From Acinetobacter brisouii CIP 110357 (GTDB taxonomy: Bacteria > Pseudomonadota > Gammaproteobacteria > Pseudomonadales > Moraxellaceae), in the NCBI RefSeq assembly GCF_000488275.1, contig NZ_KI530762.1, positions 1,020,800 through 1,084,799 of the forward strand: 64,000 bases of DNA. The letters run 5' to 3'. The translations under genes were made by a program, and so were the position numbers. Within the stretch, counting starts at the first letter, position 1, and each line of letters begins with the position of its first letter. Below, piece after piece: positions 1 to 64,000 of the stretch. The notes below the pieces were generated by a model. The model did no database searches. It was not told where the DNA came from and saw only the letters and a list, made by a program, of their open reading frames with translations.

Positions 1-96
1 CACCCATGCCGAAAAAGGGCATAACACCCATGCCGAAAAAGGGCATAACACCCATGCCGAAAAAGGGCATAACACCCATGCCGAAAAAGGGCATAC
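1..96 (+). repeat. Four 24-bp iterons with dyad cores inside the replication gene (candidate prophage origin)
   Basis: There are four perfect tandem copies (1-24, 25-48, 49-72, 73-96; only the last base of copy 4 differs). Each contains the interrupted palindrome ATGCC-GAAAAA-GGGCAT. The array may continue left of the window. Bases 97-165 immediately to the right are A- and purine-rich on the + strand. Iterons with dyad symmetry followed by an A-rich asymmetric stretch inside the initiator gene is the layout of the lambda origin within gene O. Origin function is an inference. Confidence 0.65.
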
Positions 97-487
97 AAAG
101 AAAGAAAGTATTCAGAAAGAAAATTCTAAAGAAAACTTTAAAGAAAGTGAGAGCGCAAATTCTCCTGAATCCATCCTGCAAATCTGGCAACCAAATACCA
201 ATGATTTGAACGCTTGGTTACGCCGTTCAGGTGAAATGGCTTTGACTGAAAACCTGATCGAGCAAGTTCTACTTGAATTCAATCCGTACTACGAATCGAA
301 GTACCGCATGGGGTTGTTATCTGAAAACCAAATGTACTCAAACTTTGTGAAGTGGGTGAAACGCGGTGTGAATTTCAATAGCTCAAAGTCAGCACCCAAA
401 CCAAATTCCCGCAACGTCAACGATGTATGGGGTGAGCCTAAGCAATATGCCCCTGCAAGTGACATCGACACAGAGGGGTATCTATGA
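2..487 (+). CDS. Phage replication initiator, O-like, with DnaT-type C-terminal domain (5' end outside window)
   Basis: The frame is open from base 2 to the TGA at 485-487, so the gene starts left of the window. It begins with four copies of the octapeptide THAEKGHN, then a charged Lys/Glu/Ser linker, then a compact domain from the Trp near base 188 (IWQPNTNDLNAWLRR ... FVKWVKRG) that resembles the DnaT DNA-binding domain found at the C-terminus of phage replication proteins. The missing N-terminus is presumably a winged helix. Its stop overlaps the start of the DnaC-like gene (ATGA), giving the O-P order of lambdoid replication modules. The role, origin binding and delivery of the helicase loader, is inferred from domain and context. 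Confidence 0.7.
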   Translation, partial: THAEKGHNTHAEKGHNTHAEKGHNTHAEKGHTKKESIQKENSKENFKESESANSPESILQIWQPNTNDLNAWLRRSGEMALTENLIEQVLLEFNPYYESKYRMGLLSENQMYSNFVKWVKRGVNFNSSKSAPKPNSRNVNDVWGEPKQYAPASDIDTEGYL

Positions 488-1242
488 ACGCCATGACTTC
501 CTTTGATCAATTCAAGACTGTGCAAGCAGCACAAATTTGCCCGATCCACAAAACCGAAATGATCAAGTTTGGCCCAACAGCCCAATGCAAGGCATGTGCG
601 ATTGAACTTGTAAAGCAAGGCAATATCGAGCATGACGCTGCTGTCAACGAAATGGTTCGTAAAAACCACTTTGCAGGGGCAAAACTTCCTGAGCGCCATG
701 CTGAATGCGGATTCAAGAATTACGCCGTGAATAACCACGGTCAGCAATACGCAAAAGAAACCTGTCTCAAATTCGCAAAATTAATCAATTCAGGATCAGT
801 GGCAAACCTGATCATGGTTGGGCGAACTGGAACAGGGAAAACCCATCTTGCATGCGCCATTGCCCGTAATGTGCTAGATGCTCGTAAATTCGCGAGATAC
901 GTCACTTCTGAGCAAATGGCTACCGACATAGCGGACGCATGGAAAAAAGCCGATGACAGCGAAGCCAGCGCAATCTATCGCTATACAGAGTACGACTTCC
1001 TGATCATTGATGAGTACGGATTGCATGATCAGCATGAAAAACTGCTGCAACTCGTCCACAAAGTGCTCTATGCACGCTATGACGCGAAGAAATCAACCAT
1101 GATTATTTCCAACTGGACGAAAGAGCAATTGCAGCAAAGTTTGGGTGATCGTTTGTGGTCTCGTTTTCAACATGATGGATTAACACTGGTCGAGTGTAAT
1201 TGGGCTGATGCTCGAATTGGTAGCGGAGTGGGTGGGGTATGA
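484..1242 (+). CDS. DnaC-like helicase loader ATPase
   Basis: 252 aa. AAA+ protein of the DnaC/IstB class: Walker A GRTGTGKTH near residues 113-121 and Walker B FLIIDE near 172-177, followed by a sensor-like IISN. An N-terminal Cys cluster (CPIH ... CKAC, residues 19-38) looks like a small zinc ribbon, common in phage loaders. The family loads the replicative helicase DnaB at an origin opened by the initiator. It overlaps the O-like gene by ATGA and the methyltransferase gene by 4 bp, so translation is probably coupled across the replication operon. Confidence 0.85.
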   Translation: MNAMTSFDQFKTVQAAQICPIHKTEMIKFGPTAQCKACAIELVKQGNIEHDAAVNEMVRKNHFAGAKLPERHAECGFKNYAVNNHGQQYAKETCLKFAKLINSGSVANLIMVGRTGTGKTHLACAIARNVLDARKFARYVTSEQMATDIADAWKKADDSEASAIYRYTEYDFLIIDEYGLHDQHEKLLQLVHKVLYARYDAKKSTMIISNWTKEQLQQSLGDRLWSRFQHDGLTLVECNWADARIGSGVGGV

Positions 1243-2711
1243 ACATGAATTTAAACCTTTTCCCACATGAATTGATCATCGATAACTTTGCAGGCGGTGG
1301 CGGTACTAGCACAGGTCTTGAGGCTGCTTTCGGTCGACCTGTTGATGTTGCAATTAACCATGATCCAAAAGCCTTGGCGATGCATCGAGCTAATCATCCT
1401 GACACAAAACACTATTGTGAGTCTGTCTGGGATGTTGATCCAATTGAAGTGACTGGCAATCAACCTGTTGGTCTTGTTTGGCTTTCTCCTGACTGCAAGC
1501 ATTTCTCAAAAGCGAAAGGTGGCAAACCGGTTGAAAAGAAAATTCGCGGTCTTGCTTGGGTAGCATTACGCTGGGCGGCGAAAACACGACCTCGCGTCAT
1601 CATGCTTGAGAATGTCGAGGAGTTTAAAACTTGGGGCCGTGCTGCTGAGGATGGTCGTCCATGTCCAAAACACAAAGGCGAAACCTTCAGAAGTTTTGTT
1701 AAGGCGCTACGCTATCAGGGTTATCAGGTTGAATGGCGTGTGCTTGTAGCATGTGACTTCGGTGCACCAACTACACGTAAACGATTTTTTCTGGTTGCTC
1801 GACGTGATGGATTGCCAATTGTTTGGCCTAAAGCAACTCATGGGAAGCCTGAGAGCTTGGAAGTTAAAAAAGGCAAGTTGAAACCATGGCGCACAGCGGC
1901 AGAATGCATTGATTGGTCTATCCCATGCCCAAGTATCTTTGAGCGATCAAAACCACTTGTGGATGCTACATCGCGCCGTTTGGCAAATGGTTTAGTTCGT
2001 TTTGTCATCAATAATCCTGAGCCATTCATTGTTGGTGTTGATAATCAACACATTGCACCAGTAATGACTGAAATTGCGAATACATCAACTCCGCGTTGCA
2101 TGTCAGCAAATGAGCCGCTTCGGACTATATGTGCTCAGGTGAAAGGTGGTCATCATGCTTTGGTTACTGCATTTTTAGCCAAGCATTACACGGGTGCCAC
2201 TGGAAGTGATGTAAAAGAGCCAATCCACACCATTACCGCAAAAGACCATAACGCACTGGTAGCAGCAACCCTGATCAAGCTGAGAAAAGATTGTGTTGGT
2301 CAATCAGTCCAAGATCCGCTGCATACCATCACTGCGGGCGGCGGGCATTTTGCAGCGGTATATGCATTCTTAACAGCATTTTATGGAAACGAGAAAGACG
2401 GCAATAGCTTGGCTACTCCGCTTAGAACGATTCCAACCAAAGATCGATTTGGTTTAGTGACCGTAAAAGGCGTGCTACATCAAATTGTTGATATTGGCAT
2501 GCGTATGTTCCAGCCAGTCGAATTGTTCAAAGCACAAGGTTTTCCAAGTACATACATCTTCAGTTACGGCATTGATGAGCATGGAAACACGATAAAGCTA
2601 ACCAAAACTGAGCAAGGTCGCATGGTTGGTAATTCAGTTCCACCGCAATTATCAGAAGCACTTGTACGTGCCAATTTCAGCCATGAAAGCAAATACCAGG
2701 GGGCAGCATGA
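1239..2711 (+). CDS. DNA (cytosine-5) methyltransferase, phage orphan type
   Basis: 490 aa. C5-methyltransferase motifs are in order: motif I FAGGGGTSTGLEAAFG (about residues 17-32), a motif IV variant SPDCKHFSKAKG with the catalytic Cys (about 84-95), motif VI ENVEEF (about 124-129), motif VIII TTRKRFFLVARR, and motif X GNSVPPQLSEAL near the C-terminus. Motif IV has PDC rather than the usual PPC. The stretch before motif X contains about four degenerate repeats of the form PLxTIxA....ALV.A.L in the target-recognition region. No restriction endonuclease is adjacent, so protection of phage DNA from host restriction is the likely role. The ATG at 1239 overlaps the upstream stop; 1245 is also possible. 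Confidence 0.9.
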   Translation: MNMNLNLFPHELIIDNFAGGGGTSTGLEAAFGRPVDVAINHDPKALAMHRANHPDTKHYCESVWDVDPIEVTGNQPVGLVWLSPDCKHFSKAKGGKPVEKKIRGLAWVALRWAAKTRPRVIMLENVEEFKTWGRAAEDGRPCPKHKGETFRSFVKALRYQGYQVEWRVLVACDFGAPTTRKRFFLVARRDGLPIVWPKATHGKPESLEVKKGKLKPWRTAAECIDWSIPCPSIFERSKPLVDATSRRLANGLVRFVINNPEPFIVGVDNQHIAPVMTEIANTSTPRCMSANEPLRTICAQVKGGHHALVTAFLAKHYTGATGSDVKEPIHTITAKDHNALVAATLIKLRKDCVGQSVQDPLHTITAGGGHFAAVYAFLTAFYGNEKDGNSLATPLRTIPTKDRFGLVTVKGVLHQIVDIGMRMFQPVELFKAQGFPSTYIFSYGIDEHGNTIKLTKTEQGRMVGNSVPPQLSEALVRANFSHESKYQGAA

Positions 2712-3259
2712 TCTACATTTCAGAACAAATCAAAGAAGCGCTTAAAACACTGGCTGAAATTAAACGCCGTCCTCCTTATGAGCTTTGCATCGTGAAGTCT
2801 GTGCTTAACGCTTATCGCAATAATGAGCATCACAGTTTGAAAGCTGAGCTTGATGTGGTGCTTCAGCAGAAGTTTCCGAGATTAAATCGACCTAAGGAAA
2901 TCATTATCGTACGTGAAAAACCTGCAATGGCAACCGATGAGCAGTATCAGGAATTTGTTGAAGCGGCACGTGCATTCACTGGCGCAATGAAGTTCATGGC
3001 AACACTTGCGAGAATCAATGCAACTACGGTTTCACTGATTGCAAATCGTGGGTTTATGCGAGTGCATGAATATCAGCAATTTCAACCGCATTTCGCGGCT
3101 GTGTTTGCTGAGCAGGCTAGACATTTGCAGCCTAAGCCTAAGGCAGAGTCGAAACCAAGAGTTAAGAAACCGAAGAACAACAACGGGCAGAAAGTCATGC
3201 GTCAGATTATGAGCGCATCTGTGGCTGAAGCGCGGAATAGAAAGGGGGTGGCGGCGTGA
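2708..3259 (+). CDS. Phage protein of unknown function
   Basis: 183 aa, not recognised. The N-terminal half is predicted helical, and the C-terminal third is a basic Lys/Pro/Asn-rich tail (about residues 137-165, KPKAESKPRVKKPK) that suggests nucleic acid contact. It overlaps both neighbours by 4 bp in the replication operon, between the methyltransferase and small genes leading to rusA. A role in DNA metabolism is only inferred from position and charge. Confidence 0.6.
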   Translation: MIYISEQIKEALKTLAEIKRRPPYELCIVKSVLNAYRNNEHHSLKAELDVVLQQKFPRLNRPKEIIIVREKPAMATDEQYQEFVEAARAFTGAMKFMATLARINATTVSLIANRGFMRVHEYQQFQPHFAAVFAEQARHLQPKPKAESKPRVKKPKNNNGQKVMRQIMSASVAEARNRKGVAA

Positions 3260-3606
3260 GCTTAATCGAACAATTGGGTGGGTATGAGAAGGCTAAAGAA
3301 GAATTAAATTGGATTAAAACATACATGTGGGCATCTAAAGAAATGTGGATGTTGGAGAAAGAGCTTCTTAAATACCGCCGTGAGCATGTGATTTATGAGG
3401 TTAATGATCAAGTGGTTTTGATCAATAAGCCCGACTTATCAAAATCTCTACATAGGGTTTTGGCTGTTCATGCTCCAACAACTATTCATGTTTGTCCTAT
3501 AAATCAGGTCAGTGGAAATGATCTATTGATTCTTGGTTTTAATGCAAGTCCATTCTATTTGAGACATGCCTCCGATGAAGAATTTAAAGCGGGGCATCGA
3601 CTATGA
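3256..3606 (+). CDS. Phage protein of unknown function (GTG start)
   Basis: 116 aa. The GTG at 3256 overlaps the upstream TGA; there is no nearby in-frame ATG that would keep the conserved-looking N-terminus. The N-terminal 40 residues are Trp- and Lys-rich and probably helical (YMWASKEMWMLEKELLKYRRE); the rest looks beta-rich. No known domain recognised. Its stop overlaps the start of the 34-aa membrane peptide gene, and the gene at 34179 occupies the equivalent slot in the second element without obvious sequence similarity. Confidence 0.55.
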   Translation: MSLIEQLGGYEKAKEELNWIKTYMWASKEMWMLEKELLKYRREHVIYEVNDQVVLINKPDLSKSLHRVLAVHAPTTIHVCPINQVSGNDLLILGFNASPFYLRHASDEEFKAGHRL

Positions 3607-3707
3607 CCCCACGCGACTTTCTAATTTTTATGATCCTTTTAATTGCCTTCTGCCTTTTGGCAGGGGCATCTGGTTACAGCACAAATCATGCTTTGGGGTG
3701 GTTATAA
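3603..3707 (+). CDS. 34-aa single-pass membrane peptide (copy 1)
   Basis: Small ORF starting MTPRDFLIFMILL, with a hydrophobic segment at about residues 7-22 and the tail YSTNHALGWL. Its ATG overlaps the previous stop, and rusA begins at the base after its TAA, so it fills the gap exactly. A homologue of the same 34-aa length is encoded at 34604-34708 in the other mobile element with nearly the same start (MTPRDFLI) and end (YSTNHALG.L). That conservation in two unrelated contexts supports translation. Function unknown. Confidence 0.65.
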   Translation: MTPRDFLIFMILLIAFCLLAGASGYSTNHALGWL

Positions 3708-4205
3708 ATGCGAATGACTGAACAACAGCTACAAGAGCATTTAAAACGCCACGGAATCAAGCGCCATTTGGCGCTAGATCAACAAAAACAGAAAAGTGAA
3801 GCTGCCATACATGCGAAGCTAAAAAAAGCGAATACGGAGGATTTAGAGCGTAATTCAGAAATTATTTTAAGTTGTGAAATTGGAATGATTCCACCGTCAG
3901 TAAATCATTATTGGGTAACCAGTGGTAAGCGCCGTTTTTTAAGTGACCGTGCACGAGATTTTCATGATCTTGTGCGCGTCATTGTTCCAGCCCATCAAAC
4001 AAAAGAAAGACTCAAATTAGAAGTGACTTTTCATTTCCCTGATCGTCAGTGTCGGGACATTGATAATTACCTGAAAGCGACTATCGATAGCTTGGTGAAG
4101 TGCGGCTTATGTGTTGACGATGAGCAGTTCGATGTACTTGTTGTGAAACGTGGAAACATCGTCAAAGGCGGTTTAATTCGATTGATAGTGAGTGAATTAG
4201 AATAA
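3708..4205 (+). CDS. rusA: RusA-family Holliday junction resolvase
   Basis: 165 aa. The RusA domain occupies about residues 55-165: PPSVNHYW, then RDIDNYLKATIDSLVKCGL and VDDEQF, which hold the clustered acidic residues that bind metal in RusA. The family cleaves Holliday junctions and is usual near the end of lambdoid replication or ninR-like clusters. The N-terminal 50 residues are a Lys/Gln-rich extension absent from short RusA proteins. The gene follows the 34-aa gene without a gap and shares bases with the next ATG. Confidence 0.85.
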   Translation: MRMTEQQLQEHLKRHGIKRHLALDQQKQKSEAAIHAKLKKANTEDLERNSEIILSCEIGMIPPSVNHYWVTSGKRRFLSDRARDFHDLVRVIVPAHQTKERLKLEVTFHFPDRQCRDIDNYLKATIDSLVKCGLCVDDEQFDVLVVKRGNIVKGGLIRLIVSELE

Positions 4206-4699
4206 TGGGAGCATATGTGATGAATCAGGATTTAAGTGTTGATAATACTGTGCTTTTTGAGTCTCCTCGCGCGCGCGCGCGTTTTGTCTCAGCAAAAGAG
4301 CAAGCCAAAGATTTTATTAAGAAAAAACGTAAATACCGCCGTCCTGATTTTCCTCGCATGATTCTGGACTTGCGTAACCTTGGTTGGTCTCATGAAAAAA
4401 TCGCTTTTGTGCTTGATGTGAAAAACAGCAGCACTGTTTCAGCATGGGCAACTGGATCAAAACCATTCTTTGAACACGGCGAACAATTCATTGAGCTGTG
4501 GAGAGATCAAACCAAAGTTGATCGTGTGCCGCGTATTGGTGAATTAGATTATCACTATGAAATCGGTCAGCTTGGGCTTGGTATTCCACGCAATCAGATT
4601 TACTTCTATCCACACCCAACACGCGCAGAAGTAGCAACCGAGCAGCTACATGTGACACTTGATACTTTTGCAGAGCAGATCGGTTTGAGTTTTGATTAA
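4205..4699 (+). CDS. Helix-turn-helix phage protein in the Q-antiterminator position
   Basis: 164 aa with a likely HTH at about residues 49-80 (MILDLRNLGWSHEKIAFVLDV..SSTVSAWATG). It is the last gene before the virion region, where lambdoid phages encode the late regulator Q, but I see no Q signature, so late-gene activation is only positional inference. The start could be 4205 (overlaps rusA stop) or 4220 (ATGAATCAG). Codons for PRARAR form a (CG)7 run at 4268-4281. Confidence 0.55.
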   Translation: MGAYVMNQDLSVDNTVLFESPRARARFVSAKEQAKDFIKKKRKYRRPDFPRMILDLRNLGWSHEKIAFVLDVKNSSTVSAWATGSKPFFEHGEQFIELWRDQTKVDRVPRIGELDYHYEIGQLGLGIPRNQIYFYPHPTRAEVATEQLHVTLDTFAEQIGLSFD

Positions 4700-4700
4700 T

Positions 4701-4764
4701 CACCCAACAAACCACAATCTTAAATATCAAACACTAGCCCTATTCAACCGAGTAGGGCTTTTTT
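4701..4764 (+). terminator. C/A-rich motif plus terminator hairpin abutting the next start
   Basis: Directly after the stop codon is CACCCAACAAACCACAA (4701-4717). A hairpin follows with arms AGCCCTA (4736-4742) and TAGGGCT (4753-4759) and a T run to 4764. The ATG of the next gene is at 4765, so the AGGG of the 3' arm is the only Shine-Dalgarno candidate. The same arrangement recurs at 10475, 22408 and 25854. Confidence 0.75.
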
Positions 4765-5043
4765 ATGGCACGTACAGTACGCACACCAGGCGCAACAGAA
4801 GAACCAACCGAAGAAGCGAAAGAACCTGTTGCCACTGAGCAAGAAAACGAACCAATGGTTGGTGAACAGGTGTCTCATTCAGGCGAAACAGAAGACTTTA
4901 TGCCTGCTTGGGCTGTTGCAATTCTGGATGGTCAGAAACGCATTGAAAACAAGCTTGATGCACTTGCAGCAGAAGCGGGCTTAAAAATCACTAAGCCACC
5001 GCGTTTCAAGTTTGATCCAGCAAAAGGTCATGTAATGGAGTAA
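4765..5043 (+). CDS. Acidic phage protein at the start of the virion operon, unknown function
   Basis: 92 aa. The N-terminal 45 residues are Glu/Thr/Pro-rich and probably disordered; the second half contains WAVAILDGQKRIENKLDALAAEAG, a short helix likely to self-associate, and a basic end. It lies directly behind a terminator and before a small Ala-rich protein and the portal gene. No domain recognised. Confidence 0.6.
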   Translation: MARTVRTPGATEEPTEEAKEPVATEQENEPMVGEQVSHSGETEDFMPAWAVAILDGQKRIENKLDALAAEAGLKITKPPRFKFDPAKGHVME

Positions 5044-5048
5044 TCGCA

Positions 5049-5240
5049 ATGTGTGGTGGAAAAGTAGCTAAAACCGATCCTGAAGCAGAAGCTCAAGCAG
5101 CAGCCGATAAAGCAGCCGCAGAAGCAAACAAGAAGAAGGCTTTACGCAATAGTGCAAAGCAGGGAAGTTTGCTTGCAAGTGCAGCAGATACAAGCAATGC
5201 AGCTACCAGTGGCGCTAAAACAACATTAGGCGGTGGTTAA
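5049..5240 (+). CDS. Small Ala-rich phage protein upstream of portal
   Basis: 63 aa beginning MCGGKVAKTD, with an Ala/Glu/Lys helix and a C-terminal KTTLGGG. Small MCGG-type Ala/Gly-rich proteins occur next to portal genes in podoviruses and are presumed virion components; this link is from memory of gene order, not a defined domain. It is separated from the portal ATG by a single base. Confidence 0.55.
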   Translation: MCGGKVAKTDPEAEAQAAADKAAAEANKKKALRNSAKQGSLLASAADTSNAATSGAKTTLGGG

Positions 5241-5241
5241 T

Positions 5242-6912
5242 ATGGATTTGGCTCAGCAATTATGTTCACGGCTTGGACAGATGAAGCTAAGCCGTTCTAT
5301 TTATGAGTCGCATTGGAGTGATTGTTACAAGTACGGCGCACCTGAGCGCCAACAATCATTTTCTACAACTCAAAGCCAAAAATCGCAGCGTGAGCAGGAA
5401 CGTGCGGAACTGGTCGATTCTACAGCAGCAGAGTCGATCCAGTTACTTGTATCAATGATCATGTCAGGTGTAACGCCTGCAAATACCATTTGGTTTCAAG
5501 CCACACCTGATGGCATGGATGATATTTCACATATAACCGATGGTGAACGCTGGCTTGAAGAAGTCTGTCAATTCATGTGGCGCAATATTCATGCAGCCAA
5601 TTTTGACAGTGAAGCATTTGAAACCATCACCGATGTTTCTGTTGCAGGCTGGGGAATCTTATACACGGACATTAACCACAAGGAGGGCGGTGGTTATGTG
5701 TTTGAGTCATGGTCGATTGGTAGCTGCTGGATTGCATCAAGTCACCCGAATGGGTTGATTGATACGATTTACCGAGAACATGAAATGACAGCTTTGGCGA
5801 TGGTCAATACATACGGTGAAAGTAAGTGCAGCACGGACGTTGTTAATGCCGCAACTGTAGAGCCTGACCGCCGTTTTAAAGTGCTGCATGTCATTCAGCC
5901 ACGCAAAACCAAAGGCGCAGGACAGCTTAATACCGATATGCCATTTGCTTCTTATCATATTGATGTAAGTAACAAAATCATGATGAAAGAGTCAGGCTAT
6001 CAGGAATTTCCGTGTTCGGTACCACGATTGCGCCGTCTGCCTAATTCTGTCTATGGCAACGGTCAAATGTCAGTGGCTTTGCCAGATGCAAAAACCTGTA
6101 ATGAATTGATGCGTCAAACCTTACGTGCAGCAGATATGCAGATTTGTGGCATGTGGATTGCCGAAGATGACGGGGTTTTAAATCCGTACACCGTGAAAGT
6201 AGGTCCACGCAAAGTCATTGTGGCTAACAGCATTGATTCAATGAAACGCCTTGATGATGGGGTGAATTTCCAAATCTCGGAATACTTGCTGAACACATTG
6301 CAAAACGGCATTCGTAAGAAGCTCATGGCTGATTCATTGCCGCCAGTGGGACAGAAGCAGATGACAGCAACCGAGATCAATACACGTGTCGAAATCATTC
6401 GGCAGATGCTTGGGCCATTGTATGGACGTTTGCAATCTGAATTCTTATTGCCGCTTTTAGATCGTTGTTTTGGTCTTGCTTTGCGTTCTGGTGCGCTTGG
6501 ACAGCCACCAAAAGAGCTTTGGGGTGCAAACCTATCATTCAAGTTTATTTCGCCTATGGCGCGCTCTCAGCGCCTAAATGAGGTGGTAGCAACTGAGCAG
6601 TTCATTGCATCACTGGCAAATATGGCAGGAGTAGATAAAACCGTTCTTGATGTCGTGAATTTTGATGCAGCGGCAAACGTAGTCGGCAAAGGTCGTGGTG
6701 TACCGCAGTCAATCATGCGTACAGATGAAGAAGTTCAGCAGTTACGTGATGAGCGTCAGAAAGCCATGCAGGAACAACAGCAACAAGCCATGCAGCAGCA
6801 GGCAGCACAGGCAGTGACGGGTGCAGCAGCTAAAGGACTTGAAAATACTTTAACCAAAGACCCAAGCGCTATGGACGATATTGGCGGAATGGCAAGCGAG
6901 GTGATGCAGTGA
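5242..6912 (+). CDS. Portal (head-tail connector) protein, T7 gp8-like
   Basis: 556 aa. The sequence (QLCSRLGQMKLSRSIYESHWSDCYKYGAPERQ ... TAAESIQLLVSMIMSGVTPANTIW, written here as separate parts) matches the head-tail connector family of T7-like and BPP-1-like podoviruses. Twelve copies form the ring at the capsid vertex through which DNA enters and leaves. The C-terminus is Gln-rich (about residues 510-535). I prefer the ATG at 5242, one base after the upstream stop and behind GGCGGTGG, over the GTG at 5233. Confidence 0.9.
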   Translation: MDLAQQLCSRLGQMKLSRSIYESHWSDCYKYGAPERQQSFSTTQSQKSQREQERAELVDSTAAESIQLLVSMIMSGVTPANTIWFQATPDGMDDISHITDGERWLEEVCQFMWRNIHAANFDSEAFETITDVSVAGWGILYTDINHKEGGGYVFESWSIGSCWIASSHPNGLIDTIYREHEMTALAMVNTYGESKCSTDVVNAATVEPDRRFKVLHVIQPRKTKGAGQLNTDMPFASYHIDVSNKIMMKESGYQEFPCSVPRLRRLPNSVYGNGQMSVALPDAKTCNELMRQTLRAADMQICGMWIAEDDGVLNPYTVKVGPRKVIVANSIDSMKRLDDGVNFQISEYLLNTLQNGIRKKLMADSLPPVGQKQMTATEINTRVEIIRQMLGPLYGRLQSEFLLPLLDRCFGLALRSGALGQPPKELWGANLSFKFISPMARSQRLNEVVATEQFIASLANMAGVDKTVLDVVNFDAAANVVGKGRGVPQSIMRTDEEVQQLRDERQKAMQEQQQQAMQQQAAQAVTGAAAKGLENTLTKDPSAMDDIGGMASEVMQ

Positions 6913-7325
6913 TTTTTTTCATTATGGCTTTTGCTTTATTGGCTCTCATTGCATCACTTGGATGGATGCATACAGAGAAGAAATTAAAGGTTGCCCAAGA
7001 AGCAGCCAATAAAACCAATGAAGCTATCAATCAAATTAGTGATGCCGAAGTGCAAGACAAGGCAATCCGCAATCGATACCCACGCAAGCCAACACCTATG
7101 GACTATTACCAGTTATTTGAAGCGCACCCTATTGGGCGTGATGTGATGGATGATCTGGTCAATATTTTTGGCGGTGCAACGTATGTTCGCGGTGGACATG
7201 ATGCAGACCGTGAGACGTGCTTTAAGGCTGGAAAGAAATTTGTTGTTGATCACATTTTAATTCAGGTCAGCAAAGCAACTGAAACTAAACAAGATAAATC
7301 TGAGGTAACGATTGATGACAACTGA
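6909..7325 (+). CDS. Bbp19-like phage protein with N-terminal membrane segment
   Basis: 138 aa, GTG start overlapping the portal stop. An N-terminal hydrophobic stretch (residues 1-19) is followed by a coiled linker and then a small domain, YYQLFEAHPIGRDVMDDL ... YVRGGHDADRETCFKAGKKF, like the Bbp19 family of BPP-1-type podoviruses, which sits between portal and scaffold genes. Exact role is not established. The membrane-like N-terminus is unusual for a head protein; a start at 6924 would shorten it. Confidence 0.6.
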   Translation: MIFFIMAFALLALIASLGWMHTEKKLKVAQEAANKTNEAINQISDAEVQDKAIRNRYPRKPTPMDYYQLFEAHPIGRDVMDDLVNIFGGATYVRGGHDADRETCFKAGKKFVVDHILIQVSKATETKQDKSEVTIDDN

Positions 7326-8001
7326 GCAAACAACACCAGAACAAACAGCGACTACAACTGAAACCACTCAAACCGCACCAGGTGCAGATACAAGCCTATT
7401 GGGTGGTCAGGCAGTAGAACAAACTCAGACCGAAGGTAGTCAACAGACAACAACCCAAACTGCTACACCTGAGCCGATCACGGCAGATAGTTACGCCGTG
7501 GCAGACATTGAAGGTTTTAACTTTGATGAGTTTAAGGCCATTGACGAGAACAAGGCGTTTCTTGAACGTGCAGCAGAAGCAGGCATCACCAATGATCAGA
7601 TGAAGTTTGTACTGGGTGAGTACAACCAAATCATTCCAAGTGTCATGGAGCAAATGTCACAACTCCAAACTGATACATGCAAAGAAACACTGCAAGCAGA
7701 ATGGGGTGCAGAAACCCAAGCCAATCTTGGTTTGGCAATGAAAGCAGCACAGGCGGCTGGTCTTTCACCTGACGATATTAACAACCCAACGGTGGGCAAT
7801 AACCCCGCTGTCATCAAGGTTTTGGCTCACTTCGGTAAGCAACTTGGCGAGGATTCATCACTTCAAAATACACAACCAAGTGGTGGAGAAGATATTCAAC
7901 AATTAATGCGTAGTGAAGCGTATAGCAATCCAAAACACCCTGATCATTCACGTGTAACAACACAGGTCAGCCAGTGGTACGCGAAACAGTATCAAGAATA
8001 A
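7315..8001 (+). CDS. Capsid assembly scaffolding protein
   Basis: 228 aa. The N-terminal 60 residues are Thr/Gln/Glu-rich and low complexity; the middle is acidic and helical (EGFNFDEFKAIDENKAFLERAAEAG) with an AEWG segment, and the end is short and basic-aromatic (VSQWYAKQYQE). This composition and the position directly upstream of the capsid gene fit podovirus scaffolds, which guide procapsid assembly and are then lost. The ATG at 7315, behind GAGG, is preferred to the TTG at 7312; it overlaps the end of the previous gene. Confidence 0.8.
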   Translation: MTTEQTTPEQTATTTETTQTAPGADTSLLGGQAVEQTQTEGSQQTTTQTATPEPITADSYAVADIEGFNFDEFKAIDENKAFLERAAEAGITNDQMKFVLGEYNQIIPSVMEQMSQLQTDTCKETLQAEWGAETQANLGLAMKAAQAAGLSPDDINNPTVGNNPAVIKVLAHFGKQLGEDSSLQNTQPSGGEDIQQLMRSEAYSNPKHPDHSRVTTQVSQWYAKQYQE

Positions 8002-8015
8002 GGAGTGATTGAGTT

Positions 8016-8918
8016 ATGGCTCAAGATATGGCAACCAATGGCGCAATGATCACAGCAGGGTTTAAGCGCCAGTTTCATGACACTTTTGAAGTACAGTGTC
8101 AGCAAACGCAATCAGCTTTGCAAATGGGGGTAGAGGATCGCGGTGCAATTAGCGGCGCATCTTTTACGATCAATGACTTGGGTTCTGTAGAAATGCAGGC
8201 TTCAGGTAGTCGTTTCGGGGATACCGTTTGGTCTGTTCCTGATAGTGGAACACGTTTGGCATTGATGGCTGATTATGACTTGTTCGTACCAATCGAGCCG
8301 CGTGATTTACCAAAACTTGCAGCAAACCCGACTGATAAATATATGCAGGCGTGTTTAGCAGCAGAAATGCGTCAGCGTGACCGCATTATCTATAACGCAT
8401 TGGGTGCATCAATTCAGCGAAAAATTGTTGATGGTGAAACTTACACCGCAACAGCTTTGCCAGCAGCTCAGCAAATTGGCGCATCATCTGCACCAATGAA
8501 CAAAGCAAAAATTGTTCGTGCTCGTAAATTGTTCCGTCAAAACCATGCGGACAACTTGCCGTTATATATGATCTATAACGCTGATATTTTGGAACAAATC
8601 CTGATTGATACTGAATTGACCAAGTGGGATATTCAAACCATTCAGGCAATCCAAGATGGTGATATTGCAAAAAAATGGGCTGGGTTTATTTGGCTTCCGT
8701 ATGAAGAACTTGCATCAGTTACAAATACTGGTGTAACCACTCAGACCACTTACGCATTTGCCAAAGGTGCTGTGCATTATGGTCGTAACTCAATTCAAGA
8801 CTTCGATATTGCAACACGTCCAGACAAGAAAAACGTGAAGCAGATTGGCGGCATTGCATCCTATGGTGCAGGTCGTGCGAATGAGAAAAAAGTTGTGAAA
8901 ATCGACTATATCGTCTAA
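8016..8918 (+). CDS. Major capsid protein
   Basis: 300 aa. It follows the scaffold after a 14-base gap with an AAGGAGTGA ribosome site, the strongest in the cluster, as expected for the most abundant virion protein. The sequence (MITAGFKRQFHDTFEVQCQQ, DYDLFVPIEPRDLPKLAANP, IATRPDKKNVKQIGGIASYG) resembles the capsid family of BPP-1/epsilon15-type podoviruses with an expected HK97 fold. A terminator follows, which would raise the ratio of this transcript to downstream ones. Confidence 0.85.
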   Translation: MAQDMATNGAMITAGFKRQFHDTFEVQCQQTQSALQMGVEDRGAISGASFTINDLGSVEMQASGSRFGDTVWSVPDSGTRLALMADYDLFVPIEPRDLPKLAANPTDKYMQACLAAEMRQRDRIIYNALGASIQRKIVDGETYTATALPAAQQIGASSAPMNKAKIVRARKLFRQNHADNLPLYMIYNADILEQILIDTELTKWDIQTIQAIQDGDIAKKWAGFIWLPYEELASVTNTGVTTQTTYAFAKGAVHYGRNSIQDFDIATRPDKKNVKQIGGIASYGAGRANEKKVVKIDYIV

Positions 8919-8924
8919 CCAGTT

Positions 8925-8956
8925 TCCCTGCTATTCCAGTAATGGCAGGGATTTTT
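8925..8956 (+). terminator. Terminator after the capsid gene
   Basis: Arms TCCCTGC (8925-8931) and GCAGGGA (8945-8951) with a 13-base loop, followed by five T. It is followed by ACCCAACCTACTAACA, a weaker relative of the C/A-rich motif found before other hairpins in this operon. Confidence 0.7.
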
Positions 8957-9015
8957 ACCCAACCTACTAACATGAAACCTTCTTCATACTTTAAAAAAAT
9001 GGAGGAGGTTTTTTT

Positions 9016-9243
9016 ATGGCTACAGCAGCAGTTGTCTTAACTACAACGCCACAGCAAGTATCTAGTGGTACATCTGGAGTAAGAATTCAGAGCCACAAGT
9101 ATAAATTTAAGTGGGTTGCATCAACTTCACAGCCAACAGACTTATCAATATTTCATCTTGATTCAGATGTCTATATTGAAGGTAAAGGCGCTATATGGGC
9201 TTGGCAGGATTTAGGCACAACAGGAACTGTTATTGTGACTTGA
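9016..9243 (+). CDS. Small beta-rich phage protein, possible head decoration protein
   Basis: 75 aa preceded by a very strong GGAGGAGG site. Short beta-type sequence (SHKYKFKWVASTSQPTDLSIFHLDSDVYIEGKGAIWAWQ split across strands) with no recognised domain. The location right after the capsid gene and the strong ribosome site suggest a high-copy structural or decoration protein, which is inference. Confidence 0.55.
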   Translation: MATAAVVLTTTPQQVSSGTSGVRIQSHKYKFKWVASTSQPTDLSIFHLDSDVYIEGKGAIWAWQDLGTTGTVIVT

Positions 9244-9250
9244 GGCATGT

Positions 9251-10159
9251 ATGATCAAAGGTAAAAATACAAAGATTTTCGGCGGCTCACAGTTCTGGTC
9301 AAAAAATACAACGATCATTGGTGGAATGATTAATTTAGATCGAATTATCAAACAACTATTCGCCAACTCAGAACAGGGTTTCACGCAAACCCTTGATGAT
9401 TATTCGATACTTTTCCAAGATGCAGCAGGGACTACGGCATTAACGGGTGCGGGACAGACGTTGGGGTTGGTGCTGGATAAGAGTAAGGGGTTGGTGTTAG
9501 GTAGTGAGTTGGTAACTAATGGTGGATTTACAACAGATACAAGCTGGAGTAAAGGCACTGGGTGGTCTATTGCCAATGGATTTGCTACTCATACAAGTGG
9601 CACACCATCTACATTAACTCAGCCAGTTTCTGTTACTACTGGTAGAGCATATCAAATAGAATTTGATGTATCTAATACAAGTTCTGGAAATATTGCAGCT
9701 TGTTTTACAGGTGGCACTACAGTAGCTGGTACGCTTAGCGGTGCAAATGGACATAGAAAAGTAATACTATTTGCTGTAACAGGTAATGTTAATTTTGGTG
9801 TTACATGTGACACTCTTTTTAATGGTTCAATCACAAATCTAACTTGTAAATTATTGAATGGTAACCACGCATCACAACCAACATCATCCTACCGCCCACT
9901 CTTACAAAACACACCGCGCCGTATCCAATATGACGGCATTGACGACAAGCTCACAACGACACTACCAGCGCAATTAACAGGCTGCACAGTCATTCGAGCT
10001 ATTCCAAACGTGGGCTGTCAGATTCTCACAAATCAAACCATTCCAACGCCGTACAACGATTCAACAAGTCATTGTGGTCTGATCGTGATTAACCGTGCGC
10101 TAACTGCATACGAAACGTCACTGGTAACGCAAATCTTCAATAAATTGGCAGGTGTGTAA
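9251..10159 (+). CDS. Phage structural protein with carbohydrate-binding-like module
   Basis: 302 aa. The middle part starts ELVTNGGFTTDTSWSKGTGW and continues through VTTGRAYQIEFDVSN, the pattern of jelly-roll carbohydrate-binding modules in tail and spike proteins. The C-terminal part (RRIQYDGIDDKLTTTLP ... VINRALTAYETSLV) resembles endings of lectin-like phage proteins that follow a glycan-binding fold. It probably sits on the virion surface or tail. Its stop overlaps the next ATG. Confidence 0.6.
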   Translation: MIKGKNTKIFGGSQFWSKNTTIIGGMINLDRIIKQLFANSEQGFTQTLDDYSILFQDAAGTTALTGAGQTLGLVLDKSKGLVLGSELVTNGGFTTDTSWSKGTGWSIANGFATHTSGTPSTLTQPVSVTTGRAYQIEFDVSNTSSGNIAACFTGGTTVAGTLSGANGHRKVILFAVTGNVNFGVTCDTLFNGSITNLTCKLLNGNHASQPTSSYRPLLQNTPRRIQYDGIDDKLTTTLPAQLTGCTVIRAIPNVGCQILTNQTIPTPYNDSTSHCGLIVINRALTAYETSLVTQIFNKLAGV

Positions 10160-10473
10160 TGGATGAAGCTAATCTTTCAGACGTAAACATAATTCCAGAT
10201 GAGAACCTGCAAGACGTAAACGATTTTGCAGAACTGTGTGGCTGTGGCCCAAACAACATCTCAGTCAAACTGCAAGATAGCTCGGGTGCAGTATTCTGGG
10301 CATGTCATTCACAGTGGAAGCCTGACGACTATGCGGCATTTAAAGCTATGGATATTCCAGCTCAATATCAGGCATCAATGTCAAAACTGTACGAACGTGC
10401 TGTACTTGATGGTGATGCTCGGCAGAATTGGGAAGCTGCTTTGAGCGAGTTAGGTCTAAGCATTGTGAAATAA
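10159..10473 (+). CDS. Phage protein of unknown function, tail region
   Basis: 104 aa, acidic. It contains a Cys pair in ELCGCGPN and the segment SSGAVFWACHSQWKPDDYAAFKAM. The start overlaps the stop of the surface protein gene by one base, suggesting the two are made together. No domain recognised. Confidence 0.55.
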   Translation: MDEANLSDVNIIPDENLQDVNDFAELCGCGPNNISVKLQDSSGAVFWACHSQWKPDDYAAFKAMDIPAQYQASMSKLYERAVLDGDARQNWEAALSELGLSIVK

Positions 10474-10474
10474 A

Positions 10475-10533
10475 CACTCAACCAAACTACACAAAACCTC
10501 AGCCACCATAACCAAAATGGCTGAGGTTTTTTT
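10475..10533 (+). terminator. C/A-rich motif plus terminator hairpin abutting the next start
   Basis: CACTCAACCAAACTACA at 10475-10491 follows the stop by one base. The hairpin has 9-bp arms CCTCAGCCA (10497-10505) and TGGCTGAGG (10518-10526), then seven T, then ATG at 10534. GAGG of the 3' arm would be the ribosome site of the gp11-like gene. Confidence 0.8.
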
Positions 10534-11100
10534 ATGAGCACTACAAAAGTGAGTATCTGCAATGAAGCGTTGAATATGTGCGGTGCATCATCAATCACCA
10601 GCTTTGATGATGAGGATGATAACGCTCGGCGCTGTGCAGCAATTTATGACCAGACACGTAAATCATTGATCCGCATGCACCCATGGTCATGCTGTAAAAA
10701 GCGTGAAGTCTTGTCACCAACAACAGCACACCCAACATTTGGTTATCAAAACGCATTCCCAATGCCAAGCGATTTTATTCGTTTGCTTAATGCAGGGACT
10801 AAGGACTTCGATATTGAAAATAATCACATTTTAGCAAATACAGATTCAATTCAACTGGTGTACATCTATGACAATAAAAATGAACAGACGTGGGATGCCT
10901 TACTCGCTGAAGCTATGGCGCTTTATATGTGCTCCAAAATTGCAAAACCAATTACTGGCAGCCAAGCAGAAGGCGATAGCGCCTATCAAAAATTGATGAA
11001 TCTGTTGAAGCAGGCGCGGGCAATTAATGGGCAGGAAAGACCTAATGATTCATTTTTTGGTGATGAAGAAGCCAGTTTAATTACGGTGCGCTACCAATGA
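10534..11100 (+). CDS. Tail tubular protein A-like (T7 gp11 family)
   Basis: 188 aa. The opening VSICNEALNMCGASSITSFD and the following ARRCAAIYDQTRKSLIRMHPW are characteristic of the gp11-like head-tail adaptor of podoviruses, which forms a ring below the portal. Length is typical. The stop overlaps the gp12-like ATG by 4 bp, the usual order in T7-like and BPP-1-like phages. Confidence 0.85.
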   Translation: MSTTKVSICNEALNMCGASSITSFDDEDDNARRCAAIYDQTRKSLIRMHPWSCCKKREVLSPTTAHPTFGYQNAFPMPSDFIRLLNAGTKDFDIENNHILANTDSIQLVYIYDNKNEQTWDALLAEAMALYMCSKIAKPITGSQAEGDSAYQKLMNLLKQARAINGQERPNDSFFGDEEASLITVRYQ

Positions 11101-13175
11101 AAAGTACAGTTATAAAAAACAATTTTAGTGCTGGGGAGTTGTCACCTGTTCTCACAACACGTACTGATATTCAACAGTATGCCAACGGTGCAAAAGAATT
11201 AACCAACATGATTCCTTTGGTTGAGGGTGGTGTGCGGAAAAGACCAGGTACTTATTTTCGGCAGATCATCGCAGGCGCATTGCGCTTAATTCCATTTGTT
11301 GTGAAGTCTGAAAGCTCATACTTACTGATATTTAAGCCGTTACAGCTCATTGTTTATAACCCACGCACCTATGCAGTTGTTGCAACGCTGACAACGCCGT
11401 ACACAGCCGATCAAATACCCGATGTGCAGTTTGTACAATATCGCTATGACATGTTTTTTACACACAGCAAAGTTCCTGTGCAGCGTTTCCGGTCTTCCAC
11501 CGATTTTACAAATTGGGAAATAGCAGAGTTTATTTTTACGCATCCACCACTTAATGATGATGCTGCGCGTTATCCATTTCGTAAAGCAACACCAAGCGAT
11601 AAAACAATCGGTACAAACATAACCGTTACGCTTTCAGATGTTGCTGAATGGGCATCGGCGACATCGTATATAAAAGGTGATGTGGTTGTTTCTTCTTTAG
11701 TTTACTGGCAAGCATTGGTTGCAAATACTAATCAACCACCAGCAGTAAATAGCACCTATTGGGCACCAGTTACATCAACAGCAGTTGATACGTTCCTAGC
11801 AACAGATGTTGGTAGTTATATCTCTATCAATGGTGGCATTGTAAAGGTCACTCAATTTACCAGCGCAACAGTTGTTGCTGGGGAAATTGTTAAAGCATTT
11901 GACTCGGTAAATGCAGCAGTTGAGCGGTCATGGGGGATTACACCGCCTGCATTTAATGCAACGAATGGTTATCCGCGATGCGTTACGTTCTTTAAACAGC
12001 GATTAGCACTTGCCAACATATTGGCAGCACCAAACAAGATATGGCTTAGTGCTGTTGGGGAAAATGGAAATTTTCTTGAAACCACAGATGATGCAGATGC
12101 TTTTAGTATTGTTTCAGCAAGTGGATTATCCAACTCAATTCTGTTTATTGAAGCCACTCGTGGGGTTATTTGCCTGACTTCAGGTGGTGAATACATGGTG
12201 AGTAGTAATGGAGCACTAACACCAACCACGGCGGAAATTAACGAGCATACCGCATATGGCGCATATCCAATCACTCGACCATGCCGCGTTGGTAATGAGC
12301 TACTTTTTGTTCAGCGTGGCGGTGAGCGCTTACGTGCATTGTCTTACCGTTATGAAGTAGATGGCTTGGTATCTCCTGAGATCAGTACCTTGGCTTCGCA
12401 TATTGGCGAGGAGCATGGCGGAATTGAGGAAATCACGTATCAGCAAGAGCCCGAATCAATTGTATGGTGCAAGATGGGCGATGGGAAAGTTGCATCAATC
12501 ACATTCAATCGGGATCAGGAGGTTGTTGCTTGGGCGCAGCATGATTTTGGTGGTTCAACACTAAGTATGTGTTCGCTTCCAACCAAGCTAGGCAGTGATC
12601 AGTGTTTTATGCTGATTAATCGTAATGGTTCAATATGCCTGGAGGAGGTTAGTTTTAATGCAAACATGGACTCTCAGCGTGACGCTGCAATAGTAAATAA
12701 CGCTATTGATGTATCGCCAATCACATACATTGATAGCTTTGATTTAATGAAGCAGGAAGATAGTGAAATTTACTATGCAGTTGCATTTACGAAATCGGGA
12801 ACAACGCTAAAAATTAGCAATACAGATCAGTCTGGCACTGTGCAATTAGGTAAACCATTCGATTGTAAGATGCAGTTATTCCCGCCTGAACTATCACAAT
12901 CACCAGCATCCACAATGATCTACAAGGCACAGATCATTCGTATGGCATTCTTTTTCTATAAGACACTGGCACCAGTATTCAATGGCAAGCAGCTTGAATT
13001 GCTTAAATTCAGCAATGATCCACTGAGCAAGCGCAAGTTATTCACAGGTAGATACTTGCATGAAGGTGGTAACTTTTCTGATTTATACGATGTTCCCTTA
13101 GTGATAACACACAACAAACCATTACCTTTTCGATTGCAAGCTGTAGCTATGGAAATCTCAATTAACGAGCGTTAA
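11097..13175 (+). CDS. Tail tubular protein B-like (T7 gp12 family)
   Basis: 692 aa. It begins KNNFSAGELSPVLTTRTDI and has GAKELTNMIPLVEGGVRKRPG, the standard start of the gp12-like tail nozzle protein of podoviruses. The protein forms the lower tail tube and supports the fibres. Length fits the family. It is followed after two bases by the GNAT gene and transcribed with it. Confidence 0.85.
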   Translation: MKSTVIKNNFSAGELSPVLTTRTDIQQYANGAKELTNMIPLVEGGVRKRPGTYFRQIIAGALRLIPFVVKSESSYLLIFKPLQLIVYNPRTYAVVATLTTPYTADQIPDVQFVQYRYDMFFTHSKVPVQRFRSSTDFTNWEIAEFIFTHPPLNDDAARYPFRKATPSDKTIGTNITVTLSDVAEWASATSYIKGDVVVSSLVYWQALVANTNQPPAVNSTYWAPVTSTAVDTFLATDVGSYISINGGIVKVTQFTSATVVAGEIVKAFDSVNAAVERSWGITPPAFNATNGYPRCVTFFKQRLALANILAAPNKIWLSAVGENGNFLETTDDADAFSIVSASGLSNSILFIEATRGVICLTSGGEYMVSSNGALTPTTAEINEHTAYGAYPITRPCRVGNELLFVQRGGERLRALSYRYEVDGLVSPEISTLASHIGEEHGGIEEITYQQEPESIVWCKMGDGKVASITFNRDQEVVAWAQHDFGGSTLSMCSLPTKLGSDQCFMLINRNGSICLEEVSFNANMDSQRDAAIVNNAIDVSPITYIDSFDLMKQEDSEIYYAVAFTKSGTTLKISNTDQSGTVQLGKPFDCKMQLFPPELSQSPASTMIYKAQIIRMAFFFYKTLAPVFNGKQLELLKFSNDPLSKRKLFTGRYLHEGGNFSDLYDVPLVITHNKPLPFRLQAVAMEISINER

Positions 13176-13177
13176 TT

Positions 13178-13630
13178 ATGAAATTGCGTGTTGCTACAGT
13201 GCAGGACATACCCATACTGGTTGAGTTTGGTGAATCGTTCATTAAAGAATCGCCAAACTATCAGGATCGACCTTATGACAACAACAAGGTAGCAGATCAT
13301 TTTAAGTCGTTAATCAAGCATGGCGCTCTATTTGTTGCTGAAGAAAACGCTGTGATTTGCGGTGGATTTGCAGGCGGTATCAGTAGTGATTGGTTTAATG
13401 GGCAAAAGATTGCCTTCGATTATGTCATGTACGTTAAACCTGAATATCGCAAGACACGTGCAGCATATTTGCTGATTGATGGCTTTGTGAATTGGGCAAC
13501 CATAATGGGTGTAGATCGTATCCAGTGCGGTACCACAACGGGGGTTGAATCTAAGGGTTGCATCCGACTGTATAAGCACTTTGGATTTAAAGAGTATGGC
13601 ACTGTACTTGATTTGGAGCTAAAGGCATGA
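13178..13630 (+). CDS. GNAT-family N-acetyltransferase of the virion operon
   Basis: 150 aa. GNAT fold: beta strands ending in FDYVMYVKPEYRKTRAAYLLIDGF (about residues 84-107, with the acetyl-CoA loop region R-K-T-R-A in place of a classical Q/RxxGxG/A) and a C-terminal RLYKHFGFKEYG. Related acetyltransferases lie between tail tube and ejection protein genes in many podoviruses; their substrate is unknown. It overlaps the cupin-like gene by 4 bp. Confidence 0.75.
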   Translation: MKLRVATVQDIPILVEFGESFIKESPNYQDRPYDNNKVADHFKSLIKHGALFVAEENAVICGGFAGGISSDWFNGQKIAFDYVMYVKPEYRKTRAAYLLIDGFVNWATIMGVDRIQCGTTTGVESKGCIRLYKHFGFKEYGTVLDLELKA

Positions 13631-14127
13631 GTGAGATAATTTCTCCTGATAACACAGGGCTTTTAACTCATGTACTCGGTGAGTTGCACAATAAGCTTTA
13701 CGTTAATGTAGTTCGTGATCTAAAACAGCAGACAGAAGAAAAACTTCAAGCTGGAGAGCTTGAACATGCAGATTTTCCAGTGACACACCACTTTGCACCC
13801 AATGTTTATATGCGGCAAATGGATGCCAAAGCAGGCACATTCTGCGTGAGCAAAATGCATCGTACTGAGCACATGAATATTTTGCTTAAAGGTGCATTGA
13901 CGATCATCACTGAAAATGGGCTGCAATACCTTGAAGCACCGCAAATCATCAAGTCAGCCGCAGGCACAATGCGTATTGGGTATTTTCATCAAGATACAAC
14001 ATGGATAACAGTCCATCCGACACAAGAAACAGATTTAGAAATTATTGAGCGTGATGTGATTGTTCCAGATGAAGAAATTGAACAGTTTCTTGAATCTATT
14101 GGTCACTCACTGAAGGAGATAAAGTAA
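13627..14127 (+). CDS. Cupin-like phage protein
   Basis: 166 aa. The central part, KMHRTEHMNILLKGALTIITENG ... GTMRIGYFHQDTTWITVHP, has the spacing of a small cupin barrel, with His residues near the positions of the metal site. Function in the phage is unknown. It sits between the GNAT gene and the first ejection protein gene with overlaps on both sides, so the three are made as one block. Confidence 0.6.
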   Translation: MSEIISPDNTGLLTHVLGELHNKLYVNVVRDLKQQTEEKLQAGELEHADFPVTHHFAPNVYMRQMDAKAGTFCVSKMHRTEHMNILLKGALTIITENGLQYLEAPQIIKSAAGTMRIGYFHQDTTWITVHPTQETDLEIIERDVIVPDEEIEQFLESIGHSLKEIK

Positions 14128-14564
14128 TGTCATGGGTAGCAGTTGGTGCAGCCGCAGCAGTAGCAAGTGCTGCAATTACAGGGTATTCGGCATATTCATC
14201 AAATAAGACAGCTCAAGAGCAAGCGAAAGCAGACGCAGAAGCTCAGGCAGCACAAGGACGTTTGGAAGCAGAGCGCATTCTCAAGCAAAAAGAAAAACAG
14301 CAATCAGCAGCACGTGCAGCCGCAGCCGCTAACGGTCTTGATGTGAATGAAGGCACAGCAATCAAGATCAACGACACAATCGAACAGTATGGTCAGTATG
14401 ACGCTGAAATGGCACGTCAGACTGGTTATAACGCATCACAAAAATTGCAGGCAGCAGCAAGCCAGTATGGCGCAAATGCGACAACTTCAGCGCTTTCAGG
14501 GGCATTAAATACCGCTTCAGCAGGCGCAAGTGCATATAAATCGTATCAGAAAGGGTGGAAGTAA
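14127..14564 (+). CDS. Internal virion protein, T7 gp14-like
   Basis: 145 aa. The hydrophobic Ala-rich N-terminus (WVAVGAAAAVASAAITGYSA) is followed by a long Ala/Gln/Lys helix and a Gly/Ala/Ser-rich end. This pattern and the position before two very large proteins match gp14 of T7, the ejection protein that enters the outer membrane when DNA is delivered. Confidence 0.75.
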   Translation: MSWVAVGAAAAVASAAITGYSAYSSNKTAQEQAKADAEAQAAQGRLEAERILKQKEKQQSAARAAAAANGLDVNEGTAIKINDTIEQYGQYDAEMARQTGYNASQKLQAAASQYGANATTSALSGALNTASAGASAYKSYQKGWK

Positions 14565-16636
14565 TGGCTAGAATTCCAATGGGGGATTTTGGGAATGCAT
14601 TACCACAGGTGCAACCAACCCAATTACCTCAAAGCAATATTAATGAGTTGGCAGGCGCATTAGGCAATGTGTCCAATACCATTGGGCAAATTAATCAGCA
14701 AAAAGACCAGGAGCAACGTCAACTCGAAGTCACCAATAAAATGGTTGAGTTAAGTTCATTTAAGAATGATAGCGACAAGGCTCAGCTTGATATTGATAAT
14801 GCCCTATCGACACAGTTCAATGATACTTATGCTGATATTAAAAGCCGTGTTGCTAATGGATCGCTCAATGCGCAACAGGCAAAGGATGAGCTGATTACCA
14901 AATCCAATGATATTTACAAAGGTTTGGAAAACAATATTCCAATGGCCATGCGTCAGGACATGCGGAACTATTGGGATCAGAACGTCAACAAGAGCAGTGG
15001 ATCATTTGCGCCGTTGCAGATTCGTGCTGATGAGAACATGCAGCAAGTCAACTTGGATCGTGCATCACAAGTCTATGGGCGTTTTGTTGATCGTAAAGAT
15101 GGCTTGGATAAATTCAATGCTTATGTTGATCGCTTGATTATTCCAGAAGCGCAAAAAGTTGAAGCAAAAAATAAATTCGCAGCCACTCAGGAATATAACC
15201 AAGTACAGGATGAAATCACCACAGCAACAGCGAATGGAGATATTGCCGCACTGGACAAGGTAATTACTGGACTTGGTGATAAAACTTACCTGACTGAAGA
15301 CAAGGTGCAGGATATTCGCAAACATGTTTTATCTGTGAAAACTTCAATACAGAACAAAAATGATGCTGAAGAACGCCGCCGTATTTCTGAATCTGGAAAA
15401 ATTCTAAACGATTTTGAAACACAGGTTCGTTCAGGCTTACCGCTAGATGATAAATATATTGCCAATGCACGGCAGGCAGTATCAGGCACACCAAATGAAG
15501 GCGAGTTCAATTTCTACTATGCACATTACGAGAAAATTCAGAACTTCACAAAAATGAGCACAGCAGATCAGCTCACTGAAATCAATCATTTCAAAACTCA
15601 ATTGAAAGATACAAAGACCAGTAATCCTGCCGATGCTCAGAAATTATTGAATGTTTACGAAAGTTTATATGATCAAAAAAAGAAAACCTACAACAACGAC
15701 CCGAACCAAGCCGCATCTGAAAATGGCTTAAAAGTCTATGACGTTAAAGGTCTTGAGCTTAAAACTAGCCCAAGCTCATTCATTGATAAGGTTGTGCATA
15801 ATGGTATTAATCAGATCGCATTACGTTCTAAAGATGGCAATGTAAAAATCGCGCCAATTTCCCCAGCAGCATTACCTGATGCACAACGCGAATTTAACGC
15901 AATGGGCGTTACTCAAAAGCTGAATTTCATTGGTGGATTAATACAGAAAACCAAAGGCGTGACCGATGGGAATAAGCTGTGGGGTGCTGTTTTAGGTCAG
16001 TTATCAGGCGGTGATCAAAATTACACAGCAGCAGCTTTGGCACAAATGAATGGCTACAAGTCAACAGAAGGTCGTAGTGTTGCAACCGCAATTGTTACAG
16101 GCTCTCAATTGCTCAAAAACAAAGGCTTTTACATGCCTAAAGAAGATGACTTGCATCGTTATTTTAACGAACAGGTTGGGCAAACTGTATCGGGTACAAC
16201 AGCCAACAATATGTACAACGTATTCCGCTCCATTTATGCGGATACGATTAATAGCTTGGGTGAACTACATAATGGCAAGGATGAGTCAATTAACAAATCT
16301 GCAGCACATACAGCGGTCAGTTTAGCCACAGGTGGAATATATACCCAAGATGGTAAATTTAGAAATTACATGGATGGCAAAATCAAGGATTGGAAAGTTA
16401 CCAAGCCTTGGGGCATGACTGATGCAAAGTTTGAAGCGGCACTCGAGAAAGGCTATGCAGGCGTATCGCATTATACAAAAATTCCTGTTGCTGATTTAAA
16501 GGGCTATCGCCTATACCAGTCTTCAAAACGAACAGCACAAAACGAAATTCAATATGACTTGATCGATGAGCGTGGAAATCCACTGACGAAAGACGGTCAC
16601 ATCTGGCGTATTCGCATTCAACGGAGTAGCTATTAA
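14564..16636 (+). CDS. Internal virion protein, T7 gp15-like
   Basis: 690 aa, soluble and helical, Gln/Asn/Asp-rich, with no membrane segment. Its N-terminus (MARIPMGDFGNALPQVQPTQLP) is typical of the second ejection protein of podoviruses. It is presumed to form the periplasmic part of the DNA ejection channel with its neighbours. I prefer ATG 14564, which overlaps the TAA of the gp14-like gene, over the GTG at 14555. Confidence 0.75.
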   Translation: MARIPMGDFGNALPQVQPTQLPQSNINELAGALGNVSNTIGQINQQKDQEQRQLEVTNKMVELSSFKNDSDKAQLDIDNALSTQFNDTYADIKSRVANGSLNAQQAKDELITKSNDIYKGLENNIPMAMRQDMRNYWDQNVNKSSGSFAPLQIRADENMQQVNLDRASQVYGRFVDRKDGLDKFNAYVDRLIIPEAQKVEAKNKFAATQEYNQVQDEITTATANGDIAALDKVITGLGDKTYLTEDKVQDIRKHVLSVKTSIQNKNDAEERRRISESGKILNDFETQVRSGLPLDDKYIANARQAVSGTPNEGEFNFYYAHYEKIQNFTKMSTADQLTEINHFKTQLKDTKTSNPADAQKLLNVYESLYDQKKKTYNNDPNQAASENGLKVYDVKGLELKTSPSSFIDKVVHNGINQIALRSKDGNVKIAPISPAALPDAQREFNAMGVTQKLNFIGGLIQKTKGVTDGNKLWGAVLGQLSGGDQNYTAAALAQMNGYKSTEGRSVATAIVTGSQLLKNKGFYMPKEDDLHRYFNEQVGQTVSGTTANNMYNVFRSIYADTINSLGELHNGKDESINKSAAHTAVSLATGGIYTQDGKFRNYMDGKIKDWKVTKPWGMTDAKFEAALEKGYAGVSHYTKIPVADLKGYRLYQSSKRTAQNEIQYDLIDERGNPLTKDGHIWRIRIQRSSY

Positions 16637-19557
16637 TGGGTACTTGGATTGATGAACTAAACGATGATGAGCAGACCAAAATTGATCAGCTCAATGCAAA
16701 AGGTATGGGTAAAGCGCCCAATCAACCCAAACAGGTTGGTTTTTTCGATGGCGTGGCTACAGCTCCGTTTCGTGGTGCTGCTGTTGGTTTTGCAAAGACT
16801 GCGGATGTGCTTTATCAACCGTTTTATGCGCTGGAAGATCGTCTGGCATACACGTTAGATGATATGCGGCATGATGGTTTGCCTACCGAAAGCTATGACT
16901 CATTTAAAAAGAAACGTGCTGATCAGCGTAATTCTTTCCTTGTCGAAGGTATCAATGCCCTAGAGGATCGTCAAAACACAGGCACAGCAGGGCAGATCGG
17001 TTTAGCTTTAGGTGATTATGGTTGGCGTGGTTTTGTAGGTGGTGCGCTTGGTGGTGTTGGTGGTGCAGCAACTTTAACGGCTGGAACGACAGGCAGCTAT
17101 GTCTACACGGATTTAACCCAAAAGCATGTTGACCATAAAACAGCGCTTAAAGTCGCATCCACGAATGCGCTTGTCGATGGTATAGCCACGGCTCTACCTA
17201 TGTCATATGGCTTTAAGGGTACTGGCGGTGCACTTGCTGATTATGCTTTATCAGTAGGTGGGGCAACTGGAATAATGCAGGGTGGTCAGGCTATCAGTCA
17301 TCAAGTTTTGCAAGATGCTGGATATACTGCAGAAGCACAAAACTATCAGTTTTCAAAAGAGGGATTGGCTACTGATTTCCTTTTGAACTCATTGCTATTC
17401 GGTGGTGCGCGTTACTTTGGCAGCAAGCAAGCTAAACAGGATTTAAGCTCTCAGGTTGATCAGGAATTACATAGCCTATCCACTGATCAAATTGAAGCCA
17501 AAAACTCCGCTGTAGATACATTGTTGGCGCATAACGAAGTTGAGTTTGATAATTCATCTTTAAAAACTACCGACCCAATTGTACAAAACAAGCATTACCA
17601 AAATCTTGATAGTGCTATGTCGCAAATTCAAAGTGGACAACCTGTTAATGTTCCCAATAATGTGCAACGCCCTAAGGCTAATGCTGCATCTGTGGCATTG
17701 CATACAGGTAATCTATGGGCAAAGGAAATTGCTAGACGTGCCGAGGATAATGGGATTAATCCAGCTGATGCGGTAATTATTTCCCATATTGAAACTGGCG
17801 GTAAGTTTGACCCAAGCATTCAACCAAAAGACAAGAACGGAAATAAGCTCTCAAGCGCAACAGGCCTGTTCCAAACCTTAGACAGCACATTCTATAAAAT
17901 GGGTGGAAAGGATAAGAACAATGGCAATGACCAGATCACCGCAGGGCTGAACTATTACAAGCACAATGCTGAAATATTTAAAAATAAATTTGGACGCGAC
18001 CCAAACGGCCTTGAAGTGTATTTCATGCATTTCTTTGGTGAAGGTGGTGGGCCAATCTTTTTAAAAGCTAAAGATGGTGAAAGTTTTGTGGATGTAGCCA
18101 CACGTTTCTCCAAACCAACGAAAACCCAAACAGCGCGACAAGTTGCTGAAGGTATTGCCAGAAGCCATGGCTTTCAAGATATGACCGTTGGACAAGTCAA
18201 ATCCAAATATCAACAGCGCTGGAATGATGTAGCGAAGAAATACGGAACCACAGGTGAAAACGTATCAACAGCTTACGGCATGGATGGCTCAAGCTATGAC
18301 ATGCAGTATGAGATTAAAAGCCTAGATGAACTGATTGCATCGAATGACCGCATGTATGGCGTTAATTCAGCATACCCACAGGAACTACAGCCGCGTGACC
18401 GAACTCGTGCTGCATCGATCCAGCAGATTCAGGATATGGCAGATAATTTGCGCCCTGAACTTTTGGGTGAATCTCATAAGCTATCTGATGGTGCACCAAT
18501 CATTGGGCATGACAATGTTGTTGAATCAGGCAATGGGCGTACGTTAGCGATTACAAAGGCTTATGAAAACGGTAGAGCTGAAGAATATCGAAAGTACATT
18601 GAAAACTATGCCAAGGAAAAAGGGTGGGATATTTCAGGGATTAACAACCCTGTCCTGGTTCGCAAGCGTTTAACAGAAACGGATCGAGTGCAGTTTGCAA
18701 AGCTGGCAAATGAGTCCGATGTATCTCAATTTAGTACGACAGAACGCGCTGCCAGCGATTCTCAACGACTTCCTGATTCAACCTTACTCAAGATTAATAA
18801 TGACGGTTCTGTCAATCTTGATGGCTCTATGGATTATGTGCGTCAGTTTATCAATAACATTCCAAAATCTGAGCGCTCAAGCATGATGACTGATAGTGGT
18901 CATTTAAGTCAGGATGGTAAGCGCCGTATTGAATCCGCTATTGCTCAGCATGCTTATGGCGATTCTAATTTGATTACACGACTATCCGAGAATCTGGACG
19001 ATAACAGTAAGTCGGTTTTGAATGCCTTGTTGCGTGTAGCTCCACAGCTTTCACAGCTTAATGATTTGGTGAAGCAAGGCGGACGACACAAAAACAGTAT
19101 TGCTGCGGATTTGGCACAGGCAGCACAAAAGCTCAATGATCTTAAAGCCAATGGTCTAACTGTTCGAGATTACCTTAACCAAAATCAGCTTATTCCAGAT
19201 GGCTTAAGCCCGGGCGCACGTGATTATCTCAATGTATTTTCTGATCATAGTCGAAGCTCAAAAGCGATTGGCGACCATATTCAGAATCATATCAATGATA
19301 TTGAAGCCAAAGGCGACCCACGCCAAGGCTCATTATTTGGTGATACACCTGAACAGAAAGCAGCTTTAGACATTATCAATCAAAATCCTGATCAGGAAAT
19401 TTCAGTGAGTCGCACCAATTCAAAAGGTGAGGTTGAAGAAATCACAATGACATTAGGCGAACGATTGGCAGAGCTTGAAGCAGAAGCCAAACAGGCTGAT
19501 TTAGATATTTTGGCAACAGAAACAGCGATAAGCTGTGCATTACAATTTGGGGCATAA
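16636..19557 (+). CDS. Internal virion protein: lytic transglycosylase fused to ParB-like (DdrB-type) domain
   Basis: 973 aa. A lysozyme-like transglycosylase domain lies at about residues 355-510: AVIISHIETGG with the catalytic Glu, SSATGLFQTLDSTF, and VYFMHFFGEGGG. It would open peptidoglycan during DNA entry, as T7 gp16 does. A second domain at about 560-720 has SDGAPIIGHDNVVESGNGRTLAI and VLVRKRLTETDRVQFAKLANE, the hallmark of the DdrB-like ParB superfamily seen in phage antirestriction and ejected proteins. An N-terminal Gly-rich hydrophobic part (about 130-160) may enter the membrane. The start overlaps the gp15-like stop. Confidence 0.8.
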   Translation: MGTWIDELNDDEQTKIDQLNAKGMGKAPNQPKQVGFFDGVATAPFRGAAVGFAKTADVLYQPFYALEDRLAYTLDDMRHDGLPTESYDSFKKKRADQRNSFLVEGINALEDRQNTGTAGQIGLALGDYGWRGFVGGALGGVGGAATLTAGTTGSYVYTDLTQKHVDHKTALKVASTNALVDGIATALPMSYGFKGTGGALADYALSVGGATGIMQGGQAISHQVLQDAGYTAEAQNYQFSKEGLATDFLLNSLLFGGARYFGSKQAKQDLSSQVDQELHSLSTDQIEAKNSAVDTLLAHNEVEFDNSSLKTTDPIVQNKHYQNLDSAMSQIQSGQPVNVPNNVQRPKANAASVALHTGNLWAKEIARRAEDNGINPADAVIISHIETGGKFDPSIQPKDKNGNKLSSATGLFQTLDSTFYKMGGKDKNNGNDQITAGLNYYKHNAEIFKNKFGRDPNGLEVYFMHFFGEGGGPIFLKAKDGESFVDVATRFSKPTKTQTARQVAEGIARSHGFQDMTVGQVKSKYQQRWNDVAKKYGTTGENVSTAYGMDGSSYDMQYEIKSLDELIASNDRMYGVNSAYPQELQPRDRTRAASIQQIQDMADNLRPELLGESHKLSDGAPIIGHDNVVESGNGRTLAITKAYENGRAEEYRKYIENYAKEKGWDISGINNPVLVRKRLTETDRVQFAKLANESDVSQFSTTERAASDSQRLPDSTLLKINNDGSVNLDGSMDYVRQFINNIPKSERSSMMTDSGHLSQDGKRRIESAIAQHAYGDSNLITRLSENLDDNSKSVLNALLRVAPQLSQLNDLVKQGGRHKNSIAADLAQAAQKLNDLKANGLTVRDYLNQNQLIPDGLSPGARDYLNVFSDHSRSSKAIGDHIQNHINDIEAKGDPRQGSLFGDTPEQKAALDIINQNPDQEISVSRTNSKGEVEEITMTLGERLAELEAEAKQADLDILATETAISCALQFGA

Positions 19558-19558
19558 C

Positions 19559-22084
19559 ATGAAAGAACAATGTAAATCCGCCGTTGCCGCAGCACTCGGT
19601 AAAACCTCGCTAAATGCCCAAGAATCACAGCTTATTGAGCAACGCATCCGTGATGCTATGCGTAACCTTGCGCGTAAAGATATTAATACTTGGCGTAGTT
19701 TAAGCGAAACCCAAAAGCTAACTGAGGCAGCCAAGCAAGTTGCTGCGGACATTAAAGGGCAATTGGAACGCAAGAAACAGATTCTTGCTCAAGACATTCT
19801 TTCTCAGAATAAAAACATTGCTGCACTGGATCACCCAACATTATCAGCAATGGATGTTGTGGACCGCATGATTGCGCCTTATGGTGATATGTCTGGCATT
19901 CAGTCACTAGATTCAAAATCACGGGGCATTGCATCAATTTACCGTGGTGAGCTCACAAACTTATGGACCAATATTAAAGGGGCAATGAGTGTATTCACTG
20001 ACAAGGATTTGGTCGAACGCATTGTGCGTGAGCGTTTTGGACAAGATACTGGCGATGCTTTAGCAAAACAGATCAGCGACAATATGGGGAATGTCTTTGA
20101 AACCATGCGAGAGCGTTTTAATCGTTCAGGTGGTGACATTGGTAAGCTAGATGATTGGGGGTTACCTCAAACCCATAACCTTGAAAAGATTGCCAAAGCA
20201 GGCAAGGAAACATGGGTAAATCAGTCTTTAAACCTCATTGATCGTAATAAGTATGTCAAAGAAGATGGAACGCTTTATTCTGATCAAGAAATTAAAGACC
20301 TGCTTAATTATGCATATGACACAATTGCCAGTGATGGCGCAAATAAAACTGAAATTGGTCGTCAGGCAACAGGTGGGGGAACTTCAAAAGTAACAAACCG
20401 TCATTCTGAAAGCCGCGTTCTTCATTTCAAGGATGCAGATGCATGGCTAAACTATCAGGCTGAATTTGGCGGCATGCCATTTATAGACCTAATCGAAGCG
20501 CATGTGAATGGGTTATCTAAAGACATTGCCATGGTTGAGAATCTTGGAAGCAATCCTAAAAATGCTATGCGTATCCTTATGGATGCAGCAGAGAAAAAGG
20601 ATTGGGAAAAAGGGATTGATCATAATTCTATCCAAAAAACTCGAAACCGTGCTCAGGTTATGTTTGATGAGTTTAGCGGTGGAAATGCTCCGCAATCTCA
20701 GGTTTTGGCTAACCTTGGCTTAGCCTATCGCTCAATGAACGTAGCAGCCATGTTAGGCGGTACAACCATTTCATCTATTGCAGATCAGGCAACTGTTGCA
20801 AAAACTGCGTGGGTGCATGGTATGGCTTATCGTCAGGTATTTGGTGAGCTGATCCATCAACTTAACCCTGCCAGCAAAGCAGATCGTGAGCAAGCGCGTA
20901 GCCTGGGCTTGGCAACTGAGGAAATGTTAGGTTCTATTGCTCGTTGGTCAGATGATGGCTTAACCTCGGTACAAGGAAAATCTGAGGTACTGGCACGAGT
21001 ATCAAGCAATATTGCGAATCAGGTTATGCGTATTAGTGGACTGAATGCCTTAACCGCTGCATCTAAAACCGCTTTTACCAAGATGTTGATGGATAAATAC
21101 GGACGTTTGACACGGGATAAAGCATGGGCTGATCTTGATGAGGTAGACCGTGATTTATTAAAGGGCACAGGGCTTAGTGAACGTGCTTGGGAAGTCATGC
21201 GCTTAGCTGATCCGATTGAGGATACAAAAGGCAATCAGCTTATGTCATCACGCTCTATCTATCAGATTCCAGATGAAAAGCTCAAATCGTTTGGCGACCC
21301 TAAAAAGGTACGTGATGAGGTTGCAACGCAGCTACAGGCACACTTGCTTGATGAGCAAGGTATGGCAGTTATCGAAGCAGGGCTACGTGAACGCACATGG
21401 GCAAGTGCAGGACAGAAGAAGGGAACACCAATGGGCGAAATTGTTAAGGGTATTTTGCAATTCAAGTCCTTTCCTACTGCTTACTTGATGCGTCACGGTT
21501 CACGTGCAATGGCACAGCCGACATTGCGCGGAAAAGTTGTGTATTCAGTTTCTCTTGCTGCAATGATGACCCTATTAGGTGGCTTGGTTGTACAGCTTAA
21601 AGAGATTGCAAATGGTAATAATCCACAACCGATGTGGGATAGTGAAGACCCTAATGTTGCCATGAAGTTTTTGAGCGCTTCAGCGGTGGCTGGCGGTGGA
21701 TTATCTGTGCTAGGCGACGTAGTGAAGGCTGGCGTAGACCCAACAGGACGCGGAATTTCTGATTTTATGGTTGGCCCATTGGGTTCGGATGTGAAAGCAG
21801 TGGCAGGCGTGACAGTAGGAAATGCGATGCAATGGTACGATGGCAAAGACACAAATGCATCAAATGAAGCATATAAGGCTTTGAAAAACAAAATCCCTGC
21901 TCAAAACCTTTGGTACACAAAGCTGGTGACGAATCGATTACTTTTTGATAATTTCCAAGATGTGATTGCACCAGGTTATCGAGAGAAAGTTTTGCGTAAA
22001 GCAGAGCGAGAGCAACATCGTACGCGCTGGTGGGGAGATGATTTAGATGTTCAGTCACCTGATTTTAGTGGTGTAGTGCAATAA
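19559..22084 (+). CDS. Large podovirus protein of unknown function, probably ejected with DNA
   Basis: 841 aa from ATG 19559, one base after the previous stop (a GTG further upstream at 19535 would overlap that gene). Mostly helical; hydrophobic stretch VYSVSLAAMMTLLGGLVVQL near residue 665 and a Gly-rich one just after. It closes the ejection protein block, and similar large proteins close such blocks in BPP-1/epsilon15-like phages, which suggests a virion-internal role. No enzymatic motif seen. Confidence 0.6.
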   Translation: MKEQCKSAVAAALGKTSLNAQESQLIEQRIRDAMRNLARKDINTWRSLSETQKLTEAAKQVAADIKGQLERKKQILAQDILSQNKNIAALDHPTLSAMDVVDRMIAPYGDMSGIQSLDSKSRGIASIYRGELTNLWTNIKGAMSVFTDKDLVERIVRERFGQDTGDALAKQISDNMGNVFETMRERFNRSGGDIGKLDDWGLPQTHNLEKIAKAGKETWVNQSLNLIDRNKYVKEDGTLYSDQEIKDLLNYAYDTIASDGANKTEIGRQATGGGTSKVTNRHSESRVLHFKDADAWLNYQAEFGGMPFIDLIEAHVNGLSKDIAMVENLGSNPKNAMRILMDAAEKKDWEKGIDHNSIQKTRNRAQVMFDEFSGGNAPQSQVLANLGLAYRSMNVAAMLGGTTISSIADQATVAKTAWVHGMAYRQVFGELIHQLNPASKADREQARSLGLATEEMLGSIARWSDDGLTSVQGKSEVLARVSSNIANQVMRISGLNALTAASKTAFTKMLMDKYGRLTRDKAWADLDEVDRDLLKGTGLSERAWEVMRLADPIEDTKGNQLMSSRSIYQIPDEKLKSFGDPKKVRDEVATQLQAHLLDEQGMAVIEAGLRERTWASAGQKKGTPMGEIVKGILQFKSFPTAYLMRHGSRAMAQPTLRGKVVYSVSLAAMMTLLGGLVVQLKEIANGNNPQPMWDSEDPNVAMKFLSASAVAGGGLSVLGDVVKAGVDPTGRGISDFMVGPLGSDVKAVAGVTVGNAMQWYDGKDTNASNEAYKALKNKIPAQNLWYTKLVTNRLLFDNFQDVIAPGYREKVLRKAEREQHRTRWWGDDLDVQSPDFSGVVQ

Positions 22085-22099
22085 TAATGGAGAGGTTTG

Positions 22100-22396
22100 G
22101 TGAAAAAAATTGGATTGCTTTTAATGGTTTTTCTTGGTGGTTGTGCAACCCTGAATAATGGCGTTTCTAAAGATGTTCAGACTATTCCAAGTGATAGCGC
22201 CTTGATAAATGGATGCAAAAAGCTTGGTCCAATTCATGTCGATACGCAGGCATTAAATTTCCAAAAGGCTGCAAACGATGAATTGCAAAAACAGGCTGTA
22301 AGATATGGTGCGGATTCAGTAGCTATAACCAATAAACAATATTTATCCTTAGGCCATGTCATCATTGATGGTACCGCGCTCAAATGTTATGAGTAG
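22100..22396 (+). CDS. Small phage-encoded lipoprotein, DUF4156-like
   Basis: 98 aa with GTG start at 22100 behind GAGAGG (a TTG at 22097 is too close to the site). Signal peptide KKIGLLLMVFLGGC gives a lipobox LGGC at about residues 13-16. The mature part (INGCKKLGPIHV ... KQAVRYGADSVAI) resembles the DUF4156 lipoproteins. An outer membrane lipoprotein made with late genes could block reinfection, but nothing in the sequence proves that. Confidence 0.65.
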   Translation: MKKIGLLLMVFLGGCATLNNGVSKDVQTIPSDSALINGCKKLGPIHVDTQALNFQKAANDELQKQAVRYGADSVAITNKQYLSLGHVIIDGTALKCYE

Positions 22397-22407
22397 AAGC
22401 ATCTAAA

Positions 22408-22464
22408 CACCCAACCGAACCACACTCAAACCCTTGTATAAACAAATTTTATGCAGGGGTTTTT
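22408..22464 (+). terminator. C/A-rich motif plus hairpin abutting the terminase start
   Basis: CACCCAACCGAACCACA at 22408-22424. Hairpin arms CCCTTG (22431-22436) and CAGGGG (22454-22459; one G-T pair), then TTTTT and C, then ATG at 22466. AGGGG of the 3' arm is the ribosome site for the terminase small subunit. Confidence 0.65.
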
Positions 22465-22465
22465 C

Positions 22466-22798
22466 ATGTCAGATAAAAAGAAAGCTGGTCACTTAAAAGA
22501 GGAAACAAAGGACAAGTTAAAACTTTGCTTGGAAATGTCTGCACAGGACACTGTTGATTTAATGACTGAAGCCTATGGGCAAGACCTTTTCGATAAACAA
22601 GGGCGAGGGGATAAAGTTTGGCTCTATAAGGGTGCCAAAGAAGCCCTATCCTGCATGGAGAAAATTAAGCGGATCCTGAATGATGATGAGCTAACCAAAG
22701 ATATTGGTGGTCGCCAAGTCTCACCTGAAGAACAAGCAGCGACCATTTTGCAACAAGTAGCTGAAAAACTGGAAGCGCGCAAACAGCGCCCAAGTTAA
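22466..22798 (+). CDS. Terminase small subunit, putative
   Basis: 110 aa, charged and helical (KEETKDKLKLCLEMSAQDTVDLMTE). It lies two bases upstream of the large terminase gene and has the usual size of a small subunit, which recognises phage DNA and regulates the motor. No HTH is obvious, so the call rests mainly on position. Start at 22466 chosen over 22451 because the latter lies inside the hairpin. Confidence 0.65.
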   Translation: MSDKKKAGHLKEETKDKLKLCLEMSAQDTVDLMTEAYGQDLFDKQGRGDKVWLYKGAKEALSCMEKIKRILNDDELTKDIGGRQVSPEEQAATILQQVAEKLEARKQRPS

Positions 22799-22800
22799 TC

Positions 22801-24447
22801 ATGATGCAAGTGCCATTTGCTGCATTCTATTTGGTTTATGCTGAAACGCAAAACTGGATAGTTCCTGATTTTCATTTAGATGTCTGTGATTTCTTGGAAG
22901 ATTATGGAACGCTTGGCTTATTGATGATGCCGCGTGGACATGGGAAGTCCACCATCCTTGATATTTACAATGCATGGAAATTATTCAGTAATCCTGAACA
23001 CTTAATTCTGCATCAAGGCGCAACTGATCCAGATGCTTATAAAGTCAGCCGTGGTACCGAACAGGTTTTAGAGCGTCACCCATTATGCCAGTTATTTGGA
23101 TTTAAAAAAGAACGTGGTGAAACTCAAAAATGGTGGGTTTCAGGTTCTTCAGATGTTCGACATGGCTCTATTCATGCACGCGGAATTCTATCCAACGTCA
23201 CTGGTGCACGTGCAAATGAGATTCAAAATGATGACGTTGAGGTACCAAGCAACATTGGCACACCTGAAGCACGTGCAAAGTTACGCTATCGCCTGAGTGA
23301 ACAAACTCACATTCTTATTCCTGGTGGACAGAAGCTATTTGTCGGAACACCACACACCCATGATTCACTCTATACCCACATTAAAGACTTAGGGGCAAAA
23401 TGCATGATTCTTAAAATGTTCGAAAATGAAGCTCGTTTTGAGAAATGTACTGAAGCAACAGTAAATTTTGAGCCAGTCTATATTTTTAGTGGGATTGGAA
23501 AGCAATCTAAACTCTTGGCTTCTGGAAAAGACTACCAGTTTGTAAAGCGAAGTAATTCATACAAAATCATTTTTACCCAAGAACATTACCTGATTGATAT
23601 TTACGGTGAAGCGTTATGGCCAGAAAGATTTACGCCAAAAGTTATGGAAGATCGGCGCAAAGAATGTACGACAATCAATGAGTGGGATTCACAGTATCAG
23701 TTACATGCCAAGCCAATTGGTGAAGTGCGCTTAGACCCTGATAAGTTGATTGCCTATGACTGTGAGCCAGTATTTAAAAAGGCAAATGGTCAGTTAATCA
23801 TGATGCTTGGAGATAGGCGTATTGTTTCGGCATCTTGTCGAGTAGACCCATCAAGCGGAAAAACCAAGTCTGATATTTCAGGGGTAGCTTTAATTCTACA
23901 TGATGAATTTGGCATTGAATACTGGCACAGATCAATCGCATTGCAGGGTTCAATTAGCGAACATGATGATCGAGGTAAGATTACTGGTGGTCAGGTATGG
24001 CAACTTTGCGATCTGATTGAGCAATTTAAGCTGACTCGAGTCACGGTTGAAACCAATGGTATTGGTGGATTCTTCCCACAGGTTTTAAAAAACTGCCTAA
24101 AAGTTAGAAAGTTACGATGTGGTGTAACTGAGGTGCATAGTACAGGTCAAAAGAATAAGCGTATTTTGAGCGCCCTCGAGGGGCCATTAAACAGTGGTGT
24201 GTTATGGGCACATATTTCAGTGCTCGAGGACGAGAAAGGCGATGATTCAGTACAGGTAAAACAAATGCGTGTATGGAATGCTGCAGTTGTTGATCAGGAG
24301 GATGACTACATTGACTCATTGGCTGGTGCTGTCAGTGATGAGCCGATCCGTATTGGTAAAACACATAACCCAGTAGAAGATACTCAACATCAAACTTGGA
24401 GAGCAACCAGTGGTGTTTATGAAGCCACCACCGATTTTAATTATTGA
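22801..24447 (+). CDS. Terminase large subunit
   Basis: 548 aa. Walker A variant PRGHGKST at about residues 43-50, a GARANEIQNDDVEV segment at the Walker B position (about 136-149), and a C-terminal RNase H-like nuclease with acidic residues in SCRVDPSSGKTKSDISGVAL and near the end in DDYIDSLAGAVSD. The enzyme cuts concatemers and drives DNA packaging through the portal. Placing terminases after the ejection genes rather than first in the late operon is less common than the textbook order. Confidence 0.9.
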   Translation: MMQVPFAAFYLVYAETQNWIVPDFHLDVCDFLEDYGTLGLLMMPRGHGKSTILDIYNAWKLFSNPEHLILHQGATDPDAYKVSRGTEQVLERHPLCQLFGFKKERGETQKWWVSGSSDVRHGSIHARGILSNVTGARANEIQNDDVEVPSNIGTPEARAKLRYRLSEQTHILIPGGQKLFVGTPHTHDSLYTHIKDLGAKCMILKMFENEARFEKCTEATVNFEPVYIFSGIGKQSKLLASGKDYQFVKRSNSYKIIFTQEHYLIDIYGEALWPERFTPKVMEDRRKECTTINEWDSQYQLHAKPIGEVRLDPDKLIAYDCEPVFKKANGQLIMMLGDRRIVSASCRVDPSSGKTKSDISGVALILHDEFGIEYWHRSIALQGSISEHDDRGKITGGQVWQLCDLIEQFKLTRVTVETNGIGGFFPQVLKNCLKVRKLRCGVTEVHSTGQKNKRILSALEGPLNSGVLWAHISVLEDEKGDDSVQVKQMRVWNAAVVDQEDDYIDSLAGAVSDEPIRIGKTHNPVEDTQHQTWRATSGVYEATTDFNY

Positions 24448-24455
24448 GGTAGCTC

Positions 24456-25826
24456 ATGACTGTTTCTAACCAAACGCCGTATGTTGAATATACTGCCAAT
24501 GGTTCAACAACTAACTTTTCACTTACATTTGATTGTGACAATGCAGATAATCTCATTGTAAAAGTTAACGATGTTGAAGCTATTGGAACATGGACACTAC
24601 AAGGTTCAACGGTTGTTTTTATTACAGCTCCAATTGCTAACAGTATTGTTTCTATTGAGCGCGACACTCCACTTGAACGCACATCAAATTATCAAACTTA
24701 TGATGATTCATTTTCACCAAAGCCTGTAAATAAAGACTTCGATAGCATTTGGTGGAAGCTGCAAGAGTTGTATTACAAACTAATCAACAAGGTCAGCATT
24801 AAGCGAAAAATCAACACAGTTGGCGGATTAACTGGCGGTGGTGATCTTTCTAGTGATTTAAATATTTCTATTGAAAATCAAAATATTGAACCAAAAACAT
24901 ACGGATCATCAATAAAAATTCCAGTAATTACAGTTAATGAAAAAGGCATTATTACAGGGATTAGTGTTGCAGATTTTGCAGGAGGTGGCGGCAGTACAAT
25001 TCAAGTTGGTTTTGAAGATATTCTAAATTTACCTACCACCATTTTAGGTTATGGAATCACGGACGCTTTAAATAAAAATAGCAACCTAGGTGATCTTCAG
25101 GATAAGGCCGCTGCACGTACCAACCTAGATGTGTATAGCAAGACTGCAGTAGATAATGCGACTGCACAGGCTACTGAAACAGCTCTTGGGACAGCAAAAA
25201 TTGCAACGACTGCACAGGCTCAAGCACTAACAAATGACACAACATTCCTTACCCCACTCAAGTCTGTATCGGCAATTCGTGCTGCTTTAAATGCTGGTGG
25301 AAATACGCCTATATATGCATGCCGTGCTTGGGTTAACTTCAATGCTATCCCGCTTACTGGTACGTACGCCCAATCAGGCACTACAGTTACGGTAACAATG
25401 ACAGCTCATGGCATGAAAGTTGGTGCTATGTTCTACGCTACAGTAACATCAGGTACAGGGGTTACAGGCTCATATACTGTAGCCACTGTTATTGATGCCA
25501 ATACGTTCACGTATGTGGCTGGTACTAGCTTAACTACATCGGGGAACATCACACGTAGCATCCATGTACGCAGTAGCGGAAATGTATCTAGTGTGGTGTA
25601 TCTAGCAGTAGGAGAGTACGTAGTGTACTTTACCACAGCTATGCCAGACGCGGATTATGCGCCTATTATAGCGCCGCCAGTTACAGATGGGTCAGTTGCA
25701 TACGGATTAGTTGCCAGTAATGGTAGTACAGTTCAAGCAGCAAACTCCATTAGGTTTGTGACCACCAACTCTACTGGATCATCAGCTACAAATTTTGGCA
25801 GGATTACCCTAGCTATATATCGCTAA
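24456..25826 (+). CDS. Tail fibre protein with T7 gp17-like N-terminus
   Basis: 456 aa. The first 120 residues (VSNQTPYVEYTANGSTTNFS ... VSIERDTPLERTSNYQTYDD) form the adaptor domain that docks fibres or spikes to podovirus tails. A collagen-poor shaft follows (GGLTGGGDLSSDLNISIE, DLQDKAAARTNLDVYSK), then a beta-rich Thr/Ser/Gly head domain. No depolymerase catalytic repeat is seen, so it probably binds rather than degrades its receptor. The head is the part expected to vary between strains. Confidence 0.8.
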   Translation: MTVSNQTPYVEYTANGSTTNFSLTFDCDNADNLIVKVNDVEAIGTWTLQGSTVVFITAPIANSIVSIERDTPLERTSNYQTYDDSFSPKPVNKDFDSIWWKLQELYYKLINKVSIKRKINTVGGLTGGGDLSSDLNISIENQNIEPKTYGSSIKIPVITVNEKGIITGISVADFAGGGGSTIQVGFEDILNLPTTILGYGITDALNKNSNLGDLQDKAAARTNLDVYSKTAVDNATAQATETALGTAKIATTAQAQALTNDTTFLTPLKSVSAIRAALNAGGNTPIYACRAWVNFNAIPLTGTYAQSGTTVTVTMTAHGMKVGAMFYATVTSGTGVTGSYTVATVIDANTFTYVAGTSLTTSGNITRSIHVRSSGNVSSVVYLAVGEYVVYFTTAMPDADYAPIIAPPVTDGSVAYGLVASNGSTVQAANSIRFVTTNSTGSSATNFGRITLAIYR

Positions 25827-25853
25827 CTTATGTTAAACCCTAAGCACCATAAT

Positions 25854-25904
25854 CACACAACCGAATAACCCAAGCCCTAGTGCCTAATAAGCCTAGGGCT
25901 TTTT
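25854..25904 (+). terminator. C/A-rich motif plus terminator before the lysis genes
   Basis: CACACAACCGAATAACC at 25854-25870, then arms AGCCCTAG (25873-25880) and CTAGGGCT (25893-25900) and a T run to 25904. Here the holin start is further away and has its own GGTGGG site. Confidence 0.75.
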
Positions 25905-25930
25905 AATTACAAAAATTTTTTGGTGGGTCT

Positions 25931-26179
25931 ATGTCAGCAGATCAGACAGCAATCGAAGCAACAGCTTCAGCAGTAGCGACAAAAATTACATATGGCGGCG
26001 GTGCTGCAAGCTTTTTTGGCTTTGTTACTGCAATCAACTGGCTAAGCCTAATTGGTGTCACCGTTGCAGTTTTAGGATTGATTATTAACACATATTTTCA
26101 AATTAAGCGAGATCGGCGCGAAGAAGCTGAATCTCGTGCACGAGTGAAATCTTATACAAGTCAGCAAGGTGATGACTAA
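25931..26179 (+). CDS. Holin, small HP1-type candidate
   Basis: 82 aa. A Gly/Ala-rich hydrophobic stretch (YGGGAASFFGFVTAINW) and a second segment (LSLIGVTVAVLGLIINTYF) are followed by a charged tail (KRDRREEAESRARVK), the layout of two-segment phage holins. Position before the lysozyme supports this. It overlaps the next start by one base. Confidence 0.75.
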   Translation: MSADQTAIEATASAVATKITYGGGAASFFGFVTAINWLSLIGVTVAVLGLIINTYFQIKRDRREEAESRARVKSYTSQQGDD

Positions 26180-26430
26180 TGAAGCAATGGCTTATCAACT
26201 TAAAAAATAAATACATCATTCCAGAGTGGTACAAGGCTTGGAAATCACTGGCTGTTTTACTTCCAACGATTGCTTATTTGATCACCACAGCAATGGATGT
26301 AATTCAGCAAACGCAGGGCATTGGACTTATTCCGCCTGAATATCGTCAGCACTTTGGCTTTCTATATATCGGTCTTGCAGCTATCGGTCGAGTGATCAAT
26401 CAAGGTGGGATTTTGAAAGGGGAAAAATGA
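26179..26430 (+). CDS. Second small membrane protein of the lysis cassette (holin or antiholin candidate)
   Basis: 83 aa with a hydrophobic segment SLAVLLPTIAYLITTAMDVI and a second, weaker one (FGFLYIGLAAIGRVI). It lies between the holin candidate and the lysozyme with 1- and 4-base overlaps. Two holin-like genes in one cassette are common; which one triggers lysis cannot be told from sequence. Confidence 0.6.
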   Translation: MKQWLINLKNKYIIPEWYKAWKSLAVLLPTIAYLITTAMDVIQQTQGIGLIPPEYRQHFGFLYIGLAAIGRVINQGGILKGEK

Positions 26431-26939
26431 TGGCGGATAAGAAAAAACCACTCGCAACTCTTGGCATCACAGGCGCTTTGCTGGCTTCGATCATCACTTA
26501 TGAAGGCTACACATCAAAGCCAGTGATTCCGACCAAGGGCGATGTGCCCACCATTGGACATGGAACTACTGTTTACCCGAATGGTCAGCGCGTCAAGATG
26601 ACTGACAAAGCAATTACTCGACAGCAAGCCAAAGCATATCTCACTGATTACGTGAACAAAGATGCTCAGAAGTTTGCTGCATCAATTCCAAACGCGAAGC
26701 TATCCCAAGCTGAATATGACGTGTATTTGGATTGGACCTATCAATATGGTTTAGGCGCATGGAACAAGTCATCAATCAAAGCAAATTTGGTGAAAGGCGA
26801 CTATGTGCAGGCATGCAAGTCCTTACTGAAATACAAGTTTGTAGCGGGTCGTGATTGCTCAATCCGTAGCAACAACTGCTATGGAGTGTACACACGACAA
26901 CTCAATCGCTATGAGAAATGCATGGGGGCTAATTCATGA
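26427..26939 (+). CDS. Endolysin, GH24 lysozyme with SAR-like N-terminus
   Basis: 170 aa. T4/P21-type lysozyme: catalytic Glu in ITYEGYTSK (about residue 27), then GDVPTIGHGTTVYPNG with the active-site Thr, and the C-terminal GRDCSIRSNNCYGVYTRQL. The N-terminal TLGITGALLASIITYEG is only weakly hydrophobic, fitting a signal-arrest-release segment that holds the enzyme in the membrane until the holin depolarises it. Start could be 26427 or 26430; both follow GAAAGGGG. Confidence 0.85.
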   Translation: MMADKKKPLATLGITGALLASIITYEGYTSKPVIPTKGDVPTIGHGTTVYPNGQRVKMTDKAITRQQAKAYLTDYVNKDAQKFAASIPNAKLSQAEYDVYLDWTYQYGLGAWNKSSIKANLVKGDYVQACKSLLKYKFVAGRDCSIRSNNCYGVYTRQLNRYEKCMGANS

Positions 26940-27379
26940 TGACAGCTATTCAAGAAATAATGGCCAAGTTTTATCAGCTCATCATTATTGTACTTACGGT
27001 ACTAATCTTAATTTTAGGAATCGGCTTTGTCGTACAGACATGGCGTGTATCACACTGGAAAACACAATCTGAAAATGCAGATGCCAAATGCTTAACCCAA
27101 ATTCAGAAAATCGAGCAAACACAACAAACAGCATTAAAACAGGCAAACGACAAAGCCAATCAAGCGAGTGCAGACTATGAAAAACTCAAAGCAACTCAAC
27201 AAGTCAAAATCCAAACGGTTAGAGATACAGTGCAAAAGATCGTGGAAAGACCTGTTTATCGTAATGTGTGTTTTGACGATAGCGGGATGCAGCAGCTTGG
27301 GAAAGCAATCAGTCTTGGTCAAACCAAGCTATCCAGCGAACTTGATGACACAGTGCCAAAACCTGACAACTCCGAGTGA
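26936..27379 (+). CDS. Rz-like inner membrane spanin subunit
   Basis: 147 aa. One N-terminal transmembrane segment (FYQLIIIVLTVLILILGIGFVV) is followed by a long periplasmic coiled coil rich in Gln, Lys and Ala. This is the i-spanin layout. It pairs with the Rz1-like lipoprotein encoded in another frame within and beyond it; together they fuse inner and outer membranes at the end of lysis. Confidence 0.8.
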   Translation: MMTAIQEIMAKFYQLIIIVLTVLILILGIGFVVQTWRVSHWKTQSENADAKCLTQIQKIEQTQQTALKQANDKANQASADYEKLKATQQVKIQTVRDTVQKIVERPVYRNVCFDDSGMQQLGKAISLGQTKLSSELDDTVPKPDNSE

Positions 27380-27479
27380 CGGTACTGCTAAGTCTATTTT
27401 ATTGTGGTCTGTAGATACGGTTGATAAGTACAATGACTGTAAGGCGAAGCATGCAGCACTGGTTGATGCGGTGAAATGA
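27177..27479 (+). CDS. Rz1-like outer membrane spanin lipoprotein, embedded in Rz
   Basis: 100 aa if started at ATG 27177. A basic N-region leads to LFIVMCVLTIAGC with lipobox IAGC, then a short Pro-containing mature part (VLVKPSYPANLMTQ) and a helical end. About two thirds lies inside the Rz gene in the +1 frame and the rest extends past the Rz stop. The N-region before the hydrophobic core is long, so translation could start nearer, for example at 27264. Confidence 0.75.
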   Translation: MKNSKQLNKSKSKRLEIQCKRSWKDLFIVMCVLTIAGCSSLGKQSVLVKPSYPANLMTQCQNLTTPSDGTAKSILLWSVDTVDKYNDCKAKHAALVDAVK

Positions 27480-27481
27480 AA

Positions 27482-27510
27482 AAGCCATCGAAATGATGGC
27501 TATTATTTTC
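27482..27510 (+). terminator. Terminator of the late operon
   Basis: Arms AGCCATC (27482-27488) and GATGGCT (27494-27500) with a 5-base loop, followed by ATTATTTTCTT. It is the first hairpin after the last prophage 1 gene. Confidence 0.6.
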
Positions 27511-27633
27511 TTCAAAACCATGCCAAACTTATTGTGTCAGCAAATTATTGATTAAAAAAGCATAAAAATAATTTGTGTCAGATATTGTGTCAATTACATA
27601 TAAGATATTGAAATTTAATAAATGTTATCCCCC

Positions 27634-27675
27634 TTGACATCGTAGAGGTCTCCAGTTCGAGTCTGGATATGCCTA
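27634..27675 (+). repeat. Attachment site copy 1 (tRNA 3' half), prophage 1 / element 2 junction
   Basis: 42 bp identical to 42178-42219. It contains an anticodon-loop-like TTGACAT, a T arm (TCCAG-TTCGAGT-CTGGA) and a 3' acceptor strand followed here by CCA. The matching 5' half (D arm, 5' anticodon stem) is absent, so it is not a complete tRNA gene. Loop and arms best fit tRNA-Val with anticodon GAC. It marks the right end of prophage 1 and the left end of element 2. Confidence 0.85.
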
Positions 27676-27704
27676 CCAAAATTAGTTGAGAAATCAACAT
27701 ATTA

Positions 27705-27732
27705 AAGCCCACCTTAAACAGTGGGCTTTTTT
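27705..27732 (+). terminator. Terminator behind the attachment site
   Basis: Arms AAGCCCAC (27705-27712) and GTGGGCTT (27721-27728), then a T run. A terminator carried by the element just behind the tRNA 3' end would restore the end of the tRNA transcript after integration. It could also stop the leftward integrase transcript. Confidence 0.65.
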
Positions 27733-27736
27733 ATTA

Positions 27737-27765
27737 GGGGAACTTTCGGGGACTTTTCGGGGAAT
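27737..27765 (+). repeat. Three 11-bp direct repeats, candidate integrase arm sites
   Basis: GGGGAACTTTC, GGGGACTTTTC and GGGGAATTATA follow one another without a gap from 27737. They lie between the att core and the integrase gene, where tyrosine integrases have arm-type sites. Related TTTGGGGATAG (41190 region) and TTTCGGGGAATAG (42040 region) occur near the other end. Confidence 0.45.
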
Positions 27766-27817
27766 TATATAAAGTCCTCATGTGGAAAACTGCCGTATTT
27801 AAATTTAAAAACAATCA

Positions 27818-28961
27818 TTAACGATAGCTGATTTTCTCAGGTTTTGGCGCTTCATGACCTTCCAAATAATGATCTGTCATTTTCACTGTGGCGTGTCCAG
27901 CCAGTGCTTGCGCGTACTTTTTGCCATACTTCTGCGTAATGTTATAAATCCCTAAAGCACGTAAATCATGCAGCGATGGACGCTGATTTGGTTCAAGATG
28001 ATCGTATGCACCCGACAGGTCACGGTACTTTTTAAACTGTTTTGTCAGGTGGTCTTCGGTGACTGCAAACGCATGCAGTTTGACGTTGCGGTTGTGTTCG
28101 GTAATGCGCTCTGGTCGGGTGGCAATCAGAAATGGGCAGCGCAGTTTCATTGCATGTTCGATACACTCTAAAACCACATCCCGCAGTTCAGGGTGCATGT
28201 CCACTTCAATAAACACAGGTTTGTCATAATTCAGAGATTTATGCTGCAACACGGTCATGGTGTTGTCTTTGATGTTAATGCTGGAGCGTTCCATCACCAC
28301 CAGATCGGCGCGCCGTTGAATCGAATGCATCGCCAAATCTATTGCAAGTTTTAACCAGGGCGGGCAGATTGCCTTAATGGCTTCAACAGATTCATTTGAA
28401 TGTCGGGTACGGTTTTTTTCTGGGCGAATCGGCTTTAACGTTTTCTCGGCAATATTGTCTGCAGCCCAGCCATTTGCCACAAAATACTTCCAGATGTCGA
28501 TAAGCTGAGAACGGTGTTTTTCTGCCTGAAAGTCGGTTTGTCGTTTTAAAAATTCAGACACCATGAGCAGGGTAATGTCACTGCAGTAGTGCTGGTCCCA
28601 CAGGTCATGATATATTTCCAATATTCGCCGTGATAATTTCCAGTGTGTTTTTGGCGTATTTCTTTTTGGGTAAGTGGATATTTTCGTATTCGGTAAGTGC
28701 CTGACCAAAGGTTGGCATGGTGGACTGTTTTTGTGCTTTTTCGACTGATGACAAGATTTTAGACACAATGTCTGGGTTACGCTCCAGTACGGCGTTTAGC
28801 GCCTGTGCTGCCTGAATGGCTTCGGTTTTGTCTTTGCCTAAAGATTTGCGTTGTCCGTTTGGTAGTAGGTAGCGGTAATACACCGTTCCATTTGCTTTTT
28901 TATCAATTTCAACGTGGGGCGGTAAGTCCTGATACCCCACGCCACGACCACGAGGTGTCAT
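27818..28961 (-). pseudogene. Tyrosine recombinase integrase of element 2, split by a frameshift
   Basis: The N-terminal part (28961 to about 28608) begins MTPRGRGVGYQDLPP, with a substrate-binding start (VYYRYLLPNGQRKSLG) and SAM-like domain, and ends early at NTLEIITANIGNIS. The rest continues in another frame from about 28620 to 27818. It holds the catalytic set: Arg in QRRADLV, HDLR, GHATV and the Tyr in DHYLEG. Restoring two bases in the ATAT tract near 28610-28617 would give one protein of about 380 aa. As written the element lacks a functional integrase, unless this is a sequencing error or translational frameshift. Confidence 0.8.
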
Positions 28962-28962
28962 G

Positions 28963-29229
28963 TTAAATCTCCGCTAAAATTCGGTCTGCAATGCTGTTGC
29001 CTGTTTTGGGTGGGGATTTTAGTTCGATTTTTTGCACTTCGGTTGAGTAAAACAGGGGTGCGCCCCAAGAGGTACACTCGACATACCACTGTGTCCCGAT
29101 TTTCTTGCCGCTTAACCAGCCACGTTTTATATGGCTGATGAGGGTGTCACGGCAGGGGCGGGATTCTTCGTCTTGCCAGTAGCGCTGTGCAAAGACAGTG
29201 AGTTTGAGGCGTTGAATGTTGGAGCTCAT
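28963..29229 (-). CDS. Excisionase-like small DNA-binding protein
   Basis: 88 aa from ATG 29229, behind a clear GGAGGT. LTVFAQRYWQDEESRPCRDTLISHIKRGWLSGKKIGTQWYV matches small winged-helix Xis or AlpA-type proteins, where the site after the turn (GKKIGTQWYV) contacts DNA (parts quoted separately for length). It sits immediately upstream of the integrase and overlaps the preceding small membrane protein gene, so both probably come from the promoter at about 29499-29526. Confidence 0.65.
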   Translation of the reverse strand: MSSNIQRLKLTVFAQRYWQDEESRPCRDTLISHIKRGWLSGKKIGTQWYVECTSWGAPLFYSTEVQKIELKSPPKTGNSIADRILAEI

Positions 29230-29426
29230 ACCGTACCTCCAAGCATATACACCACTCCTGTAATGACTGCATAGCACAGCGTACCGATACTGGCAAACAG
29301 GGCAAAGTCTTTGGTATTGGCCAATACCACTTTGAGGCGGTTTGGGCGTTGTTCTTGTGGGGTGGGGTGTTGGTAGAGTCGTGCGGAGGTTGCGGGCATT
29401 TGACTCGGAATGTGTTTTTGTTTCAT
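29226..29426 (-). CDS. Small membrane protein upstream of xis
   Basis: 66 aa from ATG 29426. Charged N-terminal half, then one hydrophobic segment ALFASIGTLCYAVITGVVYML near the C-terminus. The stop overlaps the xis ATG. Not recognised; it is the first gene of the xis-int operon and is placed right behind an operator-like palindrome. Confidence 0.55.
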   Translation of the reverse strand: MKQKHIPSQMPATSARLYQHPTPQEQRPNRLKVVLANTKDFALFASIGTLCYAVITGVVYMLGGTV

Positions 29427-29498
29427 ACTTATCTCGCTTAATTGCAAAGTTCCTACGCCGTCCAAAGTGAAGGGGCTTTTTTATTGGTAGTGAGATAA

Positions 29499-29526
29499 AT
29501 ATTACCTAAAAGGTAATTAATTGCAA
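29499..29526 (-). promoter_or_regulatory. Promoter of the xis operon with repressor operator
   Basis: On the minus strand, TTGCAA (29526-29521) and TAATAT (29504-29499) are separated by 16 bases. The palindrome ATTACC-TAAAA-GGTAAT (29501-29517) covers the -10 and spacer. The same TTACC-N5-GGTAA site occurs twice between the repressor and cro genes, so the repressor very likely also shuts this promoter. Confidence 0.65.
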
Positions 29527-29570
29527 GATAAATTATCTATTTTATCTTTAAGGTTGTTTTTTGGTGGTAC

Positions 29571-29594
29571 AAAAAACCCACCAACGGTGGGTTT
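29571..29594 (-). terminator. Terminator of the kinase operon
   Basis: Read on the minus strand: AAACCCACC, loop GTT, GGTGGGTTT, then T6. It stops the leftward transcript of the HipA-like pair and isolates it from the xis operon. Confidence 0.75.
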
Positions 29595-29617
29595 CTGAAA
29601 CCTATTTTCTTTTATGG

Positions 29618-30484
29618 TTATGCAACTAGGCTATCCCATTCATAAACTTCTTTTGCTAGATTTGTAAGGTCTGTAGAACTATACAACTTAATTCCTTGGG
29701 GTTGTAATGTGCTGTCAAGTTTATCTATCACTTCATCAATTTGATCGATTCTTGATTGCTTTAAATGTTTTAAGTTTTCTTCGGATGGCTTAAGTAAAAA
29801 TAATGAAGGCTCTCTTTTTAATTCATCAGAAGCTGTTCTGAGATCATTAATAGCTTGAAGGTAGTCGGTTTTAATTCTTGATGGATCTGCAAATACAACA
29901 CTAGCCCAATTACCAATAGTTTTATTATGCCTAGGACGTAAAGGAACATGAATATTTTGTCTATTTATCTGTATAACTCTTGAAGGAGGTATAATTTTTT
30001 CAAAATTAATTCCAGCATGATCTTGACGTTTTAATTCATCTATCAAATTGTTGCTTAGTTGTTGCAAGTTAAATGAATGAAATCCACTAATATTACGTTT
30101 TTTGATATCTCTAGCTTTACCCAAAGGAACGGCTATATCAAATAAATGATCAATTAGCTTACTACCACTTTTTCCTCGGATAAATCCACGGTTATCGAAA
30201 ACCAATTGTTTAGATACGCTTGGACATCCTTCATAGACTAACATTTCAGCTAGTTTTGTTATGCGTTGTGCATGAAATTTCATATCTTCATTAAACATGC
30301 ATACGAAACGGTCAAAACTTTCGCCATCTATAGTTCTGATAAAAATTTCATTATCAGTTTTTAAGACCACACCCAAATTAAAGCATTCTTTAGTAGTTAA
30401 ATCAGGCATCCATTGTATCGTCATCCATTCCCCAGATAGAGTTGGGTTGGAATTCTCTTTTGAAAGGCGTTCAAGTAAAGACAT
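29618..30484 (-). CDS. DUF3037-like partner of the HipA-like kinase
   Basis: 288 aa. The start, SGEWMTIQWMPDLTTKECFNLG followed by VVLKTDNEIFIRTID (parts of one segment, residues 17-52), has the pattern of DUF3037 proteins, in which a short strand is followed by a conserved E.fN.GV. The rest is not recognised and ends in helices. It lies one base downstream of the kinase gene, a pairing I know for HipA_2-type kinases. It may be the kinase's substrate, adaptor or antitoxin; none is proven. Confidence 0.55.
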   Translation of the reverse strand: MSLLERLSKENSNPTLSGEWMTIQWMPDLTTKECFNLGVVLKTDNEIFIRTIDGESFDRFVCMFNEDMKFHAQRITKLAEMLVYEGCPSVSKQLVFDNRGFIRGKSGSKLIDHLFDIAVPLGKARDIKKRNISGFHSFNLQQLSNNLIDELKRQDHAGINFEKIIPPSRVIQINRQNIHVPLRPRHNKTIGNWASVVFADPSRIKTDYLQAINDLRTASDELKREPSLFLLKPSEENLKHLKQSRIDQIDEVIDKLDSTLQPQGIKLYSSTDLTNLAKEVYEWDSLVA

Positions 30485-30485
30485 A

Positions 30486-31379
30486 TCAAGCCACCAATCC
30501 TAATCTGTTAGCAAATACGGTTGTTGATTGAATAGAACGATAATGTAAAAAATCTTTTAAATATTCTATATATTTTGGTTGATCATTCGTTGGGATATTG
30601 GAAACTTCTAATAAATTTTTCCACCAAGTGGTCAGTATATCTTGCACTGAAATAAAAGCATCTTTGTGCTTATTGGCTGCTTCAACAGCTAGATGTTTTG
30701 TGGTGAATTTTGTCTGTGTTTTTACAGATGGTTGATCATTCAATATATTTAATAGTTTATTATTAAAAGCTAAAGTTTTATCCAAAGCCAATAAGTCAGA
30801 AAACCAATTCACACTTCCTAAAATTTCACCATGATCAATAATTCCCATATTTCCATCTCCGATCATTACAACATTTCCGATATTTCGATCGTCATTTGCT
30901 ATAAAGTCATCAAATGCAATAATATTTGGTAGGTTCTTTTGATTGCAAACTAAAGAGTAAGCTTGAATTAACTTTGCAATAGCATTATCTGGATCATTTT
31001 TGAATAAGTTTTCAAAATCATTTAAATGAAAAATACCTTTAACACTTTGTCCGCATTCAGTTGTAACCCAAGCCCAAACTGTTTCATTGCTATTAAGATC
31101 TACAACATCAGAAAAATCTTTATAAAATAATTTACTAAGTGGTATGAGTGCTGCATTATCGGGCTGTAATATTCCTAAAGCTTTTCCAAGAGTAAAGCCT
31201 GTAAGCTCATTACATAATTTTCTTATGCGGTCGTGAGTTGGATAAACTTTTATATAACATTTTTTTATTGTTCCATCATCCCATTCAATACTTGCAAGTC
31301 TAGTAACACCCATAGCGCCACCCGTGACTATTTCATGAGAAGCTAGGTAAGAATTCTCTGTTAGTACATTTATAGACAT
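30486..31379 (-). CDS. HipA-like Ser/Thr kinase
   Basis: 297 aa, one-domain form without the HipB-binding N-terminus of classical HipA. The catalytic part reads AFDDFIANDDRNIGNVVMIG (about residues 154-173; catalytic Asp in NDDR, metal-binding Asn in GN) followed by GIIDHGEILGS. Upstream, GGAMGVTRLASIEW and KKCYIKVYP give the nucleotide loop and the Lys. It is the first gene of a two-gene minus-strand unit between the repressor and the xis operon, the usual place for defence or toxin cargo in such elements. No HipB-like antitoxin is adjacent. Confidence 0.7.
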   Translation of the reverse strand: MSINVLTENSYLASHEIVTGGAMGVTRLASIEWDDGTIKKCYIKVYPTHDRIRKLCNELTGFTLGKALGILQPDNAALIPLSKLFYKDFSDVVDLNSNETVWAWVTTECGQSVKGIFHLNDFENLFKNDPDNAIAKLIQAYSLVCNQKNLPNIIAFDDFIANDDRNIGNVVMIGDGNMGIIDHGEILGSVNWFSDLLALDKTLAFNNKLLNILNDQPSVKTQTKFTTKHLAVEAANKHKDAFISVQDILTTWWKNLLEVSNIPTNDQPKYIEYLKDFLHYRSIQSTTVFANRLGLVA

Positions 31380-31423
31380 ATTTTCCTCATGATTTATTAA
31401 TTTTTTTTAAAATAACTATTTTT

Positions 31424-32092
31424 CTAAACATCCCTATAAAGCCCCACAACTTTACCAACCAAACGACAGCCTTCTTTTAAGTCCATCATTTTTTCGTGCC
31501 AGTCAGGGTTTAAGGGTTTTAAAACCATCCCATTACTTTCAACAATTAGCTTTTTAAAGGTAGCTTCCACTTCATTGTCACAAACAACAATAACGAGATC
31601 GCCAGTTTTTAAATCACTGAGCTGAAAGTCAGGGTTTACATAAATTTTGTCATTTGGTCTGAAGTCGGGAAGCATCGACTCGCCAACCACCACCAAGCCA
31701 TAACCATTCTTCCCGCATTTAGGATTGGGTGGTAACCATTCGTCAAACTGTGTTCCTGTTGGAGCACTGTCCATCGTTGTCCATGTTCCTGCCTGTACCC
31801 ATGAGATCACTGGCACTAAACGTCCTGCAATCGGGAATTGATCAGCTACATTCGCATCTAATTTATTATTTTGTTCAGAATCATGTGGTACATCTAGCCA
31901 ACCATGCGGCTTTCCAAAAGCATCTTCAATTTCACGGGCAACTTTATTGCCAATTCCTTTGATAGGGTTTGTGCCTGCAAACTGGCTTGTTTGTGACTGA
32001 CCTTTATTAATTTTGTCAGCAAAATTTGAAACGCCACCTACTTGTTCAACTAATAAGCGAGTGTTGTTATATCTAATTGTTTTGCTGTCCAT
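31424..32092 (-). CDS. LexA/CI-type self-cleaving repressor
   Basis: 222 aa from ATG 32092 (behind AGGAAAA). N-terminal HTH (about residues 10-45) and C-terminal peptidase S24 domain: cleavage site WVQAG-T, catalytic Ser in GESMLPDFRPND and catalytic Lys in EATFKKLI. RecA stimulates autocleavage in this family, so DNA damage should induce the element. Operators TTACC-N5-GGTAA lie at 32143-32157, 32183-32197 and 29502-29516. An upstream start at 32116 is possible. Confidence 0.85.
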   Translation of the reverse strand: MDSKTIRYNNTRLLVEQVGGVSNFADKINKGQSQTSQFAGTNPIKGIGNKVAREIEDAFGKPHGWLDVPHDSEQNNKLDANVADQFPIAGRLVPVISWVQAGTWTTMDSAPTGTQFDEWLPPNPKCGKNGYGLVVVGESMLPDFRPNDKIYVNPDFQLSDLKTGDLVIVVCDNEVEATFKKLIVESNGMVLKPLNPDWHEKMMDLKEGCRLVGKVVGLYRDV

Positions 32093-32130
32093 ATTTTTCC
32101 TAAAAATCTTGTGATTCATCACATAAAGTA

Positions 32131-32200
32131 ATTGTAGAGTTATCACCTAAAAGGTAAACAAGAAAAAAGGTTGTATTTATCTTTACCAAAAAGGTAATAT
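32131..32200. promoter_or_regulatory. Divergent repressor/cro control region with two operators
   Basis: Rightward promoter: TTGTAT (32171-32176), 18-base spacer, TAATAT (32195-32200), with operator TTACC-AAAAA-GGTAA at 32183-32197. Leftward promoter: TTTACC (32158-32153), 16-base spacer, TACAAT (32136-32131), with operator TCACC-TAAAA-GGTAA at 32143-32157 over the -35. A weaker fourth match, TAACC-AAAAT-GGTAA, lies at 32448-32462 at the end of cro. Confidence 0.7.
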
Positions 32201-32226
32201 GTGGCTAATACATAAGGATTAGCCCT

Positions 32227-32478
32227 ATGCAATTTCGAAAATACATACTCGGACTTTCAAAAGAAGAACTAGCCAAATATGCAGAATCAGTCGGTACAAC
32301 AACTGGTTATCTAAAGACACATCTGTTGTATGGGTATAAAGAACCTAGAAAAAAACTGAGAAAAGCACTGGCATATCACAGTCAAGGAAAAGTGTCTGAG
32401 GCTGAGGTTTTGGAGCATTTTGGTATTTACTCGACTAAAACGGTAATTAACCAAAATGGTAATACTCCAAGCATCTAA
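32227..32478 (+). CDS. Cro-like regulator
   Basis: 83 aa. HTH at about residues 11-40 (LSKEELAKYAESVGTTTGYLKTHL, given to show the turn AESVGTT), similar to short Cro/YdaS-type proteins. It is divergent from the LexA-type repressor behind the operator-covered rightward promoter, so it is expected to compete for the same operators and commit the element to excision and replication. Confidence 0.7.
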   Translation: MQFRKYILGLSKEELAKYAESVGTTTGYLKTHLLYGYKEPRKKLRKALAYHSQGKVSEAEVLEHFGIYSTKTVINQNGNTPSI

Positions 32479-32501
32479 TAACACGTTCAAAGGACACCAC
32501 C

Positions 32502-32954
32502 ATGAACATCCTAGATGCCGCATACGCAACCGTACACGACCACCACGGCGGTGCATCTGCCTTAGCCCCACGCCTAGGCATCAAAAGCCCCGCCGTACTG
32601 AACAGCAAGGTCAACCCAAATACGGAAACCCACCACCTGACATTGCTCGAGGCTTCAAAACTCATGGCACTGACAGGGGACTACCGCATATTGCAAACCC
32701 TTTGCGCCGAACACGGCAAAGCCGCCATAGATCTGCCCGACATACCCGAAAGTCAGCGTGACCATAGCCTTATGGACACCTTTGTACGCATCGCCATCCA
32801 AAAGGGCAATGTCGCACAAACCTTCCACGACATGATGGCAGACGGACGCATTACCCACGGCGAAGCCCTCGACATGAGCAAAGTCATCCATGAACTCCAT
32901 GTGCTACTTGGCACACTCGCTACACAGGTGCAGGCATGTATAGAGAAAAACTAA
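32502..32954 (+). CDS. CII-like phage regulatory protein (CP76 type)
   Basis: 150 aa. The sequence NILDAAYATVHDHHGGASAL followed by APRLGIKSPAVLNSKVNP is characteristic of the CP76/CII-like family found next to Cro in P2-like and related phages. The rest is helical. It probably modulates the lysis-lysogeny switch. The end overlaps the next start by 19 bases. Confidence 0.75.
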   Translation: MNILDAAYATVHDHHGGASALAPRLGIKSPAVLNSKVNPNTETHHLTLLEASKLMALTGDYRILQTLCAEHGKAAIDLPDIPESQRDHSLMDTFVRIAIQKGNVAQTFHDMMADGRITHGEALDMSKVIHELHVLLGTLATQVQACIEKN

Positions 32955-33241
32955 ACCCACACAGCCTGACCGCGCAAAAACAACGTCAGGCCATCCAGAC
33001 ATGGTACGAACCCGCATTACGCGTGCTGAACGAATTACTGGCAGAAGCACAACAGAACTTACGCCAACGGCGCTACAACGAAGCCAATGCCGCCGTACCA
33101 CGCCACAAATTTAAAGAACAACTCCAGCGCCGTTTTCGCATTCAGTGGGCGCTGATTAATGACATCGAAAAAAGCCTGCTCAATGCAGACAAAATCGAAA
33201 TGATGGGCGGTTACATCAAGCCCAAGGCAGGTGAGCAATGA
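32936..33241 (+). CDS. Small basic protein of the replication operon
   Basis: 101 aa, strongly basic and helical (LRQRRYNEANAAVPRHKFKE, QLQRRFRIQWALINDIEKSL). No domain recognised. It lies between the CII-like and replication initiator genes with overlaps on both sides (ATGA with the initiator), so it is probably co-translated and may assist replication. Confidence 0.55.
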   Translation: MYREKLNPHSLTAQKQRQAIQTWYEPALRVLNELLAEAQQNLRQRRYNEANAAVPRHKFKEQLQRRFRIQWALINDIEKSLLNADKIEMMGGYIKPKAGEQ

Positions 33242-34182
33242 GTCTAGATGCAACCAACTGGGCATGGCGGATTAAATTTCCCGACCGTAAAGGCGGTAGC
33301 CTTAAACCCCTGAAAAAACTGGTACTGCTGTCACTGGCAGATCGGGCAGGCGAAGACCATACTTGTTACCCAAGTATGCAACGACTGGAACAGGACACAG
33401 GACTAGACCGCAAAACCATCCTGAAAATTATTTCAGAATTACTGGCGGATAACCTGATACAGGATACAGGCGAACGCAAAGGCGTGACCAAACGTGTCAA
33501 AGTCTACAAACTGCTTGGCGTAACAGGTCGGGAAACAGTACCAACAACGGAACCATTTAACCGCCAAAAACCACCCGAAACAGTCCCATCAATGGAACAG
33601 TCCCAACAACGGAATGATTCCAACAATGGGATGTTGAATAGTCCCAACAGTGGTACTTTGAATAGTCCCAACAATGGGACACAGAATCTACCAAAGAATC
33701 TACCAGTAGAATCTAAAAATAAAAAAACGTGGTTGAGTTTGAAAAAACTTGAAGAAGAACTTGGTTTGATCACCGATGCAGAAACCATCGAGCAGATCAA
33801 AACCGCCAAGTGGTTCAAACGAGAGCAAACTGCATTTGAGCGTTACAATAGCGACAAGAACCTGTGTGATGACCTGATGCATTATCACTTTGCTGACTGG
33901 TTACTGAATGCTCGTTTAAAATACCAAAGCAGAGAGCAACAACCTGCAGCACAAAACCAAACAGCGCAGACAGCAAAACCGAAAAAGCTCTCTGACAAAC
34001 AAATCAACCTGTTCGCCCAAAAACTTGCACACCATCCCGAAGTATCGAGCAAGTTTGCCGAAGCAGGGGAAAGCTACGAGCAGCTTACGGCGCGCATCGC
34101 TGTAAAACTGAATCATGCTGAACAACGCAAAAAACTTGCGCCGTATCTGGCACAGGTGGGATTTGAGGGGGTAGTGGTATGA
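33238..34182 (+). CDS. Replication initiator with winged helix, O-like
   Basis: 314 aa. The N-terminal winged helix (about residues 25-95) has CYPSMQRLEQDTGLDRKTIL and ADNLIQDTGERKG as in phage replication proteins. The middle (about 98-150) is Asn/Ser/Pro-rich because it is encoded by an iteron array. The C-terminal part is helical and not recognised. No DnaC- or helicase-like gene follows, unlike in prophage 1, so host or helper factors would be needed. Confidence 0.75.
   Translation: MSLDATNWAWRIKFPDRKGGSLKPLKKLVLLSLADRAGEDHTCYPSMQRLEQDTGLDRKTILKIISELLADNLIQDTGERKGVTKRVKVYKLLGVTGRETVPTTEPFNRQKPPETVPSMEQSQQRNDSNNGMLNSPNSGTLNSPNNGTQNLPKNLPVESKNKKTWLSLKKLEEELGLITDAETIEQIKTAKWFKREQTAFERYNSDKNLCDDLMHYHFADWLLNARLKYQSREQQPAAQNQTAQTAKPKKLSDKQINLFAQKLAHHPEVSSKFAEAGESYEQLTARIAVKLNHAEQRKKLAPYLAQVGFEGVVV
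33538..33680 (+). repeat. Iteron array inside the initiator gene (candidate element origin)
   Basis: Six related 16-bp dyads of the form GTCCCAACAATGGGAC at 33538, 33583, 33600, 33617, 33641 and 33665; the last is a perfect interrupted palindrome. The last three are 24 bp apart, the same period as the array at the start of the window. An A-rich stretch (33681-33728) follows on the same side. Initiator-gene iterons plus A-rich DNA suggest an origin. Confidence 0.6.
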
Positions 34183-34607
34183 AGGCAAATACGTTTGTAA
34201 AAAAATACGGCTGGAGTGAAGCGCAGGAGGTTGTGAAAAATGCACACTGGGACAACGCCTATAGCGATGGATCCTACTACTCGCATGTAGATTCGGAACA
34301 CGATGTTTTGCTGAGTGATCTAAAACGCCTGGTTCAGTCGCATGAGATCATCGAAAAAGGTCAGGGTCTGGATGCTTGCAAAGACGTATTTTTATCTGTG
34401 GACAGTGACGAATCTGAATACATAAACCGATTAGGGGTTGAATACAAAAAATCATCTGGAGACCCAGACGATAAGGCTTTGATGCTTTGTGACGATGGGG
34501 CGTGGATTGATAGCTCGTATTTAAATTACCAACTGGACAGCGCTTACGGTTTTATCAATCTGAAACAACTCAAACAAGCCATCGCTGATGAGGAGTCCTG
34601 CTTATGA
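34179..34607 (+). CDS. Phage-type protein of unknown function
   Basis: 142 aa, acidic. Starts MKANTFVKKYGWSEAQEVVK and has a repeated acidic pattern (SDESEY, DPDDKAL). Similar-looking proteins of Acinetobacter prophages occupy the end of the replication operon. It overlaps the initiator gene and the 34-aa gene by 4 bp each. Function unknown. Confidence 0.55.
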   Translation: MKANTFVKKYGWSEAQEVVKNAHWDNAYSDGSYYSHVDSEHDVLLSDLKRLVQSHEIIEKGQGLDACKDVFLSVDSDESEYINRLGVEYKKSSGDPDDKALMLCDDGAWIDSSYLNYQLDSAYGFINLKQLKQAIADEESCL

Positions 34608-34708
34608 CTCCGCGCGATTTTCTCATTTGTATGATTATTCTGATCATTTTTTGTTTGATTACAGGGGCATCAAGTTACAGCACAAATCATGCGTTGGGGT
34701 TTTTATGA
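34604..34708 (+). CDS. 34-aa single-pass membrane peptide (copy 2)
   Basis: MTPRDFLICMIILIIFCLIT, then a tail ending YSTNHALGFL. Same length, start and tail as the peptide at 3603-3707, and the same 4-base overlap with the upstream gene. DNA divergence is mostly at third positions and in the hydrophobic core, which argues for selection on the protein. Confidence 0.65.
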   Translation: MTPRDFLICMIILIIFCLITGASSYSTNHALGFL

Positions 34709-34861
34709 TGGGTCACAAAATCTTGATCGGGGTCGATACTCGAAGCATGCACAGCAGAATATCGAGCAATGGCAGAAAAAGCTGATGGACACGCAATTGA
34801 TGCGGAGCGATTGAGTCAGGCATGGGATGCGGTTGTCAGTGAGGTAAAGCCTTCAGATTGA
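34705..34861 (+). pseudogene. Remnant of a small phage gene, frameshifted
   Basis: The ATGATGGGTCAC start at 34705 runs in one frame for about 25 codons, but the conserved-looking part, EACTAEYRAMAEKADGHAID then AERLSQAWDAVVSEV, is in another frame up to TGA 34859-34861. Partial copies of the same coding segment are found at 35453-35515 and about 43766-43850. Confidence 0.5.
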
Positions 34862-35023
34862 GGACTTTAAAAGGCTTGTAAAATGAATTTCTTACGACTT
34901 TTATGGGAGCATAGTATTTTTGAACATAAAATGATAATTAATTATCACTTTATTTCAAATAATTAAATTAAATCACATTTTCCTGTGTATTATTAAGAAA
35001 TATATAAATTTGAGGGAGCATTT

Positions 35024-35425
35024 GTGGGCAAGCATATAAAAGGATTCAGCTTAGTTGAAATGCTAATAATTGTAGCAATTATCAGCATCTTAGCTAGCTT
35101 CGCTGTTTTAACTTATCAAATATATGTAGCAAAAGCAGAAGTGGCAGATGCATTAATAGAAGCCGATGGATTAAGGCCAATCGTTACCTTGAATATAGCA
35201 AGTAATAATAGCTGTGGAGATGAGTCATCCGTTGGAACATATGGTACGGCTGTAGTTTCTGGAACAGCACCTAATTGCATTATTACCTATACATTTAACC
35301 AAACAAAGGCTATATCAGCTCTGAAGTTAAAAGTTATAGGGTTTAATGTTGGATTAAACGGGTCATTCACAATTAATGCGGATACCACAGTAGATAGTTT
35401 GTACTTGCCGAGTTCATTTCAATAA
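35024..35425 (+). CDS. Type IV pilin-like protein carried by element 2
   Basis: 133 aa, GTG start behind GAGGGAG. Prepilin leader ends HIKG, followed by FSLVEMLIIVAIISILASFA: cleavage after Gly, Phe at +1 and Glu at +5, as in type IVa pilins. The globular part has a Cys pair (about residues 66 and 87) typical of a small pilin D-region loop. PilD of the host would process it. About half the residues match the second pilin at 44006. It is an unusual cargo, flanked by two partial copies of the gene described at 34705. Confidence 0.85.
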   Translation: MGKHIKGFSLVEMLIIVAIISILASFAVLTYQIYVAKAEVADALIEADGLRPIVTLNIASNNSCGDESSVGTYGTAVVSGTAPNCIITYTFNQTKAISALKLKVIGFNVGLNGSFTINADTTVDSLYLPSSFQ

Positions 35426-35452
35426 ATTGTTATAGGTATTTACGATGCATAG

Positions 35453-35515
35453 TATGCAATTGATGCGGAACAATTGAGCCAGGCATGGGCGGTTGTCGAA
35501 GAAACAAAAAAATAA
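35453..35515 (+). pseudogene. Second partial copy of the 34.7-kb gene 3' end
   Basis: Encodes YAIDAEQLSQAWAVVEETKK and a stop, matching HAIDAERLSQAWDAVVSEVK at 34.80-34.86 kb. There is no start codon in frame. With the first copy it brackets the pilin gene. Confidence 0.5.
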
Positions 35516-35606
35516 AATAATATTTGACAGTTTTTCTAAATAATTTATATACTTATCTTGTAGTAAATTATTTTTTTTAACGCACGCTGTAGTTTTTTCG
35601 TTTTAT

Positions 35607-35636
35607 AGCCATGTGAACCTTCACATGGCTTTTTTT
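35607..35636 (+). terminator. Strong terminator behind the pilin segment
   Basis: 11-bp arms AGCCATGTGAA (35607-35617) and TTCACATGGCT (35620-35630) with a 2-base gap, then T6. The near-perfect dyad may act in both directions. Confidence 0.75.
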
Positions 35637-35768
35637 ATGTTTAAAGTGTTGGTCAGCCATCGTTTGGAGTAAAGTACTCTAGTCAAGATCATTTTATTTA
35701 CATATATTATTTATTGTGAAAAAATACCAAAAGATAAAATATAAAAACTTTTAATTTTAGGGGAATAC

Positions 35769-36416
35769 ATGGCATTTAAACCAAGAAAAAACCAAAATAA
35801 TAACTCTGGAGCAGCGGCCATCATTGGTATAGTTGTTACAGTTGTTTTAGCTTATAACATTTCGGGATACATAAAAAATAGACATAGTAATACATTAAAC
35901 TCGGGATCAAATATTTCTGGGCAAACTAACCCTGAAACCAATAATGATTTATCTAAAATACAAAGTCTCGATCAACAAAGACAATTGCAAGAAAAAAATA
36001 ATGCTGTGCCCTTTGAAAAGAAAGTGATGTATTTCTTTAGCAATCAAGAGCCTGCGGTTGGAAAAATTACATTTGAAGCTGAAAATTATGATGTGGTTTT
36101 TACCGTTAGAGATAAAGCTACCAACAAAATTGCTGCGGTGATTCAGTTGCCACAAAACAGGACAGCGGAGCTGAATGTTCCCTTAGGCGATTATTCAGTG
36201 AATTATGCGCTTCCAAATGGTGGAACATGGCAGGGTTTAGAGAACCTTTGGGGGACTTTCACTAGCTTCCATGATTCAAATCAAGATTTTTTGATTTCGA
36301 GAGAAAATACTGTGAATGGATATGTTATTCATAATAGTGGTATTAAATGTTGTCATCAAACTGTTGTAGCCAGCAATAGACATATTAGTAAATCTGAGTT
36401 TCTTGGCGGATCATAA
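35769..36416 (+). CDS. Membrane-anchored extracytoplasmic protein, unknown function
   Basis: 215 aa. Basic N-terminus, one transmembrane segment (AAAIIGIVVTVVLAYNISGYI, about residues 16-36), an Asn/Ser linker, then a beta-rich domain of about 130 residues with a Cys pair (GIKCCHQ). The orientation puts the domain in the periplasm. Preceded by AGGGGAATAC. No family recognised; single-gene cargo between terminators. Confidence 0.6.
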   Translation: MAFKPRKNQNNNSGAAAIIGIVVTVVLAYNISGYIKNRHSNTLNSGSNISGQTNPETNNDLSKIQSLDQQRQLQEKNNAVPFEKKVMYFFSNQEPAVGKITFEAENYDVVFTVRDKATNKIAAVIQLPQNRTAELNVPLGDYSVNYALPNGGTWQGLENLWGTFTSFHDSNQDFLISRENTVNGYVIHNSGIKCCHQTVVASNRHISKSEFLGGS

Positions 36417-36451
36417 TGATTTGTTGGGTGAGTATTGGGCATAAATCAAAG

Positions 36452-36471
36452 AGCATCTAATGATGCTTTTT
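36452..36471 (+). terminator. Short terminator after the membrane-anchored gene
   Basis: Arms AGCATC (36452-36457) and GATGCT (36462-36467) with loop TAAT, followed by a short T run. Confidence 0.5.
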
Positions 36472-36501
36472 CTGTCTCAAATCATGTTGTAAAAAGGACA
36501 T

Positions 36502-36562
36502 TTGGTTGACAAACTCCATTTTTAGTCCTAAAAGTTGGTTGACAAACTTAAGAATCAGTCCT
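36502..36562 (+). repeat. Two direct repeats of 33-bp period upstream of a membrane protein gene
   Basis: TTGGTTGACAAACT starts at 36502 and 36535, and both copies end in AGTCCTAAA. Each contains TTGACA. They sit within 95 bases of the next ATG, so they are candidate regulator sites or tandem -35 elements. Confidence 0.5.
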
Positions 36563-36593
36563 AAATCGACTTTAAACTTATAAAGATAGAAAT

Positions 36594-37259
36594 ATGCTAG
36601 AAATTTTGTTAAAAATTATTGGTGCAATTGCAGCTCTATTCTTACCAATAATACTTGCTTATTTAAATAATAAATTAGCACATTTAAAGAATGGTCGGGA
36701 AAGCCGAGCTGAGCTTTTAAAGCTAGCTGAAGACCTTGATTTTGATAGTAAAGATTTAAATAAAAAAACGATTTTGTATAAAGATAGGTTGGCAAAGTCA
36801 CTATTCAACAATGATTATTTGACTTATGAAGAAGCTAGATTTTTTTCTCAATATGAAAATGCGGATTTTTGGGTTAAAGAATATGCAGAAATTAGAGGTC
36901 TACTGAAAAGAGAAAGAGATACATTAGGAGCAATTACAGAAATCACTCCTAAATATACAAAGAAAAGAGTTTGGCTATGTATTGTAGGATATTTCATCTT
37001 TGCATTTATTGGAATAATACCCTTTGTAATGATGAATAAATATATTAGTTGGATAGTCAGTTATTATGAAAGAGGCATGCTTGTAAGTATATTTCTTTTG
37101 GTTATGTGGCCTATAATTTTTTTATCAATAGGTTACCTTTTTTTGAGATATTCTGAACGCTGTGCAACATGCAGGATATTTTTACATGATTTTAAGAAAG
37201 ATGCTTTTAAATCTCCAATACTAATTGAGCCTCCTGAAAATCCTCAAGTTACAGAATAG
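36594..37259 (+). CDS. Membrane protein of unknown function
   Basis: 221 aa. One N-terminal transmembrane segment (LLKIIGAIAALFLPIILAYL), about 90 charged cytoplasmic residues, then two more (VWLCIVGYFIFAFIGIIPFV and GMLVSIFLLVMWPIIFLSIG). A CATCR motif follows. No enzymatic domain seen. The AT-rich coding sequence differs from the replication genes of the element, suggesting separate acquisition. Confidence 0.6.
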   Translation: MLEILLKIIGAIAALFLPIILAYLNNKLAHLKNGRESRAELLKLAEDLDFDSKDLNKKTILYKDRLAKSLFNNDYLTYEEARFFSQYENADFWVKEYAEIRGLLKRERDTLGAITEITPKYTKKRVWLCIVGYFIFAFIGIIPFVMMNKYISWIVSYYERGMLVSIFLLVMWPIIFLSIGYLFLRYSERCATCRIFLHDFKKDAFKSPILIEPPENPQVTE

Positions 37260-37445
37260 TATATATCTATAGTTTTTTATTTCTCTAATAATCTTAATTT
37301 CTTTAATTTAGATTTAATTGAAAATAAATTTTTACCATATTTAAATTACATCAATAAATATAACATTTATTCTAAAATTCCACCCCACACTTGACTCAAG
37401 TTGGGGTATATTTATAGAAGTTTTTGGGTTGAGGTAGGGTAGCCT

Positions 37446-38548
37446 GTGTACAGTAAAAATAATATTTTGCTTCCAACTAAATCAGCATATTCATTAGAAG
37501 AAGCTTGTAAAGAATTGAACTTATTTTTCAATAGAGATGATATAGATATTGAATATGTATTGGATCTAGTTCATCAAGGACATATCTGGTTGCATGCAAA
37601 ATTTAGTAAGGATAATGATCTTTTTGCTCTTCCTATCGAGTGGGAATTAGATCAAAAATTTGATAATAAAGATGAACAGGCAATAGCGGAAATAATTTTT
37701 TTTAATAAAATGCTTACCTATCAAAACATTTATAATGGAATGGGGGATTATGATTTATTTTTAAAATTAAGTATTAATTCAGCTTTTGATTTTTTAAACA
37801 ATAAAAATTTTACCACTCCAATAATAGTTGATATTTATGACCCATGTGAACGTTTTTATCTTTTTGAAAACTATTTAAAACCAGATTCTTCACATAATAT
37901 AGAGTTAAAAGTAATTCCAGAAAATTTTAATAGAAATGATTTTTTGAATACAGTTCTTATAAACCATTCAACAAGAGAATATATTAAAAAAATTCTTGGC
38001 TTGAAGTTTACGATGAAATTTTTGATGGAACTGAATTTGCTAATAGATACTATGAATTTCCAGAAGTTTTAGAAGTTACTGAAATACAAAATCAGCATGC
38101 TATAGATAGAATTGAGAAGTTTAAGTGGAAGGAAGAATGGGTTGAGTATTACTGGTATGGTGATAAAGAACTAGAAGATTTTCAAATAAAATATAAAATA
38201 GAGGATATCTATATTTTAAAAGATGATATAGATTTTTTAAAAAGAGGTGAAAGTAGAAAAATTAGAGAAAGAAGTGATTATATATCACCACACATCAGAA
38301 AAGTGGAAAAACAATCAGATTTAAAGCTAGCTTATGCTAGTAAAAATAGTATTTCTACTAAGTCAATAAACAAGATTATTTATGCTTTAGCTAGTATGGC
38401 AAATATTGATATCTCACAACCTCAAGCTGCATTTGCTCAACTACAGCTTTATTGCGAAAGAAACAACTTAGAGTTGCCTAATAAGGATACATGCGGTAAA
38501 GCATTCAAGGATGCTAAATACTATTTTGATAATTTTAATTCTAAATAG
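37446..38548 (+). pseudogene. Unknown cargo gene broken by a one-base frameshift
   Basis: The first part (37446-38072) encodes 208 aa starting MYSKNNILLPTKSAYSLEEA; the real continuation is in another frame, from the A7 run at 37986-37992 to TAA 38546-38548 (EVYDEIFDGTEFANRYYEFP onwards, ending AKYYFDNFNSK). Adding one A to the run joins them as ...EYIKKNSWLEVYDEI... in one protein of about 367 aa. Start codon is GTG at 37446. Acidic, AT-rich, no domain recognised. The C-terminal 80 residues look like a compact helical domain. Confidence 0.65.
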
Positions 38549-38588
38549 ACTCTAAATAGAACAAATCTAGATGAACTTTAATGATACT

Positions 38589-38617
38589 AGCCTCATCCCC
38601 ACGACGAGGCTTTTTTT
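38589..38617. terminator. Terminator between convergent genes
   Basis: Arms AGCCTC (38589-38594) and GAGGCT (38606-38611) followed by T7. It separates the cargo gene from the minus-strand ribbon-helix-helix gene. Confidence 0.65.
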
Positions 38618-38655
38618 ATGGATATTAAATTTTTAACTAATAAGTCAGTGGTGAC

Positions 38656-38970
38656 TTACTTTTCTGGATTTTTTTTAGGTTCATCGTCCAGTAATAAATT
38701 TGCGGATTTTACAATTGTTCGATTAATCAATTGGTTATCCAGACCTTGTTCTTTAAGAACCCGCATTAAATTCAGCAGAAATTTCTCAGATATAAGTTCG
38801 TATACTTCATCAGTACTTTCATTTCTATTTGATAGAAAACTTTCCTCTAGTCTAGAAACCATTTCAGCGCTTTGTGAACGATTGTTTTCTTCGGCAGCTT
38901 TTTCAATTTTCTCTTTTAATTCAGGAGGAACGCGTAATCGAACAATAGTGTGATCGGCTTGGTTACTCAT
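38656..38970 (-). CDS. Arc/Mnt-type ribbon-helix-helix repressor
   Basis: 104 aa from ATG 38970, behind GAGGTC. The N-terminal ADHTIVRLRVPPELKEKIEK, followed by AAEENNRSQSAEMVSRLEES, is a classical Arc-type fold (about residues 4-50): one DNA-contacting strand and two helices. The C-terminal extension may be a tetramerisation helix as in Mnt. It is divergent from a second ribbon-helix-helix gene, with three identical dyads between them. Confidence 0.8.
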   Translation of the reverse strand: MSNQADHTIVRLRVPPELKEKIEKAAEENNRSQSAEMVSRLEESFLSNRNESTDEVYELISEKFLLNLMRVLKEQGLDNQLINRTIVKSANLLLDDEPKKNPEK

Positions 38971-38984
38971 AAATGACCTCGAAA

Positions 38985-39070
38985 GCCACAAAATGTGGCA
39001 AATATTTTAGTTTACGTATTTACATTACCACAAAGTGTGGCTATATTAATTAAAAGCCACAAATTGTGGC
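38985..39070. promoter_or_regulatory. Three dyad operators between the two ribbon-helix-helix genes
   Basis: GCCACA-AAA-TGTGGC (38985-38999), ACCACA-AAG-TGTGGC (39027-39041) and GCCACA-AAT-TGTGGC (39056-39070). Centre spacings are 42 and 29 bp. Arc-family dimers bind pairs of short half-sites, so these are likely binding sites of one or both flanking repressors. Confidence 0.75.
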
Positions 39071-39083
39071 ATTTGGAGAAAGC

Positions 39084-39239
39084 ATGAAACCTAAAGAATT
39101 TGTATATGTAAAAGTTCGCTTGGAACTTGATTCACATAAGCAACTGAAAGCTAAAGGTGAGCGTGAAGAACGTTCAATGAACTTTTTAATTAACAAGGCA
39201 GTCAAATTATTGATCGCTCAAGAAGGAGTTAAAGTATGA
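39084..39239 (+). CDS. 51-aa Arc-like ribbon-helix-helix protein
   Basis: MKPKEFVYVKVRLELDSHKQ, then LKAKGEREERSMNFLINKAV and a short end. The size and pattern are those of Arc: a strand, then two helices with the SMN turn. It starts 13 bases after the third dyad, behind TTGGAGAA. Its stop overlaps the antirepressor ATG (ATGA), so it is co-translated with it, as arc is co-transcribed with ant in P22. Confidence 0.75.
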   Translation: MKPKEFVYVKVRLELDSHKQLKAKGEREERSMNFLINKAVKLLIAQEGVKV

Positions 39240-39961
39240 ATGCAATTGTTCCATTACAAACTCAAACCATGACAAGTTTAGAAATTGCTGAACTTGTAGA
39301 AAAACGCCATGACAATGTTAAGCGTACTATTGAAAGCCTTGTAAATACTGGTGTAATTGTCCAACCTCAAATTGAGGATGAACAATCTAAAGATACTATG
39401 GGGCGTATTCGTACAACTCAAGTTTGTAAATTTTCAGGCGAACAAGGCAAACGAGACAGCATCATCGTAGTCGCTCAACTTTGCCCAGAGTTTACCGCTC
39501 GTTTGGTAGATCGTTGGCAAGAACTAGAAGCCCAAGTTTCAAAACCTGTTGACCCCATGCAGGCACTCTCTGACCCAAATATTTTACGTGGGCTACTACT
39601 TGGCTACTCTGAAAAAATGGTTGAACTGGAGCAGAAAGTTGAAGTCATGCAACCAACCATTGATGCTTTTGATCGAATTGCGACTGCGGATGGTAGTTTA
39701 TGTTTAACGGATGCAGCCAAAGCCTTACAAATGCGTCCTAAAGATTTTATTTCTTTCCTATCTCAAAAGCAGTGGATCTACAAGCGAACAGGTTCAGCTC
39801 ACTACGTCGGTTATCAAGACAAAGTACAGTCAGGCTTTTTAGAACATAAAGTGACAGAAGTAACGCGTGGTGATGGTTCAAACAAAATCACAGAGCAGGT
39901 GAGGGTCACTCCAAAAGGCTTAACTAGACTTTCCAAACTATTAGGTAACGACCATGTTTAA
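39236..39961 (+). CDS. Antirepressor: Rha domain fused to Ant/KilAC-type domain
   Basis: 241 aa. N-terminal Rha-like domain (about residues 10-100): MTSLEIAELVEKRHDNVKRT and a later EFTARLVDRWQELE. C-terminal Ant/KilAC domain (about 135-238): FDRIATADGSLCLTDAAKAL, QMRPKDFISFLSQKQWIYKR and RVTPKGLTRLSKLL. Such proteins bind phage repressors and cause induction. Expression is presumably kept off by the Arc/Mnt-like proteins. The target could be the element's LexA-type repressor or that of prophage 1. Confidence 0.8.
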   Translation: MNAIVPLQTQTMTSLEIAELVEKRHDNVKRTIESLVNTGVIVQPQIEDEQSKDTMGRIRTTQVCKFSGEQGKRDSIIVVAQLCPEFTARLVDRWQELEAQVSKPVDPMQALSDPNILRGLLLGYSEKMVELEQKVEVMQPTIDAFDRIATADGSLCLTDAAKALQMRPKDFISFLSQKQWIYKRTGSAHYVGYQDKVQSGFLEHKVTEVTRGDGSNKITEQVRVTPKGLTRLSKLLGNDHV

Positions 39962-39972
39962 TTTAGGCAATA

Positions 39973-40010
39973 AAAAAGCCCTCATGAATCTTGGCGGAAT
40001 CAAGGGCTTT
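39973..40010. terminator. Hairpin behind the antirepressor gene
   Basis: Arms AAAGCCCT and AGGGCTTT around an 18-base loop; the longer T run is on the minus strand (A6 on the + strand at the left). It may work in both directions or attenuate the rightward transcript. Confidence 0.45.
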
Positions 40011-40038
40011 CAGTTGTCAACATTCAGGAATATCAACT

Positions 40039-40335
40039 ATGAACAGTATGGTACAACCGAAAGAACAAGTCAAATCCTACGATGCCAGTGATGTATCCGA
40101 AGGCTACGCCTTGGCATATGAGCAAGTAGCAGATCTATCCGTCATGATTAATGCAATCCGTAATAATCATGAAAAAACGGCTGAGTATGTAAAGAAGGTC
40201 TACAACGTACCAGATACAGTCTTTAGCGATATGAAAAGACTCTTTGCAATTGTAGAAGGTCTTATTTCGGATAATCTGGAATTTTCAAAATCACAAGAAG
40301 ATGCTTACCAAAATGAATATGATTTAAATTCATAA
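40039..40335 (+). CDS. Small acidic protein of unknown function
   Basis: 98 aa from ATG 40039 behind AGGA. Helical, acidic sequence (YALAYEQVADLSVMINAIRN, KRLFAIVEGLISDNLEFSKS). No domain recognised. It follows the antirepressor after about 80 bases and a hairpin. In other prophages small acidic genes here are immunity or toxin partners, but nothing decides this. Confidence 0.5.
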   Translation: MNSMVQPKEQVKSYDASDVSEGYALAYEQVADLSVMINAIRNNHEKTAEYVKKVYNVPDTVFSDMKRLFAIVEGLISDNLEFSKSQEDAYQNEYDLNS

Positions 40336-40378
40336 AATAAAAGCTAAACTGGTTTAATGCGCCTGCATAAATGTTAGC

Positions 40379-40409
40379 TTGTTGACAAATGTCAACAACA
40401 GCATATAAT
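40379..40409 (+). promoter_or_regulatory. Promoter with 9-2-9 palindrome before the HicA-like gene
   Basis: TTGACA (40382-40387), 16-base spacer, TATAAT (40404-40409). A perfect dyad, TTGTTGACA-AA-TGTCAACAA (40379-40398), covers the -35 box. This suits autorepression of a toxin-antitoxin pair by its DNA-binding partner. Confidence 0.75.
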
Positions 40410-40433
40410 TTAACAATAGTAAAAGGATTAAAG

Positions 40434-40661
40434 ATGAAAAGACATCCTGATAAGCATATTCGAGAAGCCATCGAATACGCGATAGATAACGGTTGGGATG
40501 TTGTAGATACAGGCAAATCAGGGCATGCATTCTGTCGCTTAAAATGCGTGCTCGGGCATGCCGAACATCAAATGAGTGTCTGGAGCACACCAAAAGACCC
40601 AGAAACTCATGCAAAACAGATCCTTCGTAAAGTTAAACAATGCAACGGAGATGAACTATGA
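40434..40661 (+). CDS. HicA-like toxin candidate
   Basis: 75 aa. The sequence REAIEYAIDNGWDVVDTGKS followed by GHAFCRLKC follows the HicA double-stranded RNA-binding-like fold, where GW and the G-S-H-x-F motif with its catalytic His are conserved. The C-terminus is a basic helix (AKQILRKVKQCNG). HicA proteins are mRNA interferases. It overlaps the next gene by 4 bp. An extended ORF from 40389 would run through the promoter, so ATG 40434 is used. Confidence 0.6.
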   Translation: MKRHPDKHIREAIEYAIDNGWDVVDTGKSGHAFCRLKCVLGHAEHQMSVWSTPKDPETHAKQILRKVKQCNGDEL

Positions 40662-41107
40662 ATACATATCACTTCACCGTAGTGGTACGTGATGCACGTT
40701 CAGACCTAGCAGATCTCGAAGACCAGTTTTTTGAAGCAGGCTGTGACGATGCATTGCTCTGTAGCTATAACGACACCATCTACCTAGAGTTTGATCGTGA
40801 AGCACCGAGCGCAGCACAAGCGATTACATCGGCTTTAGACAATATTCGCTCACTTGGCTTTTCAGATTTGATTGTAGAGGAACAAGGCTTTTCTACACTC
40901 TCTGAAATGGCAGAACGGGCAGGCATGAGCCGACAGGCACTTTCGCTATATGCTCAAAACAAACGTGGTGATGGAAACTTTCCAAGACCGATGTATGGAC
41001 TGGCATCGAAGTCGGCTATGTACTCTTGGCCAGAGGTCGCAACCTGGTTATTTAAACAAGGAAAATTAGACAAAACACATTATGAAGTGGCGAGCACAGC
41101 CTCTTAA
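40658..41107 (+). CDS. HTH partner of the HicA-like protein, antitoxin candidate
   Basis: 149 aa. The N-terminal half (NTYHFTVVVRDARSDLADLE ... IYLEFDREAPSAAQAITSAL) has an alpha/beta pattern similar to HicB-like domains. The C-terminal half carries an HTH at about residues 82-105 (TLSEMAERAGMSRQALSLYA) and ends in WPEVATWLFKQGKL, as in phage AlpA/MerR-like regulators. Together these fit an antitoxin that binds the palindrome at 40379. Confidence 0.6.
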   Translation: MNTYHFTVVVRDARSDLADLEDQFFEAGCDDALLCSYNDTIYLEFDREAPSAAQAITSALDNIRSLGFSDLIVEEQGFSTLSEMAERAGMSRQALSLYAQNKRGDGNFPRPMYGLASKSAMYSWPEVATWLFKQGKLDKTHYEVASTAS

Positions 41108-41130
41108 TTTCGTGCTATTTCAGATGTAAA

Positions 41131-41157
41131 AAGAGACTCTTTCGGGAGTCTTTTTTT
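41131..41157 (+). terminator. Terminator of the HicA-like operon
   Basis: AGACTC (41134-41139) and GAGTCT (41146-41151) with loop TTTCGG, followed by a T run. Confidence 0.65.
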
Positions 41158-41162
41158 ATAAA

Positions 41163-42068
41163 AAATTTGAAAAATAACTGGAAAAATCTCTTTGGGGATA
41201 GAAGGTATTAGTTGGCTCTAAAAGTGATATTTCTTTAATTTTTTGATTTTAATTCATTAATTAACTTATCAATCACTTCATGTTCAAAATAGTGTATTTG
41301 AGGTGTAATTTTATCTAAAGAACTTTTAATTCCTGAGATAATATGTTTAGAGTCATTTTTTTCTAAATGATCCAGATTAAGGTTTAAGAATAAGTCATAG
41401 ATTTTTTCTTCTTGCCCCTTATACCAGTCTTCTTTACTGCTATAAACCGAATATTTTCTTAAAGACTCTCTGAAATTTGATAAATTAAATTTCATTGATT
41501 TGGTTTCTATTAACAGAATCAGAGCTTCTCTATCTAAATTTTTAAGCTCTTCACTAAAACTCTGTGGGTTCTCAATTTTTTTTTCAAGATCATCTAATGA
41601 TTTTAAAAAGTTCATAAAAGAAATATCAAATAAATCAAAGCTATCAATAACTTTCCATGCGAATTTATTAGAAATAGACTTATCGTGCTGTTCTCTCCAA
41701 TCTGTAAAAAAAAGAACTGCTGTACAAGCTGCAGTAAAAGTCGCAAAGGCAAGAAATAGGTTGGTAAGTACAGAAATCTGATCTGAATCTAACTTAAATA
41801 CATAACTTGCGATCATGTAAATAGCGGCAAGAACTGAAAAAATAGTCAAACAAATCCAGCCAAGCTTATTAAATAATTTTTCTTTCATTTTATCAGCCGC
41901 CATGCCAAACCCATTCAACTACTGTATCAACTATTCAGTCCGCATGTCTTTTAAATCACCAAACTTTTACATATGAGGTTCAATAGTAGTAATGGTTTTT
42001 TTAATACAATTTTTCTATAACAAATTTGGGAAATAACTGAAAAAATATTTCGGGGAATAGATTTCTAA
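41163..42068. repeat. Imperfect direct repeats of about 55 bp flanking the 227-aa gene
   Basis: The segment starting AAATTTGAAAAATAACTG at about 41163 is repeated as AAATTTGGGAAATAACTG from about 42018. Both continue with AAAAAT, a GGGGA..AGA core and TAACTGACTG-like ends. Roughly 70% of positions agree by eye. The pair encloses only the minus-strand membrane protein gene. Confidence 0.5.
41235..41918 (-). CDS. Two-segment membrane protein of unknown function at the right end of element 2
   Basis: 227 aa; a start at 41888 (MKEKLF) is also possible and ribosome sites are weak for all choices. Two transmembrane segments (LGWICLTIFSVLAAIYMIAS and VLTNLFLAFATFTAACTAVL) are followed by a 150-residue charged helical cytoplasmic part. 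No domain recognised. Single-gene cargo by the attachment site is often a lysogenic conversion or exclusion function; this is only positional. Confidence 0.6.
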   Translation of the reverse strand: MNGFGMAADKMKEKLFNKLGWICLTIFSVLAAIYMIASYVFKLDSDQISVLTNLFLAFATFTAACTAVLFFTDWREQHDKSISNKFAWKVIDSFDLFDISFMNFLKSLDDLEKKIENPQSFSEELKNLDREALILLIETKSMKFNLSNFRESLRKYSVYSSKEDWYKGQEEKIYDLFLNLNLDHLEKNDSKHIISGIKSSLDKITPQIHYFEHEVIDKLINELKSKN

Positions 42069-42177
42069 CTGACTGTTTTTATTGAGATTAGATTCTCGAA
42101 TTTTACAGTGTTTAGACACGAAAAAATGACCATAAATTTGTTGTTTAACATGGTATTAGCGGACTCTCGACGTAATA

Positions 42178-42219
42178 TTGACATCGTAGAGGTCTCCAGT
42201 TCGAGTCTGGATATGCCTA
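42178..42219 (+). repeat. Attachment site copy 2, right end of element 2
   Basis: 42 bp identical to 27634-27675, in the same orientation. Unlike copy 1 it is followed by TTGC instead of CCA, and the upstream side again lacks a tRNA 5' half. The distance between copies sets the element at 14,544 bp plus one core. Confidence 0.85.
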
Positions 42220-42365
42220 TTGCTTTCGTCTTGTTGTGTTTCTGTTTAATTTTACATATTGTTATGAGTGAAACATCATTTTAATAAAAATGTGATGTGT
42301 ATAAACTTTTGAGTTCTACATGATCCAAAAGAATAATTACTGTTTCGCCTAATGGAGTATTTTTT

Positions 42366-42881
42366 ATGGATAAAAAGATTAGCGCCGTTTTATTGGTAGG
42401 GTGTTTAGGGGCTTTGGGTATGAGTAGTTATGCTGGAGCAGTACCAGCACCAACTTATAGCGATAGTTCTCGTACAGATAACCGCGTTTATGCAGGCTTG
42501 TCATGGAGTTGGGGAAATAAACAGGGTTTGAAACCAGATTATATTGTTGGTTTCCGCTCATTGCATGTGGATTCAGATAATTCAGTGCAAGGTGGAGACA
42601 TTAATCTTCGTGTAAAATATAACCACGGATTTGTGTTGGGTGATGCTCGTTTAGCTTATGTGAATGGTAAACGTGACTTTGTAGGTAACTATGGCGGTGG
42701 CTATTCCTTCATGAATAGAAGTATTTTTGGAACTGTGGCAGGTCAAGGTAGTTATTACCGTTTTGGTGGGGACTATTACTTCAAAAATCATGATTTTAAA
42801 CCGTATGTTGAAATTAATACCTTAGAAAAACCAGATCGTGAACAACCTAAGGTTACGGTTTTTACTCCGCCACCAGTGTAA
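42366..42881 (+). CDS. Secreted or outer membrane protein of unknown function
   Basis: 171 aa. Sec signal peptide (KKISAVLLVGCLGALGMSSY, cleavage likely after AGA near residue 25). The mature part is Gly/Tyr/Phe-rich with alternating strands (NRVYAGLSWSWGN, GGDINLRVKYNHGFVLGD, YRFGGDYYFKNHDF), which suggests a small beta-barrel, and ends in Pro-rich FTPPPV. Start ATG behind GGAG. Not recognised beyond that. Confidence 0.65.
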   Translation: MDKKISAVLLVGCLGALGMSSYAGAVPAPTYSDSSRTDNRVYAGLSWSWGNKQGLKPDYIVGFRSLHVDSDNSVQGGDINLRVKYNHGFVLGDARLAYVNGKRDFVGNYGGGYSFMNRSIFGTVAGQGSYYRFGGDYYFKNHDFKPYVEINTLEKPDREQPKVTVFTPPPV

Positions 42882-42916
42882 TCTTTTTTATAAAACCTAA
42901 TGGTTAGATCTATTTA

Positions 42917-42941
42917 AAAACCTCGCTTCTGCGAGGTTTTT
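42917..42941 (+). terminator. Terminator
   Basis: 10-bp arms AAAACCTCGC and GCGAGGTTTT with loop TTCT (42917-42940), flanked by A and T runs, so usable in both directions. Confidence 0.75.
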
Positions 42942-43231
42942 AAATTCTTACTAGCTTCATGGATTATGTGACATAAAATCATACTACTTGAGCAATTTGG
43001 TGCGGCTTTTCTTTTTATGCTTATTATCTGAAATACATCAATAACTATAGTTTTTATAAGATAATAATCTTTTGGTTGTGAATACAAACATTAAAATATG
43101 ACTGTTCTCATAAAGAACCTGATATGAATTTTTAGTATTTTTTAGTATTTCTTAATAAAAATGTGATATAGTTGACAAAAATAACAAGCATTAAAGTTTG
43201 TTTGTGAATAATAAAAATTGGAGAAAAATAT

Positions 43232-43528
43232 ATGGCAAAAATAGAAAAAGTAATCTTCATACATCAAGCAGATGAAATTGAAATCACTATAGAAGAGCAT
43301 GAAAATCAAAACCTAGATATATGTGCTGAGGTTGATTGGTATTCGCTTAGATCGAGTGTTCAATTGAATGCTGTTTTGGGAGAGGTTCAAAGAATTCATA
43401 ATAATTTAAAGCAACATTTCAATAATTTAGGTTCATTAATTGAAATTGAATGTAAGGGTGCACAACAAGTGATAAAAATAGCAGATATTCAGGCAGCCTT
43501 CCCAAATATCCCAATAAAATGGATTTAG
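43232..43528 (+). CDS. 98-aa protein of unknown function
   Basis: Starts MAKIEKVIFIHQADEIEITI behind TTGGAGAA. Mixed alpha/beta, acidic, with IVKIADIQ-like ending (VIKIADIQAAFPNIPIKWI). No domain recognised. It forms a one-gene unit: an AT-rich upstream stretch with repeated TTTTAGTATT, the gene, and a strong terminator, all between direct repeats. Confidence 0.55.
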   Translation: MAKIEKVIFIHQADEIEITIEEHENQNLDICAEVDWYSLRSSVQLNAVLGEVQRIHNNLKQHFNNLGSLIEIECKGAQQVIKIADIQAAFPNIPIKWI

Positions 43529-43535
43529 AAATTTT

Positions 43536-43558
43536 AACCACCTTCGGGTGGTTTTTTT
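43536..43558 (+). terminator. Terminator with UUCG loop
   Basis: AACCACC, TTCG, GGTGGTT then T7. The cUUCGg-type loop makes it very stable. Confidence 0.8.
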
Positions 43559-43740
43559 ATGCTCTATTTTCCTTAGCCGAACAGATGACTGTATACACTG
43601 CCGTACTTAACTTGAAAATTTGGTGTGATTTTTTTTTTGCTTATTATCTGATTAAACAAGGTAATCAACTTATTAAAATCAGCAGTGACTAAACTAAATA
43701 GCCCCAGATGCCTACAGCGTCCAAGCAAGCGGTTATTAAT

Positions 43741-43860
43741 GATGCACTAACACAGAATTCCTACTCGAAGCATGTGCAGTAGAAATACAATAATTCCAAA
43801 AAAATGACAGATATGCAATTAATGTAGAGCGATTGAAGCAGATGCTAGATGTTCTAGTAA
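43741..43860 (+). pseudogene. Decayed copy of the 34.7-kb small gene
   Basis: CTACTCGAAGCATGTGCAGT (about 43762) matches the EAC-coding segment at 34.74 kb, and YAINVERLKQMLDVLVNKK (about 43813-43852) matches HAIDAERLSQAWDAVVSEVK. Several stops lie between. As in element 2, a pilin gene follows. Confidence 0.5.
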
Positions 43861-44005
43861 ATAAAAAAATTGGACACATTTATTTTAAAAATAAATTGAT
43901 TAAAAAATAAACATTTTATATATTTTTAAGATATAAAGAACAAAGAGTCATAAATTTTACTTAGAGACAATAAATCTAATATACCCTAAATTTGGAGAAA
44001 TACTT

Positions 44006-44404
44006 ATGGATACTCATCATAAGGGGTTTAGTTTAATTGAATTGCTTACAGTGATCGCAATAGTCGTTATTTTAGCTGCTCTAGCACTTTATGCATATCA
44101 AACTTATATAGCGAGAACACAGGTAACTGAGGCTATAGTTCTAGCAGGTGGTTTAAAACCCCAAATTGTAACAGATATAGCAAACAGCACTTGTAGTACT
44201 GATTCATCTACAGGGACATATGGTGTAGCTGTCATTGGAGGGGTAGTACCGAATTGTACTATTACTTATACATTTAACAATACCAATGCTACAGCTATTC
44301 TAAAGTCAAAGGTAATAGGCTTTGACGTTAGTTCTAATGGAACTCTTACATTAAATTCAGATACCACTGTAGACAACAAATATCTACCTAATTCAATAAA
44401 ATGA
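44006..44404 (+). CDS. Type IV pilin-like protein, second copy
   Basis: 132 aa, ATG behind TTGGAGAAA. Leader MDTHHKG, then FSLIELLTVIAIVVILAALA with Phe at +1 and Glu at +5. The rest aligns without large gaps with the pilin at 35024 (shared GTYG.AV, PNC.ITYTFN, KVIGF, NSDTTVD-like and YLP segments), including both Cys. It lies outside the element's right repeat, next to the same decayed gene. Probably a minor or alternative pilin rather than the main host PilA, which is an inference. Confidence 0.85.
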   Translation: MDTHHKGFSLIELLTVIAIVVILAALALYAYQTYIARTQVTEAIVLAGGLKPQIVTDIANSTCSTDSSTGTYGVAVIGGVVPNCTITYTFNNTNATAILKSKVIGFDVSSNGTLTLNSDTTVDNKYLPNSIK

Positions 44405-44830
44405 TTTATTGATAAATTTTATTCACATAGAAGTTTTTTTAATTACAGCACCACCACAGAAAAGTTATTCGAAGCTTACCGCAGGATGTGGAGCAATAGC
44501 AGGAAAAACTGACAGGTATGTAATGAATGTACACCGAGTGAGAAGCGGGTGTTGGGATATTTGATTATAAGTTGGAAAAGCTCTCGATAGAGGGGTTTTA
44601 CTAATCATTGAGAATACCTCATCGCTGATAGATTTTGGAGTCGTTTGAAATCGAAAATGAATCATAGTATTTATATTTCAAAGGTTTATGGGGTTTCTTT
44701 GTATAAATCATAAGTAAGGCGGCTGTATTGTGAAGAGGGAAGTTCTAGTAGAGTTCTGGTCTAAAATAGTGCTTACAAACGGGATAAGATGTTTGTATTT
44801 AACCTTGTATGTTCGCCTCTAAAGAACAAA
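44405..44830. other. Intergenic stretch with a decayed coding segment
   Basis: No intact gene. On the + strand about 44478-44640 reads as LTAGCGAIAGKTDRYVMNVH and onward with several stops, then ALDRGVLLIIENTSSLIDFG, which looks like a broken gene of unknown origin. The minus-strand ORF over the same bases (44465-44665) has no ribosome site or recognisable content. Confidence 0.35.
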
Positions 44831-44860
44831 ATGCCAGTCAATTTCTTAATTGACTGGCAT
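44831..44860 (-). terminator. Terminator of gabP
   Basis: 13-bp arms ATGCCAGTCAATT and AATTGACTGGCAT with a 4-base loop. On the minus strand it is followed by TTTTGTTCTTT. Confidence 0.75.
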
Positions 44861-44882
44861 TGAGTATATCTAGGATTAAGGG

Positions 44883-46283
44883 TTAATTGGTTTCGACTGA
44901 AGAAAGACCCGCATTTAAACTATTTTGACGACGACGTTTGGTCACAATCAGACCTGAAATCACCACCAATATACTTAAGATTGCTGTTGAGGTAATTTCA
45001 TGTACATGGTTTGGATCAAAAGCCATAATACCAAGCGCTGCAATAATAAACACAATTACTGCCCAAGTCAGGTATGGGAAACACCACATTTTCATGCTAA
45101 GAGGTTTACCCTCGGCAATTAATCTTTTACGCATTCTGAGTTGAGAGCAAGCAATTACCAAGTACACCAACAGTGCAATTGCACCAGAGCTGTCGAGTAA
45201 AAAGCTAAAGACCGCTTTTGGTGCAGCGTAGTTAGCGAAGGTGCAAAGGAAAGCAATCGCTGTTGACATCAGTACGGCATAGACAGGAGTATGGCTTTTG
45301 TTGACTTGGCGGGTAATCGCAGGTGCATCACCGCGTTTGCCTAAAGAGTACAACATACGAGATGCCGTATATAAAGCAGAGTTCAAGCAGCTTGTCACTG
45401 CAGTTAAAACGACAATATCAACAATCAGTTTGGCATGAGGAATATGCAAAACTTGTAATACAGTTTGATATGATCCCATTTCTGCCAAGCGAGGATCATT
45501 CCAAGACACCAAGCTCACAACAATAAAAATAGACACCAGATAGAATAGACCAATACGCCAGATCACAGAGTTAGTCGCTTTGGTAATTTGACGCTCAGGA
45601 TCTTTAGATTCACTGGCTGCAATGGTGACAATTTCAGAACCCATGAAAGAAAACATGGTGGTTAATAAGGCTGCGATGACTGTGCCAAAACCATTTGGCA
45701 TAAACCCGCCTTGATCCCATAAGTGTTTGACACCATTCACTTCAGGTGCTGGCGAGAAACCAAAAATTGCTGCACAGCCAAGCACAATAAAGACAATGAT
45801 TGAGCCAACTTTTACTGTTGCAAGCCAGAACTCAAATTCACCGTAATTTTTTACACTAAACAAGTTGGTGACCGTTAGCGCTGCGGTAATCAGGAAGGAG
45901 AGTAACCAGACTGGCGCACCTGGAATCCAAGAGTTAATAATGGCCGCTGCGGCATTGGCTTCAAATGGAATAACCAACACCCAAAACCACCAGTATAACC
46001 AGCCAATCGTAAAACCAGCCCATTTACCAATGGAACGGTCAGCATAAGTAGAAAATGAACCACTGTCAGGTTGTGATACTGCCATTTCGGCAAGCATACG
46101 CATCACTAAAACGACCAGTGTTCCAGCCATAAAATAGGAGAGTAGAACGGCTGGACCTGCCGAAGCAATGGCATGTCCAGAACCAACAAATAAACCAGCT
46201 CCAATAGCACCTGCAATAGATAGCATGGTGACATGGCGGTTTTTTAATCCTTGAGAGAGATTGGCTTGATTGTTATGTGCCAT
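44883..46283 (-). CDS. gabP: Amino acid permease, GABA permease type
   Basis: 466 aa from ATG 46283 (a TTG at 46301 would add six residues). Twelve transmembrane segments of the AAT subfamily. Long stretches agree with E. coli GabP as I recall it: LKNRHVTMLSIAGAIGA, GSFSTYADRSIGKWAGFTIG, KNYGEFEFWLA, GGFMPNGFG, and TSCLNSALYTASRMLYSLG. It would import 4-aminobutyrate with protons; related permeases carry other amino acids, so the substrate is likely but not certain. No gab catabolic genes are adjacent in the window. Confidence 0.8.
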   Translation of the reverse strand: MAHNNQANLSQGLKNRHVTMLSIAGAIGAGLFVGSGHAIASAGPAVLLSYFMAGTLVVLVMRMLAEMAVSQPDSGSFSTYADRSIGKWAGFTIGWLYWWFWVLVIPFEANAAAAIINSWIPGAPVWLLSFLITAALTVTNLFSVKNYGEFEFWLATVKVGSIIVFIVLGCAAIFGFSPAPEVNGVKHLWDQGGFMPNGFGTVIAALLTTMFSFMGSEIVTIAASESKDPERQITKATNSVIWRIGLFYLVSIFIVVSLVSWNDPRLAEMGSYQTVLQVLHIPHAKLIVDIVVLTAVTSCLNSALYTASRMLYSLGKRGDAPAITRQVNKSHTPVYAVLMSTAIAFLCTFANYAAPKAVFSFLLDSSGAIALLVYLVIACSQLRMRKRLIAEGKPLSMKMWCFPYLTWAVIVFIIAALGIMAFDPNHVHEITSTAILSILVVISGLIVTKRRRQNSLNAGLSSVETN

Positions 46284-46958
46284 GAATAAAAACCTACGCA
46301 AAACGAAAATATAAAAGCCCCATCGTAGATAAGCATAAAGCGTACCAACTTGGGCGTATTCACATGCAAGAGTTTGGTTTTTGATCTAGAAAGAGAAAAG
46401 ACAATTCCATCTGTGGGGAGAGCGAGCAAACATTATTCCATAATCACCAAATCGGATAGATTTGGGTTTGCCTGTCAAAAGAATCCCTGATAAAGAATAC
46501 TTTCTAATTTAAATCAACACCAGTCCTTGGCGTTTGCTGATACAGGGGGTGACCCTATAATCAAGCAGCATTTAATAAAACATAATTGATTGGAGAACTC
46601 AATATCCTAAATTCACATCACTGATAAAAATACACAACATTTTTGTAGAAATATATGTCAGGAAGTCAGAAAGCTGCAACTATCACACTGAATATTGTCT
46701 TAAATCCAAAGTTATTCTACATTCTTGGTTCATATTTTTAGTGCATAGTCGCATCCTGTAAATAATTGTTATATATGTTTTTGAGTCACACAAATGAGAT
46801 ATGATCCTCATTCAGGTTTGTTGAAGCTTCCTTGAAGCAGACCGTATATATTGCTTAAGTCAAGAAGCTTTATATGTCCCAATTCAAATCTATGAAAATC
46901 GTACAAGCTGATTCAATTTTTTGTGTCACTAATTTTTAAATTTCAAGCTGAGTGTCAT
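46284..46958. other. Intergenic region between gabP and the efflux operon
   Basis: 675 bases without a credible gene. It must hold the divergent promoters. A possible rightward promoter is TTGAAG (46821-46826), 18 bases, TATATA (46845-46850). TTGAAGCTTCCTTGAAGC (46821-46838) is a short direct repeat and could be a regulator site. No regulator gene for the efflux operon is adjacent. Confidence 0.4.
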
Positions 46959-48146
46959 ATGCAACGCAAAAAACTCTTGATATTGGTCTGCCTGTTGATA
47001 TTGGTGGTTGGTGTAGTCGCCTATTTTTTTGTAAAAAATAAAAATACTCAAAAAAGAAATGGCCCACCAAAAAATGCAACATCAGTGCAAGTGTCTACAG
47101 CAAGCCAAAGCAATGTTCCTGTGATTTTATCGGCACTCGGTACAGTGACTGCAAGCCAGACGGTTTCTGTGACCAGCCTGATACAGGGCCATTTACAAGA
47201 AGTGTATTTTAAAGAAGGTCAGTATGTACAAAAAGGTCAGCTACTGGCAAAAGTCGATACCCGTTCTTATGAAGCGACCTTGCAGCAGTATCAAGGACAG
47301 CTCGCAGAAAATCAGGCACAGTTGAACAATGCCAAACTGACATTGGCACGTTATCAACGTTTGTATGCACAAGACTCGATTGCCAAGCAGGATTTAGACA
47401 CTCAAATTGCAACGGCAGCGCAATATGAAGGGGCAATTAAAGCTGATCTGGGGCAAATTGCATCGGCCAAACTCAATATCGAATATGGACGGATTGTCGC
47501 GCCAATTTCAGGCTATATCGGCATTCGTAATATTGATGTGGGTAACTTGGTCAGCACAGATTCAACCACCGCAATTGCAACCATTACTCAAACCAAGCCA
47601 ATTGCTGTGGTGTTTAGTATTCCACAAACTAAACTTGATGACGTGGTTCAGCCGCTTCGTAATGGTGGAAAGCTCATGGTGAAAGCCTATGACCAGCAAG
47701 GCAAAACCATGCTGGCAGAAGGCGAAGTGCGCGTCATTAGTAACGAAATTGACTCGACTACAGGGACAGTCAAACTCAAAGCCACTTTTAATAACGATGA
47801 CAACAAACTGTTCCCTAACCAGTTTGTGAATGTCAAATTGCAAACAGGCGAGTTGAATAACGCGATTGTTGTGCCAAGTGCCGCGATACAAACCAGCACA
47901 GCAGGGCAATATGTGTTTGTGATTGACCAAAAATCGGTTGCACACAAAGTGATGGTCAAAGTTGGCCCGCAAACCGAAGATGGTAAAACTGCGATTCTCT
48001 CTGGGGTCAAAACAGGTCAGAAAGTTGTGACAACAGGTGTGGATTCGCTAGGAAATGGTTCTAAAGTGAATATCGTGACGGCTCAGAAAGTCGATACCAG
48101 CATTTTAGATGCCGCACCAAACAAAGGCAGACATTCTCCTAGATAA
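46959..48146 (+). CDS. mdtA: RND efflux membrane fusion protein, MdtA-like
   Basis: 395 aa from ATG 46959. N-terminal membrane anchor (LLILVCLLILVVGVVAYFFV), then barrel-sandwich (VSVTSLIQGHLQEVYFKEGQ, YVQKGQLLAKVDTRSYEATL), coiled-coil hairpin, RIVAPISGYIGIRNIDVGNL lipoyl return, and C-terminal beta domains. It links the inner membrane pump to the outer membrane factor. Followed after 3 bases by two RND permease genes, the mdtABC arrangement. Symbol assigned by that architecture. Confidence 0.85.
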   Translation: MQRKKLLILVCLLILVVGVVAYFFVKNKNTQKRNGPPKNATSVQVSTASQSNVPVILSALGTVTASQTVSVTSLIQGHLQEVYFKEGQYVQKGQLLAKVDTRSYEATLQQYQGQLAENQAQLNNAKLTLARYQRLYAQDSIAKQDLDTQIATAAQYEGAIKADLGQIASAKLNIEYGRIVAPISGYIGIRNIDVGNLVSTDSTTAIATITQTKPIAVVFSIPQTKLDDVVQPLRNGGKLMVKAYDQQGKTMLAEGEVRVISNEIDSTTGTVKLKATFNNDDNKLFPNQFVNVKLQTGELNNAIVVPSAAIQTSTAGQYVFVIDQKSVAHKVMVKVGPQTEDGKTAILSGVKTGQKVVTTGVDSLGNGSKVNIVTAQKVDTSILDAAPNKGRHSPR

Positions 48147-48149
48147 ATT

Positions 48150-51100
48150 ATGAATCCATCTCGCATATTTATTGAAAGACCCATCGCCACAATGCTTATG
48201 ATGATTGCGGTGATCTTAAGTGGTCTATTGGCTTATCGAAGCCTTTCTATTTCGGCATTGCCTGAAGTTGATTATCCCGTGATTCAGGTGACGACACAGT
48301 TTCCTGGTGCAGGGCCTGAAGTCATGACCAGTGGGGTAACCGCCCCACTGGAACGGCAACTTGGGCAAATGGCAGGCTTGAACCAGATGTATTCCACCAG
48401 TTCAGGTGGCGCATCGGTGATTACCCTGAAATTTAACCTCGATACTTCGCTCGATGTTGCCGAGCAGGAAGTTCAGGCTGCCATTAATACGGCTGACTCA
48501 CTCTTGCCATCGGATCTGCCGAACAAACCAACCTACAAAAAGGTTAACCCAGCGGATACACCAATTTTGACTTTGGCGGCAACCTCAGACACTTTGCCGC
48601 TGACCAAAGTCCAAGACCTGATTAATACGCGTGTTGCGTTGAAATTGTCACAAATTTCGGGTGTGGGTTTAGTGAGTCTGGCAGGTGGTCAGCAACAGGC
48701 CGTACGAATCCGTGCGAACCCTGCGGCTTTAGCCAGTCATGGGCTTACTCTGGCTGATGTAAATACCGTGATTAATGCGGCTAACGTCAATGGCTCTAAA
48801 GGTGGATTTGACGGCCCTGAGCGTTCGGTCACGATTGATGCCAACGACCAGTTACAAACGGCTGATGAATATAGCAACCTGATTTTAAAGTATGAAAATG
48901 GTCAGGCACTGTATTTGCACGATGTTGCAACCATTGAACAAGCGCCGCAAGACGAATATCAACAAGCGTGGGCAAATGGTCAACCTGCGATTATTATTAA
49001 TATTCAGCGTCAACCTGGCACCAATGTGGTCTCTATTGCCGATACCATTAAAGCCAAGCTACCTGAGCTTCAGGCAGGTTTGCCTGCTTCTGTAAAAATC
49101 AGCACCTTGTCTGACCGTACCGATACCATCCGTGCTTCAATTTCTGATGTGCAGTTTGAGTTGATCTTGGCAATTGCTTTGGTGGTCATGGTGTCATTTT
49201 TGTTCTTACGGACTTTTGCAACCACGCTGATTCCAAGTTTGGCAGTGCCATTGTCGATTGTGGGAACTTTTGGCGTGATGTATCTGTCAGGTTTCTCGAT
49301 CAATAACTTGACATTGATGGCGCTGACGATTGCCACGGGCTTCGTCATTGATGATGCGATTGTGGTGGTGGAGAACATTCAGCGGCATATTGAGAATGGC
49401 GAAAAACCGCTGATTGCTGCGCTGAAAGGCTCACAAGAAATTGGTTTTACTATTATTTCCCTGACCATTTCGCTGATTGCCGTGCTGATTCCGTTGTTGT
49501 TTATGGGTGATGTGATTGGGCGCTTGTTTCGCGAGTTTTCGATTACGCTTGCAGTGTCGATTTTGGTGTCGATGTTTGTGTCTTTGACTCTGACGCCAAT
49601 GCTCAGTGCATATTTGCTGAAACATATTCCTGAAGAAAAGCACAATAAACTGGCGCAAGGTTTTGGGCGTGGTTTTGACAAACTGCTCAAGGTTTATGAA
49701 AAATGTCTGCTTTGGGTACTGGATCATCAACCGTTGACGTTATGCGTTGCCATTTTATCGCTTGTGGTGACAGCAGCCTTATATCTATGGATTCCTAAAG
49801 GCTTTTTCCCCGCACAGGATACAGGGAAGATTCAGGGAATTACCCTTGCTTCGCAAGATGTGTCGTATGCTGAAATGGTGAAACGTCAGCAGGCGATGGC
49901 AACAGAGCTGCAAAAAGACCCTGCGGTGGATTCGATTGCATCAATTGTCGGGGTGGATGCCACCAATAACACCTCGTTAAATATGGGGCGTTTGCAGATT
50001 AGCCTGAAAGATTTTGGTGAGCGCGATAAAGCTGATGTGGTGATTGCCCGTTTAAAAGAACGTGCTGCTAAAATCGCAGGGATTCGACTGTATGCGATCA
50101 AAAGTCAAGACCTGAATGTCGATGATCAGGTCACACCGAGCCAGTATCAGTTGACGCTGGATACTTCAATTCAGAGTGATTTAGAAAACTGGGCACCGCA
50201 GTTTGTTGAGGCACTCAAAGATCGTCCTGAATTTAAAGATGTAAACAGTAATCTACAAAATCGGGCAAAAGTGGCATATGTGCAGATCAATCGCGATGAA
50301 GCCAGTCGTTATGGATTAACCGCTAGTGATATTGATAAAGCACTCTACAATGCTTTTGGTCAGCATTTAATTTCAACAATTTATACCCAAGCCAACCAGT
50401 ACCGCGTGGTGCTTGAAGTTCCACCTGAATATAAACAAGACCTGTCAGCCTTTTCACATATTTATTTGAAGGCATCGACAAGTTCAAGCAGTTCATCATC
50501 GACTTCTACAATCACCACAAGTAGTGCAACATCGACTACAAGTAGCACGGCGAGCAGCACGATGGTGCCGTTAAGCAACCTGATTAGCGTAACCGAAAAA
50601 GATGGTTATTTAAATTATGCACGCCGTGACCAAACGCCTGCAGCAACCATATCCTTTAACCTTGCAGATGGTTACTCGATTGAACAAGCGCGTCAGGCAA
50701 TTGATGATGTGAAGCAAAAAATCCAGATGCCAGATACGGTTAATCTGCAATATCAGGGGTCGCTCGAAGCATTCAGCTCATCGAGCCAAAATACTTTGTG
50801 GCTGATTCTTGCAGCCGTGATCACCATGTATATCGTACTGGGAATTTTGTATGAAAGCTGGATTCATCCAATTACGGTATTGTCGACCTTACCTTCGGCG
50901 GCAATTGGTGCATTACTGGCACTGAAACTAACTGGCACCGAATTTAGCCTGATTGCACTGATCGGGATTATTTTGCTCATCGGGATTGTTAAGAAAAATG
51001 CCATCATGCTGATTGACTTTGCGCTCGATGAGAAGCGGCAAGGGAAAAGCGCGCATGATGCGATTTATCAGGCATGTTTACTGCGTTTCCGTCCAATTTT

Positions 51101-51302
51101 AATGACGACCTGTGCTGCGCTACTTGGTGCAGTGCCGTTGATGCTGGCATCGGGTTCAGGAGCAGAACTGCGTCAACCTCTTGGTTTAGTAATTGTCGGT
51201 GGTCTGATCTTTAGTCAATTCCTTACCTTGTTTACTACACCTGTGATTTATCTGGCGTTTGAAAAATTAACGCAACGGAAAAAATCAGGGGCAGCGTCAT
51301 GA
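48150..51302 (+). CDS. mdtB: RND efflux permease, MdtB-like
   Basis: 1050 aa. Starts [20 protein letters not shown]; the proton-relay Asp pair is in [20 protein letters not shown] (about residues 394-413), with the family motifs [14 protein letters not shown] and [16 protein letters not shown]. MdtB and MdtC form a heterotrimeric pump in E. coli. An odd Ser/Thr-only stretch lies at about residues 775-804 (AST-S7[11 protein letters not shown] type) in the periplasmic domain, where the second permease has none. The stop overlaps mdtC by 4 bp. Confidence 0.85.
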
Positions 51303-54300
51303 ATTTGTCTAGAGTCTTTATTTTAAGACCGATTGCGACCATTTTGGTTAGTCTGGCACTGACCTTGCTGGGTATTTTGGCATTTCGTTTGTTGCCTGTA
51401 GCCCCATTGCCGCAAATAGATACGCCAACGATTATGGTGCAAGCCAGCCTAGCAGGAGCAAGCCCTGAAACCATGGCCGCGACTGTCGCTACTCCGCTTG
51501 AACGTGCCATGGGGCAGATTGCAGGAATTACGGAACTGACCTCGACTAGTGGTCAGGGTTCAACCAATGTCGTTGTGCAGTTCGACTTAAACCGTGATAT
51601 TGATGGCGCTGCGCGAGATGTGCAGGCGGCAATCAACGCAGCACGCAGCTTGTTGCCAAGCAGTATGAAAACTTTGCCGACGTATCGTAAGGCAAACCCT
51701 TCTGATGCACCGATTTTAATGTTGGCACTGACCTCAGATACGTTAAACCGTGGTCAGTTATATGACTTGGCTTCAAGTCAGTTACAGCAGAAAATTGCAC
51801 AGGTGCAGGGTGTTGGACAGGTATCAATTCGTGGTGGTGCTTTGCCTGCAGTGCGGATTAACCTAGATCCCAAACAGCTCACCAGTTATGGCATTAGTCT
51901 AGATACAGTACGTGCAGCAGTAGATAATGCCACTACAAACTCACCTCGTGGTTTAATTAGTGGGAGTCACTATACATGGTGGATTGATGCCAATGGGCAG
52001 CTCACCAAAGCCAAAGATTATCAAAATCTGATTGTGACCTATCGTAATGGTGCAGCTGTACGTTTGCACGATGTGGCATCGGTCACTGATTCAATTCAGG
52101 ATATTTATTCGGCAGGTTATTTTAACAACCAGCCATCGGTTTCGATTGCGGTGACGCGTCAGGCCGGTGCGAATATGCTGGAAACAATTGATGCGATTAA
52201 AGCACTCATTCCTGTACTGAATGAAATGTTGCCCAAAGGCACACAAATTACTTTAGCAATTGACCGTTCACTGAATATTCGTAGTGCCTTGCATGAAACG
52301 GAACGAACGTTGATTATTGCCATCTTATTGGTGATTTCAGTGGTATTTGTTTTCCTGCGCAAAGGTCATGCTTTGCTGATTCCCGCGATTACCTTGCCGA
52401 TTTCAATTGTCAGTACTTTTGCTGCCATGTACGTTTTGGGTTATAGCCTCGATGCACTGTCGATGATGGCGCTGATTGTCGCAACGGGCTTTGTAGTCGA
52501 TGATGCGATTGTGGTGCTGGAAAATATTAGTCGCCATATTGAAGACGGCATGAACCCGATGGAAGCTGCACTGAAAGGTAGCAAGGAAGTGGGATTTACC
52601 GTTTTGTCGATGACGGCATCACTAATTGCGGTGTTTATTCCATTACTGTTGATGGGTGGTGTACTCGGACGTTTGTTTCGTGAATTTGCCGTTACCTTGT
52701 CGGTGGCGTTGCTTATCTCCATGTTTGTCTCTTTAACGCTGACGCCGATGTTGTGTTCGCGTTTGTTAAAGAAAGAAACAGGCGAGGAAAAAGAAAACCG
52801 TGTCATGGCATGGATTGGCAAAGGTTTAGACAAATTACATGTGAGTTATGTCAGCAGCCTTGCGGTTGTTATGAAGCATAAGCGTCTGACCATGTTCATG
52901 TTATTGCTGACTGTGATTGGTAATGTCTATCTGTATAAAGCTGTGGAAAAAGGTTTATTTCCTGATCAGGATAACGGCATACTGATGGGGCAATTACGTG
53001 CCGATCAAGCCACCAGTTTTCAGTCGCTCGAACCGCGATTGAAAGCGATCAGTCGTATGCTGCAAAAAGACAAAGACATTCAGTATGTGATTGCTTCAAC
53101 GGGTGGTGGTGGTTTCGGCGCTCGTAATACGGCAAATTTCTTTATTCGTCTCAAAGATGAAGGTCAACGTACACAAACAGCGATGCAAATTGCCAATCGT
53201 ATCAGTATGAAAACTCGCAATATGGCAGGGGCATCGTTATTTTTAATGCCAGCTCAGGATTTGCGGGTTGGTGGGCGCAGTGCCAATGCCACTTATCAGT
53301 ACAGTTTACAAAGTGATAATTTGCAAACGTTGCGCGAGTGGAGTCCGAAAGCTTATGCGACCTTGAAACAGTTACCTGAACTGACCAGTGTCGATAGTGA
53401 TGCACAGTCAGGCGGTTTAAACGTCAAAGTCGTGATTGATCGCGCCGTAGCGCAGCGTTATGGTTTAAATGTCAATGAAATTGATACCTTTTTAAATAAC
53501 GCATTTAGTCAGCGTCAAATTGCAACTCAATATCAAATGTTGAACCAGTATTACAGTATTATTGGTTTAAATAACAATTACATTCAAAATCCTGAAGTCT
53601 TAAAGCAATTGTATGTACTGACCAGTAATAATCAGTCGATTCCGATTTCAGCTTTTGCGCATCTGGAATATACCACTGCACCATTATCGGTTGCCCATCA
53701 AAATCAGATGGCAACGACCACAATTGCCTTTAACTTGGCAAATGGGGTGTCTTTACAGCAAGCCAAAGCCGCGATTGAACAAGCGATGGTGAAAATCGGG
53801 ATGCCAGATTCTGTGCATGGCAGTATGGCAGGTACGGCACAGGTGTTTGAAACATTAGTAAAACAAATGCCGTGGCTGATTTTTGCAGCATTGGCTACCA
53901 TTTATATTTTGCTGGGTATGCTGTATGAAAGCTGGATTCATCCTGTGACGATCTTATCGGCCTTGCCATCGGCGGGAGTCGGTGCGCTGGTTCTGATGAT
54001 GTTAACAGGCACGCAGCTCACAGTGATTGCGTTGATCGGGATTTTGCTGCTGATCGGGATCGTGAAGAAAAACGCAATTTTGATGATTGATTTTGCTTTA
54101 ACCGCAGAAAAACAGCAGCAGCTTTCGCCCGAGCAAGCCATTATCAAAGCCTGTGATAAGCGTTTCCGTCCTATCTTGATGACTACGCTGGCTGCATTTT
54201 TTGGTGCATTGCCGCTGATTTTGCAGACAGGTTCAAATTCATCACTGCATCGCCCATTGGGAATTGCGATTTGTGGTGGTTTGGTATTTAGCCAGTTATT

Positions 54301-54415
54301 AACCTTGTATACAACGCCTGTGGTGTATGTGTATTTAGATCGTTTTGGTTCATGGGTGAAATCGTTCTGGAAACGTCCGAATTCATCGCAAGTGCCCCTG
54401 AATGATGAGCATTGA
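51299..54415 (+). CDS. mdtC: RND efflux permease, MdtC-like
   Basis: 1038 aa. Starts [20 protein letters not shown]; Asp pair in [34 protein letters not shown], and [20 protein letters not shown]. It is more like MdtC, beginning [20 protein letters not shown] with the [14 protein letters not shown] segment. The family uses the proton gradient to expel amphiphilic compounds such as bile salts and novobiocin in enterics; substrates here are unknown. Confidence 0.85.
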
Positions 54416-54416
54416 T

Positions 54417-55817
54417 ATGTTAAAAAATAAATTATGCCTCGCTTTATGTTGTGCGTTGCCGATTTTCTCAGGTTGTACCGTAGGCCCAAATTATACCAAG
54501 CCTGAGATTTCAATGCCTGTGACTTATAAGGAAGTGCAAGGCTGGAAAGTCGCTCAGCCACAAGATCAGCAAACTCGTGGCGCGTGGTGGGAAATTTACC
54601 AAGATGCAACTTTAAATCGCTTACAGCAGCAAGTGGTACTGTCAAACCAGAATATTGCCCAGTACGTTGCCAAGTATGAACAGGCTGCGGCATTGGTATC
54701 ACAGGCGAAAGCCGATCAGTATCCGAGTATAGGCGCGACAGGCGGTGCTACGCGTAGCGAACAAAGTCAGGCGAAGCCGAGTAACAGTTATAGTGCCAAG
54801 GCGAGTTTGAGCTGGGAGCTGGATGTCTGGGGTAAACTGAAACGCACCGTACGTGAAAATCAAGCCTCGGCACAAGCTAGTGCAGCAGACCTTGCCAATG
54901 CTACTTTAAGCGCACAAACCACGTTAGCGAAGGATTATTTTGCGCTGCGGGTTCTGGACAAACGTATTGCCCTGTATGACAAAACGATTGACACCTATAC
55001 GCGTTATCGTAAGGTTTTGGCGGCCAAATATAAAGAAGGCGTGATTGCCAAGTCCGATCTGACTCAGGCTGAGCAGTCGCTGTATAGTGCCAAGTCAGCA
55101 CGTGAAGATTTGGTTTGGCAACGTGCCCAGTATGAACATGCCATTGCCATCCTCATCGGGAAAATGCCTGCCGAATTTGATCTTCCAGTCAGTCAGGCGG
55201 CATTGCCTAAACCTCCAAGCATACCACTGACTTTACCCAGTCGCTTACTTGAACGCCGTCCCGATATTGCATCTGCTGAGCGTAGTGTAGCTGCGGCAAA
55301 TGAAGCTATTGGTATAGCGATTACGGGATATTTTCCTGACATTACGCTATCAGGTTCAAGCGGCTATTCAGCAAGTAGTTTATCCAATTTGATCAGCGCG
55401 CAAAACTTGCTCTGGTCATTGGGTGCTTCTGCAACACAAACGGTATTTGATTTTGGCGCAAACAAAGCCAAAGTGAAACAAGCACGAGCTGCTTATGATG
55501 CGTCAGTGGCGAACTATAAGCAGACGGTGCTTGAAGCCATGCAGAATATTGAAGACTATTTGGCAGAAGGCACAAGTCTAAGCAAAGAAGTGCAACATAC
55601 TAGCCAGTCTTTGGCAGCGGCAACTGAAACCGCGCGGATTATACGTAACCAGTACAATGCAGGCGTGATTGACTATACCAATGTTGCGTCAACTGAAGCC
55701 ACACGTTTATCAAGCGAACAAAGCTTGTTACAGCTCCAGTCGACCCAATTGCAAAACAGCGTGGCACTCATTACTGCGCTGGGTGGAGGTTGGCAAAGTT
55801 CTGATCTGCCAAAATAG
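54417..55817 (+). CDS. Outer membrane efflux lipoprotein, NodT family
   Basis: 466 aa from ATG 54417, one base after the mdtC stop (an in-frame ATG at 54402 would overlap it). Signal peptide ends in IFSGC, so the mature protein is lipidated. GPNYTKPEISMPVTY, WWEIYQDATLNRLQQQVV and ERRPDIASAERSVAAANEAI are the standard OMF motifs. It supplies the channel for the MdtABC-like pump; E. coli mdtABC lacks its own and uses TolC. A shared terminator follows. Confidence 0.85.
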   Translation: MLKNKLCLALCCALPIFSGCTVGPNYTKPEISMPVTYKEVQGWKVAQPQDQQTRGAWWEIYQDATLNRLQQQVVLSNQNIAQYVAKYEQAAALVSQAKADQYPSIGATGGATRSEQSQAKPSNSYSAKASLSWELDVWGKLKRTVRENQASAQASAADLANATLSAQTTLAKDYFALRVLDKRIALYDKTIDTYTRYRKVLAAKYKEGVIAKSDLTQAEQSLYSAKSAREDLVWQRAQYEHAIAILIGKMPAEFDLPVSQAALPKPPSIPLTLPSRLLERRPDIASAERSVAAANEAIGIAITGYFPDITLSGSSGYSASSLSNLISAQNLLWSLGASATQTVFDFGANKAKVKQARAAYDASVANYKQTVLEAMQNIEDYLAEGTSLSKEVQHTSQSLAAATETARIIRNQYNAGVIDYTNVASTEATRLSSEQSLLQLQSTQLQNSVALITALGGGWQSSDLPK

Positions 55818-55830
55818 TTTTGATTTATAA

Positions 55831-55859
55831 AAAGGCCTTGTTGAACAAGGTCTTTTTTT
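55831..55859. terminator. Terminator between convergent efflux genes
   Basis: CCTTGTT and AACAAGG arms extended by AAAGG/TCTTT pairing, followed by T7. It serves the rightward operon and possibly the leftward gene. Confidence 0.7.
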
Positions 55860-55868
55860 ATATCTCTT

Positions 55869-57068
55869 TTAAGCAATGTGATGAGATTTCATCGGTTGAA
55901 TTTGCCGAACCAGTATGCCGCCAATCACACTATATAAGATCATCACGATGCTGACCGAAACTTCGAGTTTTAGTGGTAGAAGATACAAAATTGCACCTGA
56001 AACCAGTCCAAAGGCAAATTGTAATGCACCGAGCAGGGCACTGGCCTGACCAGCGCGCTGTCCTTGTTTGGACAAAGCCAGAACAGTTGCATTGGGGCCA
56101 ATAAAACCGACACATGCCACAATCATGAACAGACCCAGCATCACACTCCAAAGAGCAATATGTTGGCTAAACACAAAAGCGCTTAGAACAATTGCACCTA
56201 AAAATTGTATGCTTGAGCCTAACTTTAACAGCTCGAGTGAATCATAGCGTTTGATTAGAAAGCGATTAAGGTTGGAAACTGCAATAATCCCGCAGGCATT
56301 CACCCCAAATAACAGGGCAAATATACCTGAGCTGACGCCTAAATGATCAATCAAGATTTCTGAAGCGCTGTTGATATAGGTAAACAGCATGCCCATTAAA
56401 ATCCCACTGGCGACAGCAGGCACAATAAAGCTGCGGTCTTGGCATAAGTAGATATAACTTTTCAGTGCAGAACCAACCGTATGTTTTTGGCGACGTTCAG
56501 GGGGGAGGGTTTCAGGAAATCTAAAATATGACACGGTCATACTGATGAGGCCCAAAACCAACAGCACTACAAAAATAGAGCGCCAGTTAAACGCCCACAG
56601 CATTAGGCTACCGATAAGCGGGGCAACAATTGGTGCAACCCCTTGAACAATCATCAATAGTGAAAAGGCATGTGCAGCATCTGTACCATTAAGTCGGTCA
56701 CGAATTGCAGAGCGAGCCACGACTACACCAACACAGCCACCTAGCGCTTGGGCAATACGTGCAATCAGCAAGACTTCAAGGTGCATGGCAAACACGCACA
56801 CTGCACTTGCCAAAACATAGAGCGTCAAACCAAAAAATAATGGTTTACGCCGCCCAAAATGATCGCTCACAGGGCCGTAAACGAGCTGTCCCAATGCCAG
56901 ACCAATAAAGTAAGCGGGTAAACTATTGGCAATTTGTGCAGTGCTCACCGATAAATCTTTTGCCATGGTGGGGAGTGCAGACAGATACATATCAATAGAG
57001 AATGGCCCCAATGCCGTGAGTACGGCAAGCACTGCGATCCACAACAGAGAAAATGGCTTTTGTTGCAT
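55869..57068 (-). CDS. MFS drug transporter, Bcr/CflA family
   Basis: 399 aa from ATG 57068. Twelve transmembrane segments; Bcr/CflA signature GPFSIDMYLSALPTMAKDL, motif A GPVSDHFGRRKPLF, and RIAQALGGCVGVVVARSAIR. Members export chloramphenicol, bicyclomycin and similar compounds with proton antiport. It is convergent with the RND operon and runs in the same direction as the PadR-SIP gene, about 115 bases downstream of it, so co-transcription is possible. Confidence 0.8.
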   Translation of the reverse strand: MQQKPFSLLWIAVLAVLTALGPFSIDMYLSALPTMAKDLSVSTAQIANSLPAYFIGLALGQLVYGPVSDHFGRRKPLFFGLTLYVLASAVCVFAMHLEVLLIARIAQALGGCVGVVVARSAIRDRLNGTDAAHAFSLLMIVQGVAPIVAPLIGSLMLWAFNWRSIFVVLLVLGLISMTVSYFRFPETLPPERRQKHTVGSALKSYIYLCQDRSFIVPAVASGILMGMLFTYINSASEILIDHLGVSSGIFALLFGVNACGIIAVSNLNRFLIKRYDSLELLKLGSSIQFLGAIVLSAFVFSQHIALWSVMLGLFMIVACVGFIGPNATVLALSKQGQRAGQASALLGALQFAFGLVSGAILYLLPLKLEVSVSIVMILYSVIGGILVRQIQPMKSHHIA

Positions 57069-57182
57069 GAGAAATACCAAAATAAAAGGTGATTGTGGCG
57101 CTACTGATGTTGGATTCGTTCATCACCTATCAGCAACTCAGTGTTTTGAGAGTCTAGAGTCTGAAAATAACGATCAAAAAAT

Positions 57183-58490
57183 TTATTCGTCATCAATGAC
57201 TGTATGCGCGCTCGATGTACCGCGTTGCCAGTAACCTGCCGCTTTAATCGCATGCTTTGCCACCTGATACTGTTCTACCAGTATTTTACGCAACTGGCGT
57301 GCGACCTGAGTTTCTGCAGCCAGCCAGATAAAATAATTCTGCTGTGGCAAAGACAGGTTTTGTAATGCTTGCTGAAATAAAGTCACCTGACCACTGGCTT
57401 GACCTTCACGGTGTAACCAAGTGACCTGAACTTTAGCCGCCGAATCCAGAACAATTTCATCGGCTGGCGAATTCACTTCGATAATTACTGTTGCCTGAGC
57501 CGATGCAGGAAGTTCCTCTAAACGCCGTGCAATTGCAGGTAAGGCAGTGTCATCACCCATTAAGACATAATGTTGATATACCATTGGAATGACCATTGAA
57601 CTGCGAGGACCACCGATGGCAATTTGATCACCAATATTTGCATGCTGTGCCCATTTGGTTGCAGGCCCCGCATCATGAATTACAAAATCAATCGCCAGTG
57701 TTTTTGCGTCAAGATCAAACAGGCGAGGGGTGTAGTCACGTGTAATCGGTTTAATGTCATCGGCAAATTTTAAGCCTTGTTCAGTCATTTCAGGTTTGAG
57801 CAAATGTCCTGTTGCCGCATCTGGGAAGAACAGTTTGACATGGTCATCAAAACTCTCGCTTTTAAAGTCGGCGAGATCTTCACCTTGAAATACAATACGA
57901 ATCAGGCTTGGGCTAATATTGAAAATATCTTGAACTGTCACAATACGAAATTTGAGGTGATGGCGCACACGGTAAGGTTTTTTATCGAGCGTTGCTGTAC
58001 TGGTTTTCACTCTTGTATCCTGTTTTAGTTGTTGTAATGTCGTTGCAGCGGTTTTGAGTGCATTTACAAAAATCTCTGCTTCTTCGGCGTTCAGTGGGCG
58101 ACCTGCCAATACTTCACGCACCTCTTTTTTTAATATATGTAAAGTATCGATAACCAATTTCGGTTGTTGTGCACGAATGTTGATTCGGTTCAAGATTTCC
58201 TGAATATGCTCTTTATACGCATCGATCACCTGATGACCAAGTTCAGTCATCTGATAACTTTGTTTACGTGCATCTTCTGCGCAGACTTGCATGCGGATTA
58301 GTTGTTTTTCCTGTAATTCAGTCAGTAAGGGGTAGATCATACCTGCACTTGGGCTGTAGTCGCCGTTGGTCATTTCTTGGATGGCTTTGATCAGTTCATA
58401 GCCATGTCTAGGTTTTTGGGCAATCAGATGTAAAACCACCCAACGTAAACCGCCATGCCCAAAACCTTTGTGATTGGATTTACCACGCAT
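57183..58490 (-). CDS. PadR-type regulator fused to siderophore-interacting reductase (YqjI-YqjH-like fusion)
   Basis: 435 aa from ATG 58490; a TTG at 58532 would add 14 residues. The N-terminal 170 residues are a PadR winged helix: GFGHGGLRWVVLHLIAQKPR, HGYELIKAIQEMTNGDYSPS and GMIYPLLTELQEKQLI, very like E. coli YqjI. From about residue 175 comes a siderophore-interacting FAD/NAD(P)H domain: SLIRIVFQGEDLADF, HVKLFFPDA, RDYTPRLFD (flavin-binding R.YT), and GDDTALPAIARRLEELP. In enterics these are two neighbouring genes, repressor and ferric reductase. Here sensing and reduction are on one chain. Confidence 0.85.
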   Translation of the reverse strand: MRGKSNHKGFGHGGLRWVVLHLIAQKPRHGYELIKAIQEMTNGDYSPSAGMIYPLLTELQEKQLIRMQVCAEDARKQSYQMTELGHQVIDAYKEHIQEILNRINIRAQQPKLVIDTLHILKKEVREVLAGRPLNAEEAEIFVNALKTAATTLQQLKQDTRVKTSTATLDKKPYRVRHHLKFRIVTVQDIFNISPSLIRIVFQGEDLADFKSESFDDHVKLFFPDAATGHLLKPEMTEQGLKFADDIKPITRDYTPRLFDLDAKTLAIDFVIHDAGPATKWAQHANIGDQIAIGGPRSSMVIPMVYQHYVLMGDDTALPAIARRLEELPASAQATVIIEVNSPADEIVLDSAAKVQVTWLHREGQASGQVTLFQQALQNLSLPQQNYFIWLAAETQVARQLRKILVEQYQVAKHAIKAAGYWQRGTSSAHTVIDDE

Positions 58491-58511
58491 AGGAAAATTA
58501 GAAATAAAAAA

Positions 58512-58548
58512 AGATATATCTATTTTACACAATAAAAAAGATATATCT
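58512..58548. promoter_or_regulatory. Two identical palindromic boxes upstream of the PadR-SIP gene
   Basis: AGATATATCT at 58512-58521 and 58539-58548, each within a repeated AAAAAGATATATCTATTTTA. Spacing is 27 bp. The boxes lie 20-60 bases before the ATG, a fitting place for autoregulation by the PadR domain. Confidence 0.6.
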
Positions 58549-58555
58549 ATTTTAT

Positions 58556-58963
58556 TTTTTGAATCTGAACACGAGTCTGGCTTTATAAAGGTGACAAGAT
58601 CTAGCCAAATATGTTGCTAAATCTTTTGAAGGAGCTGAGCTGTCAAATTGCTCATGTGCAATAAAACTAACAACTAAAATGCACAGAAAAATTCAAAAAT
58701 ACGGAGTATGTTATTTACTACTGAACTTTGTAGATCTATTGATTTCTAATGCTTGTGGAGAAATTAATCTTTTGAGGAAAGAAATACCGGATGATATCAG
58801 AGCGAAATGAATAGGCTCTCATTTCACGGGTAGTAGATGGCTTGAGCTGTCGGCTATAAGCAATTTCTGATTATCTTTCTAAATGAGAATGTAAATCCAT
58901 ATTATTTACACAGATATTCGGTATAATTTATTTCAATTTTAATGAACCTATTCAATAAATAAT
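58556..58963. other. Intergenic region before the PepSY reductase
   Basis: No gene seen. A TATAAT box is at 58922-58927, and AAATGAGAATGTAAATCC (58881-58898) is a partial match to a Fur box. Iron control would suit both flanking genes but the match is weak. Confidence 0.35.
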
Positions 58964-61564
58964 ATGCTGAAAAAAACACTGTTCCAGATTCACTGGTTTT
59001 TTGGTATCACCGCAGGTCTGATTTTGTCACTCATGGGTGTCAGTGGTGCTATTTTTTCCTATCAGCCACAAATAACCAAGCTGATTAATCCAGAAAGTTA
59101 TTCTGTGATAGAACAGCCACACGCCAAACTGACACCTGCTGAATTATTTTCTCATTTTAAACAGCAGCAACCTAAGATAGAGATCAACAGTATCAGTGTG
59201 ACCAAGTCACCGACAGAATCTTCGGTGGTCAATATCCAAAAACAAGGTGAGCGTCGTGGTTATGACATGATGGTGAACCCATATACGGCTGAGGTTCTTC
59301 CCGAAATTAAGGGGCAGGCATTTTTCCGTTTTATTGAGCAGTTTCACCGTACTTTGACTGCTGGTGAATTTGGTAAGCAGTTGACGGGTGCCTGTACTCT
59401 GATTTTAATCTTCTTTGTGCTCAGTGGTTTGTATTTAAGATTTCCCAAAAAGCATTCTTTTAAACAGTGGTTTGCCATTAAGCCGCACCTGAAAGGACGT
59501 AATTTTTTGTGGGATTTGCATGCGGTGGTTGGTACATGGGTCATGGTGTTTTATCTGACGTTTGCATGTACAGGGCTGTTCTGGTCGTATGACTGGTGGC
59601 GTGCAGGTATGTTTAAAGTCATGGGTGTGGAAAATACCCGTGCGGGAGGAAAGGAGAAGCCTGAAGGGCGTCCAGCAAAAGGTATGCAGCAACGAGGTCC
59701 AGACGCTCAGCGACCACAACGTGTACCAGAAGCTGAACAGCAAGGTTCTACATTGTCCAATGTATTGGTTCAGCAACAATTAAATCAAGCATGGGCAGGT
59801 TTTAATACTCAGATTGCCCGCGATTATTCGAGTGTCACTTTGACTGTGCCGCAGCAGGCAGATGGGCGAGTAAAAATTTCATTTGTTGATGCGATTCCAC
59901 AAAATGAACGCGCACGTAACAGCGCCGTATTTAATCTCAAAAACAATCAACTGGAAAAAGTTGATTTGTATGCCAATAAAAAGCTCAATGAGAAAATCAT
60001 GTCAAGCATGTTGCCTGTGCATCGTGGCAGTTTCTTTGGCCCTGTATATCAATTTTTTGCCATGCTGGCAGCACTGACAATGCCATTATTCTTTGTTACA
60101 GGCTGGATGTTGTACCTAAAACGTCGCAAGCAAAAACGTCTGACTCAGGCGGCACGTGGTGATTTAGGATCAGAACATGCAGTCTTGACTGAGCAGGCGT
60201 GGCTGATTAGCTATGCAACCCAAACGGGCACGGCTGAGCAATTGGCTTTGGCAACAGCCAAGTCTTTGCAACAGGCAGGTTATGCAGTTGTGGTCAAATC
60301 TGTACAGCAGTTAACAGCTCAAGATTTGCAACAAGCCCAGCAGGCACTGTTTATTGTCAGTACTTATGGTACAGGTTCAGCACCTGATCTGGCGGTTGGT
60401 TTCAGTAAGCAATTGATGAAGCATCGTGCAGATTTGGCTCAGTTAAATTATGCGGTGCTGGCTTTGGGTTCCAAAGAGTACCCTGAAAGTTTCTGCCAGT
60501 TTGGTCATGCCGTGGATACATGGTTGGCTCGACAAGGTGCGAATCCACTATTTGAGTTGATAGAAGTCAATAATGCCAATCCAAAAGAGATTCAGCAGTG
60601 GTATGAGGCTTTAGCAGAAGTTACGGCAAGTGATGTTCAGCAAGTTGAAATTAAAAAGCAATTTGAAACATGGACACTGAGCAAACGTGAATTATTGAAC
60701 CCAAACAGTCTAGGTGCGCCCGCCTTTCATCTGGAATTGCAAACTACAGCCGATGTGACATGGCAGGCGGGGGATATCGCTGAAACCCAGCCACAAAACA
60801 GCGTTGAACGTATTCAGGAATTTTTACAGCAGCAATCTATTTCAGCAGAAACCCTGACCAGTCAAGGTAAGACGATTTTTGAAGTGTTACGTAGCAAAGA
60901 TTTAACCCAGCCGATTTGTGCTTATGCCACGCTGGATGAATTGCTCGAACAATTACCTGAATTGCCGCGGCGCGAGTATTCAATCGCCAGTATTCCTGCA
61001 CAACAGTGTCTACAGTTGGTGGTACGCCAGCAGTCAGATGCTCAGGGACGACTCGGTTTAGGTTCAGGCTGGCTGACTCAGCATAGCGTGATCGGTCAAG
61101 AGATGGCGATTGCGATTCGCAGTAATCCATCATTCCATCTGATTGAAGATGATCGACCTATTATCTGTATTGGTAATGGGACAGGTATTGCAGGTTTATT
61201 AAGTTTATTGAAACAGCGCATCCAGCAAAATCGTGGTCGTAACTGGCTGATTTTTGGTGAACGTCAGCATGAGCATGATTATTTCTATCAAAACCAACTG
61301 GAAGCTTGGCAAGCCGAAGGTATGCTGCAACATTTAGATTTAGCATTTTCGCGTGATCAGGCTGAAAAACAATATGTTCATCACCGTTTACGTGAACAAG
61401 CTGAGGTATTAAAAAACTGGATTGCTGACGGTGCGGTACTGTATGTTTGTGGCAGTATTCAGGGGATGGCAACAGATGTTGATCATGCTTTAGAAGATAT
61501 TTTAGGTACAGAACTATTGCAGCAGTTACGTGATGCCGGGCGTTACCGCCGTGATGTTTACTAA
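58964..61564 (+). CDS. PepSY-domain membrane protein fused to CysJ-like flavoreductase
   Basis: 866 aa. N-terminal PepSY_TM part (about residues 1-390): four membrane segments, starting KKTLFQIHWFFGITAGLILS, with His residues placed for haem (FIEQFHRTLTAGEFGK, LHAVVGTWVMVFYLTFACTG, LPVHRGSFFGPVYQFF). Then a flavodoxin domain (about 405-550: YATQTGTAEQLALATAKSLQ) and an FAD/NADPH reductase domain (PRREYSIASIP, GNGTGIAGLLSLL, FGERQHEHDYFY). Such fusions are thought to pass electrons across the inner membrane to ferric siderophores. It is next to a siderophore reductase gene, which supports a role in iron uptake. Confidence 0.8.
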   Translation: MLKKTLFQIHWFFGITAGLILSLMGVSGAIFSYQPQITKLINPESYSVIEQPHAKLTPAELFSHFKQQQPKIEINSISVTKSPTESSVVNIQKQGERRGYDMMVNPYTAEVLPEIKGQAFFRFIEQFHRTLTAGEFGKQLTGACTLILIFFVLSGLYLRFPKKHSFKQWFAIKPHLKGRNFLWDLHAVVGTWVMVFYLTFACTGLFWSYDWWRAGMFKVMGVENTRAGGKEKPEGRPAKGMQQRGPDAQRPQRVPEAEQQGSTLSNVLVQQQLNQAWAGFNTQIARDYSSVTLTVPQQADGRVKISFVDAIPQNERARNSAVFNLKNNQLEKVDLYANKKLNEKIMSSMLPVHRGSFFGPVYQFFAMLAALTMPLFFVTGWMLYLKRRKQKRLTQAARGDLGSEHAVLTEQAWLISYATQTGTAEQLALATAKSLQQAGYAVVVKSVQQLTAQDLQQAQQALFIVSTYGTGSAPDLAVGFSKQLMKHRADLAQLNYAVLALGSKEYPESFCQFGHAVDTWLARQGANPLFELIEVNNANPKEIQQWYEALAEVTASDVQQVEIKKQFETWTLSKRELLNPNSLGAPAFHLELQTTADVTWQAGDIAETQPQNSVERIQEFLQQQSISAETLTSQGKTIFEVLRSKDLTQPICAYATLDELLEQLPELPRREYSIASIPAQQCLQLVVRQQSDAQGRLGLGSGWLTQHSVIGQEMAIAIRSNPSFHLIEDDRPIICIGNGTGIAGLLSLLKQRIQQNRGRNWLIFGERQHEHDYFYQNQLEAWQAEGMLQHLDLAFSRDQAEKQYVHHRLREQAEVLKNWIADGAVLYVCGSIQGMATDVDHALEDILGTELLQQLRDAGRYRRDVY

Positions 61565-61996
61565 GATTTAAAATGTGAATTGCCAGAAAGCTTATGTTTT
61601 CTGGCGATCTCATTTAACTCAATAACAGATAGATACATCGACTCGTCGTTATTGATCGTCTTTATTTTAAATTCATGTTTTTGCGTTGCTCACTTTTCTT
61701 CAGATAAATCATTTATTTCATATCATTGCTGCTTTTGATGAGCAGCGTGCTTAGACGTCAATAAAGTAGTGCTAAAAACTGTATTTATTCATTATTTTAA
61801 AATGGTTTATTTTCGGAACGCGCATTCTAGCGAAAAAGAACAGGGCATCCAAGCTGAGGTTTTAGACATTTGTTGAGATTATTTCGCTTTACGGTGTGGT
61901 CGGGAGTGAGTTTTTGCTAAAATGCGCCACTTACATTGGTTAGTAAGCCAAACTTTTACGCATTTTAATTTTGAAATTTTAAAGGCATGAATTGAT
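61565..61996. other. Intergenic region before mutS
   Basis: No gene seen. GCCAGAAA and TTTTCTGGC (about 61580-61604) form a hairpin behind the reductase gene with only a weak T run. TAAAAT at 61918-61923 is a possible -10 box for mutS. Confidence 0.4.
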
Positions 61997-64000
61997 ATGA
62001 CAGACAGTAAAATCATGGCTGATCTTTCCTCCCATACCCCAATGATGCAGCAATACCTAAAAGTAAAAATGGCGCATCCACATGCTTTGGTATTTTACCG
62101 CATGGGGGATTTCTACGAATTATTTTTTAACGATGCCCACAAAGCCGCAAAATTACTCGGAATTACCTTAACTCACCGTGGCAAAACCAATGGTGAACCA
62201 ATTCCAATGGCGGGTGTACCATATCATGCCGCAGAAGGGTACTTGGCGCGTTTGGTCAAGGCAGGCGAAACAGTTGCGATCTGCGAACAGGTTGGCGAGG
62301 TGACAGGTAAGGGGCCTGTAGAGCGTAAAGTTGTACGGATTTTAACGCCAGGAACATTGACCGATGATGCATTGCTTGGCAGCTATCAGTCTTCGAATTT
62401 GGTCGCGTTATGCATTCAGCAAAACCAGATCGGAATCGCCTTACTGGATTTAAGTGCCAGTATTTTTAAAGTCCAACAACAAACTTACACGGCTGAGCAG
62501 CTACCAATTGATTTGGCACGCCTGATGCCAAGTGAAATCGTGATTGATGAAGATCTGGTTGATCAAAACATTTTAGAAGTCATTAAAAAACAGCTGGACT
62601 GCCCGATTACCAAGCGCCCAAATGTCGATTTTAATTTAAACAATGCCCAAAAAACCTTATGCGACCAGTTTGCAGTGGCAACATTGTCGGGTTTTGGGAT
62701 TGATCATTTACCTTTAGCGAAAGCTGCTGCTGCTGCGTTGATTCACTACGCCAAAGAAACTCAAAAAACCGCGCTGCCGCATATCCGTTCCATTCAACTG
62801 GAACAGTCGAGTGACTTTATCGCGCTTGACCCAGTGACGCGTCGTAACCTTGAAATTATTGAGCCGTTATTTGAACATGGCACGTCTTTATTTCAACTGA
62901 TTAACCATTGTCAAACGGCAATGGGTGGACGCTTGCTCAGCCGTACTTTGATGCAACCGATTCGTGATACTGCATTACTCGATCAGCGTTTAGATGCGAT
63001 TGAACAATTGTTACAGGGCTACCATGAAACACCTGTACGTTTAGTACTCAAAGAAATTGGCGATATTGAACGAGTGTTGAGTCGTGTGGCACTTGGCAGT
63101 GCGCGCCCACGTGACTTGGTGCAGTTACGTCATGCCTGTGCGCAGATTCCATTGTTACGTCATGCATTGCAACCTGTGATTCAGTCACAAAAATCAGTAC
63201 TTTTAAATGATTTAGATCAACAGCTTGGTGATTTTAAAGCACTCCATCAAGAGCTCATGGCAGCGATTGTTGAACATCCACCTGTATTACTACGTGATGG
63301 CAATGTAATTGCAGAAGGCTACGATACTGAACTGGATGAACTTCGCCAAATTCGTGATCATGCAGGACAGTTTTTGATTGATCTGGAAATTAAAGAACGT
63401 GAACGTACAGGCATCAACACTTTAAAAATTGGTTATAACCGTGTCAGTGGGTATTACATTGAACTGACGCGCGCTCAGGCCGAGCAAGCGCCTGCCGATT
63501 ATATTCGCCGTCAGACCTTAAAAAATGCCGAGCGTTATATCACACCAGAGCTGAAAGGTTTTGAAGATAAAGTGCTGTCGAGTGAATCACGGGCGTTGGC
63601 ACGGGAGAAAATGCTGTTTGAAGCCTTACTTGAAACCTTGCGCCAAAACATTGCCAATTTACAGATGATGAGTGCGGCAATTGCTCAAGTGGATGTCCTG
63701 AGTAATTTTGCTGAGCAAGCGCGCTTATATACATGGGCGCGTCCAAGCTTTAGCCCTGAAATTGGCATCAAGATTACCGCAGGACGTCATCCTGTAGTTG
63801 AAGCACTCAATAAAGCACCATATACACCTAACGATACTTTCTTGGACGTGCAGCATCGGATGGCGATTATTACTGGGCCGAACATGGGCGGTAAATCGAC
63901 TTTTATGCGTCAAACGGCACTGATTAGTTTACTGGCCTATTGCGGTAGCTTTGTGCCTGCACAGGCAGCACAGCTTGGACCGATTGACCGTATATTTACC
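61997..64000 (+). CDS. mutS: DNA mismatch repair protein MutS (3' end outside window)
   Basis: 668 codons present and open at the window end; the full protein is about 850-880 aa. Mismatch-binding domain: [20 protein letters not shown] then [12 protein letters not shown], with the Phe-x-Glu of the wedge in DFYELF (here the FYE motif at about residues 37-39). Core and clamp domains follow ([36 protein letters not shown]), then Walker [10 protein letters not shown] near residue 633. Start ATG 61997; 62015 is also in frame. Confidence 0.95.

Follow-up and report, generated by a model that had tools for sequence, protein, structure and literature searches.

Within the 64-kb window (the whole stretch of DNA analysed here), two adjacent genes, termed A and B, lay directly downstream of a CI-type repressor gene (cI) in a prophage, all three on the same strand (Table 1). 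Only one base separated the stop codon of A from the ATG of B, while 44 bases, in which no stable hairpin was found, separated the stop codon of cI from the ATG of A. The cassette had a G+C content of 32.2%, compared with 41-49% in its neighbours, as for acquired cargo. Scans of the flanking genes with Pfam and PHROG recognised neither HipB nor HipS, the latter being sought by family scans only; upstream was the S24 repressor and downstream ORF79, which had no Pfam match and a single PHROG match, phrog_29933.

Table 1 Features of the A-B locus, numbered from the first letter of the window
Feature	Position	Strand	Remarks
CI operator-like palindrome TTACCAAAAAGGTAA	32183-32197		In front of cI
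CI operator-like palindrome TCACCTAAAAGGTAA	32143-32157		In front of cI
Candidate cI-A-B promoter	32131-32158	-	TTTACC-16-TACAAT; overlaps operator; weak
cI, CI-type S24 repressor	31424-32089	-	Co-directional with A; assigned by Pfam and PHROG
A, HipA/CtkA/HipT-fold kinase	30486-31379	-	297 aa, complete ORF
B, DUF3037-like protein	29618-30484	-	288 aa, complete ORF; N-half (residues ~15-135) DUF3037; C-half (residues ~140-288) predicted ERCC4/PD-(D/E)XK-like fold without conserved acidic residues
Intrinsic terminator	29572-29596	-	Just 3' of B; GC-rich stem, GTT loop, T run
CI operator-like palindrome TTACCTAAAAGGTAA	29502-29516		Between A-B terminator and ORF79/xis-position/int operon
Small gene in xis position	28963-29277	-	Downstream border of the slot
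Integrase, first ORF	28605-28961	-	Split gene, region 27818-28961
Integrase, second ORF	27818-28768	-	In a different frame from the first ORF

The first-pass annotation had described a HipA-type kinase with intact NDDR and IDHG motifs, a DUF3037-like partner one base behind it, the lack of a HipB and a terminator belonging to the pair, and all of these descriptions held. Its placement of the pair between repressor and xis was borne out on the repressor side; the gene next to int, taken for xis, matched phrog_33468 only, a family without functional annotation.

When searched singly, A matched Pfam HipA_2 at E = 0.021 and B matched DUF3037 at E = 0.0087, both under the Pfam cut-off. With relatives included, 23 of 27 A members matched HipA_2 (best E = 2.5e-8) and 16 of 25 B members matched DUF3037 (best E = 1.5e-5) at E up to 1. 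Both family labels are therefore weak by single-sequence search but hold with relatives. Each protein also matched a PHROG family over its full length (A, PHROG 11186, E = 9.6e-101; B, PHROG 14695, E = 4.8e-132), neither family having a functional annotation. HNH_repeat, Exo70_N, PfkB and similar weak Pfam matches among B members were taken as noise. Sequence profiles of the PDB yielded no credible relative of A (best E = 0.42) and nothing for B at E up to 10.

The NDDR motif of A occupied residues 162-165 and IDHG residues 181-184. Across an alignment of 27 A sequences (three of them, L014, L054 and L073, partial), E58, N162, D164, R165, N166, G168, N169 and I181-D182-H183-G184 were invariant, and K44 was kept in at least 90%. 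We take K44 to be the kinase lysine, E58 the helix-C glutamate, D164 and N169 (in NDDRNIGN) the catalytic Asp and Asn, and D182 (in IDHG) the metal-binding Asp. The predicted model of A (pLDDT 85, pTM 0.87) had its best solved match in Helicobacter pylori CtkA (Z 15.5, 4.2 Å over 237 residues), and further matches in PI4KIIalpha (Z 12.1), HipA (Z 10.3-11.7) and Legionella HipT (Z 11.2). Because PI3/PI4 kinases scored about level with HipA (Z 10-12), the substrate of A cannot be read from its fold alone. Alignment of the model to Escherichia coli HipA covered residues 122-437, and as it begins at about residue 122, A would lack the N-terminal part of HipA.

The model of B was less well predicted (pLDDT 79, pTM 0.56). 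Its C-half matched FANCM (Z 10.0, 2.9 Å over 116 residues), MUS81-EME1 (Z 9.4), Hef, XPF and ERCC1 (Z 8.9), and more weakly CdiA-CT (Z 7.9) and BsoBI (Z 7.8); best Z scores of 7-8 are common without relationship, so the assignment to an ERCC4/PD-(D/E)XK-like fold is suggestive, not secure. In 25 sequences, no column of residues 140-288 held D or E in at least 80%, and a single column, position 152, was conserved as K/R/H (24 of 25), which makes an active nuclease role unlikely. A nuclease-like fold without conserved acidic residues suggests that B may bind or sense DNA. A viral fold library returned for B two unnamed phage proteins (E = 2.0e-11 and 1.4e-9, TM 0.3-0.4, identity 12-13%), besides weaker rows.

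Of 32 distinct A homologues, 31 had B immediately downstream on the same strand. This corresponds to 71 of 72 locus rows, not counting the window and with many rows sharing a contig or genome, and the sole exception, L066, ended at a contig edge. One locus, L081, had B without a recognised A; the 360 bases remaining to its contig edge were 99.7% identical to the 3' end of an A gene but differed from it by one base in length, so this copy of A may be frame-broken. A profile search seeded with B across 390 genomes of the order found four loci at E up to 1e-5, all with A upstream, of which two (the window's genome and G146) had already been reached through A. Distances among A and among B proteins correlated over 31 pairs (r = 0.978, with none of 2,000 permutations as high), as expected of genes moving together. 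Against the nearest relative, dN/dS was ~0.07 for A (0.055/0.766) and ~0.04 for B (0.043/1.125).

At E up to 1e-8, A was matched in 12 of 175 Acinetobacter genomes. More distant pairs, with the linkage checked, came from Vibrio, Oceanospirillales, Mariprofundus and Marinobacterium records, and remote pairs from seven records of enterobacterial plasmids of 3.5-6.4 kb and from 2 of 5,426 E. coli genomes. Searching 50,697 phage records with A and B by tblastn gave no match at E up to 1e-5, and blastn of the region found similarity to the repressor only, in four records. The context survey that the first-pass annotation had proposed was thus carried out in part: B followed A almost throughout, and many loci lay in prophage immunity regions or beside defence genes, an association seen without a formal enrichment test. 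A housekeeping link, which it had named as one outcome that would speak against its reading, is unlikely for a gene present in so few genomes of the genus and with a partner found in just 4 of the 390 genomes of the order sample.

The hairpin behind B had a folding energy of -18.9 kcal/mol (z -4.6); a consensus terminator scan did not list it, and its T run lies partly within the stem. A sigma-70 scan found 8 sites against a mean of 13.3 in shuffled sequences, fewer than the shuffles, and was uninformative. Gene order, the 44-base gap, the lack of a hairpin before A and the strong terminator after B suggest that A and B are transcribed with cI, probably from the repressor-maintenance promoter of the dormant prophage. 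Palindromes like TTACCTAAAAGGTAA occurred three times in the window at up to one mismatch, where 0.07 were expected and none of 100 shuffles contained three. Five prophages shared the CI type (the window, L030, L099, L100 and L103; CI 76-80% identical to the window's), and all five had the far-side site at up to one mismatch, as well as sites next to cI at up to two mismatches. Neither of the two prophages with another CI, L097 and L098, had a site at up to one mismatch (0 of 2). We infer that the cro side and the int side are each under CI control, which would leave the dormant prophage with cI-A-B as its transcript. Since A and B follow cI in the same direction and the three genes are bracketed by operators, expression in the lysogen is likely.

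Repressor-side proteins were also scanned at nine other loci and comprised eight S24 repressors and one HTH-only protein (L034). Small genes stood between repressor and A in L002, L031, L038, L039 and L041; a ~100-aa gene (starting MIATLNK) lay between repressor and cargo in these five and in L101 and L104. Short lipoprotein-like ORFs (111-239 aa) flanked A-B in L002, L036, L037 and L038 and, judged by eye only, might be exclusion lipoproteins. The integrase of the window was split, and L097 and L098 carried a single 380-aa integrase ORF, so the window copy is either broken or affected by a sequencing error.

The gene in xis position occurred in 10 of 175 genomes, and eight of the nine loci besides the window were fetched, with G118 (a 42% match) excluded. 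Slot genes of L097-L100 were scanned against PADLOC and Pfam, and BLAST was used to compare the slot genes of L103 and L104 with those of the four. The slot of L098 held IetA/IetS (IetAS) and that of L099 an ABC-3C set with an LmuB-like ATPase, MC5 and CTD9, to which the L103 set was homologous (49-55% identical). L097 and L100 contained proteins without a recognised family, one of which L100 shared with L104. Three of the eight slots thus held a set known to PADLOC or Pfam or a homologue of such a set, with L101 and L102 in the denominator and the genes of the other six examined. The related proteins of L100 (341 aa, L100:7126-8148(+)) and L104 (343 aa, L104:7748-8776(-)) were 31% identical; the former was unmatched in PADLOC and Pfam at E up to 0.01, and both are candidate defence genes. 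The L097 slot encoded a 160-aa protein (L097:8561-9040(+)) in a prophage whose cII and rep were 98-100% identical to the window's and whose repressor was different. In L030, an Acinetobacter chengduensis locus found through A, PD-Lambda-1 (T5orf172/DUF4041; L030:2274-3953(+), E = 1.8e-108) lay beside A-B in the opposite direction, within the same operator-bracketed slot.

Outside this slot, five of the six loci tested had a PADLOC match among their neighbours, which supports a defence association without being an enrichment test, as the neighbour genes were picked by eye as defence-looking. Type I restriction adjoined A-B in L033 and Gabija GajA and GajB in L044; L040 had a type I methyltransferase and a weak PtuB-like HNH protein nearby, L043 an AriA-like ATPase, and L034 a SIR2/pAgo-like protein ~3 kb away. 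No defence match was found among the neighbour genes scanned in L035. Among the Vibrio, Oceanospirillales, Mariprofundus and Marinobacterium loci, this examination covered the two Vibrio loci. The tiny plasmids with a remote pair, among them L028 (a 3.5-kb Salmonella plasmid, pair at L028:369-2056) and L118, came from Salmonella, E. coli, Klebsiella and Raoultella, and a VbhA-family antitoxin was the sole other annotated gene on the two records opened. L029 (NZ_CP077849.1), a 3.66-Mb Acinetobacter baumannii record named as a plasmid, is chromosome-sized, and its A-B pair stood behind an S24-type repressor like that of L003.

The first-pass annotation knew of no assigned function for a HipA-like/DUF3037 pairing. 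One has in fact been published: the pairing is the PADLOC candidate PDC-M66 and has been validated as DS-6/HipAD and in the Retron-Sda1 locus (PMC13092281, PMC12548924). According to PMC12548924, Retron-Sda1 is co-located with HipA-like and DUF3037 genes; deletion of HipA abolished defence against Bas51, neither the RT nor the ncRNA was required, and deleting the DUF3037 gene proved toxic. Its authors noted the PDC-M66 assignment of the pair and its tie to DS-6. PMC13092281 describes DS-6, renamed HipAD, as a HipA-related kinase with a protein containing DUF3037 and DUF1829, reports that a catalytic mutant of DS-6A lost defence, and presents AlphaFold3 predictions with kinase-partner contacts and weaker DNA contacts; it credits HipAD to Brenes and Laub (2025, Cell Host Microbe), in E. 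coli prophages.

Our comparison with DS-6/HipAD ran solely through PADLOC models and PDC-M66B-type loci. Best PADLOC hits of the window proteins were weak (A to PDC-M66A of the PDLC04766/PDLC04767 pair, E = 0.0019; B to PDC-M66B, E = 0.0063), and with a threshold of E up to 0.01, 14 of 27 A members hit PDC-M66A and 14 of 25 B members hit PDC-M66B (best 3e-6). Searching 369 genomes of the class with PDC-M66B (E up to 1e-5) gave nine loci, with no match in the window's own genome. Of these nine loci, five yielded an ORF to the window-family kinase profile (weakly, E = 0.0012 to 3.5e-6) and three to the B profile (weakly, E = 1.2e-4 to 6.2e-6), and two further upstream kinase ORFs (L114, L117) were seen in the PDC-M66B-type A alignment. 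The comparison alignments comprised five B ORFs and six A ORFs, excluding those where no clean ORF was seen (B of L109, L115, L116 and L117; A of L109, L110 and L112). With hhalign, the A family aligned to the kinases of these loci at 96.4% probability (E = 1.1e-9, 133 columns including the NxDR and IDH motifs) and the B family to their partners at 80.6% (E = 1.3e-5, 101 columns, N-terminal DUF3037 half only), against 0.1% for a mismatched control. On these profile alignments, the window pair is a remote, divergent relative of the PDC-M66/HipAD kind. The C-half of B was left unaligned by hhalign, although by eye its sequence pattern looks alike in A8, and none of the families listed at E up to 1 for the 25 B members was DUF1829.

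We therefore consider it probable that A-B is a prophage-borne, two-gene toxin and neutraliser of the HipAD/DS-6/PDC-M66 kind that protects the lysogen from other phages. Of the functions suspected in the first-pass annotation, phage defence or toxin-antitoxin activity is retained, and pure exclusion without toxin-antitoxin character has become less likely. In the dormant prophage, B would bind and silence the kinase, a step supported for relatives and extended here to the window pair. Infection by another phage would disturb B and release A, which would then phosphorylate an essential component of host or phage, so that growth stops and the infection is aborted. HipA targets glutamyl-tRNA synthetase (PMC13092281) and HipT tryptophanyl-tRNA synthetase, which suggests, by analogy, a target in translation for A. 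The C-half of B may bind DNA for autoregulation or sensing. A more specific form, in which B is a two-part sensor-neutraliser whose DUF3037 half holds the kinase and whose dead XPF/FANCM/ERCC1-like C-half recognises a DNA structure of phage replication or recombination and so releases it, seems rather unlikely to us. If true, HipAD-type systems would be kinase toxins triggered by DNA structure, and the function of DUF3037 would gain a testable basis.

Several of these observations would also suit an addiction module, in which A is a toxin and B its antitoxin, cells that lose the prophage are poisoned, and protection from phages is secondary or absent. The pair sits within a mobile element, its remote relatives include those on the small enterobacterial plasmids, for which the two opened records annotate a single further gene, and removal of DUF3037 is toxic in a relative (PMC12548924). 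We judge this explanation unlikely, as sister prophages fill the same slot with PADLOC-listed defence systems, other A-B copies have type I restriction, Gabija and other systems as neighbours, and defence has been shown for two relatives (PMC12548924, PMC13092281).

The location of A-B in the immunity region, next to cI and between CI operators, could instead point to a regulator of the prophage life cycle, with the kinase modifying CI, host or phage proteins to tune lysogeny or induction and B as its cofactor. Such a role is very improbable for a pair that is coupled to several divergent S24 repressors, occurs also on plasmids and at other loci without a recognised adjacent repressor, and is absent from L097 despite the near-identity of its cII and rep. 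Least probable of the readings weighed is that B is a DNA-binding autorepressor and A a non-toxic kinase that, for example, modifies incoming phage proteins, giving exclusion without host shut-off. The resemblance of the modelled C-half of B to DNA-repair nuclease-fold proteins such as FANCM and ERCC1, and the DNA contact of DS-6B suggested by AlphaFold3 (PMC13092281), would agree with this, but the toxicity of DUF3037 gene deletion in a relative (PMC12548924) points to a toxic kinase.

Read as a toxin and neutraliser, the window pair adds a divergent prophage branch to a defence system that was validated in 2025-26; this branch is missed at Pfam curated cut-offs and gives only weak matches to PADLOC models. 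The predicted dead-nuclease fold in the DUF3037 partner offers a concrete lead on how such systems may sense phages. The cI-linked, operator-bracketed cargo slot of Acinetobacter prophages holds several known defence systems together with genes worth testing.

Among known systems, the type II toxin-antitoxin HipBA shares its kinase fold with A, whose active site is presumably laid out like that of HipA, going by our residue assignment. However, A is without the HipA N-terminal part, no HipB adjoins it, and B matches no HipB family; membership of A-B in HipBA was rejected on the lack of HipB and of that N-terminal part. HipT of HipBST is, like A, a short single-domain kinase, matched by the A model as given above, but the partner of A is DUF3037-like. 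In phage lambda, the rexAB defence genes lie downstream of cI and are expressed in the lysogen. The same holds for the bstA defence gene, likewise downstream of a cI repressor (PMC8585504). A-B resembles rexAB and bstA in position, being co-directional with cI, directly downstream of it and terminator-ended. PDC-M66 and the Retron-Sda1 pair consist of the same two genes, with profile homology for A and the N-half of B, and differ in that the single-sequence matches of the window proteins are weak. HipAD is reportedly prophage-borne, going by the title of the Brenes and Laub work. Like A-B, HipAD/DS-6 joins a HipA-related kinase to a DUF3037 protein without HipB, and a catalytic residue of the DS-6 kinase is needed for defence. 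DS-6B has a DUF1829 undetected in the window B family, and the sequence relation is remote, running through PDC-M66-type loci; unlike HipAD/DS-6, the window pair occupies a cI-linked slot of Acinetobacter prophages.
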